DNA from: Filomicrobium sp.
GTDB taxonomy: Bacteria > Pseudomonadota > Alphaproteobacteria > Rhizobiales > Hyphomicrobiaceae
Reading direction: 5' to 3'
NCBI GenBank assembly: GCA_002689605.1
Contig: NZGY01000158.1
Coordinates: forward strand, 20,991 to 63,028
Length of the DNA: 42,038 nucleotides
Below the pieces are notes generated by a model that saw nothing but the letters and a program-made list of their open reading frames with translations, ran no database searches and had not been told where the DNA came from. Positions within the stretch are counted from its first letter, which is position 1; each line of letters starts with the position of its first letter. Shown here one piece after another: positions 1-42,038 of this stretch. The translations under genes and the position numbers were made by a program.

Positions 1-5
1 CTGAC

Positions 6-935
6 GTGCAGCGTGTTCTTGACGGTGCTCCGACGGAACCCGGTGGCGATACAGATCGCTTTGGTCGTCCCGCCCTTGGACAGGAGTTTGAGCGACCAGC
101 TTACCGATGGGCGAAACCATTAAGTGATCCGCTAGGTGGTACTTCACTCAACAAGGGACGACATCCGGTTAAGATGGCCGACGCAAAGCCCGCAGACGAT
201 GCGCCAGAATGGACTGTCCAACTATTGGATGGAAATCTGCAGCTCATGGATTCATGCTTCCGTCTTTACGGACATCCCGGCCTGCTTGCCGTTGCTGAAG
301 CGATCAATGGCGCTGACTTCGTGCCTTACAATGAAGTGACGTTCGTCAAAGAACCGGGCCTCGGGCCATCAGTTGCATGGCATCAGGACGGCACAACCCA
401 TTGGGATGCGGACGATTGGGATGAAGGTGCGCACGGCTTCAACTTCATGACGCAGCTTTATCCAAGCACAGCCGCCAACTGTGTCTGGACACTGCCCGGC
501 AGCCATAAGATGGGTAAGGTCGATATCAAGCAGCTGGTCGCAGAAAGCGGATCAGAGCGCATCGAAGGCGCAGTTCCTATGGTGTGCGAACCCGGCGACG
601 TGATGGTGCTCAACCGGCAGGCTGTTCATGGGTCTTTCGCTAACGCATCGCCAGATCGCCGTATCACACTCAATGCTGGCTTCTTCCCGCGCAAGCGCGT
701 CCTCAACGTTACGACGGAAAAGCTGGACGGTGTCGAGCATACCTACACACAGGAACGTATTGATAATCGTTCTCGCCTGATTGCTTTGGCCATCGATGCA
801 CGCCAGCAAAAATATCCAGACGAGCAGCGCTACACCTACCAACCTTTTGCTGGTCAGGAAGATGACCGTCGCTGGAATGAGAACATGCGTGCGAGTGTTC
901 TGAAGGATTACAATCTGCAGGATATGTACATTTGA
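6..935 (+). CDS. Phytanoyl-CoA dioxygenase (PhyH) family protein, probably 5'-truncated by the window edge
   Basis: ORF with WHQDG (HxD) and a distal AVHGS histidine, plus PGSHKMG; the reading frame is near the window start. Confidence 0.8.
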   Translation: MQRVLDGAPTEPGGDTDRFGRPALGQEFERPAYRWAKPLSDPLGGTSLNKGRHPVKMADAKPADDAPEWTVQLLDGNLQLMDSCFRLYGHPGLLAVAEAINGADFVPYNEVTFVKEPGLGPSVAWHQDGTTHWDADDWDEGAHGFNFMTQLYPSTAANCVWTLPGSHKMGKVDIKQLVAESGSERIEGAVPMVCEPGDVMVLNRQAVHGSFANASPDRRITLNAGFFPRKRVLNVTTEKLDGVEHTYTQERIDNRSRLIALAIDARQQKYPDEQRYTYQPFAGQEDDRRWNENMRASVLKDYNLQDMYI

Positions 936-956
936 ACCAATCGCCGTCAGAGAAAT

Positions 957-1283
957 CTAGTTGACTATCATTAAACCGATGACGGCGACAGCGAGCAAGC
1001 TTGAGCCGATGCCCATCCACTTTGCGCGCTCGACTTTTGAGCCAGCAATCAGCCAAATCAAAATCAGACTGAGGACAACGATAGTCGGCCCGATGATTTC
1101 GACGCCGATCACAGGTGGAAGCCCGATGCTGGTCAGATAGCTGGCTGCCGCGTTCATAAGACGCTCGAACTCTTCCCTTTGCTCAGCCCATAGACCCCAG
1201 CCAACTACTGCTGCCAAGGGCAGAGCAAATCCCATCGCCAAACAAAGTACCGCTCCAACGAAACTCCGCATTCTACTAACCAA
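957..1283 (-). CDS. Hypothetical small membrane protein
   Basis: 108 aa ORF with several hydrophobic segments; sits between two recognisable genes. Confidence 0.5.
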   Translation of the reverse strand: MVSRMRSFVGAVLCLAMGFALPLAAVVGWGLWAEQREEFERLMNAAASYLTSIGLPPVIGVEIIGPTIVVLSLILIWLIAGSKVERAKWMGIGSSLLAVAVIGLMIVN

Positions 1284-1461
1284 GCTAGTTCCCTACGAAG
1301 ACTTATACCCAGCAGGCTGGCAAATTTGGGCTGGCGCGATCAAGAAGTTCGGTCGTAATTAGCAACCATCTGATTGACTGGGAGTTTCGCGCTGTCGCCA
1401 TCACCAAAAGCGGACTTTCCCGTTTGCTTGAGCTCAGCGGGGATGATGGGAGACCTGGCGA

Positions 1462-2217
1462 TCAGCCGAGCACTTCCTCGGCGATGGTGAGCGCGTTCAA
1501 GGCCGGAGGGAAGCCGGAGTACGGGCCAGTTTGAATGATGACTTCAATTACCTCTTCGCGAGACACACCAACATTGGGTGCTGATTGAAAGAACTTGCGT
1601 TGCTGACCTGCCATCTGCGTGGCAGTGAAGGCCGCAACGGAACAGATCATACGTTGGCGACGAGTTATCCCGGGCCGGTTCCAGATCTCGCCATAGAGAT
1701 ACTGGATGGCATTTGTGTAAAGTGTAGCTGCAGCAGAGTCCGGCGCCGCGTAACCGCCATCCGCGCGTTCGCGGTGAAGATCTCGCATCGTTTCATCGCC
1801 TATCTTCATAAGGTCGTCGAGGTCGTGTTCCTGCAGCTCTTCGTCCGGTTGCGGCAAACCTCTCTCGCTCAGAATATCATTGACAACCGTCAATGAGTTC
1901 AGCGCGGACGGCATTCCAGAATACATAGCGCAATGCAACATGACTTCCTGAATGAGGCGCGGCTTCATACCAAGGTTCAGCGCACCTCGCACGTAGAAAC
2001 CAACTTGTGGCAGATACTGTTTGGACGTGAGTGCCGAGAGGGTTGCAAGCATGCGATTTTCAAGTTCGAGGCCTGGACGTCCCCAGATACGACCGAAGAT
2101 CACTTCGTCCACAAGATGCGGCATACCTGGTAGCAATTCCGCGCCAATATCATCTGGAAGACCCAGTTTCCTGCGGACTTCCTCACCTTTCCGGCCCAGC
2201 TGTTCTCTTTCGGTCAT
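1462..2217 (-). CDS. Carboxymuconolactone decarboxylase (CMD) family protein with two CMD-like repeats
   Basis: Repeated pattern EVMLHCAMYSGMPSALNSL and EVIIQTGPYSGFPPALNAL; start trimmed to MTEREQLGRKGEEVRRKLG. Confidence 0.75.
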   Translation of the reverse strand: MTEREQLGRKGEEVRRKLGLPDDIGAELLPGMPHLVDEVIFGRIWGRPGLELENRMLATLSALTSKQYLPQVGFYVRGALNLGMKPRLIQEVMLHCAMYSGMPSALNSLTVVNDILSERGLPQPDEELQEHDLDDLMKIGDETMRDLHRERADGGYAAPDSAAATLYTNAIQYLYGEIWNRPGITRRQRMICSVAAFTATQMAGQQRKFFQSAPNVGVSREEVIEVIIQTGPYSGFPPALNALTIAEEVLG

Positions 2218-2397
2218 CGTAAACTCTTCTTGTGTTTTCCCGCTCGAATACATACTCGCGATGAGTGAAACAGCCACGTGCCACCGCTGGCAACTGCTTA
2301 TCGCGTCAATGATCAGCAATATTTGCTATCTGGTTGCCATACGTCTCACAGCAGGCTTGTTTAGCTGAGGGCAACATCAAGCGACGGAGCCGGCCAA

Positions 2398-3276
2398 ATG
2401 ACCCCTGAAGACATCCTTCAACACAATCCCAATGTGGTGAGCCAGGCCCAGCGAAAGCAGTACTTTCAGGACGGTTTTCTGACCATTCCAGATGCGATTC
2501 CCGCCGAGTGGGTTGAGCGCCTCAGAACGCTGTCCGAGCAGTTCCTCGATGCGAGCAGGCGCTTTTCTGTGTCTGACAATGTCTTTGATATCGGCCCAAA
2601 TCACTCAACTGAAACTCCGCACGTCCGTCGCTTGAAAGCGCTGGTTGACCGGCATCCGGACTTCTGGGCATTTGCTAGCGACTCACCACTAACAGAAATC
2701 GCTGCTGACCTTCTTGGGCCGGACGTCAAATTCCACTCCAGCAAACTCAATTACAAGTGGCCAGGCGGCGGCGAGATCGTACACTGGCACCAAGACATTA
2801 CTGCCTGGCCACACACCAACTATTCGCTTGTCACGCTTGGTGTCCATCTTGATGACGTTGGTTACGAAGAGGGTCCGCTGAGCTGCATTCCAGGTTCGCA
2901 CAATGGCGAACTATTCGTGCAGCGCGATGAGGATTATCGTTGGACTGGTTCGATCTCCGACAATGACATGGCAGGTGTCGATCTTGATAGCGCTGCCGAC
3001 ATGCAGGGCGGCCCCGGAACAGTGACTGCTATCCATTGTCGTACCATTCATGGCTCACGCGCAAACCTGACGAAGCGCGTGCGTGCACTGCCGCTGTTTG
3101 TGTTTGCTTCGGCCGATGCCTTCGCCTGGATGCCGCCGCCATCTCCGACGTCAAAAACCGGTGAGATTGTGAGAGGTGAGGCTGCCAGGTTTGCGCACTT
3201 TGATCCACGCCCCTGTCCGGTGCCGCCGAACTGGGCCATAGAGGGTTACAACTCAATTTTCGCCGCGCAGAAGTAG
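2398..3276 (+). CDS. Phytanoyl-CoA dioxygenase (PhyH) family protein
   Basis: WHQDITAWPHTNY (HxD), PGSHNGELF, and distal IHGSRAN histidine. Confidence 0.85.
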   Translation: MTPEDILQHNPNVVSQAQRKQYFQDGFLTIPDAIPAEWVERLRTLSEQFLDASRRFSVSDNVFDIGPNHSTETPHVRRLKALVDRHPDFWAFASDSPLTEIAADLLGPDVKFHSSKLNYKWPGGGEIVHWHQDITAWPHTNYSLVTLGVHLDDVGYEEGPLSCIPGSHNGELFVQRDEDYRWTGSISDNDMAGVDLDSAADMQGGPGTVTAIHCRTIHGSRANLTKRVRALPLFVFASADAFAWMPPPSPTSKTGEIVRGEAARFAHFDPRPCPVPPNWAIEGYNSIFAAQK

Positions 3277-3297
3277 GCAAAGTCGTTCGGAGCAAGT

Positions 3298-3819
3298 TTG
3301 ATGTACGGTATGAAAGAAGTTGGACCGCAGCGCTATCGCGAGTCGCTCGGGCGTTACTTCGAGGACTTTCAAATTGGCGATGTTTATGAGCACCGGCCAG
3401 GGCGAACGATCACGGAAGCTGATAATTCATGGTTCACCCTGCTGACGATGAATACGCACCCGTTGCACTTTGATGCCGAGTACGCAAAGCACAGCGAGTT
3501 TGGCAAGCCGCTCGTCAACAGTACATTCACACTGGCCGTGGTGACTGGTATGACTGTTTCCGACACCAGTCAGAAGGCAATTGCGAACCTTGGGTGGGAC
3601 GGCATTAAACTAACCGGGCCGGTATTTGTCGGTGACACGATTTACGCCGAGTCCGAGGTTCTGGATAAGCGCGAGTCGAAGTCGCGACCCAACCAAGGCA
3701 TCGTCATCATCAGCACGCGCGGCCTGAAACAGGATGGTTCTGAGTTCATGTCCTTTACCCGGAACATGTTGATGCCAATGCGCGGACATTCAGTCGAAGA
3801 CAAAGTTGAGAACTATTAG
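3298..3819 (+). CDS. MaoC family (hotdog) dehydratase
   Basis: YFEDFQIGDVYEHRPGRTITEADN and HPLHFDAEYAKHSEFGKPLVNSTFTLAV hotdog hydratase pattern. Confidence 0.85.
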   Translation: MMYGMKEVGPQRYRESLGRYFEDFQIGDVYEHRPGRTITEADNSWFTLLTMNTHPLHFDAEYAKHSEFGKPLVNSTFTLAVVTGMTVSDTSQKAIANLGWDGIKLTGPVFVGDTIYAESEVLDKRESKSRPNQGIVIISTRGLKQDGSEFMSFTRNMLMPMRGHSVEDKVENY

Positions 3820-3858
3820 TCGTTGTTGGGATCGGGCAATGAACACTACAAGAAGTAG

Positions 3859-3937
3859 GCGGGAACCCAGGCAACCTCAATATCTCAGCGCTCGAAAAGC
3901 TTGTCGCTTGGATCCCCACCTGCGTGGGGATGACGAA
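3859..3937. repeat. Intergenic palindromic repeat of the dispersed VIPxxxGIQ type, with an adjacent degenerate half-copy
   Basis: Perfect 8-bp stem ATCCCCAC(3912-3919)-CTGC-GTGGGGAT(3924-3931); minus-strand translation FVIPTQVGIQ; nearby AGGCGGGAACCCAGG resembles half of a related unit. Confidence 0.7.
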
Positions 3938-4030
3938 AGATTTGCTCAGTTTCAATAGATGAAACTGAGGCGTCAGAGTATTTCTCTTTCAGGGAAAAAG
4001 GGCGCATCTGAAGGTTAAGGAAAGTAGATC

Positions 4031-5197
4031 ATGGACGGACATCAATCCCCTGAGACCATCGAAGTTGAAACCCAGATACTGGATGTGGTTAATAAGTTTC
4101 TCGTCCGCGAGGTCGAGCCGCACGTGATGGCATTGGAGCATGCTGACGAATATCCGGCCGACATGGTTGAGGGCATGAAAGAGTTTGGCTTGTTTGGCTC
4201 AATCATTCCGGAGGAATACGGCGGGGTTGGCCTTAACGTGACGACCTACGCCAAGATCGTCGAGCGGGTTACCGAGAGCTGGATGTCATTGTCCGGAATC
4301 TTCAATTCGCATCTTATCATGGCGAATGCCGTGATGCGGTTTGGCACCGAGGAGCAGAAACGAACCTGGTTGCCAAAGTTTGCAACCGGCGATGTCCGCG
4401 GTGGCCTTGCGCTCACAGAACCCAACTGCGGTACAGATCTGCAGGCGATCCGCACATCAGCCAAACGCGATGGAAATGAATACGTCATCAACGGCACTAA
4501 GACCTGGATATCCAACGGCATCCACGGCTCGTGCTTTGCGTTGCTCGTTAAGACAGACACGGAGATTGAGCCACGTCACAAGGGTATGAGCCTTTTCATT
4601 GCGCCAAAGGGTGAAGGTTTCACTGCAAGCCGGAAACTGGAGAAACTCGGCTACAAAGGCATCGATTCTGCTGAGCTGGTATTTGAAGATTACCGTTTGT
4701 CAGCCGACCACCTCATCGGTGGCACGGAAGGCATGGGCCTGAAGCATGCCATGGGCGGACTTGAACTCGGTCGCATCAATGTTGCCGCTCGTGGTGTCGG
4801 TGTCGCCAAGCGCGCGCTCGATCTGGCCGTCGCCTATGCGCAGCAGCGGGAAACATTCGGGCAACCAATCGCGCAACACCAATCGATTCAAATCAAGCTC
4901 GCAGATATGGCAACCAAGCTTGAGTCATCGCGTCATTTGACTCGTGCGGCGGCTGAGGCGCTCGATGCCGGTGAGCGCTGCGATATGGAAGCTGGCATGG
5001 CCAAGCTGATGGCGACGGAAACCGCACTGTTCAATGCCACCGAGTCCATGCGCATCCACGGCGCCTACGGTTACTCGAAAGAGTTTGAGATCGAACGGCT
5101 CTATCGCGATGCGCCCTTGTTATGCATTGGTGAAGGCACAAACGAATTGCAGCGCATCATCATTGCCCGTCAGTTGGTGGCACGCAATCCAATCTGA
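4031..5197 (+). CDS. Acyl-CoA dehydrogenase family protein
   Basis: ALTEPNCGTDLQAIRTSA, ETFGQPIAQHQSIQIKLADM, MRIHGAYGYSKEFEIERLYRDA, and GEGTNELQRIIIARQL motifs. Confidence 0.92.
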   Translation: MDGHQSPETIEVETQILDVVNKFLVREVEPHVMALEHADEYPADMVEGMKEFGLFGSIIPEEYGGVGLNVTTYAKIVERVTESWMSLSGIFNSHLIMANAVMRFGTEEQKRTWLPKFATGDVRGGLALTEPNCGTDLQAIRTSAKRDGNEYVINGTKTWISNGIHGSCFALLVKTDTEIEPRHKGMSLFIAPKGEGFTASRKLEKLGYKGIDSAELVFEDYRLSADHLIGGTEGMGLKHAMGGLELGRINVAARGVGVAKRALDLAVAYAQQRETFGQPIAQHQSIQIKLADMATKLESSRHLTRAAAEALDAGERCDMEAGMAKLMATETALFNATESMRIHGAYGYSKEFEIERLYRDAPLLCIGEGTNELQRIIIARQLVARNPI

Positions 5198-5223
5198 CCT
5201 GGCCCACGATCGGAACTCTCTCA

Positions 5224-6420
5224 ATGAAATTTCCACTCGAAGGCGTGCGCATCATCTCGGTCGAGCAGTATGGTGCCGGTCCGTTCGGAACGATGCAGCT
5301 GGCCGACCTCGGTGCAGAGATCATCAAGATCGAAAATGCTTCCGAGGGCGGTGATGTCGGGCGACACGTCCGGCATCCGGATGATCCACTGCCGCAAGGC
5401 GACAGCATGTTTCATCAGGCGTTCAACCGGAACAAGTGCAGCATTACACTGAATCTGAAGAGCGATGAAGGCGCGGATATCTTGCATCGCTTGGTGAAGA
5501 CGGCTGATGCCGTATTCAACAATCTGCGCGGCGACCTGCCAGCCAAGCTTGGCCTCACCTACGATGACCTCAAACACATCAATGAAAAAATTGTGTGCGT
5601 GCACTTGTCTGCATATGGCCGGAATAATGAGCGCGAGGCTTGGCCGGGTTACGACTATCTCATGCAGGCCGAGTGCGTCTATCTTTTAGTAACCGGCGAG
5701 CCGGATGGACCACCTTCGCGGTTTGGCTTGTCGCTCGTCGATCTATCAACCGGGTTGCAGGCAGCCATTGCACTGTCCTCCGGCATACTTGGTGCACGAA
5801 CCAGTGGCAAAGGTGGTGACTACGATGTCAGTCTGTTCGATGCTGCCACCGCCAATATCTGCTACGTCGGAGCATGGTATCTGACCGCGGGGATCAACAC
5901 GGGCCGCAGTGCTCGCTCCGGACATCCTAATCTCACACCCAGCCAACTCTACAAGACGAAAGACGGCTGGATTTTCATTATGTGCAACAAAGAGAAATTC
6001 TGGCCGGTGCTGTGCGATGCGATTGGTCGGCCGGAGCTTGGCTCCGATCCAAACTATGCAAGTTTCGCTGACCGTCTGCGCAATCGCGACCAACTCACCG
6101 AAGTTCTGGATGATGCGCTTTCAACGCACACAACGGACGAGTGGATGGAGAAGTTTGCCGGTCGTGTCCCGGCAGCACCTGTCAACGATATCGCCAAAGC
6201 TCTCGAAAATCCGTTTGCGCGCTCAACTGGTCAGATCATTTCCTACGATGCACCTGATGGCACAACTGTTACGTCGACAGGCCCGGCGATCCGAATTCCT
6301 AGGCAGGTTCCTCTAGCCAAAGGTGCGCCGGCGATGGCGCAAGACCTGGATGAGGTCTTGTCAGAAATTGGCGTGAGCAGGGAGCAGCTTGAAGAGCTCA
6401 AGGCTCGCAAAATCGTGTAG
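5224..6420 (+). CDS. CaiB/BaiF family CoA-transferase
   Basis: N-terminal MKFPLEGVRIISVEQYGAGPFGTMQLADLGAEIIKIE and DYDVSLFDAATA with the conserved Asp. Confidence 0.92.
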   Translation: MKFPLEGVRIISVEQYGAGPFGTMQLADLGAEIIKIENASEGGDVGRHVRHPDDPLPQGDSMFHQAFNRNKCSITLNLKSDEGADILHRLVKTADAVFNNLRGDLPAKLGLTYDDLKHINEKIVCVHLSAYGRNNEREAWPGYDYLMQAECVYLLVTGEPDGPPSRFGLSLVDLSTGLQAAIALSSGILGARTSGKGGDYDVSLFDAATANICYVGAWYLTAGINTGRSARSGHPNLTPSQLYKTKDGWIFIMCNKEKFWPVLCDAIGRPELGSDPNYASFADRLRNRDQLTEVLDDALSTHTTDEWMEKFAGRVPAAPVNDIAKALENPFARSTGQIISYDAPDGTTVTSTGPAIRIPRQVPLAKGAPAMAQDLDEVLSEIGVSREQLEELKARKIV

Positions 6421-6570
6421 AGCAATGTGCTTCCAGTTGAAACCAAATGCCTGATTCCAGCTTCACGCAGGATGATCTAGAGCAACAATCGCATATGAGA
6501 AGGCCAATCGCTTGCGACTACAAATCCGCTGCGCCTACACTCCAGAAAACCAAGAACCGGAGGGCGTCCT

Positions 6571-7065
6571 ATGGTCAAGGTGCATGACACAATTGATTTT
6601 GATGCGGTTGAGTGGCGCCACGTTACGGATCCGAACTGCAAGGAATTCAAGATCGACTTCGAATACAGCCTGCTTGGTTACGATGAGCCCAGTGGTCGCC
6701 TCGACATGTTGTTGCGCTATGCGCCTGGCAAAGGCCATTGCCGCCGGCACCGCCACGTGGCTTCGACGATGACACTCGTCCTCGAAGGAGAACAGTTCCT
6801 CAGCGAAACCCAACCTGATGGTTCAATGAAGCACATCCATCGTAAGACTGGTGAATACGCACTCGCTAACCCCGATGCCCTGCCGCATCTCGAACATGGC
6901 GGCGAAGGGGGCGGTACTGTGCTGCTCTCGATGTATGCGCCTGACGGAATCCTCTTCGAATACTTCGATGAAAACATGGAGAACGGCTGGACCGTCTCGA
7001 TCGCTGAGTACATCGAGAGCTGGAACAGTGGCACCATCCACGGCGCGGTGCCGTCAGCGGCCTGA
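6571..7065 (+). CDS. Cupin domain protein
   Basis: RHRHVASTMTLVLEGEQ metal-binding cupin pattern and a distal LPHLEHGGEGG. Confidence 0.7.
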   Translation: MVKVHDTIDFDAVEWRHVTDPNCKEFKIDFEYSLLGYDEPSGRLDMLLRYAPGKGHCRRHRHVASTMTLVLEGEQFLSETQPDGSMKHIHRKTGEYALANPDALPHLEHGGEGGGTVLLSMYAPDGILFEYFDENMENGWTVSIAEYIESWNSGTIHGAVPSAA

Positions 7066-7089
7066 GCGACGACAGATTTAAGGGAGCGT

Positions 7090-8031
7090 ATGATGTCCAT
7101 TTTAGCAATCGGTGGTGCGGGTTTTATCGGTCGACGCCTGATACCAATTCTGGCATCTGCCGGCCATGAGGTAACCTGCATGGACATCGATGTGGCTAGT
7201 GCCACAGCTGCCTTCTCCGAGCTGTCGGATAAGGTCACTGTCGTGCGCGGAGATGTGACGCAATTCGATGATGTTATCGGCGCCATGCAGGAATCAAAGG
7301 CCGAACGCGTCGTAAACCTGTCCTACTTCATCGGTGAGTTGGCACCGCATGTTGCTTTCAAGCTTGATATCCAGGGCATGGACAATTGCTTCGAATCGGC
7401 CCGCCGGCTTGACGTTAAGCACACGGTGTTTGCCAGCTCTCTCGCAGTATCCGGGTCGCAGTCGAATTTTGGCGAACGGTTGGTGACTGAAACCGATGTA
7501 AGGCACGGCGAAACGCAATATGCAGCCAACAAGATCTACAACGAATGGCAGGCCCTAGATTATCGCCGCGCCTATGACATGACGATCACCTGCATCCGCC
7601 CGGCCAACGTGACAGGGCCCGACAAAAAGTTTGGCTCAATCGATCACGTCAACTGCATGTGCCAGCCGGCGCGGGGCAATATGGTTGAGTTCCCACATTC
7701 GGATGCGATGCGATGTGTCATCCACGTGGAGGATATGGCGGAGGTCTTTGCAAGAGTTCTGCTCTCAGACAAACCCAAACAGGAGACCTATAACTCCGGC
7801 GGGGCGTCAGTCAGCATGGGGGAGCTGGCGGCGCTGGTTCGCGAATTCCTACCGGATGCCGACATTCGCTTCGGTGCAGAATCGGGCGGGCGCGCGATCT
7901 CCAGCAATTTCATGATCGACAACAGCCGCGTCGTTGAAGAGTTTGGCGTCCAGTATGCGCCACTGCGGCAGCGGGTGAAGGAAGTCATCAACGATATCCG
8001 CTGCGAGGAAGGCCTGTCGCTTGTTGACTGA
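7090..8031 (+). CDS. NAD-dependent epimerase/dehydratase (extended SDR) family protein
   Basis: ILAIGGAGFIGRRLIPILASAGHEV Rossmann GxxGxxG; YAANKIYNE YxxxK; RPANVTGP. Confidence 0.88.
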   Translation: MMSILAIGGAGFIGRRLIPILASAGHEVTCMDIDVASATAAFSELSDKVTVVRGDVTQFDDVIGAMQESKAERVVNLSYFIGELAPHVAFKLDIQGMDNCFESARRLDVKHTVFASSLAVSGSQSNFGERLVTETDVRHGETQYAANKIYNEWQALDYRRAYDMTITCIRPANVTGPDKKFGSIDHVNCMCQPARGNMVEFPHSDAMRCVIHVEDMAEVFARVLLSDKPKQETYNSGGASVSMGELAALVREFLPDADIRFGAESGGRAISSNFMIDNSRVVEEFGVQYAPLRQRVKEVINDIRCEEGLSLVD

Positions 8032-8037
8032 TTGGAC

Positions 8038-9084
8038 TTACCAACTGCGGTTGAAGCCCTCAAACTGCATTGGGATCCTCTTGATATCCTGCAGCACATC
8101 CTTCGGGATTGCCGGACGCTTGTCGGCTGATGTGCTGGCATAAACAGCATCCGACACACCGCCAAACCGCTCTTGGATGGCTTTCGCAACCTCATCATAG
8201 CGGCCGACAGCGGTGAACAGGCGCACGACGTCGTCGCTGATTTCACCGGCGATCTTGTCCCACTGACCATCCTTCGTCATTTGATTGAGCTTGCGACCGA
8301 GATCACCGAGGCCATGGTGCTCCAACACCGGCCAGTAACCCGGCGTCGATCCGTAGAAAGCCACCCGGTAGCGAACCCATTCAACCATTTGCGCGACGTC
8401 ATCATCGGTTTCACCGGTAGCAATGAAACCACCACCTGTGACTTCGAAGTTTTCCCGCTTGCGCCCAGTCTTTGCCATACCCTGTTTGATAAGTGGCATG
8501 GCGATTTCTTCGGCATAAGCGCGTGTGCAGAACGGATGCAGCCTAACGCCATCGCAGGCCTCACCGGACAATCGCAGCGAGTGCTCGCCAACCGCTGCAA
8601 TGGTAATCGGCACGGGTGGCTGTGCCGTGGAAGGCGGCACAAAATTCGGGATCATCAGAGTGAACGTGTAATGCTTACCTTCGAATCGCAGTCGCTCACC
8701 TGTCTCCCATGACCACCAGATGGCGCGCAGAGCATTCACATATTCACGCATTCGCGGAACTGGTGGTGACCATGGCACAGAGAACCGTTTCTCATTGTGC
8801 GGTTTGATCTGCGGTCCGAGGCCGAGCACAAAGCGCCCCTTACTTGCCAACTGCAAGTCCCAACTGACATTGGCAACCACCATGGGGCTGCGCGGAAAGG
8901 CGATCGCAACCCCCGGGCCGAGTTCAACCTTCTCAGTTGCAACTGCTGCAACGGCCAAAGCTAGGAACGGCTCATGCTTGTTCTCCATGGTCATGAGCAT
9001 GTCGAAGCCCGCATCTTCCGCAGCCTTGGCGGCATTCGGTACAGCGCCAAGATCGCTCTGCGGCAGGGTCTGAATGATCTTCAT
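8038..9084 (-). CDS. LLM class flavin-dependent oxidoreductase (luciferase-like/F420-type)
   Basis: AAEDAGFDMLMTMENKHEPFLALAVAA, ELGPGVAIAFPRSPMVVANVSWDLQLASKGRFVLGLGPQIKPHNEKRF. Confidence 0.88.
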   Translation of the reverse strand: MKIIQTLPQSDLGAVPNAAKAAEDAGFDMLMTMENKHEPFLALAVAAVATEKVELGPGVAIAFPRSPMVVANVSWDLQLASKGRFVLGLGPQIKPHNEKRFSVPWSPPVPRMREYVNALRAIWWSWETGERLRFEGKHYTFTLMIPNFVPPSTAQPPVPITIAAVGEHSLRLSGEACDGVRLHPFCTRAYAEEIAMPLIKQGMAKTGRKRENFEVTGGGFIATGETDDDVAQMVEWVRYRVAFYGSTPGYWPVLEHHGLGDLGRKLNQMTKDGQWDKIAGEISDDVVRLFTAVGRYDEVAKAIQERFGGVSDAVYASTSADKRPAIPKDVLQDIKRIPMQFEGFNRSW

Positions 9085-9089
9085 TTTCT

Positions 9090-11408
9090 TTATCCCCTCG
9101 TCGGCGGTTCTTCATGCGTAATTAGCTGATTGCGTTCCAGCTCGTTGATGTCAACATCAGCAAAGCCGCTTTCGCGCAGGATATCGGCGTTCTGCTCTCC
9201 GAGCAGGGGCGTTGGCAGAATACCCGGATCATGAAATTCACCCTGAGCGGTGTAACGACACACCGCAGTCAGCCTACCTGCCGTTGCATGAGGTTTGGTC
9301 GCTGCCCATCCATTCAGCTTTGACATTGGGTCGTCGAAGAAGACTTCGCTTTCAGCAGCAGCGACAGGCGCACACGGAACGCCAGTTGCAACCATCCTCT
9401 CCTCGGCCGCACTGGTTGTTAGCTCTGCGAATCTGGATGCCACCAACTGAGCTGCTTCCGAGTCGTTCAAATGTCCATCGGCTGACTGCACAAGCACTGC
9501 AACATCCAGTCCGTCACAGGACAATGCCTTCAGCATGGCTGCCTGTGTCTCTTGGTCGTCCGCTGATACGTAAATGAAACCGTCGACCGTTTGATAGATC
9601 CGGTGAAATGGGTTTGGTCCGAACTGCTGTTTGTCGGCGAGTTCGCGCTTTGGCCGTCCACTATAACGCGTGAACCATTCCGAACTCAGTAAGATGCCGC
9701 CGTCGAGCAGATTAACCTCAACGCGTTGTCCCTTGGCAGTGCCTCGGGCGCGGGCAAATAATGCCAGGACAATGCCAAAGGCCGTCATGGTTCCGGTGGT
9801 GAAATCTGTCGGTGCCAATTGAGCGGGAAACGATGGCGGGTTGCCCTGACCACCTTGCGCTCGTTCCAGCCCCATGTAGGCCTGGGCCAGAGGATCAATA
9901 CCGGGGCGGTGGGCGTAGGGACCGCTGAAACCGTAGCCACTGATTTGTGCCTCGATAAGGTTCTTGTCAACCTCGTTGCCGATCCCCATGCGCGCCGTTG
10001 CGCCCGGCCGCAGATTGGCCAGCATGGCATCACACGTCACGGCAATCTTCTGGACGATTTCCTTACCTTCGGGCTTGGATGTATCAACGGAGATGGAACG
10101 CTTTCCGTAGTTGACACTGTAGAAATAAGTGCGTCCGATGGGGCGAGAAATATCACCAGTCGGTGGTTCCAGTTTCAAGACGTCAGCGCCGAGGTCAGCC
10201 AGCAGCCGCCCTGCAATGGGACCGGCAATGAGATTGGTGATTTCCAAAACCCGGATGCCGGATAGCGGCAGCGGGAGGTCAACGTTACCTTCAGAGTTCT
10301 CGATCTGATCCGACCTGGTTTCGAACCAATCCACCGACGCGTCTGCTACTCCAGCTCGCGCACCAGCCACTTTACCTGGTGTGGCACTAAGTTTAACGGG
10401 CACGCCCATCTGCTGGATGGCGCCCACTTCTGGATCATCCAGCTCGACCACCATCTCATTGTGGCGGACCTGTTGATCGTCCATGCCATCATCGGTGGTT
10501 TGCGAGCGCGCAAATGGAACATCATTGGCTTCAAATTCGGCTGACCATTCTGTCGATGTTTGCGTCAGCATCATCTCCGTGACTTGCCTGCGCAGATAGG
10601 CATCGGCTTCAACAGTCTTCGGGTTGTGACCCTGACCATAAACTGGGTCTTTGATGAGCTCGCCCAACCTCATCAGGTCCGCTGCCCTAGCGATAAAACC
10701 AGGATGTACACAGCCGAGCTGAATCCATTCCTGATCCGAACATTCGTAAACGCTGTAGAACGGCGCGCTTCCGAATGGATTTGTTTGAAAGACGTGCGGG
10801 TCCAAATGATCACTCAATACCTTCGGATGATAGAGCAAGGCACCCGAAACAAGAGACGTCGAGACATGCCGCCCTGAGCCAGTCAACTCTCGTGCGTACA
10901 AACCAGAAGCAACGGCCAAGGCAGCCAGCACACCTGCGCCGGTGCTTGGCAGTGGATGGATGCAATGCACCGGCGGCGCTCCGCGAAATGCTGGCAGCCC
11001 AGAGAGAACACCCGTACGTGCAAGCACCAGATCATCAATTTGCGGGTGATCCCGCAGTGGCCCGTGCTCGCCATAAGCCGTGATCGAGCAGGCAATGATA
11101 CGTGGGTTCATCTGCTCCAGAGTTTGCCATTGCAAATGACCCGGCCGTTCGCTCGGTGCGCAATCTTCAACAATGACGTCGGCCTGTCGGACGAGCTTGT
11201 TGAATTGCGTTGCCTCTCCGCTTTCATCGAGAACAACACGCTTGCCACGATCCCAGACGCGAAAACCAGCGCTTCGATGCAGCTGACTTTTATCGTCGAT
11301 TACGCGGATAACATCGGCACCATGGTCCGCTAGGAACATAGCCGCTAAGGCGCCGGCGCGATGCCTGGTCAGATCAATGACGCGTGTGCCGTCCAGTGCG
11401 CTTGCCAT
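9090..11408 (-). CDS. Fused double-domain CaiB/BaiF family CoA-transferase-like protein
   Basis: Two tandem family III-type domains: N-domain MASALDGTRVIDLTRHRAGALAAMFLADHGADVIRV and C-domain PLSGIRVLEITNLIAGPIAGRLLADLGADVLKLE; start trimmed to the CAT at 11406-11408. Confidence 0.88.
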   Translation of the reverse strand: MASALDGTRVIDLTRHRAGALAAMFLADHGADVIRVIDDKSQLHRSAGFRVWDRGKRVVLDESGEATQFNKLVRQADVIVEDCAPSERPGHLQWQTLEQMNPRIIACSITAYGEHGPLRDHPQIDDLVLARTGVLSGLPAFRGAPPVHCIHPLPSTGAGVLAALAVASGLYARELTGSGRHVSTSLVSGALLYHPKVLSDHLDPHVFQTNPFGSAPFYSVYECSDQEWIQLGCVHPGFIARAADLMRLGELIKDPVYGQGHNPKTVEADAYLRRQVTEMMLTQTSTEWSAEFEANDVPFARSQTTDDGMDDQQVRHNEMVVELDDPEVGAIQQMGVPVKLSATPGKVAGARAGVADASVDWFETRSDQIENSEGNVDLPLPLSGIRVLEITNLIAGPIAGRLLADLGADVLKLEPPTGDISRPIGRTYFYSVNYGKRSISVDTSKPEGKEIVQKIAVTCDAMLANLRPGATARMGIGNEVDKNLIEAQISGYGFSGPYAHRPGIDPLAQAYMGLERAQGGQGNPPSFPAQLAPTDFTTGTMTAFGIVLALFARARGTAKGQRVEVNLLDGGILLSSEWFTRYSGRPKRELADKQQFGPNPFHRIYQTVDGFIYVSADDQETQAAMLKALSCDGLDVAVLVQSADGHLNDSEAAQLVASRFAELTTSAAEERMVATGVPCAPVAAAESEVFFDDPMSKLNGWAATKPHATAGRLTAVCRYTAQGEFHDPGILPTPLLGEQNADILRESGFADVDINELERNQLITHEEPPTRG

Positions 11409-11442
11409 CAACGTTTGTGTTCCCGCTTGAGGCGCAATCAGC

Positions 11443-12273
11443 CTATGACTGTTTCTGTTTTTCTTCGTAGAGGGCGCGGACATAGGAGTACGCACCGGGA
11501 GAGCCGTCTACGAGAATACTCTCTCCACTCAGGTAGCCAGCACAATCCGAGGCTGAGAAGGCAATGACATTCGCGATCTGTTCTGGCGTGCCCCATTGCG
11601 CACCGGAGGGTAGTTTTTCGGCCTCCAGCTTATCGCGCACTTGGCTCGCTTCCTGCACCTCGAGCTCGCGACCATGGGCTTCGCGTTCCCATTTGCCAAA
11701 CCGGTCCGGCGTCATCACAACACCGGGGACGATACAAACAACGCGGATGTTATGCGGCTTCAGTTCCTCGGCGAGATCGGCGGAAAAACGAACCTCCGCT
11801 GCTTTGGCTGGACCGGTGCATGTCGATCCTGGCGGGTACGCGGTGCGAACGGCCGTTCGGCCGGACACATTGATCACAACGCCGCCACCGCGCTCGATCA
11901 TGGATGGCACGATCCGTTGCGTCAGCCTGAACTGGGCAAAGAAGTTGATGGCCATGCCGTGCAACAAGTCTTCGTCTGTGACTTCGAGGAATGGTTTATA
12001 TGTGCCGGTTCCTGCATTGTTGACCAGAATATCAGCACCCCCGTACTTGTCTTTGACGTGGGCTGCCAGGCGATCAAGATCTTCCAGCCTAGTGACATCG
12101 GCTTCGACCGGATCAACGCCGATACTTTCAGCCGCCGTCTTGAGGTGTTTGGGTCGCCGCGCAGCAATCACCACATTAGCGCCCTCTTTAGCCAGCAATT
12201 CCGCGGTTGCAAGTCCGATGCCTCGGCTGCCACCAGTCACCACCGCGACTTTGCCTCTCAAGCCGAGATCCAT
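11443..12273 (-). CDS. SDR family oxidoreductase
   Basis: KVAVVTGGSRGIGLATAELLAKEGANVVIAAR, LVNNAGTGTY; C-terminal GYLSGESILVDGSPG. Confidence 0.9.
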   Translation of the reverse strand: MDLGLRGKVAVVTGGSRGIGLATAELLAKEGANVVIAARRPKHLKTAAESIGVDPVEADVTRLEDLDRLAAHVKDKYGGADILVNNAGTGTYKPFLEVTDEDLLHGMAINFFAQFRLTQRIVPSMIERGGGVVINVSGRTAVRTAYPPGSTCTGPAKAAEVRFSADLAEELKPHNIRVVCIVPGVVMTPDRFGKWEREAHGRELEVQEASQVRDKLEAEKLPSGAQWGTPEQIANVIAFSASDCAGYLSGESILVDGSPGAYSYVRALYEEKQKQS

Positions 12274-12453
12274 TGCCTGCTCCCTCTCATGCCAACCTTG
12301 TCTTCTTTGGCTCCTTGAACCATCCGTTAGGCATGACATGCGTTCAACGTGAGATCATTCGAATTCACATTGGTGATGTGGAAGATCGGCAGATGGTGTC
12401 ATGCTGTCGATCGGTGCGAAGATGCTAGCAAACAATGCGTTGTGGAGGCTGGG

Positions 12454-13230
12454 ATGAGGTTGAAGGGGAAGGCGGCTCTGGTAACCGGGGGAGGTGGCGG
12501 ACTTGGCTCTGCCATTGCTAAACGTTATGCAGATGAAGGTGCATCAGTCCTATGCAGCGATCGCAATTTGGATGCCGCAGAGAAGACAGTTACGGCCATA
12601 GCGTCAGCCGGTGGTGAGGCTCATGCGTTTTGTGCCGATGTTGCCGAACCTGACCAATGCGCAGCGCAGGTTGACGAAACTGTTCGCCGCTATGGCCGCA
12701 TTGATATTCTCGTAAACAATGCGGGCGTCTCGCTTCATCGCCTCGCTTTAGATACCGACGTCGATGCCTGGGAACGCGTGTTGCGGATCAACCTGACCGG
12801 ATCATTTCTAACGGCACAGGCCGCCGCCAAACACATGGTTGACCAAGGCGGCGGGCGGATTGTGCAGCTTGGGTCGATTTCCGGACAACGTGGCAACATG
12901 GGCGGGATTGCCTATGGAGCGTCGAAGGCGGCCGTCATGCACGTTTGCAAAGTGCTCGCCGTGGAGCTCTCGGGGAAGGGCGTTATGGTCAATGCGATTG
13001 CTCCAGGTCCGATTGAAACGGGTCTAAGCAATCACGGACCAACCCGACGAAAAGGTTATCTTGATCGTATTCCGACGGGAGACTATGGCACGACAGATGC
13101 CGTCGCTGACGCAGCCCTTTTCCTGGCGTCCGAAGAATGCAGGTGGACGACCGGCGCAGTACTCAATGTCGATGGTGGCTATGGTGCAGCCGGTCTCAGC
13201 TATGATCCGGCGGAAGTCGGAGGCGGTTAA
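12454..13230 (+). CDS. SDR family oxidoreductase
   Basis: KAALVTGGGGGLGSAIAKRYADEGASVLCSDRN, LVNNAGVSLHR, YGASKAAV, NAIAPGPIETG. Confidence 0.92.
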   Translation: MRLKGKAALVTGGGGGLGSAIAKRYADEGASVLCSDRNLDAAEKTVTAIASAGGEAHAFCADVAEPDQCAAQVDETVRRYGRIDILVNNAGVSLHRLALDTDVDAWERVLRINLTGSFLTAQAAAKHMVDQGGGRIVQLGSISGQRGNMGGIAYGASKAAVMHVCKVLAVELSGKGVMVNAIAPGPIETGLSNHGPTRRKGYLDRIPTGDYGTTDAVADAALFLASEECRWTTGAVLNVDGGYGAAGLSYDPAEVGGG

Positions 13231-13257
13231 GGGCCTCCGACCTTGAGTTTCTCGATG

Positions 13258-15525
13258 TTACTCGGCAGCTTCTGCGGTGATTGCTGCCAGCACCTTTGGT
13301 GGCGACATTGGCAGGCTGGTCATGCGCAGGCCAACAGCACCTTCGATGGCATTCGCGACAGCGGCCGGTGTTGGCACGATCGGCACTTCACCCACGCCGC
13401 GGATGCCTTGCGGGTGCTTGTCATTTGGAATTTCGAGGATGACAGAGTCCAACATCGGCAGGTCTGAAGCGACCGGGATGCGGTAGTCCAGGAAGCCAGG
13501 GTTTTCGAGCTTACCGTTGGAGTCGTAGATGTACTCCTCGTTCAGCGCCCAGCCGATGCCCTGCGCGACACCACCTTCCATTTGGCCTTCGACATAGCTC
13601 GGGTGTATGGCGCGGCCAGCGTCCTGGAATGAGGTATAACGAATGACTTCGACGTGTCCGGTCTCCGGATCAACCTCGACGTCACAGATGTGCGTCGCGA
13701 AACCACCTTCTGCGCCAGTCGTGTTGAGTGACTGCTTGCCAGTGATCGGACCACCGGTTGCGCTCGCCTTACCGGCGATGTCCTTCAACGACAGTGGGTC
13801 AAAGTCACCGGCATTGGCGCCGGCTGGTCGTGCATGACCGTCTTCCCATTCGACGGCTTCGGGTTCGATGCCCCAGATCTTGGCGGCGCGTTCGCGCAAG
13901 GTTGAGATGACCTGCTCGGTTGATTGTGTCACAACCATTGCCGAGGCAAACGTCACGCGGCTGCCACCGGTGACTGCGCTGAAGCCGACGGAACTCGTAT
14001 CGCCGATCAACACCTGAATCTGGTTGATGTCGATACCGAGCAGTTCAGCTGTGATGTTGGCAATCGATGCTCGTGAACCACCAATATCAGGGTGACCGGT
14101 AACGACAACAACCGTTCCATCTTCATTGATGTTGACCTGGGCGCTCGAGTCACCGCCAGCGTTAAACCAGAAACCACTTGCAACGCCACGACCCTGGTTT
14201 GGTCCCAACGGTGTTTTGTAGTGTGGGTGCTCCAAAGCGGCTCGTACGGTTTCTTCGTATCCGATCCGATTGTAGACCGGCCCGTAAGCTGCCTTGGTGC
14301 CTTGCTTGGCGGCATTCTTGAGGCGCAGCTCAAGCGGATCCATACCGATTTCTCTGGCGATAAGATCCAGCGTGCTTTCAGCTGGAAAGGCCCCAATAGG
14401 TGCGCCGGGTGCACGATATGCGGTTGCCTTTGGTCGATTGCAGACGACGTCGATGCCGGTGACCTTGACGTTCTCAATGTCGTAAGGCGCGAAGGCGCAA
14501 CCAGCTGCGCCGCGCGTTGGCGAGCCTGGGAATGCACCAGCTTGCAGGCAGAAGGTCGCCTCAACTGCTGTGATCTTGCCGTCTTTGGTTGCACCAATCT
14601 TGACCTTACTAGACGAGCCCGATGTCGGACCTGATGCACGGAAAACGTCTTCGCGTGACATCTGCATCTTGACTGGACGGCCAGTCTTGCGTGAAAGGAC
14701 GAGAGCCAAGGGCTCAAGATAGACAATGGTCTTGCCACCAAAACCGCCGCCGATTTCTGCAGGAATGGCTTTAACGCTGCTTTGCGGAATACCTGTTAGG
14801 TGGGCGCACATCGCGCGCACCATGAAGTGGCCCTGGCTGCTGCTCCAAACGGTAGCTGCGCCGTCCTTCGACACGCTCACAAGGCAGGCGTGCGGTTCGA
14901 TGTATCCCTGGTGGACCGGCTTGGTCTTATAGCTGCGCTCGACAATAACATCAGCAGCCGCGAAGCCGGCTTCGACATCTCCGAGCACGTGCTCAAGCTT
15001 GCCAGAAATGTTGGATGGCTTGCCGGACTCATCGCCGGGTGCGCGGACATGATCATGCAGGATCGGTGCGTCCGGCTGCATCGCTTCTTCAACGTCGATC
15101 ACGTGTGGCAGAACTTCGTACTCGACTTCGATCAGCTTTGCTGCTTGCGCTGCGATCTTCTTTGAAGTTGCTGCGACGGCCGCCACGGGGTGGCCTTCGA
15201 ACAGCGCCTTTTCGCGTGCCATCACGTTACGGCAGATCCAGCGCATGTCTGCAATGCCAACCAGAACCGGTGGCTCGGAAATCGGGAATTCAACCATGTC
15301 CTCGCTGCTCATGATAGCCTTGACGCCGGGCAGAGCCAGAGCCTTATCGAAGTTGATTGATTTGATGCGGGCGTGCGCATGCGGTGAGCGCTTGACAGCA
15401 CCCCACAACATGTCGGGTTGAACGAAATCCGCGCCGTAAGTCGCCTTGCCAGTTACCTTATCAGCGCCGTCAGGCCGGATCGTGCGCTTGCCGATGTATT
15501 TATGGTCTTTGCCGTTCTCTGCCAT
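13258..15525 (-). CDS. Xanthine dehydrogenase family molybdopterin-binding subunit
   Basis: KRTIRPDGADKVTGKATYGADFVQPDMLWGAVKRSPHAHARI, GGGFGGKTIVYLEPLAL, AYRAPGAPIGAFPAES, and QGIGWALNEEYIYDSNGKLENPGFLDYRIP. Confidence 0.93.
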   Translation of the reverse strand: MAENGKDHKYIGKRTIRPDGADKVTGKATYGADFVQPDMLWGAVKRSPHAHARIKSINFDKALALPGVKAIMSSEDMVEFPISEPPVLVGIADMRWICRNVMAREKALFEGHPVAAVAATSKKIAAQAAKLIEVEYEVLPHVIDVEEAMQPDAPILHDHVRAPGDESGKPSNISGKLEHVLGDVEAGFAAADVIVERSYKTKPVHQGYIEPHACLVSVSKDGAATVWSSSQGHFMVRAMCAHLTGIPQSSVKAIPAEIGGGFGGKTIVYLEPLALVLSRKTGRPVKMQMSREDVFRASGPTSGSSSKVKIGATKDGKITAVEATFCLQAGAFPGSPTRGAAGCAFAPYDIENVKVTGIDVVCNRPKATAYRAPGAPIGAFPAESTLDLIAREIGMDPLELRLKNAAKQGTKAAYGPVYNRIGYEETVRAALEHPHYKTPLGPNQGRGVASGFWFNAGGDSSAQVNINEDGTVVVVTGHPDIGGSRASIANITAELLGIDINQIQVLIGDTSSVGFSAVTGGSRVTFASAMVVTQSTEQVISTLRERAAKIWGIEPEAVEWEDGHARPAGANAGDFDPLSLKDIAGKASATGGPITGKQSLNTTGAEGGFATHICDVEVDPETGHVEVIRYTSFQDAGRAIHPSYVEGQMEGGVAQGIGWALNEEYIYDSNGKLENPGFLDYRIPVASDLPMLDSVILEIPNDKHPQGIRGVGEVPIVPTPAAVANAIEGAVGLRMTSLPMSPPKVLAAITAEAAE

Positions 15526-15781
15526 TTGTCGTTCCCCTCATGATCGCGACCAGCAATCGCGCCTCTGATCACCAGTTCCCGAAAACATGTTTGTAGTTTA
15601 GCACGGTTTTGAATTGTGCAAGTCTGCCATCTTCAACCTATTCACGGTCCGCGCTGGAGGCCTGCAAGTAGCGTTCCGATCAGTTTAAGCTGTTTCGTTC
15701 AATCATCAAACTTGCCAGGGCATTTTTCGACTATGTGATCACAATAGCAGCGCGGGTCGCACCAGAAAAGACAGGATTAAT

Positions 15782-16642
15782 ATGGCAAAGACTTATACGC
15801 CGGAAGAAATAGCCGACATGAACATTCAGTACTCGCCGCGAACGAGCGTGCCGGATGCTGAGGATTACCTGGCAAAAAACGCTGAAATGAGCGCTGCTGT
15901 CCGTGAAAAGCTCGACGGCACCTTGGACATTGCGTTTGGCGAAAGCGAGGGGCAGAAACTGGACGTTTTCCCGGCAGCAAAGGCCAATTCACCGGTCCAT
16001 TTGTTTATCCATGGCGGCTACTGGCGGGCACTTGACAAAAGCTTCTACAGCCACACGGCAGCGCCATTGGTGGTGGCTGGTGCAACCGTTGTCGTGGTTA
16101 ACTACGATCTCTGCCCAAAAGTGCGGGTGACGGACATTGTTGAGCAGATGCGGCGATCGCTGGTCTGGACCTATAAAAACGTATCAGATCATAACGGTGA
16201 CCCAAACCGTATCCACTTGTCAGGGCACTCAGCCGGAGGTCATCTCAACGGCATGATGATCGCCACCGACTGGCAGGCTTTTGCCGGGCTGCAAAATGAT
16301 CTCATCAAGTCCAGCGTGCTCCTCAGCGGCCTCTTTGATATTGTACCGCACCGTTTTCTTGACGTTCAGGCCGACATCCACCTGACAGAAGATGAAGCGA
16401 CCGCCATGAGCCCGATGTTCAAGCCACCAATTGCCAAGTCCAACGTCATTCTCGGGGTTGGCGAGAACGAGCCGCATCTGTTTCACTGGCAGTCGCTTGC
16501 CTATGCGGCTCATCTCAGAACTCATGGCGTGAAGGCGGAGTACATCTCAACGCCAGGAGACAATCATTTCAGCATTACGGATCGCCTCGCCAATGGAGAT
16601 GACTTCCTAACGAAGATGCTGATCTCGCAGATGGGACTGTAA
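15782..16642 (+). CDS. Alpha/beta hydrolase, esterase/arylformamidase-like
   Basis: FIHGGYWRALDKSFYSH oxyanion motif; LSGHSAGGHLNGMM nucleophile elbow; GDNHFSITDRLA catalytic His. Confidence 0.82.
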   Translation: MAKTYTPEEIADMNIQYSPRTSVPDAEDYLAKNAEMSAAVREKLDGTLDIAFGESEGQKLDVFPAAKANSPVHLFIHGGYWRALDKSFYSHTAAPLVVAGATVVVVNYDLCPKVRVTDIVEQMRRSLVWTYKNVSDHNGDPNRIHLSGHSAGGHLNGMMIATDWQAFAGLQNDLIKSSVLLSGLFDIVPHRFLDVQADIHLTEDEATAMSPMFKPPIAKSNVILGVGENEPHLFHWQSLAYAAHLRTHGVKAEYISTPGDNHFSITDRLANGDDFLTKMLISQMGL

Positions 16643-16647
16643 GCTCG

Positions 16648-17508
16648 ATGTCCGGCGACATCGACGAGGCAACGGCTACAGGTGAAGTTGCAGAGATTTT
16701 CGCTGAAGTGCGGCAGCTGTGGGGCGTGCCTTACGTCTCAGCGATCCATCGCTTCATGGCCGCACAGCCTAGTCTGCTGGAGTGGTCGTGGGCGGCTGTT
16801 GCACCAGCTTTTCACAATGGTGTCGCTCAGAAGGCTGCTGACCAGTGCGCTGAAGGTTTGGATCTGAGTTCGATAGATCCGATCCCAAGCGAGGTTCTTG
16901 CTGCCTGGGACATGTCTGAGGCAGATCGCAAGGCCGTGCTCGATATCTGCGCCAGCTTCATTCGCGTGTCTCCGATCAACATGATGTTTGCCGGATTGAC
17001 GGCGACATTGCTGACCGAGCCTTCCGTGCCAACTAAAACGACGATTGAGCCCGTTGACCTGCCAGCCAGCCTGCCGCCTTTGCCAGAAATGGCAGACTTG
17101 ACTGGACTGCCGTCCGGGCAAAATGATGCGCTGCATCTGTTTGCCTCCGACATGGTCGGGAAACCTTTCGTCCCTGGTCTTTACCGCATGCTTGCACACT
17201 GGCCGAACTTGATGATGCATCTCGCGGTCGTGTTACCGCCGCGCCTGGCGGATGATCGCAGCGTTGCCGCCTATGATGAATTGCGCGCCAGGATCGATGC
17301 GGCTGTCCCGGGGGTCCGTGCTACACTACCGCCTGAACCGCGATATCCTCCACGGCCTATCGACGAAGCCGGTCAGCACTTTCTGGAAATCATCAAGACA
17401 TATCGCAAGACCAGCCCGGAGATGGTGGTTGCGAGCAGCATTATTCAAGCTGCTATCATTGGCGCACGAAACTGGACAATCACTCACAGCGATCGGAACC
17501 CGACATGA
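16648..17508 (+). CDS. Halocarboxylic acid dehydrogenase DehI family-like protein (tentative)
   Basis: Pattern AEIFAEVRQLWGVPYVSAIHRFMAAQPSLLEWSWAAVAP resembles DehI-type repeats; recognised by eye only. Confidence 0.5.
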   Translation: MSGDIDEATATGEVAEIFAEVRQLWGVPYVSAIHRFMAAQPSLLEWSWAAVAPAFHNGVAQKAADQCAEGLDLSSIDPIPSEVLAAWDMSEADRKAVLDICASFIRVSPINMMFAGLTATLLTEPSVPTKTTIEPVDLPASLPPLPEMADLTGLPSGQNDALHLFASDMVGKPFVPGLYRMLAHWPNLMMHLAVVLPPRLADDRSVAAYDELRARIDAAVPGVRATLPPEPRYPPRPIDEAGQHFLEIIKTYRKTSPEMVVASSIIQAAIIGARNWTITHSDRNPT

Positions 17509-18209
17509 CCCAAGCCACAATCGATCTCTATTTCTGGCCAACGTCCAACGGCCACAAGGTCACGATTATGCTCGAAGAATGCGAGCTTCCGTACAAGATC
17601 CAGCCCGTCAACATCGGCAAAGGTGACCAATTCGAACCCGACTTCCTGAAGATTGCTCCAAACAACCGCATGCCAGCCATTGTAGACCCTGATGGGCCGG
17701 GCGGCGAGCCAATTTCAATTTTTGAAAGTGGCGCCATCCTGCAATACCTGGGCCGCAAGACCAGCAAGTTCTACCCCAGCGACGAACGCCAACGTACTGA
17801 AGTCGAACAGTGGGTTTACTGGCAGATGGCAGGCCTGGGCCCGATGGCAGGGCAAGCCAATCACTTTCGCAACTATGCACCTGAAAAAGTCCCTTACGCT
17901 GCCAAGCGCTATACCGACGAAGTCAATCGCCTTTACGGTGTGTTGGACGGTCGGCTGGCTGGACGGGAGTACATCTGCGACAAGTACACGATCGCAGACA
18001 TCATTATCTTTCCGTGGATCCGTCGCCACGAACACCAGGGCCAGGATCTGAACGATTTCCCCAACATCAAACCCTGGTTTGAGCGCGTCAGTGCGCGGCC
18101 GGCAGTCCAGCGCGGCCTGAAATCAGGGGCGGATCTCAGGCCCGAAGACTATAACCTAGGTGATGATAAAGAGGGTCAGAAAGTTCTATTTGGTCAGCGC
18201 GCACGCTAA
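17505..18209 (+). CDS. Glutathione S-transferase family protein (YghU/Nu-like)
   Basis: LYFWPTSNGHKVTIMLEECELPYKI, NNRMPAIVDPDGPGGEPISIFESGAILQYLG; overlaps the upstream gene stop. Confidence 0.9.
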   Translation: MTQATIDLYFWPTSNGHKVTIMLEECELPYKIQPVNIGKGDQFEPDFLKIAPNNRMPAIVDPDGPGGEPISIFESGAILQYLGRKTSKFYPSDERQRTEVEQWVYWQMAGLGPMAGQANHFRNYAPEKVPYAAKRYTDEVNRLYGVLDGRLAGREYICDKYTIADIIIFPWIRRHEHQGQDLNDFPNIKPWFERVSARPAVQRGLKSGADLRPEDYNLGDDKEGQKVLFGQRAR

Positions 18210-18256
18210 AAGACACCACGAGTTTCCAAATTTAGAAATCCGAACCGGAGCCAGAC

Positions 18257-19144
18257 ATGGAAAAGATCGAGATTCAATTCACGCTGTTCTCAGCATTCTA
18301 CTCGCCTCTGATTTCTGCCATGTCCGGCGGTTTCCTCACAGAAGAAGGTCTTGACGCGAGCTGGTCCGTTGCCCCGCCAGGTGTCTCGGCCATCAAGGCG
18401 CTTGAAGAAGGTAAAGCCCAAGTCATCCAATCAGCACTTAGCCAGGGCTTCACATCGCTAGGCAAAGGTGAGACGCCGACGGCGGTCCACTTCGCACAGA
18501 TCAACGAAATGGATGGCTTCTTTCTGACCGCTAGAGAACCTGACCCTGACTTCAACTGGAAGAAACTCGAACGCTCCGAGGTTGTTCTGTTCGGCGGCGG
18601 GCAACCGTTGGCTATGTTCAAGTACGCCTGCGACAAAGCCGGCATCGACTTTGACAAGCTCAAGGTGATCAATGTCGGTGGTGCTGCCGACATGGACAAA
18701 GCCTTCCGCGATGGCCAGGGAAACTACGTCCAGCAGCAGGGCCCGTTCCCACAACAGCTGGAGAAGGACGGCGTTGGACATATCGTGGCAGAGGTTGGCA
18801 AGCAGATCGGTCCGAATGGCTTTTCAAGTCTTGCTGCGACGCGTGAGTGGTTGGCAACAGACCAAGCGAAAGCCTTCACGCGTGCCTACAAGAAAACTCG
18901 CATCTACATGAATGAGACGCCAGCCGCTGAAATTGCGAAGGCGGAGAAGTCTTACTTCCCAATGATCGACGAGGATGTTCTAGCCAAGTGCATTGAATCC
19001 TATCAGAAGCTGGGATGCTGGACGCCGCATATCGAAATCACCAAGCCAGCGTATGAAGTGACACTCGACGTGTTTGAACACTTTGGCACGTTGAAAAAGC
19101 GCTATGCCTACGAACAGGTCTGCACGTTGCCGCCTGAGGTTTGA
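18257..19144 (+). CDS. ABC-type substrate-binding protein-like (NMT1/THI5-like) protein without an evident signal peptide
   Basis: GGFLTEEGLDASWSVAPPGVSAIKALEEGKAQVIQSALSQ periplasmic binding-protein-like pattern; N-terminus MEKIEIQFTLFSAFYSPLISAMS is not a classical signal sequence. Confidence 0.65.
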   Translation: MEKIEIQFTLFSAFYSPLISAMSGGFLTEEGLDASWSVAPPGVSAIKALEEGKAQVIQSALSQGFTSLGKGETPTAVHFAQINEMDGFFLTAREPDPDFNWKKLERSEVVLFGGGQPLAMFKYACDKAGIDFDKLKVINVGGAADMDKAFRDGQGNYVQQQGPFPQQLEKDGVGHIVAEVGKQIGPNGFSSLAATREWLATDQAKAFTRAYKKTRIYMNETPAAEIAKAEKSYFPMIDEDVLAKCIESYQKLGCWTPHIEITKPAYEVTLDVFEHFGTLKKRYAYEQVCTLPPEV

Positions 19145-19155
19145 TTTATTGTTTT

Positions 19156-19178
19156 CCTCTCCTCGCCGCGGGGAGAGG
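19156..19178. terminator. Intergenic hairpin, terminator- or REP-like
   Basis: CCTCTCCTCG (19156-19165), CCG loop, CGGGGAGAGG (19169-19178); 10-bp stem with one G:T pair and no strong downstream T-run. Confidence 0.5.
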
Positions 19179-19225
19179 GACATCCATTCACGCTCCTACG
19201 CAAAGACTATGGGCACTGAACTTCC

Positions 19226-20023
19226 ATGAACACGCCTGAATATGAAATTTACGCCATCAAGTACGCCGAGCGCATGGGGACGCGCGGCTCAATCTTCATC
19301 GGCGGCGACCCGCATGATGCACCATTGGCAATGGACTATTTCGTCTGGGTGATTAAATCAGCAACGCGTGCATTCGTCGTTGATGTTGGCTTCGGGCAAG
19401 CAGAAGGCGAGCGGCGCGGGCGAACGTTTCTGCGTTGCCCGGCTGAGAGCCTCAAGCTTGTTGGCGTTGATGCCAACGATGTGGAAGATGTGATCATCAC
19501 ACACATGCACTACGACCACGCCGGCAACATCGACAAGTTTCCCAAGGCGCGCTTCCACATCCAGGATGCTGAGATGTCATACGTCACGGGTCGGGCTATG
19601 ACTCACAAGGTTCTGCGTCATTCATTTGTTCTGTCCGATGTCACTGATATGGTTGGGATGGTCTTCCATGACCGAGTCGACTTTCATGATGGCGAGGACC
19701 GCATTGCTCCGGGCATTTCCGTCCATCACGTGCCAGGACATTGTCGCGGGCTTCAATCATTGACCGTCAATACGGCACGAGGCACGGTTGTTGTCGCGTC
19801 TGATGCCGCGCACTACTACGAAGGCTACCTCGACGAGATACCATTTTCGACGCACGAAGACTTGTTCGGCATGCTTGAGGGTTATCGCAAGATCCGTAAG
19901 CTTGCGGATAGTGATGACCACATTGTCCCGGGACACGACCCAAAAGTTCTAAAGCGCTACCCCGCTCCATCGCCGGATCTCGAAGGCATCGTTGCGCGTG
20001 TCGATGTTGCGCCAACTAGTTGA
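19226..20023 (+). CDS. N-acyl homoserine lactonase-like metallo-beta-lactamase-fold hydrolase
   Basis: THMHYDHAGN (HxHxDH), VPGHCRGLQSL, ASDAAHYY, and VPGHDP. Confidence 0.85.
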   Translation: MNTPEYEIYAIKYAERMGTRGSIFIGGDPHDAPLAMDYFVWVIKSATRAFVVDVGFGQAEGERRGRTFLRCPAESLKLVGVDANDVEDVIITHMHYDHAGNIDKFPKARFHIQDAEMSYVTGRAMTHKVLRHSFVLSDVTDMVGMVFHDRVDFHDGEDRIAPGISVHHVPGHCRGLQSLTVNTARGTVVVASDAAHYYEGYLDEIPFSTHEDLFGMLEGYRKIRKLADSDDHIVPGHDPKVLKRYPAPSPDLEGIVARVDVAPTS

Positions 20024-20041
20024 TCAATGGGAGAGCACCTG

Positions 20042-20851
20042 ATGTCTACTGCTGAGGCACTCAAGTATACAGTTGAGGCTTACAATCTCTCACACGCATC
20101 CGAAAACAAGATCCACGACGATACGATTGCACAGCAGTTGGGCTTCACTGGCGGACTGGTTCCCGGTGTTGAAGTGTTTGCATATGCGACCCATCCAACC
20201 GTAGCGCATTGGGGGGCGGAGTTTCTTAAGCGGGGCCGAATGCAGTGCCGATTTGCCAAACCGGTCTACGATGGCAGGATGGCAGAGATCGCCGGCCAGG
20301 CTGTAGACGGGAATGCCTTGGAAATTACTGTCGAAAGCGACGGTGTGTTGTGTGCCACAGGTAGAGCAGAGCTGCCCAAAACGAAGTCAGCGGCGCCAAA
20401 CCCTAATGACTATGTCAGCAGTGTACCACCGACTGACAGACCTCTCGCGACTGAGGAAAGTCTGGCGGTTGGCACTGTGCTTTGCATTGCACCGGACGTG
20501 CTGACGAAAGACATTGCCGACCAATACCTCGCTGACGTCCGGGAGAAATCACATGTCTACAGCGAACTAGGTCTTGCCCATCCCGGCTGGCTGCTGCGGT
20601 TGTGCAATCTGGCTCTTAAAGACAATGTCCTTCTACCACCCTGGATCCACGTCGGTAGTGACATTCAGTTCTTCTCACATGCCAAAGTGGGCGAGGCGCT
20701 GTCGGTGCGATCGACTGTGACTTACAATTACGAACGCAAGGGCCACCGCTTTGTCGATATGGATTGCCTGGTGCTCGCCGACGACACCCGCCCTGTCGCG
20801 CAAGTCAAGCACACGGCGATCTACCAGTTACGACACATGGCGGTGAGCTAG
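20042..20851 (+). CDS. MaoC-like hotdog-fold protein
   Basis: NKIHDDTIAQQLGFTGGLVPGVEVFAYATHP hotdog hydratase-like segment; C-terminal second half. Confidence 0.65.
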   Translation: MSTAEALKYTVEAYNLSHASENKIHDDTIAQQLGFTGGLVPGVEVFAYATHPTVAHWGAEFLKRGRMQCRFAKPVYDGRMAEIAGQAVDGNALEITVESDGVLCATGRAELPKTKSAAPNPNDYVSSVPPTDRPLATEESLAVGTVLCIAPDVLTKDIADQYLADVREKSHVYSELGLAHPGWLLRLCNLALKDNVLLPPWIHVGSDIQFFSHAKVGEALSVRSTVTYNYERKGHRFVDMDCLVLADDTRPVAQVKHTAIYQLRHMAVS

Positions 20852-20963
20852 GCCAGATTTCAATCGGTCATACTTATCAAAGCCCCGCACCCAAACGATT
20901 TTAATCGACGCATGCGCTTCCGTATATCTAGCTCACAAAGAGCAAAGAGAAAGGAAACGCACA

Positions 20964-21197
20964 ATGTTCGGTCGTATCATGTCGGGACGAATTGAAGCCC
21001 TGGAAGCCAAGAAGGATATTCTGGACGCACGGATTCAGCAGGAACATGCGCGACCGCAGCCTGATAGCATTCGACTGCAATCATTGAAGCGTATGCGCCT
21101 CAGATTGAAAGACGATCTCGTCCGGATGCAGCAGCGCGCCGCCCGCGCGATCCGCCAGGGCAGACATGCTCGCGGCCAACTTACCGCTGCCTTCTAA
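20964..21197 (+). CDS. YdcH/DUF465 family small protein
   Basis: RIEALEAKKDILDARIQQEHARPQPDSIRLQSLKRMRLRLKDDL. Confidence 0.75.
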   Translation: MFGRIMSGRIEALEAKKDILDARIQQEHARPQPDSIRLQSLKRMRLRLKDDLVRMQQRAARAIRQGRHARGQLTAAF

Positions 21198-21233
21198 GTC
21201 AGGATTGGCGACCTTATTCGCATTAGCTACATA

Positions 21234-21506
21234 GTGACAGCCGTGATCGACCAGCGCGCATACCAATGCAATCACCGCAGGAGCCTTGTTCTCTGGCGAG
21301 GCAAGCAGTGGTCGGTCACGAGCAATGGAATTGAGACCTCGGACGAGAGTATTCCGCACGTGGTCATCCCTTCGCATGACTTCGATAGGATGCAGGACAT
21401 TCTCGATGGGCACTACTCGCCGATGCTGCCGGGTAACGCCACTTGGTTCGACCATCGCGATTTTACGACTGTGATGGCGCAAGCCAGGATTATGCTGCAG
21501 CGGTAA
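21234..21506 (+). CDS. Hypothetical protein
   Basis: GTG-start ORF; WSVTSNGIETSD and TWFDHRDFTTVMAQARIML look protein-like but no firm family. Confidence 0.4.
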   Translation: MTAVIDQRAYQCNHRRSLVLWRGKQWSVTSNGIETSDESIPHVVIPSHDFDRMQDILDGHYSPMLPGNATWFDHRDFTTVMAQARIMLQR

Positions 21507-21515
21507 GCCGGGGCG

Positions 21516-22070
21516 CTAAGCCGGTAGCTTGATACCCGTCGCTGTCTCCCAATCCTCTCTCGTCAGAGTATAGCACTTCGTCATCGCCGGGCTTAGCCCA
21601 ACCTGCAATTCAGCATCATACGCGAATTTGGCACCCAATCGTGTTGTTGCGATTTGTGAGCGCTGATTGGTGGGCGCGATGTGGAACCAAACTCGCTCGA
21701 AATGTTTGAGCGCATGGCCTACCATCAATTCCTTCATTTCCTTGTTCCAGCTCCCTCCCCAGTGAGAGCGCGCAAGAAAGGTGAAACCAATCCCATACTC
21801 TCCAGGATGATCGGGGACCGGGTAGAAACGGGAGCAACCGATTACCTCGCTGGTATCGCGCACGCTAACAGCCAGCGTGCCGCCTGAAGCCAGCCGGTAG
21901 TCGAAATAGGGATAGAAGACTTCCTGCTCATGACGGTTTGAGGCCGGATGTTGCGCCCAGGTTTCAGGATCGCTGGCAGCCGCGTAAAGCGCATCACGGT
22001 CTGATTCCTGAAGCGGGCGCAGGTGGAGGCGATCACTGACGAGCGTCGCGTTCGCATCAAAAGTTGTCAT
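21516..22070 (-). CDS. GNAT family N-acetyltransferase
   Basis: LVSDRLHLRPLQESDRDALYAAASDPETW typical RimJ-like acetyltransferase start; start trimmed to MTTFDANATLV. Confidence 0.85.
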   Translation of the reverse strand: MTTFDANATLVSDRLHLRPLQESDRDALYAAASDPETWAQHPASNRHEQEVFYPYFDYRLASGGTLAVSVRDTSEVIGCSRFYPVPDHPGEYGIGFTFLARSHWGGSWNKEMKELMVGHALKHFERVWFHIAPTNQRSQIATTRLGAKFAYDAELQVGLSPAMTKCYTLTREDWETATGIKLPA

Positions 22071-22203
22071 TGCTTTGGTCCTCTTTGACACGGGGCCGCG
22101 ACACAGTTTTCGTGAGCAGCATCAGGGCTCCGGTTCGAAGCAGCTGTCAATGCGGCGCGAGTCAATGTTAAAAGATTGCCCAGTGGCGCGGCTGCCCCTT
22201 GCT

Positions 22204-22625
22204 CTAAGGCAAGCTCGGCGATCGTTCTGGATGCTGGGGCAGACCGTCATTAAGCTCGAGCCAAGCAACCTTTTCTGACACCCAGATGTGCTCGGTTGGC
22301 GAGAACAGGTCGCGCTCTTCGAAGGCGGATAGTGCAATTCCCATGAAGGTGCCGTTGGTGCGACGCGCCCATAGTCGGGTTCCGCACTGCGGGCAGAGCA
22401 CGCGCTCAAGCGCAGTGAAGACAGATGCGCGGCAGTGGTGCCTGTCACCTTGACCTTGGCCTGTTCAAACAGCGCACGCGCAAAGAATGGCGAGGAGAAG
22501 GCTGACTGGCGCTGATGGCAGTGACATGCCCTGATATTGATCGGATCGCCTTCCGCAACGAATGTGACTGCTCCGCAGGTGCACTTGCCTTTGTGAGACA
22601 TTTCTGAGCTCCAAACCTTGAACAA
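22204..22625 (-). pseudogene. GFA (glutathione-dependent formaldehyde-activating enzyme-like) family protein, frameshifted
   Basis: GKCTCGAVTFVAEGDPINIRACHCH in one frame; ALERVLCPQCGTRLWARRTNGTFMGIALSAFEE in another; junction near 22405-22430. Confidence 0.7.
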
Positions 22626-22711
22626 CTTGGTAAGCAGGCTTTAAAGGGTGCCCAAGGCTTAGACTTCGTATGATAATGGCGCAAGCAGTTGGTATCTGGT
22701 GGATAAGACAT

Positions 22712-23185
22712 ATGGGAAAGTTCTTCGAAGAGTTCGCTGTTGGTGATCAATACGTAACGCCCGAGCGGATCATCACGGTAGAAGACATTCAAGCCTTCGC
22801 GAACCTGACGGAGGACCACAATCCAATCCATGTCGATCCTGAGTTTGCAGCACGAAGTGTGTTTGGAAAATGCATTGCTCATGGTCCGATGATGGTTGGG
22901 ATCACATTCGGCCTGCTCAGCAAGCTGGATCTTTTGGACGGAACAATAATCGCTCTAAAGGGAATTGAGTGGTCGTTCAATGGGCCGATCAAGGCTGATG
23001 ACGCGGTCCGTGTCGTGGCTGATGTCATCGAAACGCGCATAAGCAAGAAAGTGCCAGACAGAGGCGCAGTGACGTTCAAGATTGCAGTGCTCAATCAAGA
23101 CGGCGATCAAGTACAGATTGGTTCAGCGACAGGTATCATGATGACGAAGGACAATCCAGCGGCTTTGCCTCAGAATGCCTCCTGA
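22712..23185 (+). CDS. MaoC family dehydratase
   Basis: FFEEFAVGDQYVTPERIITVEDIQAFANLTEDHNPIHVDPEFAARSVFGKCIAHGPM. Confidence 0.92.
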   Translation: MGKFFEEFAVGDQYVTPERIITVEDIQAFANLTEDHNPIHVDPEFAARSVFGKCIAHGPMMVGITFGLLSKLDLLDGTIIALKGIEWSFNGPIKADDAVRVVADVIETRISKKVPDRGAVTFKIAVLNQDGDQVQIGSATGIMMTKDNPAALPQNAS

Positions 23186-23208
23186 CCATCATTCACCGGA
23201 GACGCACT

Positions 23209-24813
23209 ATGCAAGACGAAGCCGACTGCGATTACGTCATTGTCGGAGCAGGTTCAGCAGGCTGTGTCCTTGCCAACCGCCTAAGCGCCGATGGCGCCAA
23301 GGTCGTCTTGCTGGAAGCGGGGCCATCTGACTGGCATCCGATGATCCATGTACCGGCCGGAATTCTGAAGCTTCTCTACAACGAAGCGGTCAATTGGAAA
23401 TACGAAACCGAAGCGGAACCCAATGCCGGGGGCCGCCAGATTTACTGGCCCCGTGGCCGCGTTTTGGGTGGATCCAGCTCAATCAATGGCATGCTGTTCG
23501 TGCGCGGCAATGCAGCCGACTACGATGGCTGGGCGCAAATGGGGTGTACCGGTTGGTCTTATGAAGATTGCCTCCCGCACTTCAAAAGCATGGAGAGCTA
23601 CGCGCCGGGCGACGATGCGCATCGCGGTAAGAATGGCCCACTCAAAATTGAAGACTACCGAACAGTCCTACCCCTCACCCATCACTTTGTTGAGGCGGCG
23701 CAAGCAGCCGGATTTCCATTTACGCCTGACCTGAGCGGAGCCCAGCAGGAAGGTGTTGGCTACTCGCAGATGTCGCGCAACGGACGTTATCGCGGTTCAA
23801 CAGCACAAACCTTCCTGGCTGAGGCGCGGAAACATCCGAACCTCAAAGTCGAAACGAATGCCTACGCAACGAAATTGCTGTTCGATGGAAAGCGCTGCAC
23901 CGGCGTCGCGTTTAACCAGAAGGGGCAGCAGCGCGAGATCAAGACGTCGCGTGAAGTCATTGTCTCTGGCGGCTCGGTGAACTCGCCACAGCTCTTGCAG
24001 ATTTCAGGCATTGGCCCGGCAGAGCACCTGAAGAGTATTGGCGTTCCGGTTGTTCACGATTTGCCGGGTGTCGGTGCCAACTTGTCAGATCACTACGTTG
24101 TACGCGTCTCCTACCGCATTAAGGAACTCCTCTCGATAAATGAGTATTCCCGCGGCATGCGGCTTGCCGGTGAAGTAATGAAGTGGCTGGCGACGGGTAA
24201 AGGCGCGTTGACCTTCGGGGTTTCCAGCGCTCAGGTTTTTTGTCGGAGCCGGGAAGGGCTCGCGAGCCCCGACATTCAGCTGCTGTTTTCACCGGCAAGC
24301 TATGACGAGAAGGTCTTTGGTGCCCTCGAGAAGCAGCCTGGCGCTACCATCGCTGTAAGTATTGCGCGCCCCGAGAGCCGCGGTAGCATCATGGCAAGAT
24401 CGGCCGATGCTGCCGTACGCCCTGCGATCAAGCCTAACTATCTCGATGCACATGGTGACATCAACGTCCTTCTAGCGGGTATCTGGCACGCCCGGCGCAT
24501 CTTTGCCTCTTTGTCGATCTCCAAATATGCGGCGCACGAGGTTACACCTGGCCAAGATGTTCAAACGGAAGATGAACTTGTCGAACACGCCCGCAATTTC
24601 GGCACGACCCTCTATCACCCGGTCGGTACCTGCAAAATGGGGACAGACCCGATGGCGGTGGTTGATCCGCGGCTCCACGTGCATGGGTTGCATGGGCTAC
24701 GCGTGATTGATGCGTCTGTCATGCCGACGGTCAGTACCGGCAACACAAATGCGCCGACAATCATGATCGCAGAGAAGGGCGCATCTATGATTTTGCAGGA
24801 TAATTCACCGTAG
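23209..24813 (+). CDS. GMC family oxidoreductase (choline dehydrogenase-like)
   Basis: [52 protein letters not shown], and C-terminal [22 protein letters not shown]. Confidence 0.95.
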
Positions 24814-25023
24814 TAGTCGCCTGTGGCTTGCGAAACCACCCTAACCAATTGAATGAATTCTGCTTTTCCCAAGAACCTTTGACTGGGCATACTGATTAAT
24901 CCAGTATTCACTGAGGCTGTGCAATTGGTGCATACGTAGAAAACTTAGATTGACTGTCCCGATTCCAGAGATTTTTGCTCCAATCATGAACCTTTCCCGA
25001 AATCACGGCGACCTACTCAACGG

Positions 25024-25614
25024 ATGGCGCCGAAACAGCGCCGAGACCTGACGATGAGCGGACCATCAGACACCGATCTCATCAAACGTATCGCCAACCA
25101 GGACCAGACTGCGGTCGAAGTTCTGTATGGGCGATATCAGGTCCGGGTGTTCCGGTTCATCCTGAGGTTGGTCAAATCCGAGGCTGTTGCCGAGGAACTG
25201 GCCAACGAGGTGTTCATGGAGGTTTGGCGCAATGCATCGCGCTTCGAAGGACGATCATCGCTGTCGAGTTGGATTTTGGGCATCGCCCACAATCGCTCTA
25301 TCAGCTCGCTGCGTAAGCGGCGTGAGTCCGAAATGGATGACGATGCAGCGGGCGCCATTCCTGATGATGCAGACAACCCGGAAGTCGTCGCACAGAAGAC
25401 CGACAAAGGTGCACTCCTTAGGGCGTGCATGGAGCGGCTCTCAGACGAGCACAAGACGATCATTGATCTCGTTTACTATCACGAGATATCGATTGCCGAA
25501 GTGTCCGAAACGATCGGTATCCCACAGAACACCGTCAAGACGCGCATGTTCTATGCGCGGAAGAAGTTGTCAGAATTCTTGATGGAGGCAGGTGTTGACC
25601 GCGGCTGGCCATAA
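25024..25614 (+). CDS. ECF-type RNA polymerase sigma-70 factor
   Basis: LIKRIANQDQTAVEVLYGRYQVRVFRFILRLVKSEAVAEELANEVFMEVWRNASRFEGRSSLSSWILGIAHNRSIS region 2 and IAEVSETIGIPQNTVKTRMFYARKKL region 4; alternative start at 25054. Confidence 0.93.
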   Translation: MAPKQRRDLTMSGPSDTDLIKRIANQDQTAVEVLYGRYQVRVFRFILRLVKSEAVAEELANEVFMEVWRNASRFEGRSSLSSWILGIAHNRSISSLRKRRESEMDDDAAGAIPDDADNPEVVAQKTDKGALLRACMERLSDEHKTIIDLVYYHEISIAEVSETIGIPQNTVKTRMFYARKKLSEFLMEAGVDRGWP

Positions 25615-25657
25615 TTGAACGTAAGATCAAATGGTTGCCGTTGCACACGGAAGCGCA

Positions 25658-26350
25658 ATGACCGATACGATCGAAAAATTCTCCGAGCGCGAAGAGATTG
25701 AAATGCTCTTGCCATGGTACGAGTCCGGCACACTTGATCCTGCCGACTTCGAACGCGTGGAACGCTATCTCGAGGCACATCCTGAGATGCAATCACAGCT
25801 TGAGCTTGTCGGGGATGAGCGGTTTGAAACGACCATTGCCAACGAGATGCTGGGTGCTCCATCACCAGGTGCGCTCGACAAACTGCGCGCATCCATTGCA
25901 GCTGAAACGCCTGCACCATCTCGCCTTGCTAGTGCCGGCAAGAGCATTTGGCAGGAAATTGCAAACCTATTCACAAGCCCGACTCCTCGTGCCGTGCAGT
26001 TTGCCGGCATCGCGGCCGCGCTGGTTCTGATGCTTCAGGCCGGCGTGATCGGTAGCCTCTGGCAGACGCCAACGAGTGGTGGTGCTCCGCAAGGGACATA
26101 TGCAACCGCCAGCGGTGAAGAAGGCAAAGGCTTCAGCGTGATTGTGCGATTTGCACCGACGGCCACGACTGATGCAATCGCAAAAGCCCTCAGCCCCCTG
26201 AGGGGTCAGATCATTTCTGGTCCTAAACCAGGCGGCATGTTCGAAGTCAAATTTGAGCTGGAAAAAGACAGTAAAGAAGCTCGCACTGCTGTAATCGAAC
26301 AACTCAAGTCGAACAAAACATCAGTCTTGCTCGTTTTGCCGAAGGGTTAA
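25658..26350 (+). CDS. Membrane anti-sigma factor-like protein with a C-terminal extracytoplasmic domain
   Basis: Directly downstream of the ECF sigma; EEIEMLLPWYESGTLDPADFERVERYLEAHPEMQSQLELV anti-sigma-like N-terminus; TM FAGIAAALVLMLQAGVIGSLW; C-terminal alpha/beta domain. Confidence 0.8.
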   Translation: MTDTIEKFSEREEIEMLLPWYESGTLDPADFERVERYLEAHPEMQSQLELVGDERFETTIANEMLGAPSPGALDKLRASIAAETPAPSRLASAGKSIWQEIANLFTSPTPRAVQFAGIAAALVLMLQAGVIGSLWQTPTSGGAPQGTYATASGEEGKGFSVIVRFAPTATTDAIAKALSPLRGQIISGPKPGGMFEVKFELEKDSKEARTAVIEQLKSNKTSVLLVLPKG

Positions 26351-26478
26351 CCTTCCTTCGCGATTATCTGGTAAGATTTTTTCTGTTATGATGGAGAATA
26401 TTCTGTCGTATTGATCAGCGAACGTATGTTTTGCAGCACAATACGGTAGCCCAGGCCCATTTAACGAAAGTGAAGGCC

Positions 26479-28401
26479 ATGCGTCAGCTCAAAGCCATTA
26501 GTTTCAGTGTTTTCGTTCTAGTTGCCACTTTGATTTGGCAGGGTAGCGCAATTGCAGCCGTCACAAACCGCACTCCGGACGGCATTGCTGCAGAAAAGAT
26601 CGGCTCAGTAAGCCCCTATCTCAAAATTCTTGAAAGCAAGACTTCGAAAGAGAATTTGGTCCGCGTCGCTGGCGACAACGGCAGATATGGCAAGTCCGGC
26701 GGTCGAAGCGGTGGCGGCGGCGTCGCGATTGGCGTCGGCATCGCCGTTGGCATTGCTTCTATCAGCGCCATCCAACGGCAGAAAGAGGCTGAGCGACGCA
26801 AGAAGGCGCGCGATCGCCGCCGTGCCCGCGCAAAAAAAGCTCGGGAGAAGAGGCGCCAGCAGGCTGCGCGCAAAAAGAAGCGCGAAGAACAACGCCGCAA
26901 GGCCGCCGCCAAGCGTAAGCGTGAGCAGGCTAAGAATCGCCGTCTCGCTCGTGAACGCGCACGCAAAGCACGTGAGCGGAAGGCACGCCTGGAGGAACAG
27001 CGTCGTCAGCGTGAAGAACAGAACAGAGTTGCAGACCGCTACCCTAATGACAAAGAAACGGGTCCGGAACATAAGGGTGAAGACCGCAAGCCGGGCGTAC
27101 AAATAGGTATTACGGTACCGGTGGTCCCGCTGCCTGGTGTTGATACGCGTGAACCTGTCATTCCACCTGAAGATGCCAATCCGCAAAGTCCTCCGCGCAA
27201 GTTTGGCCAGAACCCACCTGCGCGCCAGCAGCCGCCATTGCGGTCTCCGCCGCCGGCTCCGGCTGTTGCTGCCGCGAACGATCTTTATTGGCCGCGCGAA
27301 GTCGTTGTCGAAATCGACCGGTTCCAGCCCTCATCGGCCGATGAGGCAATTGCTCAGGACTACAGCATTAGCCGTTTGTCCAGTGACACAAATGCTTTGA
27401 TTGGAAGTCGGTTTGTTCACTACCGGATTCCCGATAGCCGGACAGCTGACAGGGTGATTGCTGCTCTGCTGAACGATAACCGCGTCTTGTTCGCTCAACG
27501 CAACAATCGCTATGTGGTGAACCAGCAGGGCTATACAAAAACTGCAGCGTCTTCAGGCCTGCAGTACGCGCTGGCCAAAATCAGACTGGCAAGCGCGCAT
27601 GCGGTAGCACAAGGCCAAGGCGTTAGAGTTGCCGTTATCGACTCAGGCATTGACCGGGAGCATACGGATCTTAAGCAAGGAATTACTGCTCACTACGATG
27701 CAGCGCCTAAGAAAGGCGTCGCCATCGACGCGCATGGTACGGCTATCGCCGGCATCATTCGCGCCAATGGTCTGGCCAAAGGTGTTGCGCCGCAAGCCGA
27801 CATCCTATCTGTACGCGCTTTCTACAAAGAGGCCAGTCAGAAGTCAGCACATTCGAGCACAATCATCCTGCTTCGCGCGATGGACTGGGTCGCCGCCAAG
27901 CGCGCGAATGTGGTCAATATGAGTTTTGCCGGTGCGAAAGATCCGTCACTTGGACGGGCTATCGACAAGCTGCTTGAGCGCAAGGTTCATCTCGTTGGCG
28001 CAGGTGGCAACAACGGACCTGACGCACCAGAAGCATTTCCAGCTGCGTATGATGGTGTGATTGCGGTTACGGCGACAGACACAGACGACAAGCTCTATAC
28101 AAAGGCCAACCGCGGTAAGTACATCGAACTTGCAGCTCCCGGCGTTGATGTGTTCGTTGTTGCACCTAAGGGCACCCACAGCTTCTCAACGGGTACGTCC
28201 ATGGCAGCGGCGCATGTGTCAGGGCTTATCGCGCTTATCGTGCAGCAACGCCGCAATATCGATCAGCAAGCGGTGAGAAGCATTCTGACCTCCACCGCAA
28301 TAGATCTCGGTAAGCCTGGTTATGATGCCGAGTATGGTGCTGGTCGCGTTGATGCGCAGGCGCTGATACAGGCTGGTACCAAGACGCTGGCTGGCAAGTA
28401 A
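26479..28401 (+). CDS. S8 family serine peptidase (subtilase) with signal sequence, Arg/Lys-rich segment and prodomain-like region
   Basis: VAVIDSGIDREHTDL (Asp), DAHGTAIAGII (His), FSTGTSMAAAHVSGLIAL (Ser); N-terminal FSVFVLVATLIWQGSAIAA. Confidence 0.92.
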   Translation: MRQLKAISFSVFVLVATLIWQGSAIAAVTNRTPDGIAAEKIGSVSPYLKILESKTSKENLVRVAGDNGRYGKSGGRSGGGGVAIGVGIAVGIASISAIQRQKEAERRKKARDRRRARAKKAREKRRQQAARKKKREEQRRKAAAKRKREQAKNRRLARERARKARERKARLEEQRRQREEQNRVADRYPNDKETGPEHKGEDRKPGVQIGITVPVVPLPGVDTREPVIPPEDANPQSPPRKFGQNPPARQQPPLRSPPPAPAVAAANDLYWPREVVVEIDRFQPSSADEAIAQDYSISRLSSDTNALIGSRFVHYRIPDSRTADRVIAALLNDNRVLFAQRNNRYVVNQQGYTKTAASSGLQYALAKIRLASAHAVAQGQGVRVAVIDSGIDREHTDLKQGITAHYDAAPKKGVAIDAHGTAIAGIIRANGLAKGVAPQADILSVRAFYKEASQKSAHSSTIILLRAMDWVAAKRANVVNMSFAGAKDPSLGRAIDKLLERKVHLVGAGGNNGPDAPEAFPAAYDGVIAVTATDTDDKLYTKANRGKYIELAAPGVDVFVVAPKGTHSFSTGTSMAAAHVSGLIALIVQQRRNIDQQAVRSILTSTAIDLGKPGYDAEYGAGRVDAQALIQAGTKTLAGK

Positions 28402-28660
28402 TCGATATTGTCGCAGACCGCGTCAAACGATGCTGGGCTGCGATGGACCGCGACTAGAAACCGGTCCTGAGCCCGTCGCGCAACTGTCTCTCGCTTATTG
28501 TAATTCCTAGATAATTTTGACGACTGCACCAGCAAACAGTCGAACCGTATTCGCTTGGCATTTACGGTAAAAGTGGCCTGCAACCAGGCAATGCTTTCCG
28601 CGCTCACATTTTCTTGCTGAGGCGTGAACCTTTTTGGTGGTCAGGGCTACCCATTTACGC

Positions 28661-28798
28661 AATGCAAGCAAGTGTTTCGGTTTCCTCCCGCCATGAGTTT
28701 GCAGCCACCGACCTAAACACTCCCTCCCCGTCGTGGTCGGCGGTCGCCTGAAGACCTCGGTGGCCAGCTCCCCTCCCCGCCACCGGGTCCATTTTTTC
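28661..28798 (+). ncRNA. Candidate trans-acting sRNA with three hairpins and anti-Shine-Dalgarno loops (alpha-r14/NfeR-like or CcsR/cuckoo-like architecture)
   Basis: HP1 TGCAAGC(28663-28669)/GTTTGCA(28697-28703) with TTTCCTCCCG in the loop; HP2 GACC region pairing 28705-28713 with 28735-28743, with CTCCCTCCCC in the loop; HP3 CGGTGGC(28758-28764)/GCCACCG(28779-28785) plus GACC/GGTC, with CTCCCCTCCCC in the loop, followed by T6. Confidence 0.75.
28753..28797 (+). terminator. Rho-independent terminator, third hairpin of the sRNA candidate
   Basis: GACC-T-CGGTGGC ... GCCACCG-GGTC stem followed by CATTTTTT. Confidence 0.75.
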
Positions 28799-28845
28799 TC
28801 GCATCCCGCAGCATTAGTTTACGTGGTCGTGCCGTCGTCAGGGCC

Positions 28846-29748
28846 TTAGCTCTTTCGCGAACTCACGAACCTGGCCGCCTGCTTCAGGATTTCGGCGCGC
28901 TCTCCGAATTCCGCAACAGCGGCGAGTGCTGATGCCTCTGCGGCAGCCAATTCGGCTCTGGCCTGATCGATACCGAGAATACCAACCAGCGTAGCCTTGC
29001 CAGCATCGGCATCCTTGCCGGTTGCTTTGCCCACGACCTCAGGATCGCCCTCGACATCGAGTAAGTCGTCTGAAATCTGAAACGCGAGGCCGATATGGGT
29101 GCCATAGTCTGTCAGCGCGGCCAGCTGGCTCTCATCGGCGCCACCAAGAATACCACCTGCCTCACAAGCGAACTTGAGAAGCGCGCCAGTCTTCATACCC
29201 TGCATGCGGCGGATGTAAGCATCGTCAGGCTGGGCTGGCTCACCTCGCTTGTCGCTTGAGAGATCAAGGTACTGTCCACCAACCATGCCGACTGCACCGG
29301 AAGCCACGGCCAATCTTGAAACAAGCTTTGATTGTATCTCCGGTGCTGTGCCGCTTACGGGCCGGCTGATAATCTCGAAGGCCAAGGTCAGCAGTGCATC
29401 GCCGACGAGAATTGCAGTCCAATCATCAAATTCAGCCCAGACGGTAGGCTTACCGCGCCGCAACTTATCGTTGTCCATAGCCGGTAGATCGTCGTGCACC
29501 AGCGAGTAGGAGTGCAAGCACTCCAGCGCAGCGGCCGCGGGCATTGCAGTTGCTTCAGCGACACCAAAAAGTTGCGCGCACTTCACAACCAGAAATGGAC
29601 GGAATCGCTTGCCGCCCGCCAACAGACCATGTCGCATCGCATCGGCCAAGCGGGGCGGGACGCTTGGCATACTATCGATCTCGCGCGCAAGCACCGCTTC
29701 GGTCCGATCAGCCAACAATTGCAACTGAGCTACGAATTCTGTTGTCAT
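28846..29748 (-). CDS. ispA: Polyprenyl synthetase, probably farnesyl diphosphate synthase
   Basis: LLAGGKRFRPFLV, LECLHSYSLVHDDLPAMDNDKLRRGKPT (DDLPAMD first Asp-rich motif), FQISDDLLDVEGD (second); start trimmed to MTTEFVAQ. Confidence 0.9.
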   Translation of the reverse strand: MTTEFVAQLQLLADRTEAVLAREIDSMPSVPPRLADAMRHGLLAGGKRFRPFLVVKCAQLFGVAEATAMPAAAALECLHSYSLVHDDLPAMDNDKLRRGKPTVWAEFDDWTAILVGDALLTLAFEIISRPVSGTAPEIQSKLVSRLAVASGAVGMVGGQYLDLSSDKRGEPAQPDDAYIRRMQGMKTGALLKFACEAGGILGGADESQLAALTDYGTHIGLAFQISDDLLDVEGDPEVVGKATGKDADAGKATLVGILGIDQARAELAAAEASALAAVAEFGERAEILKQAARFVSSRKS

Positions 29749-29916
29749 GCCTCTGCCTGTCGTTTGGGCCTGTCGTGTGGGCTGCCGCGTTTTCTCGCAA
29801 GAGCCAGAATGCAGAAGGTCTGCTAAACCAACAAGGCTTCGTCGAGAGCCTGATCGTCTCAGCTGGCAACACATTCTGGCTTTGACTGCATACAGCGGCG
29901 CTTGTAGGCAAACCGC

Positions 29917-30616
29917 GTGGATGACTTGAGAGTAGGTAGTCGGGCTGTGAACTCCGCCGATAGGCAACAACCAACCGGAGCGATCACCTTTGCAACTAGC
30001 TGCCTGGGTGACGCCATTTACTACGGGAGCCGTTTCCTGATCATTGCGGGTACTGTCTTTGTCGGTGCTGTTCTCGTCCTATTGCTCGTTTTTCGATTTG
30101 TTGACCCGCCAGCATCGTCAGTCATGTTGCAGCACTGGCTGAGTGGCCAACGCGTGCAGCAGACGTGGGTCTCGTTGGATCGTATCTCGCCTAATCTGCA
30201 GCGCGCAGTTGTGGCTTCTGCAGATGCCAAGTTCTGCAAACATTTTGGCCTCGATCTGGGTGAGCTAGCATTCGTTATTCGGCAGGCAAAGAAACGGATC
30301 GTTGGATGTGCGCGGCGCAAGCACCATCACAATGCAGGTCTCACGCAACCTTTTCCTGTGGCAAGGCAAATCGTTACTTCGGAAGGGGATGGAAATCGCC
30401 ATCGCTCCAATGATGGAATTCGTCTGGCCAAAGTCGAGAATTCTTGAGGTTTACCTCAATATTGCCGAATGGGGGCCTGGGGTCTATAGAGCGGAAGCAG
30501 CAGCCAATACCCACTTCAAGAGGACCGCCCGGCAACTCAACCGGTCGCAAGCTGCCTTAATGGCGGCGTCTTTGCCCAATCCACGGCTCCGACGGTCAAG
30601 TGCGCCCAATTCGTGA
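29917..30616 (+). pseudogene. mtgA: Monofunctional peptidoglycan glycosyltransferase, frameshifted and lacking the first catalytic Glu
   Basis: Frame 1 SADAKFCKHFGLDLGELAFVIRQA then frame 2 RGASTITMQVSRNLFLWQGKSLLRKGMEIAIAPMMEFVWPKSRILEVYLNIAEWGPGVYRAEAAA; canonical SED is SAD here. Confidence 0.85.
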
Positions 30617-30910
30617 CTCAAACGAAAATCGCGGCGTCTGCGTAAGCGATCCGCAGCACTCTCATCTCTGATAACGTGTTTAGAAGAGCGTTCAGGTCGC
30701 GGCTCGTAACGTCTGGCATTTTTTCCAGAAAACCGGTATAAGCCCGCAAAGTCTAATCATCGAGATCATAGGATCCACACGTCCACAGATCCCGACACCG
30801 TTAATCAATCGACGAACCCATCTGGATCGCGTCGTACAGGAACCACCTGGAAGACCGCCAACAGATGTTAATATATCAATGGGTTAGTCACCAGAAGACG
30901 AGAATAAAAA

Positions 30911-31096
30911 ATGGCTGTTCCTAAGCGCAAAACGTCCCCGATGAAACGCGGCTTCCGCCGCTCCGCAGATGCTCTAAAGCAACCCACATATGTAGAAGAT
31001 AAGGAAAGCGGTGAGCGCCGCAGACCACATCATATCGACCTAAAAACTGGCAAATACCGCGGCATGCAGGTTCTGGAACCGCAGGAAGACGCATAA
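30911..31096 (+). CDS. rpmF: 50S ribosomal protein L32
   Basis: [55 protein letters not shown]. Confidence 0.97.
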
Positions 31097-31186
31097 TTAT
31101 TTGCATGAGATGAGCAAAAGATCGATCGATCTGCGCCACATTCGAAGATTACCCAACATTAGTCCTTGCTAGACCAGAGGTAAGAA

Positions 31187-31594
31187 ATGTCGATCCGAGC
31201 CATCCCACTGCTCATCTTTGTATTCTTGTCCTACAATGCCATCGTACTAGCCGGCGGGTCCAACCCGGACGAAGTACTGCGCCAGGTTGTATTGCCTATT
31301 CCGATGCTGAACGGTCATGTCTGGACCTTCAGTTGGGGTGACCTGGTGATCCTGCTCTTGCTCATAATGCTGTTCGTTGAGCTGCTGAAGGCGACTTATA
31401 CGTCTTCGGCCTCACTCCTCGATCATGGCCTATCGATGCTTGTTTTCGTCGTTTGTCTAATTGAGTTCCTGATGGTGCGTCAGGCGCAGACTTCAGTGTT
31501 CTTCTTTATCGTGGTCGCGACGTTGATAGACGTGATTGCGGGCTACACGATCGGTATTCGCGTGGCGCGACGTGACCTATCTATCGGCGGCTGA
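31187..31594 (+). CDS. Hypothetical membrane protein
   Basis: 135 aa with about four predicted hydrophobic helices; open frame downstream of rpmF. Confidence 0.7.
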   Translation: MSIRAIPLLIFVFLSYNAIVLAGGSNPDEVLRQVVLPIPMLNGHVWTFSWGDLVILLLLIMLFVELLKATYTSSASLLDHGLSMLVFVVCLIEFLMVRQAQTSVFFFIVVATLIDVIAGYTIGIRVARRDLSIGG

Positions 31595-31661
31595 TCTGGC
31601 CGGATAGAACGCCGAGACTTGTAGAAAGTGGAGACTTGGCCAATTTGGCCAACTGAATTAG

Positions 31662-31686
31662 GCCCGGCTGAAGAGCTGGGCTTTTT
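31662..31686 (+). terminator. Rho-independent terminator
   Basis: GCCCGGCT-GAAG-AGCTGGGC stem (one G:T pair) followed by TTTTT. Confidence 0.85.
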
Positions 31687-31861
31687 CGTTAAGGATCGCC
31701 GAACTATATTGCGCAGTGTTATGTTCCAGAACGGACCTATTCCGTTGCATTGAAATCAAATTTTATGCGTTGTTAGGGTTTGCACCACTACCGTGTTTCG
31801 GGAATGACCGCGGCCTGTGTTCGGAGGATTCTGCGGTAACTCAATTACACTGTGATGGGAA

Positions 31862-32806
31862 ATGGTAGATAGTCTGCCCACGATCATGGCTCTCTGGCAG
31901 GGCACTTTGGCTGATGGACAGGTTAGGGCAACCGCAAACGTCGTGTCGAAGTCCTCAAGGCAGTCTCAATTGGAAGAAGCAGACGCAAAGACTTTGAAGA
32001 TCATGGCTGCCAGCGATGCGATGAAGCTTGCTGTTGAAGATGCCCAGCGCGCCGGGCCCAAGCTTCATGCTTCTGAGGCCGATGTCGGGATCCCGATTGA
32101 ACAAGCACGCTCTGCGATCTCAAGCGATCGCGTCCACATGGCTCTCCAACCTGTCGTCGACAGCATTACCCGGCAACCTAGGTTCTATGAGTGCCTGATG
32201 CGGTTTGAGGGTACCGATGGACGATATCATTCAGCCGAGAAAACCATTCAGGCAGCTGAAAGCGCAGGTGAGAGTGATCTCGTCGATAAGCGCAGTTTTC
32301 AGTTTGCAATGGAACTTCTCGATGCCCATCGCCACCTCAACTTGTCGCTCAATTTTTCCAGCCCGACATTCTCTGATCCGCTGGCACTCGCCAAGATGTC
32401 AGAAACGCTGTCACGACGACCGGAAATAGCCAAGCGTTTGATAATCGAGGTTACGGAAACAACGGCAATTCAGGATGTGGAGCAGGCGACACGCTTCGTT
32501 ACCACGCTTCAGAAACTTGGTTGTCGCCTCGCAATTGATGATTTTGGCAGTGGTTACACGTCATTCGATATTCTGCAGGCCCTGCCGGTCGATATTGTGA
32601 AAATCGATGGGAGTCTGGTTGTAAACATCAACAAGTACCCGTCACAGAGTGCATTTCTTGAGCGCATGGTAGAGCTGTCGCGGCAGTTGGGCATGGAGAC
32701 TGTGGCAGAGTGGATTACCGACGCGGAGACGGCCAATACACTTTCGGCAAGAGGCGTTGACTACCTTCAAGGATATTACTTCGGCGAACCCGTCGTTCCA
32801 GACTGA
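31862..32806 (+). CDS. EAL domain protein (c-di-GMP phosphodiesterase-like)
   Basis: QPVVDSITRQPRFYECLMRFEG (ECL instead of EAL), IIEVTETTAI, AIDDFGSGYTSFDILQALPVDIVKIDGSLV, YLQGYYFGEP. Confidence 0.9.
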   Translation: MVDSLPTIMALWQGTLADGQVRATANVVSKSSRQSQLEEADAKTLKIMAASDAMKLAVEDAQRAGPKLHASEADVGIPIEQARSAISSDRVHMALQPVVDSITRQPRFYECLMRFEGTDGRYHSAEKTIQAAESAGESDLVDKRSFQFAMELLDAHRHLNLSLNFSSPTFSDPLALAKMSETLSRRPEIAKRLIIEVTETTAIQDVEQATRFVTTLQKLGCRLAIDDFGSGYTSFDILQALPVDIVKIDGSLVVNINKYPSQSAFLERMVELSRQLGMETVAEWITDAETANTLSARGVDYLQGYYFGEPVVPD

Positions 32807-32881
32807 TCACCAAGCTCTTGGCGCGCTCGATGGATCTGTGAACCCACGCAAACGAGAAATGCCTCAGTTCATATGACCGGA

Positions 32882-34777
32882 TTAACTGGCGCCCTCGTCC
32901 ATCTGCTTCACACTACTCTCGATTGTGCGCAGCCACGTCTCCACATCCTTGTAGTCGGGTCGTGACCGGAAAGCTGTGCTGGGCTCAAAGCCCTCGCTTT
33001 CGCTGATCGCTCTGGCTAAGAGCACTCTGAATTCAGGCACCTCAAAATATGACGTGTGAATGAGTTCCTGCCAGGTCAAATAGTTGAGGACGCTGCCGAT
33101 CTGGCCATCCGTTCCCTCATGCAACGCAAATTCACTGATCGAATTCCGGATCTTCTCAATTGCGTGAGACATTGCCTGATTGGAGTGAATTGCGATTGGC
33201 TCTCCAACTGCAGACGGCAGAAAACCTGCTGACTTATTCTGCCAGGATGGCGCCGGTGCAGTACCAACAGCGACCTCTGCTTCCGTGTCGTTACCGAGTG
33301 CGGTTCTGCGAACTTCGAACCATGTCTGGCTATCAAGCCATCGGCTTATAGCGCTACTGAATATTCGGGCGAGAAACTGAACCAACAGCACCAGAAGGAT
33401 CGCGGATAGGCCAAAAACCAGAGGAACCAATAGGACGGGCACCGCAGATCTCAGCAGTCGCCCCCAAATCCCACGACCGGCAGACTCGTCAAGCGTCCAG
33501 CTTGCAACCTCATCTGTCACCAGGTGGAAGAGTAATTTGGCATTCAGCAGAATGTCTTGGCCTTCGCCACAAAGATTGCCACTAGCGCAGGGACGTCGCT
33601 GACCATTGACCCGCTCTTGCAAGAAGCGGCGTTCAAACCGCTGGGCGCGCTGAATTGCGGTCGCATCGGGATATTTCTTGTCCAACTGTTGGCGTAGATC
33701 GAGCCGCTCTTTGCGCCAATTTCTGATTTTCGATTGCTCCTCCAACCGGTCTCCAGGTTGGATATCAACGTCGTCCAATCGCTTGCGCGCCTGCTGGATT
33801 TGTCTTGTCCGCTGTCGAATCGAATCGAGCATACCTTTCACGCCAGCCTCCTGACCGGCATAGCTGTTGATCTCGTAGACCTCCGTCTTCAGGTAGTTCG
33901 CGATGGAGACCATCAGCGATGGTGAAAACAAGACGTAGAGATACAACAACGGCAATATGAACACCGACATCAGGCTGAGGACAGGGACAGCAAACGATTT
34001 GCTGAAGATCTGCATCCTTATTTGGCGGAGAGAGCCAAGACCACGCACCGCTTCGTCGTCTTCGTGAGACAGGGGTAGCCACCGATCTCCGAAGAGATGA
34101 CGGGCTTTTTCCTTGTTACTTTTGCGATAATAAAACAATCGCCTTCGATCGAGTATTAAGGCGATGAGATAGAATACAATGAATGGGATTGCCGTCAGTG
34201 CCGTAGAGACAAGCAGTCGAATGAGTTGTCGTTCGTTCTCAATCATTCGCTGGCCATCGAGCAGTTCCCCGACGACATAGAAGAGATACATAAACAGCAG
34301 CATCAGCGATGCAACGAACATCGCCTTTAGAAGTAATGGCAGGCGCAAAAACAGAAACCGTTCACGGCGCATCTCTACAAACGGCGTACCTATCGTAATC
34401 CACTTCTGAAGGCCCTTGAGTTCAAAGCCACGAGAAGCAGCCTCTAGCAGTGCTGAAGAGATAACCGAACCACCATGGCTGTGACCGACAATGCAGTACT
34501 TTTCGTTGCGTGATTCAAGTGCCTGAAGATCTCTTAACAGCCGTGATCCAGCTTTGCGGCGTTCCCGTTCGCTGTTGTCGCCACTCCAAACGAATGGTTT
34601 GAATTCAACGCTGCTGCCAGGCTCGTTGGCAGCAGGATCGGGCTCAACCATATTCTTGAGACTGATCTCAAACGTACTGCCGGGCTGCCACCACTGTTTT
34701 TGTGCATCGCTGCTGCTGCCATCTGAGCCAATTTCAATGTGCGCAAAAGTGCCGTGGACGGTTACGATTTTAGCCAT
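32882..34777 (-). CDS. Membrane protein with N-terminal alpha/beta-hydrolase (lipase-like) domain
   Basis: MAKIVTVHGTFAH, IVGHSHGGSVISSALLEA nucleophile elbow, then several hydrophobic helices and a coiled region; start trimmed to CAT at 34775-34777. Confidence 0.7.
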   Translation of the reverse strand: MAKIVTVHGTFAHIEIGSDGSSSDAQKQWWQPGSTFEISLKNMVEPDPAANEPGSSVEFKPFVWSGDNSERERRKAGSRLLRDLQALESRNEKYCIVGHSHGGSVISSALLEAASRGFELKGLQKWITIGTPFVEMRRERFLFLRLPLLLKAMFVASLMLLFMYLFYVVGELLDGQRMIENERQLIRLLVSTALTAIPFIVFYLIALILDRRRLFYYRKSNKEKARHLFGDRWLPLSHEDDEAVRGLGSLRQIRMQIFSKSFAVPVLSLMSVFILPLLYLYVLFSPSLMVSIANYLKTEVYEINSYAGQEAGVKGMLDSIRQRTRQIQQARKRLDDVDIQPGDRLEEQSKIRNWRKERLDLRQQLDKKYPDATAIQRAQRFERRFLQERVNGQRRPCASGNLCGEGQDILLNAKLLFHLVTDEVASWTLDESAGRGIWGRLLRSAVPVLLVPLVFGLSAILLVLLVQFLARIFSSAISRWLDSQTWFEVRRTALGNDTEAEVAVGTAPAPSWQNKSAGFLPSAVGEPIAIHSNQAMSHAIEKIRNSISEFALHEGTDGQIGSVLNYLTWQELIHTSYFEVPEFRVLLARAISESEGFEPSTAFRSRPDYKDVETWLRTIESSVKQMDEGAS

Positions 34778-34914
34778 ATGGCGTGCCCCGCATGCAAAAA
34801 AAGTACTCGCAATGTTGCCGGGCAGATAGCAGCCAGCCATGACAGTAATGAGATGATGGTCCAAAAAGTCAATTCAACAAGCATCTCAACATCTTATGTC
34901 ATTGTGAAATAGTG

Positions 34915-35697
34915 TTATTTGAGACTGCGAACCGTACTGGCCTGTGCCTTCGCGCCAGACATCATGAACGCCATATCGCTGCCGGACAGGATCAATCTCG
35001 CCCCAATACCAATGTATTTCTGCATGAGTTCGGGATTATAGACACCGCCCATACCAGGGTGCTTGCCGTGCTTTTTGCAAGCTGCCACCATTGTCTCATA
35101 AGCAGCAGCGACATCCAGATGATCGAACTGTCCTGGAATCCCCATTTCCATGCACAGATCATTGGTGCCGATGAGCAGGGCGTCGACGCCAGGAACTGCA
35201 GCAATAGCATCGGCGTTCTCAATTGCCGTGGGTGTCTCAAGCATGAGAACGAGCAGTGTTGCTGCGTTTACTGCTTCAGCGACCTCGCCAAACGGATGGG
35301 ATTCGAACGCGAGCTGCGGCAACGCACCAGTCATCGAACGCTTACCGACCTGCGGATAGCGGCAGTTGATGACCATTTGCTCCGCTGTTGCTGCGTCATC
35401 AACATGTGGCACGACGATCCCCTGCGCACCGCCATCGAGCGCCCGCGTCGCATGATGATGTTCAAAGCCTGGCACGCGCACAATTGGCGTAATGCCAGCG
35501 TCCTGGGCGGCGACGGCGATCTGGCAAGCCATATCGATGTCCATCGTGTTGTGTTCCATGTCGATGAACAGCCAGTCGAAGCCTGCTGTCTTCATGGCTT
35601 TGCCAATGTCACTGGTGCGTGCATTTCGGATCCCGACACCGAGCGATAGTTCACCCTTTTCGAGCATCTCTTTGGCGTGGTTCTTGACCTGAAGCAT
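34915..35697 (-). CDS. HpcH/HpaI aldolase/citrate lyase family protein
   Basis: GFDWLFIDMEHNTMDIDMACQIAVAAQDAGITPIVRVPG, GAQGIVVPHVDDAATAEQMV, LIGTNDLCMEMG. Confidence 0.9.
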   Translation of the reverse strand: MLQVKNHAKEMLEKGELSLGVGIRNARTSDIGKAMKTAGFDWLFIDMEHNTMDIDMACQIAVAAQDAGITPIVRVPGFEHHHATRALDGGAQGIVVPHVDDAATAEQMVINCRYPQVGKRSMTGALPQLAFESHPFGEVAEAVNAATLLVLMLETPTAIENADAIAAVPGVDALLIGTNDLCMEMGIPGQFDHLDVAAAYETMVAACKKHGKHPGMGGVYNPELMQKYIGIGARLILSGSDMAFMMSGAKAQASTVRSLK

Positions 35698-35739
35698 TGG
35701 GACCTCCGAAATCCTGATTTTGTTCTTGGAAGTTATAAA

Positions 35740-36603
35740 CTAAATGCGATCGCTGGCTGCGACTTTTGGTGCTTTACCGGCGATCGTCGTGCGCACCATC
35801 AAACGACGTTGATTGGCACTATCGAATGGTGTTGCTCGGTGAAGCACCGCTCGATTGTGCCACAATATGAGATCGTGCGGCTGCCAAGCATGCGAATAGA
35901 TGTACTTGGGCTGGTTGGCGAAATCCATGAGCGTGTCGATTAACTCGCGGCCTTCCTCTTCTGCATAGCCCTCGACGCGCGCTGCATGTGCGCCGAGATA
36001 TAGCGACTTACCGTGCGGCCCATGATTTATGACCATCGCTTGTCGCACGGCTGGGACCGCCTGGCGTTCTGCGTCGGTCACAAGATGCGGATCAATCTTG
36101 CTGCGGCCGTACGAAAAGTCATGAATTGCGACGGCCTTGTCTGCTTTTTGTTTGAGATCTGCAGGAAGGTCAGCATAGACGGAACGCATGGAGAGATATT
36201 CCGTGTTGCCACCTGAGCTCGGGATTTCACGTGCGGACAGCATCGACGCGTATGCTGCGACTTCCTTGAAAGAGCTATCGGCGTGCCACTCCCGGTTTGC
36301 CTTGCCACTGAGAACCTGTTTATCCGTCGGCGGTACGATCTTACCCTCTGGCGAAAAGTTTGTGAGCGTTATGAGCTTGCTACCCGCACCCGGTGTCCCG
36401 ACTTTTGTCGTCTCCAAGTCACCAAAGCGCTCACTGAACGCGATCTGTTGCTCGTCAGTGATTGGCTGGTTGCGGAAAACCAGGACTGCGTACTTTTCGA
36501 ACGCCTCATGAATTTCACTGAAGGTTTCTCTATCAGGAGGACTGTCAAGATCCAGCCCGGTAACCTCTGCGGCAAAAAGGGGATGTAGTGGATTGATCTC
36601 CAT
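35740..36603 (-). CDS. TauD/TfdA family dioxygenase
   Basis: VTGLDLDSPPDRETFSEIHEAFEKYAVLVFRNQPITDEQQIAFSERFGDLE, WHADSSFKEVAAYASMLSAREIPSSGGNTEYLSM, WHNRAVLHRATPFD. Confidence 0.93.
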   Translation of the reverse strand: MEINPLHPLFAAEVTGLDLDSPPDRETFSEIHEAFEKYAVLVFRNQPITDEQQIAFSERFGDLETTKVGTPGAGSKLITLTNFSPEGKIVPPTDKQVLSGKANREWHADSSFKEVAAYASMLSAREIPSSGGNTEYLSMRSVYADLPADLKQKADKAVAIHDFSYGRSKIDPHLVTDAERQAVPAVRQAMVINHGPHGKSLYLGAHAARVEGYAEEEGRELIDTLMDFANQPKYIYSHAWQPHDLILWHNRAVLHRATPFDSANQRRLMVRTTIAGKAPKVAASDRI

Positions 36604-36793
36604 ACCGATGCCAATGCCTTTCGCGTTTCGTCCTTACCTTGCCGAGCGTTTTGTCGATTGAGACCAACAACGCGCGACGAGAGCCATGCAATTATGGCAA
36701 CTGGGCTATGACTTGCCGTATGGGCCGCCTGCTTGTCACGCTCCAACGCGATCCGTAGGATGATAACGTCATCAACAGAGGCGGAGTCGAAGA

Positions 36794-37876
36794 TTGGACA
36801 TCTGGGCCGAGCGCATTGCCATGCTCGCAGCTGCCACAGCGGTGGGGTATCTGGCTACTCTTATCGGAATGCCTCTGCCCTGGATGATAGGACCTCTGCT
36901 ACTCGCCGTCCTGATGGGCGTTGGTGAAGTCCATGTGCCACGCCACCGCCATTACCGCCCTGTCGGTCAGCTCATCGTCGCCACCGCGGTTGGCCTGTAT
37001 TTCACACCGCAGGCACTGACAGAAACTATAAACAATGCCTGGTTTATGGTCGGCGCAGCGCTTTTGACGATTGCCGCCGGTCTTGTTACGGCGATCATGC
37101 TGCGCAAGCTGGCACACTGCGACGGAACAGTGGCGTTCTTTGCAGCAATGCCCGGCGGACCGGCTGAGATGAGTGTTTTGGCTGAGAAATGGGGGGCACC
37201 ACCAGCTCCCGTTGTGTTCTCTCAGACGCTTCGTATCGTCTTTATTGTCCTCTTTATTCCACCGCTCCTGATGCTTGCCGGCGGCCATACCATTCCCGTT
37301 ATTCGCCCTGCGCAAGATGTCGACCCTACAGGCCTGGTCGCGCTCTATGCCTTGGCAGCCGCGGGGACATTTGTGTTTCGGAAAGTTGGCGTTCCGAACT
37401 GCAACTTCCTGGGACCGCTGGCCATTGGTGCCGCGATTTCCGCACTGGGATTTCATTTCTCGGATGTGCCAAGGCCACTCCTTGCAGCAGGACAGATCCT
37501 GCTCGGCATCTCACTCGGCGCCCAGTTCTCACGAGAGCAGATCCGGCGTGATGTTCGCTTTGCCTGGGCTGCCGCGATCACAACATTGTTGCTCCTGGCT
37601 TTAACCGCCGGCGTGGCTTTCGGCCTATGGCTTGTCACCGACAAGCCTTTCGGTGGCTACTTCCTCGCGACTGCGCCGGGTAGCGTCACCGAGATGGCGT
37701 TGACGGCCAAGCTCCTCGGACAGGGCGTGGCGCTCGTCACCGCCTATCATCTTGTGCGGATCTTTATCGTTATACCGTTGGCACCACTGCTGTACCGGCT
37801 GTTTCGGTATACGATGCAGAAATATATCGATTTCGGCGGCAAAGCCCCTGACAAGAACATCGTCCCGGGCGAGTGA
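36794..37876 (+). CDS. AbrB family transporter/membrane protein
   Basis: YLATLIGMPLPWMIGPLLLAVLMG, FFAAMPGGPAEMSVLAEKWGAP, multiple TM helices; putative TTG start. Confidence 0.85.
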   Translation: MDIWAERIAMLAAATAVGYLATLIGMPLPWMIGPLLLAVLMGVGEVHVPRHRHYRPVGQLIVATAVGLYFTPQALTETINNAWFMVGAALLTIAAGLVTAIMLRKLAHCDGTVAFFAAMPGGPAEMSVLAEKWGAPPAPVVFSQTLRIVFIVLFIPPLLMLAGGHTIPVIRPAQDVDPTGLVALYALAAAGTFVFRKVGVPNCNFLGPLAIGAAISALGFHFSDVPRPLLAAGQILLGISLGAQFSREQIRRDVRFAWAAAITTLLLLALTAGVAFGLWLVTDKPFGGYFLATAPGSVTEMALTAKLLGQGVALVTAYHLVRIFIVIPLAPLLYRLFRYTMQKYIDFGGKAPDKNIVPGE

Positions 37877-37888
37877 ACGCTCTCGCGA

Positions 37889-39241
37889 TCAAGTGGGCAG
37901 CTTCGGCCGTCGGGTGTGCCAATCCGTTGCTTGCTGATACGCATACCCTGCGCGCAAAAGGGTTGGCTCCTGCCACCATGCGGCTTCCAATTGCATGCCA
38001 ATTGGCATGCCATCACTACTCACTCCGCAAGGCACGGATAAACCTGGGAGTGAGCCCAGCGCTCCCGCATACGTGTTTGCAGCGACGCGCGTGGTTGCCT
38101 CGTATAGCGACTTGTTGTCTTCGATAGGTGGCGGCGGATGCGGCAATGTTGGTGTCAGTAATACGTCGTGATCAGCAAACAAGCGCTTCAACGTACGTTG
38201 CCATGCCTCTTTCGCACGAAGTGCGCGAGCATAGTCCCGGCTTGTTTGTGCGAGGGCCATACGCATGCGCTCGATGGTTTGCTCGCCCCACTTTTCATCC
38301 TGCCCATCTAGTCGATCCTCATGCACCATACAGGCATCCGAATAGATGATGGTTGCGAGGTTCTCTAACGCCGTTTCGGCGCCGTCCAGTGTCACCCCTG
38401 TAAACCGGGCGCCAAGCTTTTCGAGTATTTTGATGGCCTCCTCGATAGCGCGGGCAACATCTGCATCAAGCGACTCGAAGTAGTAGTTGCGCGGCGCTGC
38501 TATTCGAAGGCCGCTGATTCCATTTCCGAGCGTCGGCAAGAAATTCTCAAGTGGACGATCTTCTGATATCGGATCGGCATCTTCATAGCCGGCCATAACA
38601 GCGAATAGACGAGCGACATCGCTCACGGTTCGCGCCATCGGACCGATGGTATCGTGTGTTGCACTGACCGGGAAACTTCCATGATTGGATATTCGCCCAA
38701 CCGTTGGTCGAAGACCAGATATGCCGTTGATAGACGAAGGAATGCGCACTGAACCGCCGGTATCAGTTCCAAGCGCCATATCTGCCATTCCTGTGGCGAC
38801 AGCTATGCCGGAGCCGCCACTTGAACCACCTGGTATGCGTGACGTGTCATATGGGTTTCGTGCCTGTCCGATCACAGGATTGAACGACCGTACACCGAAA
38901 GCAAACTCGTGCAATGTCGCCTTGCCGAGAATGACTGCTCCAGCATCACGCAGCTTTCGTAGGACAGGTGCATCTTGATTCGGCACATGCCCTTTGAAGA
39001 AGGTGGACCCGTTCGTGGTCTCGATACCAGCCGTATCGATGTTATCTTTGACCATGATGGTGACGCCGTGCAGCAAGCCGCGCCACTCGCCATTCTCAGA
39101 AGCTTTATCCAGTATTTCCGCGTCGCGTCTCGCCGCTTCATCGTTGCGAGCCATCATTGCGTTGACATGCGGGTTCCAACGCTCGATTGCCTCGATTTGC
39201 TTCTCAACTTTGTTGCTAGTTGATGGTGGAGATGTCGACAT
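37889..39241 (-). CDS. Amidase (amidase signature family)
   Basis: GLLHGVTIMVKDNIDTAG, RIPGGSSGGSGIAVATGMADMALGTDTGGSVRIPSSINGISGLRPTVGRIS; start trimmed to MSTSPPSTSNK. Confidence 0.93.
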   Translation of the reverse strand: MSTSPPSTSNKVEKQIEAIERWNPHVNAMMARNDEAARRDAEILDKASENGEWRGLLHGVTIMVKDNIDTAGIETTNGSTFFKGHVPNQDAPVLRKLRDAGAVILGKATLHEFAFGVRSFNPVIGQARNPYDTSRIPGGSSGGSGIAVATGMADMALGTDTGGSVRIPSSINGISGLRPTVGRISNHGSFPVSATHDTIGPMARTVSDVARLFAVMAGYEDADPISEDRPLENFLPTLGNGISGLRIAAPRNYYFESLDADVARAIEEAIKILEKLGARFTGVTLDGAETALENLATIIYSDACMVHEDRLDGQDEKWGEQTIERMRMALAQTSRDYARALRAKEAWQRTLKRLFADHDVLLTPTLPHPPPPIEDNKSLYEATTRVAANTYAGALGSLPGLSVPCGVSSDGMPIGMQLEAAWWQEPTLLRAGYAYQQATDWHTRRPKLPT

Positions 39242-39827
39242 GAATAGGTCTTTCCTGATGCGTGCCGGACCGATATTCGCAACTGGCTTCGCACGAGACA
39301 AGTCGAGAGTTAGCCGCCGGTACGGCGATCCTTCACCGTTACTCGTTTTCTACTTCCTAATTGTGCTTGCTTACTAGGGGCGAAGAGTCCAAATTACCGC
39401 TATGTCGATGCTGGCAACTATGGATAGTTGGCATCCTCTTTCACGATAGAATGGTGCGCCAGATGGCAAGCCTAACAATCGCATTGAGAGTTAATTGCTG
39501 CCCAGAAAGGGCGCCTTACCTGGCAGATCCAATCTATTGGACTGAGTGAACAGGTTTGGCAGCAAGACTTTCCTTGCCCAAGACAATTGAGTTTGAAGCG
39601 TGCAGCCCAGAATGGATTTGAGCTGCGCTCGTTCATCTTCGAGGTGCCAGCCTGGAGATGATTATACTCATTTACGTTGAGGATGCTGAAGTCCCATGCA
39701 AGAAACATCTGCGCAGAAGAGCAAACGTCTCCGTACCGGAACAATTGTTGCGACCATGTCCATCGGCTGATGGATTTTATCAATCGGTGGGGTGATCTGG
39801 GCGATTGCCGCCCAGCAATAGTTCGAC

Positions 39828-42038
39828 TTAGCCAGTTCGCCGAGAAGCACCTGCGCGACCAAATCCCCGGGTAGCACCTTTCCCGGCTCCCGACTTTTTG
39901 TCGTTGCCGTCTTCTTGATCTGACGACCGCTGCTGCTTCACTTGTTGCGTACGAAATGGCCCTAGATATTGAACATCAAACGAACCATCAGAGAACCACT
40001 GAACTTGGCAATCGACCGACGAAGTCTCCTGCGCCGATGAATATGTGAGGACCACCTTTTCGCCGACAGAGACTTCGTCGATGGCTTCGCTCACCCTGCT
40101 AGGAATGATCTCCAGTCTGGCACCGCTGGATGATTTGTCATGAACGTAACAAGGACGGAGATGGGTTGAACCTTCGACACTGAAGCCAGCCTAGATTCCA
40201 GAGCCGTGACGCTTTTCCTTGCGATCTTTCTTTGCCGCGGGCGAGCTCTTTCCGTCTACGTCGCCTGTTTTTTTGACGCGCTCTTCTCACCGTCTTGATC
40301 CGCTTTGGCCGGGGCCTTCTTCTTCACACGATTTACAATTACCGGCTTATACGTGGCATTGCGAAGGGCCATCAAACGCGCTGCGTCTTCGGAGACTTTG
40401 TTACCTGACTTCGCGCCCGACCTACCCTGATTACCTTTTTGAGCAGCTTTCAGGGTAAGAAGCTCCTGCTCGGCCTTGGCGGCACGCAAGAGGGCCTGAT
40501 CGCGCTCGTCCTCCAACTCGCTGCGGATATCATCGATCTGCTGCTGGCTGTTCTCGAACTCGTCCTGGCGCTGTTTGAGTTCGGCTTCGGCAGCTTCCGC
40601 GCGCTCAATGGCTGCGTTGCGTTCGTTGATAGCCAAATCAAGGCCATCGGTATTTCCTGCCTTCTCTGTCAGGTGGCTCTTGAGCGCTTCCTTGCGCTGG
40701 TGCAGCTCAACTTCGAGAGAACCAATTTTCAGCTGCGCATTTTCGGCACGCCCCTCTGCATGGGCAAGCTTGGCATTCAATTCACTGCTTAAACGCTCCA
40801 GGTCACCAGCACCGGCTTCACTTGCCTGAATAGATTGCTTGAGTTCCGATTGGATCGACGCAAGTTGACGCTCGCGCTCTTGCAGATCGCTTTTCAGCGC
40901 AGCCAATCGACTCAAGGCTTCATCGCGCTCACTCGTGGCCTTCTCGATTTCTGCTTGCTGCCCTGAATTGGCTTCCTGCTCGTTCAGTTTCGCTTTTTCG
41001 AACTCGTCGATTCGAAGTTGTAGGATCGATAACTCAGCTTCAGCTGATTCAAGTTTCCTGTTGGCGTCATCACGTTCAAGCTCAACGGCCTCACGCTTTT
41101 CAGTCTCTTCAGAAATGGCTGCCGCATCGCTCGCATGCGATTGTTCGTCGTCGTCGAGGCGCAGACGAAGTTCTATCACTTGGGCCTGCAATGCCTCTGC
41201 GTTTTGGATTGCTTCGTCCCGCTCCTGTTGGAGGGCTTCTGTCGCCTGCGTGACCTGGAGATCGGCTTTGTTGCCGTCCTTCTGGAGCTGATCAAGCTTG
41301 GTGTAGAACTGGGTCCGCTCTATGTGTAGCTCGTCGATCTCTCGCTTAGCGTAGTCGCGCTCAGTTTCCAGTGCACGCAGCGCCTTTGTTTCTAACCTCA
41401 GTTTTGATTCAACTTCATTGCGCTGCTTCTGACTTGTTTCCAGCTCATCTCGTAGTTGCTCAAATTCAGCTTCCAGTGCACACTTGCCTGGTCATGCTCG
41501 GACTTGGCGGAGCTCAACAACTCATTCGCCTGCTGGAGCTCTTCAATTTTCTTATTGCTGTTCTGCTCTTGCTGCTCCAGCTTTGCCTTCAGCTGAACCA
41601 GCTCGTTCTTCTGCTCATCGATCAGGCCGTGCGCTTCTGAAACCTGGCTTTCCAGATCTTTGTGCTGCTTGACCCAGTTTTCACGCTCATTCTTAGCAGC
41701 CTGTCGCTGTTCTTTTTCTTCGCCAAGTTGATGCTCTAGATCTGCCTGGCTCTGTTCGTACTGCGCGATTTTCTGATGCAGCTCAGAGGTCTCATCGGTG
41801 AGGGCCTGAGCCTGCTCTGATGCTGCAGCGACTTCAGCCTTAGCCTGCTCCAATGCTTCAGCATGTTCGCTCTTGGCCTGCTCGTCTTCGTCTACTAAAT
41901 TGCGGAACCGATTAAGCTCTGCTTCAGCTTTCTCTGCCAACTCCCGAGCAACATCGCGCTCATCATCTGCTGCAGAGAGAGCTTGGTTCAATGCTTCAAC
42001 ATCGGCTTCAAGCTCGGCTGACCTCAACTGCAGGTCAT
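39828..42038 (-). pseudogene. Long coiled-coil protein with C-terminal PilZ domain, broken by two frameshifts and one amber codon; extends past the window
   Basis: Heptad-rich frames 41398-42038 and about 40256-41478 join with a frameshift near 41480; homopolymer of 7 T at 40268-40274; PilZ frame DRKEKRHGSGI-TAG-AGFSVEGSTHLRPCYVHDKSSSGARLE. Confidence 0.7.

Follow-up and report, generated by a model that had tools for sequence, protein, structure and literature searches.

The anti-sigma factor encoded in the Filomicrobium sp. window (the whole stretch of 42,038 nucleotides that was analyzed) carries a C-terminal domain (CTD) for which the evidence supports a distant relationship to subtilase prodomains, or as a minimum a match in fold, and likewise a genetic tie to an adjoining, active-site-intact subtilase. 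From these findings, a three-gene module is proposed in which the subtilase would act as the site-1 protease, guided by the tailless prodomain-like CTD to cut a linker motif of the anti-sigma factor ahead of an RseP-type cleavage, a reading that we consider to have an even chance of being correct. The trio of ECF sigma factor, anti-sigma factor and S8 subtilase genes is consecutive, in that order, on the + strand of the window, with the following features:

24987..25012, + strand: putative autoregulatory ECF promoter, TGAACCTTT-N12-GCGAC (leading T included), upstream of the sigma gene
25024..25614, + strand: ECF sigma factor, 196 aa, with Pfam Sigma70_r2 and Sigma70_r4 above cut-off
25631..26350, + strand: anti-sigma factor with a cytosolic N-terminal domain, one transmembrane helix, a periplasmic linker and the prodomain-like CTD
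25994..26062, + strand: transmembrane helix of the anti-sigma factor, VQFAGIAAALVLMLQAGVIGSLW, read off the sequence, a hydrophobic segment that is aligned in relatives
26099..26113, + strand: anti-sigma linker motif YATAS ([YF]xTA[ST]), a candidate site-1 cleavage site
26132..26347, + strand: prodomain-like CTD, beta-alpha-beta-beta-alpha-beta, from profile, model and Pfam evidence
26479..28401, + strand: secreted S8 subtilase with a signal peptide, a Gly-rich and Lys/Arg-rich linker, a prodomain and a catalytic domain
27298..~27522, + strand: N-terminal prodomain of the subtilase, from AlphaFold2, Foldseek and alignment to pro-subtilisin E
27511-27522, + strand: predicted self-cleavage site of the subtilase, P4-P1 = Y-V-V-N, from the prodomain end aligned to pro-subtilisin E
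27613..28344, + strand: catalytic domain of the subtilase, Asp/His/Ser triad and oxyanion Asn intact, in columns invariant in 36/36 sequences

The sigma factor has sigma-70 regions 2 and 4 only, as expected of the ECF type, and scores 268.6 bits against the NCBIfam subfamily PRK12515 (cut-off 236). The anti-sigma gene, which adjoins it, starts at ATG 25631 and stops at 26350, the start at 25658 used in the earlier note being an internal ATG. Its product was matched to no Pfam family when the whole protein was searched, and its match to the NCBIfam model 'anti-sigma factor' (E 4e-8) is below cut-off; the N-terminal cytosolic part and one transmembrane helix give it the layout of a membrane-bound anti-sigma factor. 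Relatives of this protein, also adjoining a sigma gene, were found in 51/199 genomes of the order.

The subtilase gene runs from ATG 26479 to the stop at 28401, in a frame that is open from TTG 26431, and its assignment to the S8 subtilases follows from the match to PF00082 (E 3.5e-42), the intact catalytic triad, the signal peptide and the prodomain. A signal-peptide-like N-terminus is present in the window and in relatives. In the window, a long Lys/Arg-rich, coil-like stretch (26709-27060) follows a Gly-rich hydrophobic segment; linkers rich in Gly, Pro or Cys, unrelated to this stretch, are found at the same position in relatives, and therefore this linker changes fast. The hydrophobic segment and the basic stretch after it had raised the candidate of a cytoplasmic subtilase, which was rejected in view of the signal peptide of the relatives and their variable linkers, an exported subtilase being the predicted location that is consistent with the relatives. 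Apart from the trio subtilase, the window genome has a single S8 match (L246:3441-4817, G000:C9), which is split over two open reading frames by an in-frame TAG, scores weakly with the S8 profile of the trio and is probably a decayed S8 gene.

The genomic co-conservation that the earlier note had proposed as a check was found among order-level loci, among loci retrieved with the CTD alone and among named genomes. Of the order-level loci with sufficient flanking sequence, 38/38 have the sigma factor, the anti-sigma factor and an active-site-intact subtilase together on the same strand (two further loci, cut by a contig edge, are outside this count), the subtilase being downstream in 36 of them, with a gap of at most 110 nt in 35/36, and upstream in two. 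The full trio is present in 77/80 named genomes, the other three being MAGs from Xanthobacteraceae that are related to one another. When the CTD profile alone was searched against 399 genomes of the phylum, an S8 gene was found to adjoin the CTD in 28/30 loci, including some with a strongly diverged sigma factor and anti-sigma N-terminal domain; for sigma homologs without the CTD, an S8 gene was found in the flanks of 0/29. In one complete 8.0-Mb relative, the sole S8 gene of the genome is the subtilase of the trio operon. Additionally, there are four loci (L114, L125, L139 and L232) at which the anti-sigma factor retains both CTD and linker motif although its gene has no subtilase gene in the vicinity; in the genome of L232 the only S8 protein is not matched by the prodomain profile, and one further CTD locus (L233) is in a genome without any S8 gene. 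The partial correlation of divergence was 0.39 for the CTD and S8 compared with 0.33 for the anti-sigma cytosolic domain and S8, with overlapping bootstraps, and a specific co-divergence of CTD and S8 was set aside as not separable from co-inheritance.

The relationship between the CTD and the prodomain was captured at the level of families rather than of single proteins. When the two window proteins were compared by BLASTP, the CTD and prodomain aligned with 28% identity over 60 aa (E 0.097), so that this single pair of sequences is only suggestive, and neither of the family HMMs retrieves the other family, because of which the CTD, judged on sequence, is an old relative that has diverged far rather than a recent duplicate of the adjoining prodomain. 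Direct BLASTP and single-HMM searches were rejected as proof of kinship for being too weak, and searches of PDB sequences with the anti-sigma factor and with the CTD profile matched no prodomain. When profiles built from 40 CTDs and 37 prodomains were compared with hhalign, a collinear alignment over 63 of ~75 columns was obtained (Prob 91%, E 1e-6, score 34.0), compared with scores of at most 16.0 for 300 column-shuffled decoys and 11.5-12.0 for reversed profiles. Profiles from disjoint halves of the loci gave Prob 82-92% over 63 columns, and windows from the S8 catalytic domain and the anti-sigma N-terminal domain, used as a specificity control, gave Prob <7%. The Pfam family of the fervidolysin N-terminal prodomain (PF22148) was matched by 13/40 CTDs at E<=1, two of which exceed its gathering score of 21 (L053 at 23.9 and L044 at 21.5), and by 18/36 S8 segments in hmmscan; the CTD of the window itself has no PF22148 match. 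SPOR, another ferredoxin-like fold, was matched by 5/40 CTDs (best E 9e-5, in a CTD outside those examined in detail), with scores of 12.6-15.2 bits against a cut-off of 21 in the CTDs examined in detail. PF22148 is the Pfam family matched by the largest number of CTDs, and among the CTDs examined in detail SPOR is the weaker where both match.

Structure prediction gave the same order of elements for both domains. The AlphaFold2 model of the CTD (pLDDT 81) is strand-helix-strand-strand-helix-strand, the fold of the prodomain family, and the prodomain in the subtilase model, docked on the catalytic domain (pLDDT ~93-95, pTM 0.93), repeats this order, so that the possibility of unrelated folds raised in the earlier note was not borne out. 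With the subtilase model, the best Foldseek match in the PDB is unprocessed pro-subtilisin E at full length (376 columns). With the CTD, 12 of the top 50 matches are subtilase prodomains, pro-enzymes or the inhibitor POIA1, none of the matches reaches E<=0.001, and those to prodomains are at E>=0.028, which is not significant alone. Other ferredoxin-like folds score alike; because NapD (the second match, with the best TM-score), ACT domains and RRMs are also returned, the modeled fold of the CTD is by itself not decisive for kinship with prodomains. That the likeness is convergent, a common small fold reached with neither shared ancestry nor a functional link, would agree with these non-specific fold matches, with the E value of the window pair and with the lack of a match when one family is searched directly with the profile of the other, yet we judge it quite improbable given a collinear profile match that survives shuffled, reversed and disjoint-set controls, a Pfam family common to CTDs and S8 segments, and the near-perfect genetic linkage of CTD and S8. 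The resemblance that the earlier note had drawn between the anti-sigma C-terminus and the adjoining prodomain therefore holds at the family and fold level (hhalign, PF22148 and AlphaFold), while most of the shared letters on which it had been based, RF.P....(D/E)AIA, vary among relatives, with F alone invariant in the CTD family.

The two domains differ at their C-terminal ends. Counted from the start of beta-4, exactly 8 residues remain before the chain of the CTD stops in 30/40 relatives, whereas a prodomain, according to the alignment to pro-subtilisin E, needs 13 residues from this point to reach P1. The C-terminal tail by which members of the prodomain family reach the active site is therefore lacking from the CTD, which, because its chain ends about five residues short, looks like a prodomain body kept for docking and not like an active-site plug. 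Of the prodomain mimic suggested previously, the distant relationship or fold match is supported and mimicry at the active site is not; control by exchange of protease and prodomain, with inhibition, fits a CTD without a plugging tail less well than docking or presentation of a substrate. The suggested self-contained, protease-linked module is likely, because the CTD is related to prodomains and is tied to the adjoining active-site-intact subtilase.

Inhibition could also be imagined as a means of tethering, in which the CTD would inhibit the mature subtilase and hold it at the inner membrane, control would be exerted by binding and not by cleavage, and the anti-sigma factor would sense the level of free protease or of a competing exported substrate. 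The prodomain-like fold would suit such a role, inhibitors made of a single I9-type domain are known (the Foldseek matches of the CTD include POIA1, 1itp, and a POIA1-subtilisin complex, 1v5i, is present in the PDB), and feedback would be natural given the operon-like arrangement of sigma factor and subtilase. We nevertheless find this alternative unlikely, since the residues to fill the active-site cleft are missing in the same 30/40 relatives and the conserved linker motif would be left unexplained.

Cleavage in the linker, as the docking reading proposes, is suggested by this motif. The periplasmic linker is variable apart from [YF]xTA[ST], and a looser form, [YF]x[TVLISA]A[STG], is present in the linkers of 46/58 representatives, compared with a mean of 2.9 and a maximum of 9 for shuffled linkers. 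The predicted P4 residue of S8 self-cleavage is Tyr or Phe in nearly all S8 proteins (for example Y-x-L-Q and Y-E-L-N, with Y-V-V-N in the window), and because of this shared aromatic P4 the linker motif is a candidate scissile site. In most clades the P2/P1 residues of the linker (TA) are unlike those at which the S8 protein matures, which are often LQ. From the A-T-A|S of the window, cleavage of the motif by signal peptidase, known from RsiP, was considered and rejected, since AxA is not conserved: position -3 is occupied by Q, E, R or K in relatives.

The promoter of the trio was also conserved and was found beyond the locus. GAACC-N16-CG[AT]C is located upstream of the sigma gene in 49/58 non-redundant loci at a spacing of exactly 16, where 0.37 would be expected, and the same two elements at other spacings occur in 0-3 loci. 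In pattern searches over 20 trio-bearing genomes, the longer form TGAACCTTT-N12-GCGWC gave 66 sites, compared with 1 for the reversed control (L276-L333). Besides the sigma factor, the open reading frames behind this promoter include ones for repeat-rich RTX-like proteins, a VWA-like protein, large surface proteins and small secreted proteins, all annotated by eye, and a crude signal-peptide rule was positive in 22/47 promoter-proximal open reading frames vs. 145/1076 at random positions. Because the promoter precedes the sigma gene and many genes for exported proteins, the sigma factor probably drives expression of its own operon and of exported proteins. Promoter targets other than the trio show no stable linkage with the locus. 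In the window genome, a second perfect promoter precedes a gene for a 1227-aa exported protein (L333:1156-4836, G000:C110) with no convincing Pfam family; the C-terminal Cys-rich repeats of this protein (CPRGTVGKYPNCRR) resemble those in the N-terminal linker of the L041 subtilase, and a relative of it adjoins the trio divergently in L054.

The breadth of this predicted regulon bears on whether the subtilase is merely one output gene of the sigma factor, with the CTD serving as a ferredoxin-like (SPOR- or NapD-like) sensor of another ligand. The placement of the promoter before many other exported-protein genes would agree with such a sensor, as would the SPOR matches in 5/40 CTDs (below cut-off in those detailed), the high rank of NapD in Foldseek and the CTDs kept at S8-less loci. 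This explanation is nonetheless rather unlikely in our view: PF22148 is the family matched by the largest number of CTDs, with weaker detailed SPOR scores where both match, the CTD profile alone leads to S8 neighbors at 28/30 loci, and the other promoter targets have no stable linkage comparable to that of the subtilase.

For the module with the subtilase as site-1 protease, the gene order and its conservation, the prodomain-like CTD, the intact triad, the truncated tail, the linker motif, the promoter and a genomic M50 site-2 protease gene (PF02163, E 2.9e-71, a 412-aa open frame) form the observed basis, from which we infer docking, cleavage at the motif, the direction of control and the signal. 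The ECF sigma factor would be held by the single-pass anti-sigma factor, and the subtilase would be exported and then mature by losing its prodomain. The CTD would dock on the subtilase at the seat of the prodomain without filling the active site, and this docking would position the linker motif, [YF]xTA|[ST], for the active site. A site-1 cut at the motif, followed by an RseP-type site-2 protease, would release the sigma factor, which would transcribe the operon that encodes it, subtilase gene included, together with a group of genes for exported proteins; the signal would probably be subtilase freed from exported substrates or from the prodomain it carries. The CTD loci without a subtilase, the lack of a clearly CTD-specific co-divergence, the non-significant Foldseek matches and the P2/P1 residues of the linker, in most clades unlike those of the maturation site, weigh against this mechanism.

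It is already known that anti-sigma factors are cut by site-1 proteases. As in RseA-DegS-RseP and RsiP-SipP-RasP (PMC8844934), the anti-sigma factor here is single-pass with a periplasmic domain and an M50 site-2 protease is encoded in the genome; in contrast to these systems, the role of site-1 protease would fall to a secreted subtilase whose gene adjoins that of its substrate, and the substrate bears a domain resembling the prodomain of that protease. In the mammalian S1P-SPRING-SREBP pathway, a subtilase also makes the first cut that frees a membrane-tethered regulator, a likeness that is a functional analogy only, and the S1P prodomain is where a partner exerts its effect: SPRING, a separate protein, displaces the inhibitory prodomain, whereas here the prodomain-like part would sit in the substrate itself (PMC11231238). 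With subtilase prodomains (PF22148 of the fervidolysin type, I9 in subtilisin) and POIA1-type inhibitors, the CTD has in common a domain of ~75 residues with the beta-alpha-beta-beta-alpha-beta fold, and some of its relatives match the same Pfam family (PF22148), but it is placed in trans, on a membrane anti-sigma factor, and is without the C-terminal active-site tail. ECF54 sigma genes likewise have conserved peptidase neighbors, including subtilases, but that group is described as working without an anti-sigma factor (PMC8999054), in contrast to the transmembrane anti-sigma factor with a prodomain-like CTD found here. The literature search found no description of the sigma/anti-sigma/subtilase trio, although the 2021 ECF reclassification may list such a neighborhood, no bacterial subtilase described as the site-1 protease of an anti-sigma factor, and no anti-sigma ectodomain described as related to the prodomain of a neighboring protease.

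Overall, the trio may represent a version of the S1P pathway in bacteria, with a tailless prodomain-like domain in the substrate itself: an anti-sigma factor would recruit a dedicated subtilase through its prodomain-binding face and be cut in the adjacent linker, so that maturation of the protease would be directly coupled to the transcription of exported proteins; we offer this broader view tentatively, at somewhat less than even confidence. If true, it would provide a simple rule to pair orphan secreted subtilases with signaling partners, would name a testable cut site, promoter and regulon, and would explain a conserved, unnamed domain in many alphaproteobacteria, including Bradyrhizobium, Hyphomicrobium and others.

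What the first reader, a model, noticed from the sequence alone, without database searches (positions are those of the whole stretch)
28661..28798. Intergenic three-hairpin element carrying anti-Shine-Dalgarno loops: likely uncharacterised trans-acting sRNA
Seen directly: between the subtilase and ispA (convergent genes, no ORF) the plus strand folds into three consecutive hairpins. Each puts a C/U-rich anti-SD-like motif in the loop (TTTCCTCCCG, CTCCCTCCCC, CTCCCCTCCCC). The last hairpin is followed by six T residues. Established: alphaproteobacterial sRNAs of the alpha-r14/NfeR type and the CcsR/cuckoo RNAs use repeated anti-SD loops to block translation initiation of many mRNAs. Inference: this is a family member or a new variant, here beside an ECF sigma/anti-sigma/protease locus.
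Basis: partly seen in the sequence, partly recalled or inferred. Interest (0 to 1): 0.85.

Follow-up and report, generated by a model that had tools for sequence, protein, structure and literature searches.

The report
ECF-sigma-driven anti-Shine-Dalgarno small RNA (predicted)
Next to a stress sigma-factor operon in a Hyphomicrobiaceae-like bacterium there is what looks like a 138-base regulatory RNA with three loops that can stick to ribosome-binding sites, apparently switched on by that same sigma factor, so the stress response would gain a built-in way to turn protein production down.

Summary
[quoted passage not shown] The design is far beyond chance: no such array in 1.9 Mb of control strands or 12.6 Mb of shuffles, one loose coding-region look-alike in 3.5 Mb of the same genome, but 26 of 30 known ar14 loci. 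Membership in ar14 is not supported: 18.6 bits against a cutoff of 58.8, and no loop carries the 'ultraconserved' CCUCCUCCC. No orthologue was found beside ispA or the subtilase in relatives, so covariation cannot be tested. New evidence concerns control. Fifteen relatives carry TGAACCTTT-N13-CGAC (minor variants) upstream of the orthologous ECF sigma gene. A matrix trained on 13 of them, without the window, ranks the window's own sigma-gene promoter first (26.6) and a site at 28624-28653 second (20.9; next 10.7); that site's predicted start is the base of hairpin 1. Best reading: a trans-acting aSD sRNA in the neighbouring ECF sigma factor's regulon. It works like NfeR1/CcsR but is a separate locus. 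Promoter, transcript and targets are computational inference. A 29-aa leaderless ORF is a minor rival.

The parts
28624..28653 (+). Predicted ECF-sigma promoter: G-TGAACCTTT (-35 region), N13, CTACCCA (-10 region)
   Evidence: Score 20.9 with a matrix trained only on ECF-gene promoters of relatives; second in the window after the ECF gene's own promoter, next site 10.7; leave-one-out range of the true training promoters 18.2-30.0.
28660..28797 (+). Predicted sRNA transcript, about 138 nt
   Evidence: Start inferred 6-9 nt downstream of the -10; end at the T6 tract of the terminator.
28663..28703 (+). Hairpin 1, aSD loop UUUCCUCCCG
   Evidence: z -2.39; weakest of the three.
28704..28744 (+). 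Hairpin 2, aSD loop CUCCCUCCCC
   Evidence: z -2.34.
28753..28797 (+). Hairpin 3 with aSD loop CUCCCCUCCCC plus U6: intrinsic terminator
   Evidence: z -3.45, 0 of 200 shuffles as stable; T6 at 28792-28797.
24986..25015 (+). Promoter of the ECF sigma gene carrying the same motif (ATGAACCTTT-N13-CGACCTA)
   Evidence: Best matrix hit in the window, 26.6.
25024..25614 (+). ECF sigma factor gene (start probably the ATG at 25054)
   Evidence: Pfam Sigma70_r2 and r4; NCBIfam NF009168 267.8 bits, above its cutoff of 236.
25631..26350 (+). Probable anti-sigma factor
   Evidence: Weak NCBIfam anti-sigma match below cutoff; orthologues follow the ECF gene in 15 relatives at 31-41% identity.
26431..28401 (+). 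Subtilase (Peptidase_S8) with a long basic N-terminal part
   Evidence: PF00082, 145 bits.
28846..29970 (-). ispA-type polyprenyl synthetase, convergent neighbour
   Evidence: PF00348, 183 bits.
28662..28751 (+). 29-codon ORF (MQASVSVSSRHEFAATDLNTPSPSWSAVA) at the predicted 5' end: possible leaderless small protein, or chance
   Evidence: no homologue available to test it.

Best explanation
The element is a free-standing, trans-acting small RNA gene of about 138 nt (28660-28797, +). It is transcribed by RNA polymerase carrying the ECF sigma factor encoded 3.6 kb upstream, from a promoter with the same -35 and spacing as the sigma gene's own promoter, and it ends at its third hairpin, which is also an intrinsic terminator. 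The three stems hold CCUCCC-type anti-Shine-Dalgarno stretches in their loops. These would pair with G/A-rich ribosome-binding sites of mRNAs and block translation initiation, so that activation of the ECF response (release of sigma from the anti-sigma factor) brings a repression arm along with its activated genes. Shown by computation: the hairpins, the accessibility of the motifs, the promoter match, the terminator. Inferred: transcription, dependence on the ECF factor, base pairing in vivo, breadth of targets, any need for Hfq.
For: Three hairpins with aSD loops, improbable by chance and shared in design with known ar14 loci. The ECF promoter motif is defined independently by 15 relatives (TGAACCTTT-N13-CGAC with minor variants, same spacing in 14 of 15); the matrix puts the sRNA site second in the window, with 0 sites as good in 1.71 M strand-nt of control DNA and third in 3.49 M strand-nt of its own genome. 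In relatives G065, G007 and G003 the same promoter motif recurs just downstream of the subtilase on the same strand. The predicted start falls at the foot of hairpin 1. The three-CCTCCC pattern is unique in its own 4.96-Mb genome, and BLAST finds no second copy of the element, so it is not a repeat. aSD sRNAs are in use in this lineage: a conserved aSD sRNA downstream of lolA is present in most relatives and in this genome.
Against: No orthologue beside ispA or the subtilase in relatives, so neither covariation nor purifying selection is shown. The -10 is CTAC where 15 of 15 relatives have CGAC or CGTC. No expression data. Hairpin 1 is only moderately stable. The chance tests were designed after the element was seen, although the promoter matrix was trained without it. 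The host is a 168-contig draft assembly with 6.2% estimated contamination.
Confidence: 0.62

Rival explanations
1. A divergent true member of the ar14 (NfeR1 / SmelA075) family or of the CcsR family, derived from the same ancestral gene as the rhizobial copies.
For: Full-length (1-123) sub-threshold alignment to ar14, 18.6 bits, and to ar7, 16 bits; same three-hairpin aSD architecture; literature reports SmelA075/SmelA099 as fast-diverging in the stems, with relatives in Hyphomicrobiaceae (PMC3927594).
Against: 18.6 against a gathering score of 58.8; no genome of its family reaches the cutoff (0 of 40) although 41 of 249 genomes sampled across the order do; no CCUCCUCCC in any loop; CcsR1 not matched.
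Confidence: 0.13
2. A 3'-UTR-derived RNA, or simply the terminator region, of the ECF-anti-sigma-subtilase operon: the terminator ends the subtilase mRNA and the upstream hairpins are processed from it or idle.
For: Same strand, 260 nt after the subtilase stop; no other obvious terminator in between was noticed by eye. sRNAs cut from 3' UTRs occur in Alphaproteobacteria (SorX, UdsC).
Against: A separate ECF-type promoter sits exactly in front of hairpin 1; chance does not explain three aSD loops. It can be true in addition, since the operon would be co-induced.
Confidence: 0.13
3. A short ECF-regulated mRNA for the 29-aa leaderless peptide at 28662-28751, with the hairpins incidental, or a dual-function RNA like Pos19.
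For: ATG lies at the predicted start site and the ORF ends just before the terminator; in relatives the same promoter motif drives small exported proteins; Pos19 of Rhodobacter is an RpoE-dependent coding sRNA (PMC5036791).
Against: No signal peptide is apparent by eye, unlike the relatives' products; 29 open codons after an ATG arise by chance in about a quarter of cases; three accessible aSD loops are not explained.
Confidence: 0.07
4. Chance: a C-rich intergenic stretch that happens to fold, with no function.
For: No conservation could be shown; one loose look-alike occurs in apparently coding sequence elsewhere in the genome.
Against: The independent coincidence of promoter, three loops and terminator in register.
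Confidence: 0.05

Closest known systems
ar14 family (RF02344): NfeR1 / SmelA075 of Sinorhizobium, with the four-hairpin SmelA099 and two-hairpin SmelC201
   Same: Three consecutive hairpins, aSD motif in every loop, variable stems, about 125-140 nt; NfeR1 represses ntrB through these loops (PMC10746234; PMC3927594).
   Different: Loops carry CCUCCC/CUCCC, not CCUCCUCCC; score far below the gathering score; single copy here; NfeR1 is under sigma70 with LsrB and NtrC, not an ECF factor.
CcsR1-4 (RF02791) of Rhodobacter sphaeroides
   Same: aSD-type loops, stress-sigma control, 3' terminator.
   Different: Four RNAs processed from one transcript with the DUF1127 gene ccaF1 under RpoHI/RpoHII (PMC10253847); no DUF1127 gene beside this one; no Rfam match.
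GsrN of Caulobacter and putative homologues
   Same: ECF-type (sigma T/EcfG) sRNA with a C-rich pairing loop, usually encoded close to its sigma gene (PMC5869019).
   Different: One C-rich loop rather than three; general stress sigma EcfG, a different ECF group; activates katG; sequence homology not tested.
Pos19 of Rhodobacter sphaeroides
   Same: sRNA with an ECF (RpoE) promoter in an alphaproteobacterium (PMC5036791).
   Different: 219 nt with a translated 150-nt ORF; different promoter (TGATCC-N15-GCGTA).
lolA-linked aSD sRNA of Hyphomicrobiaceae ('type A', found here; own copy at G000:C35:14132-14240)
   Same: CCCUCCC-type aSD loops, terminator loop CCCCUCCCC, same lineage.
   Different: Different locus, sigma70-like promoter, extra small hairpin; its covariance model R1 does not hit the window element.

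Membership tests
ar14 (RF02344) | Covariance-model score at or above the gathering score of 58.8 bits | tested here: not met
   18.6 bits
ar14 (RF02344) | Three hairpins, the last a terminator | tested here: met
ar14 (RF02344) | Identical, ultraconserved CCUCCUCCC in all three loops | tested here: not met
   Loops UUUCCUCCCG, CUCCCUCCCC, CUCCCCUCCCC; definition from PMC10746234
ar14 (RF02344) | Translational repression by pairing with Shine-Dalgarno sites | not testable with these tools
   Complementarity only
CcsR (RF02791) | Model match | tested here: not met
   No match at E up to 10
CcsR (RF02791) | Co-transcription with a DUF1127 gene (CIN1 locus) | tested here: not met
   Neighbouring genes are a subtilase and ispA
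ar7 (RF02342) | Gathering score of 60 bits | tested here: not met
   16 bits
lolA-linked type A (model R1) | R1 match | tested here: not met
   R1 finds the own-genome copy at 73.8 bits but not the window element; conversely the window model R2 weakly recovers a few type A/B loci at 11.7-20.6 bits
ECF-regulated transcript | Promoter of the cognate ECF factor at the right spacing | tested here: met
   20.9 against a leave-one-out range of 18.2-30.0 for real ones; -10 one base off
ECF-regulated transcript | Loss of expression in an ECF deletion | not testable with these tools
   Needs an experiment

The most novel reading that the evidence does not exclude
A multi-aSD RNA has been captured by an ECF sigma/anti-sigma/subtilase module as a direct regulon member placed right behind the protease gene. 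In related species the same slot behind the subtilase carries the same promoter motif but drives exported proteins, so the slot exchanges protein cargo for a broad translation-silencing RNA. It would be a lineage-specific, independently arisen copy of the NfeR1/CcsR strategy.
Probability: 0.3. Interest if true: 0.65.

Novelty: new variant of a known kind. Interest (0 to 1): 0.56.

Why it matters
Anti-Shine-Dalgarno sRNAs are known in rhizobia and Rhodobacter, and ECF-dependent sRNAs are known elsewhere (MicA/RybB by general knowledge; GsrN and Pos19 from the papers read). A triple-aSD RNA wired to a neighbouring ECF factor would show how a single-input stress regulon gets a repression arm, and how such RNAs arise repeatedly with the same loop chemistry but unrelated stems. 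The promoter motif found here also gives a direct handle on the regulon of an ECF group linked to a subtilase.

Tried and rejected
BLAST of the element in 61 related genomes: only itself plus short chance pieces. aSD motif scan behind ispA in 29 relatives: none convincing. Behind the subtilase in 18 closest orthologues: none. Triple CCTCCC pattern in the family: matches occur about as often as with the reversed control, mostly coding or repeats, so the pattern alone is not informative. Single-sequence covariance model R2 over 103 genomes: only weak hits, a few being type A/B sRNAs, the rest apparently coding. An RpoH-like reading of CCCATTT was considered and dropped in favour of the ECF match. 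Repeat element: rejected, single copy. Rfam at gathering threshold over the whole window: nothing.

Full report
Observation. The plus strand between the subtilase stop (28401) and the ispA stop (28846) was read and folded. Three hairpins follow each other without overlap: 28663-28703, 28704-28744 and 28753-28789. Each apical loop carries a CCUCCC or CUCCC stretch, largely unpaired in the ensemble (0.67, 0.96, 0.91-1.0). Hairpin 3 is followed by six T (28792-28797) and is a good intrinsic terminator. Individual z-scores are -2.4, -2.3 and -3.45.

Chance. A scan for clusters of three CCTCC/CTCCC motifs that all land in apical loops finds only this element in the window, none in 1.93 million strand-nt of other loci, none in 12.6 million nt of dinucleotide-shuffled window, 1 in 3000 local shuffles and 26 of 30 known ar14 loci. 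In 3.5 million strand-nt of the same genome there is one other loose hit, in what looks like coding sequence. The test was set up after the fact, but the margin is large.

Where it lives. The nearest named ispA relative is a Hyphomicrobiaceae MAG at 55% identity. The genome's own genus has one other held genome, a small one whose ispA is 56% identical. Related genomes therefore lie far away, and the spacer is not conserved: no aSD cluster behind ispA in 29 relatives, none behind the subtilase in 18 close orthologues.

Known families. Rfam gives nothing at gathering thresholds. Below threshold, ar14 aligns end to end at 18.6 bits (cutoff 58.8) and ar7 at 16. ar14 is common and multi-copy across the order (41 of 249 genomes over the cutoff) but reaches it in none of 40 genomes of this family. 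The published definition requires CCUCCUCCC in all loops (PMC10746234; PMC3927594), which is absent. So it is not filed as ar14 or CcsR; it shares their design.

Related RNAs in the lineage. Weak ar14 hits in the family led to an aSD sRNA downstream of lolA ('type A') found in most of the 103 genomes searched. It shows strong covariation (20 of 39 pairs with double changes), and this genome has its own copy at G000:C35:14132-14240 (73.8 bits). Its loops (CUUCCCUCCC, CCCCUCCCCC) use the same CCCUCCC dialect as the window element. The covariance model of type A does not hit the window element, while a model of the window element alone weakly recovers a few type A and type B loci. The lineage thus uses aSD RNAs, and the window element is a second one at a different locus.

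The promoter. TGAACCTTT occurs exactly twice in the 42 kb: in front of the ECF sigma gene and in front of hairpin 1, both times followed at the same distance by an ACC-A core. To test this independently, the orthologous ECF-anti-sigma operons of relatives were fetched. Fifteen carry the motif upstream of the ECF gene, with CGAC or CGTC at the same spacing in 14. A matrix from 13 of these, without the window, scores the window's ECF promoter 26.6 and the sRNA site 20.9; the next site in the window scores 10.7. Held-out real promoters score 18.2-30.0. No site as good occurs in 1.71 million strand-nt of control DNA; in 3.49 million strand-nt of the own genome it ranks third. The -10 has CTAC instead of CGAC. 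The start site expected from this promoter is the foot of hairpin 1. In relatives the same motif also stands just behind the subtilase on the same strand (G065, G007, G003), there in front of small or exported proteins, and divergently upstream of the ECF gene in several.

Mechanism. Promoter, three accessible aSD loops and terminator in register make a trans-acting sRNA under the neighbouring ECF factor the best reading (confidence 0.62). The RNA would block translation initiation on mRNAs with GGAGG/GGGAG sites, as shown for NfeR1 in S. meliloti. Transcription, ECF dependence, targets and Hfq need are inferred. ECF-dependent sRNAs near their sigma gene have precedents in GsrN (PMC5869019) and, as to sigma control, Pos19 (PMC5036791); stress-sigma control of aSD RNAs in CcsR (PMC10253847). 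The combination of a triple-aSD RNA with an ECF/subtilase module was not found in the papers read; the literature search was limited to open-licence papers.

Rivals. Divergent ar14 member (0.13), 3'-UTR product or terminator of the subtilase operon (0.13, compatible in part), a coding or dual-function RNA with the 29-aa leaderless ORF (0.07), and chance (0.05).

Noticed in passing
G000:C35:14132-14240 (L235:2442-2550); L205-L234, L237-L241: A conserved aSD sRNA ('type A', about 150 nt, several hairpins, loops CCCCCC, CUUCCCUCCC, CCCCUCCCC) downstream of lolA in most Hyphomicrobiaceae-like genomes; 20 of 39 pairs with compensatory changes, and no Rfam family reaches its gathering score on the copies scanned (L205, L219). 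Looks like an unannotated sRNA family.
   Followed up: partly
L176:1501-1586, L178:1501-1617, L189:1501-1581, L192:1501-1578: Other terminator-ended hairpin RNAs with CCTCC-type loops in relatives (genus g24 and others), some with sub-threshold CcsR1/ar14 scores.
   Followed up: partly
L263:2673 and 3181, L264:2375, L265:1322(-), L310:3295, L311:3997(-), L316:4210(-), L317:3139: The ECF promoter motif TGAACC-N16-CGAC also precedes small or exported proteins (two His-rich repeats in L263; a 'GDAVVTGFSG...' exported protein, divergent from the ECF gene in several), outlining the regulon of this ECF group.
   Followed up: partly
G000:C20, L343:19361(-): Second-best ECF-motif site in the part of the own genome scanned (23.9), 46 nt before an ORF of 78 codons.
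   Followed up: no
window 28662-28751: 29-codon ORF beginning at the predicted transcription start (leaderless) inside the sRNA candidate.
   Followed up: partly
L205:249-312: Sub-threshold match to the drz-agam-1 (HDV-like) ribozyme family, 32.6 bits against a cutoff of 37.
   Followed up: no
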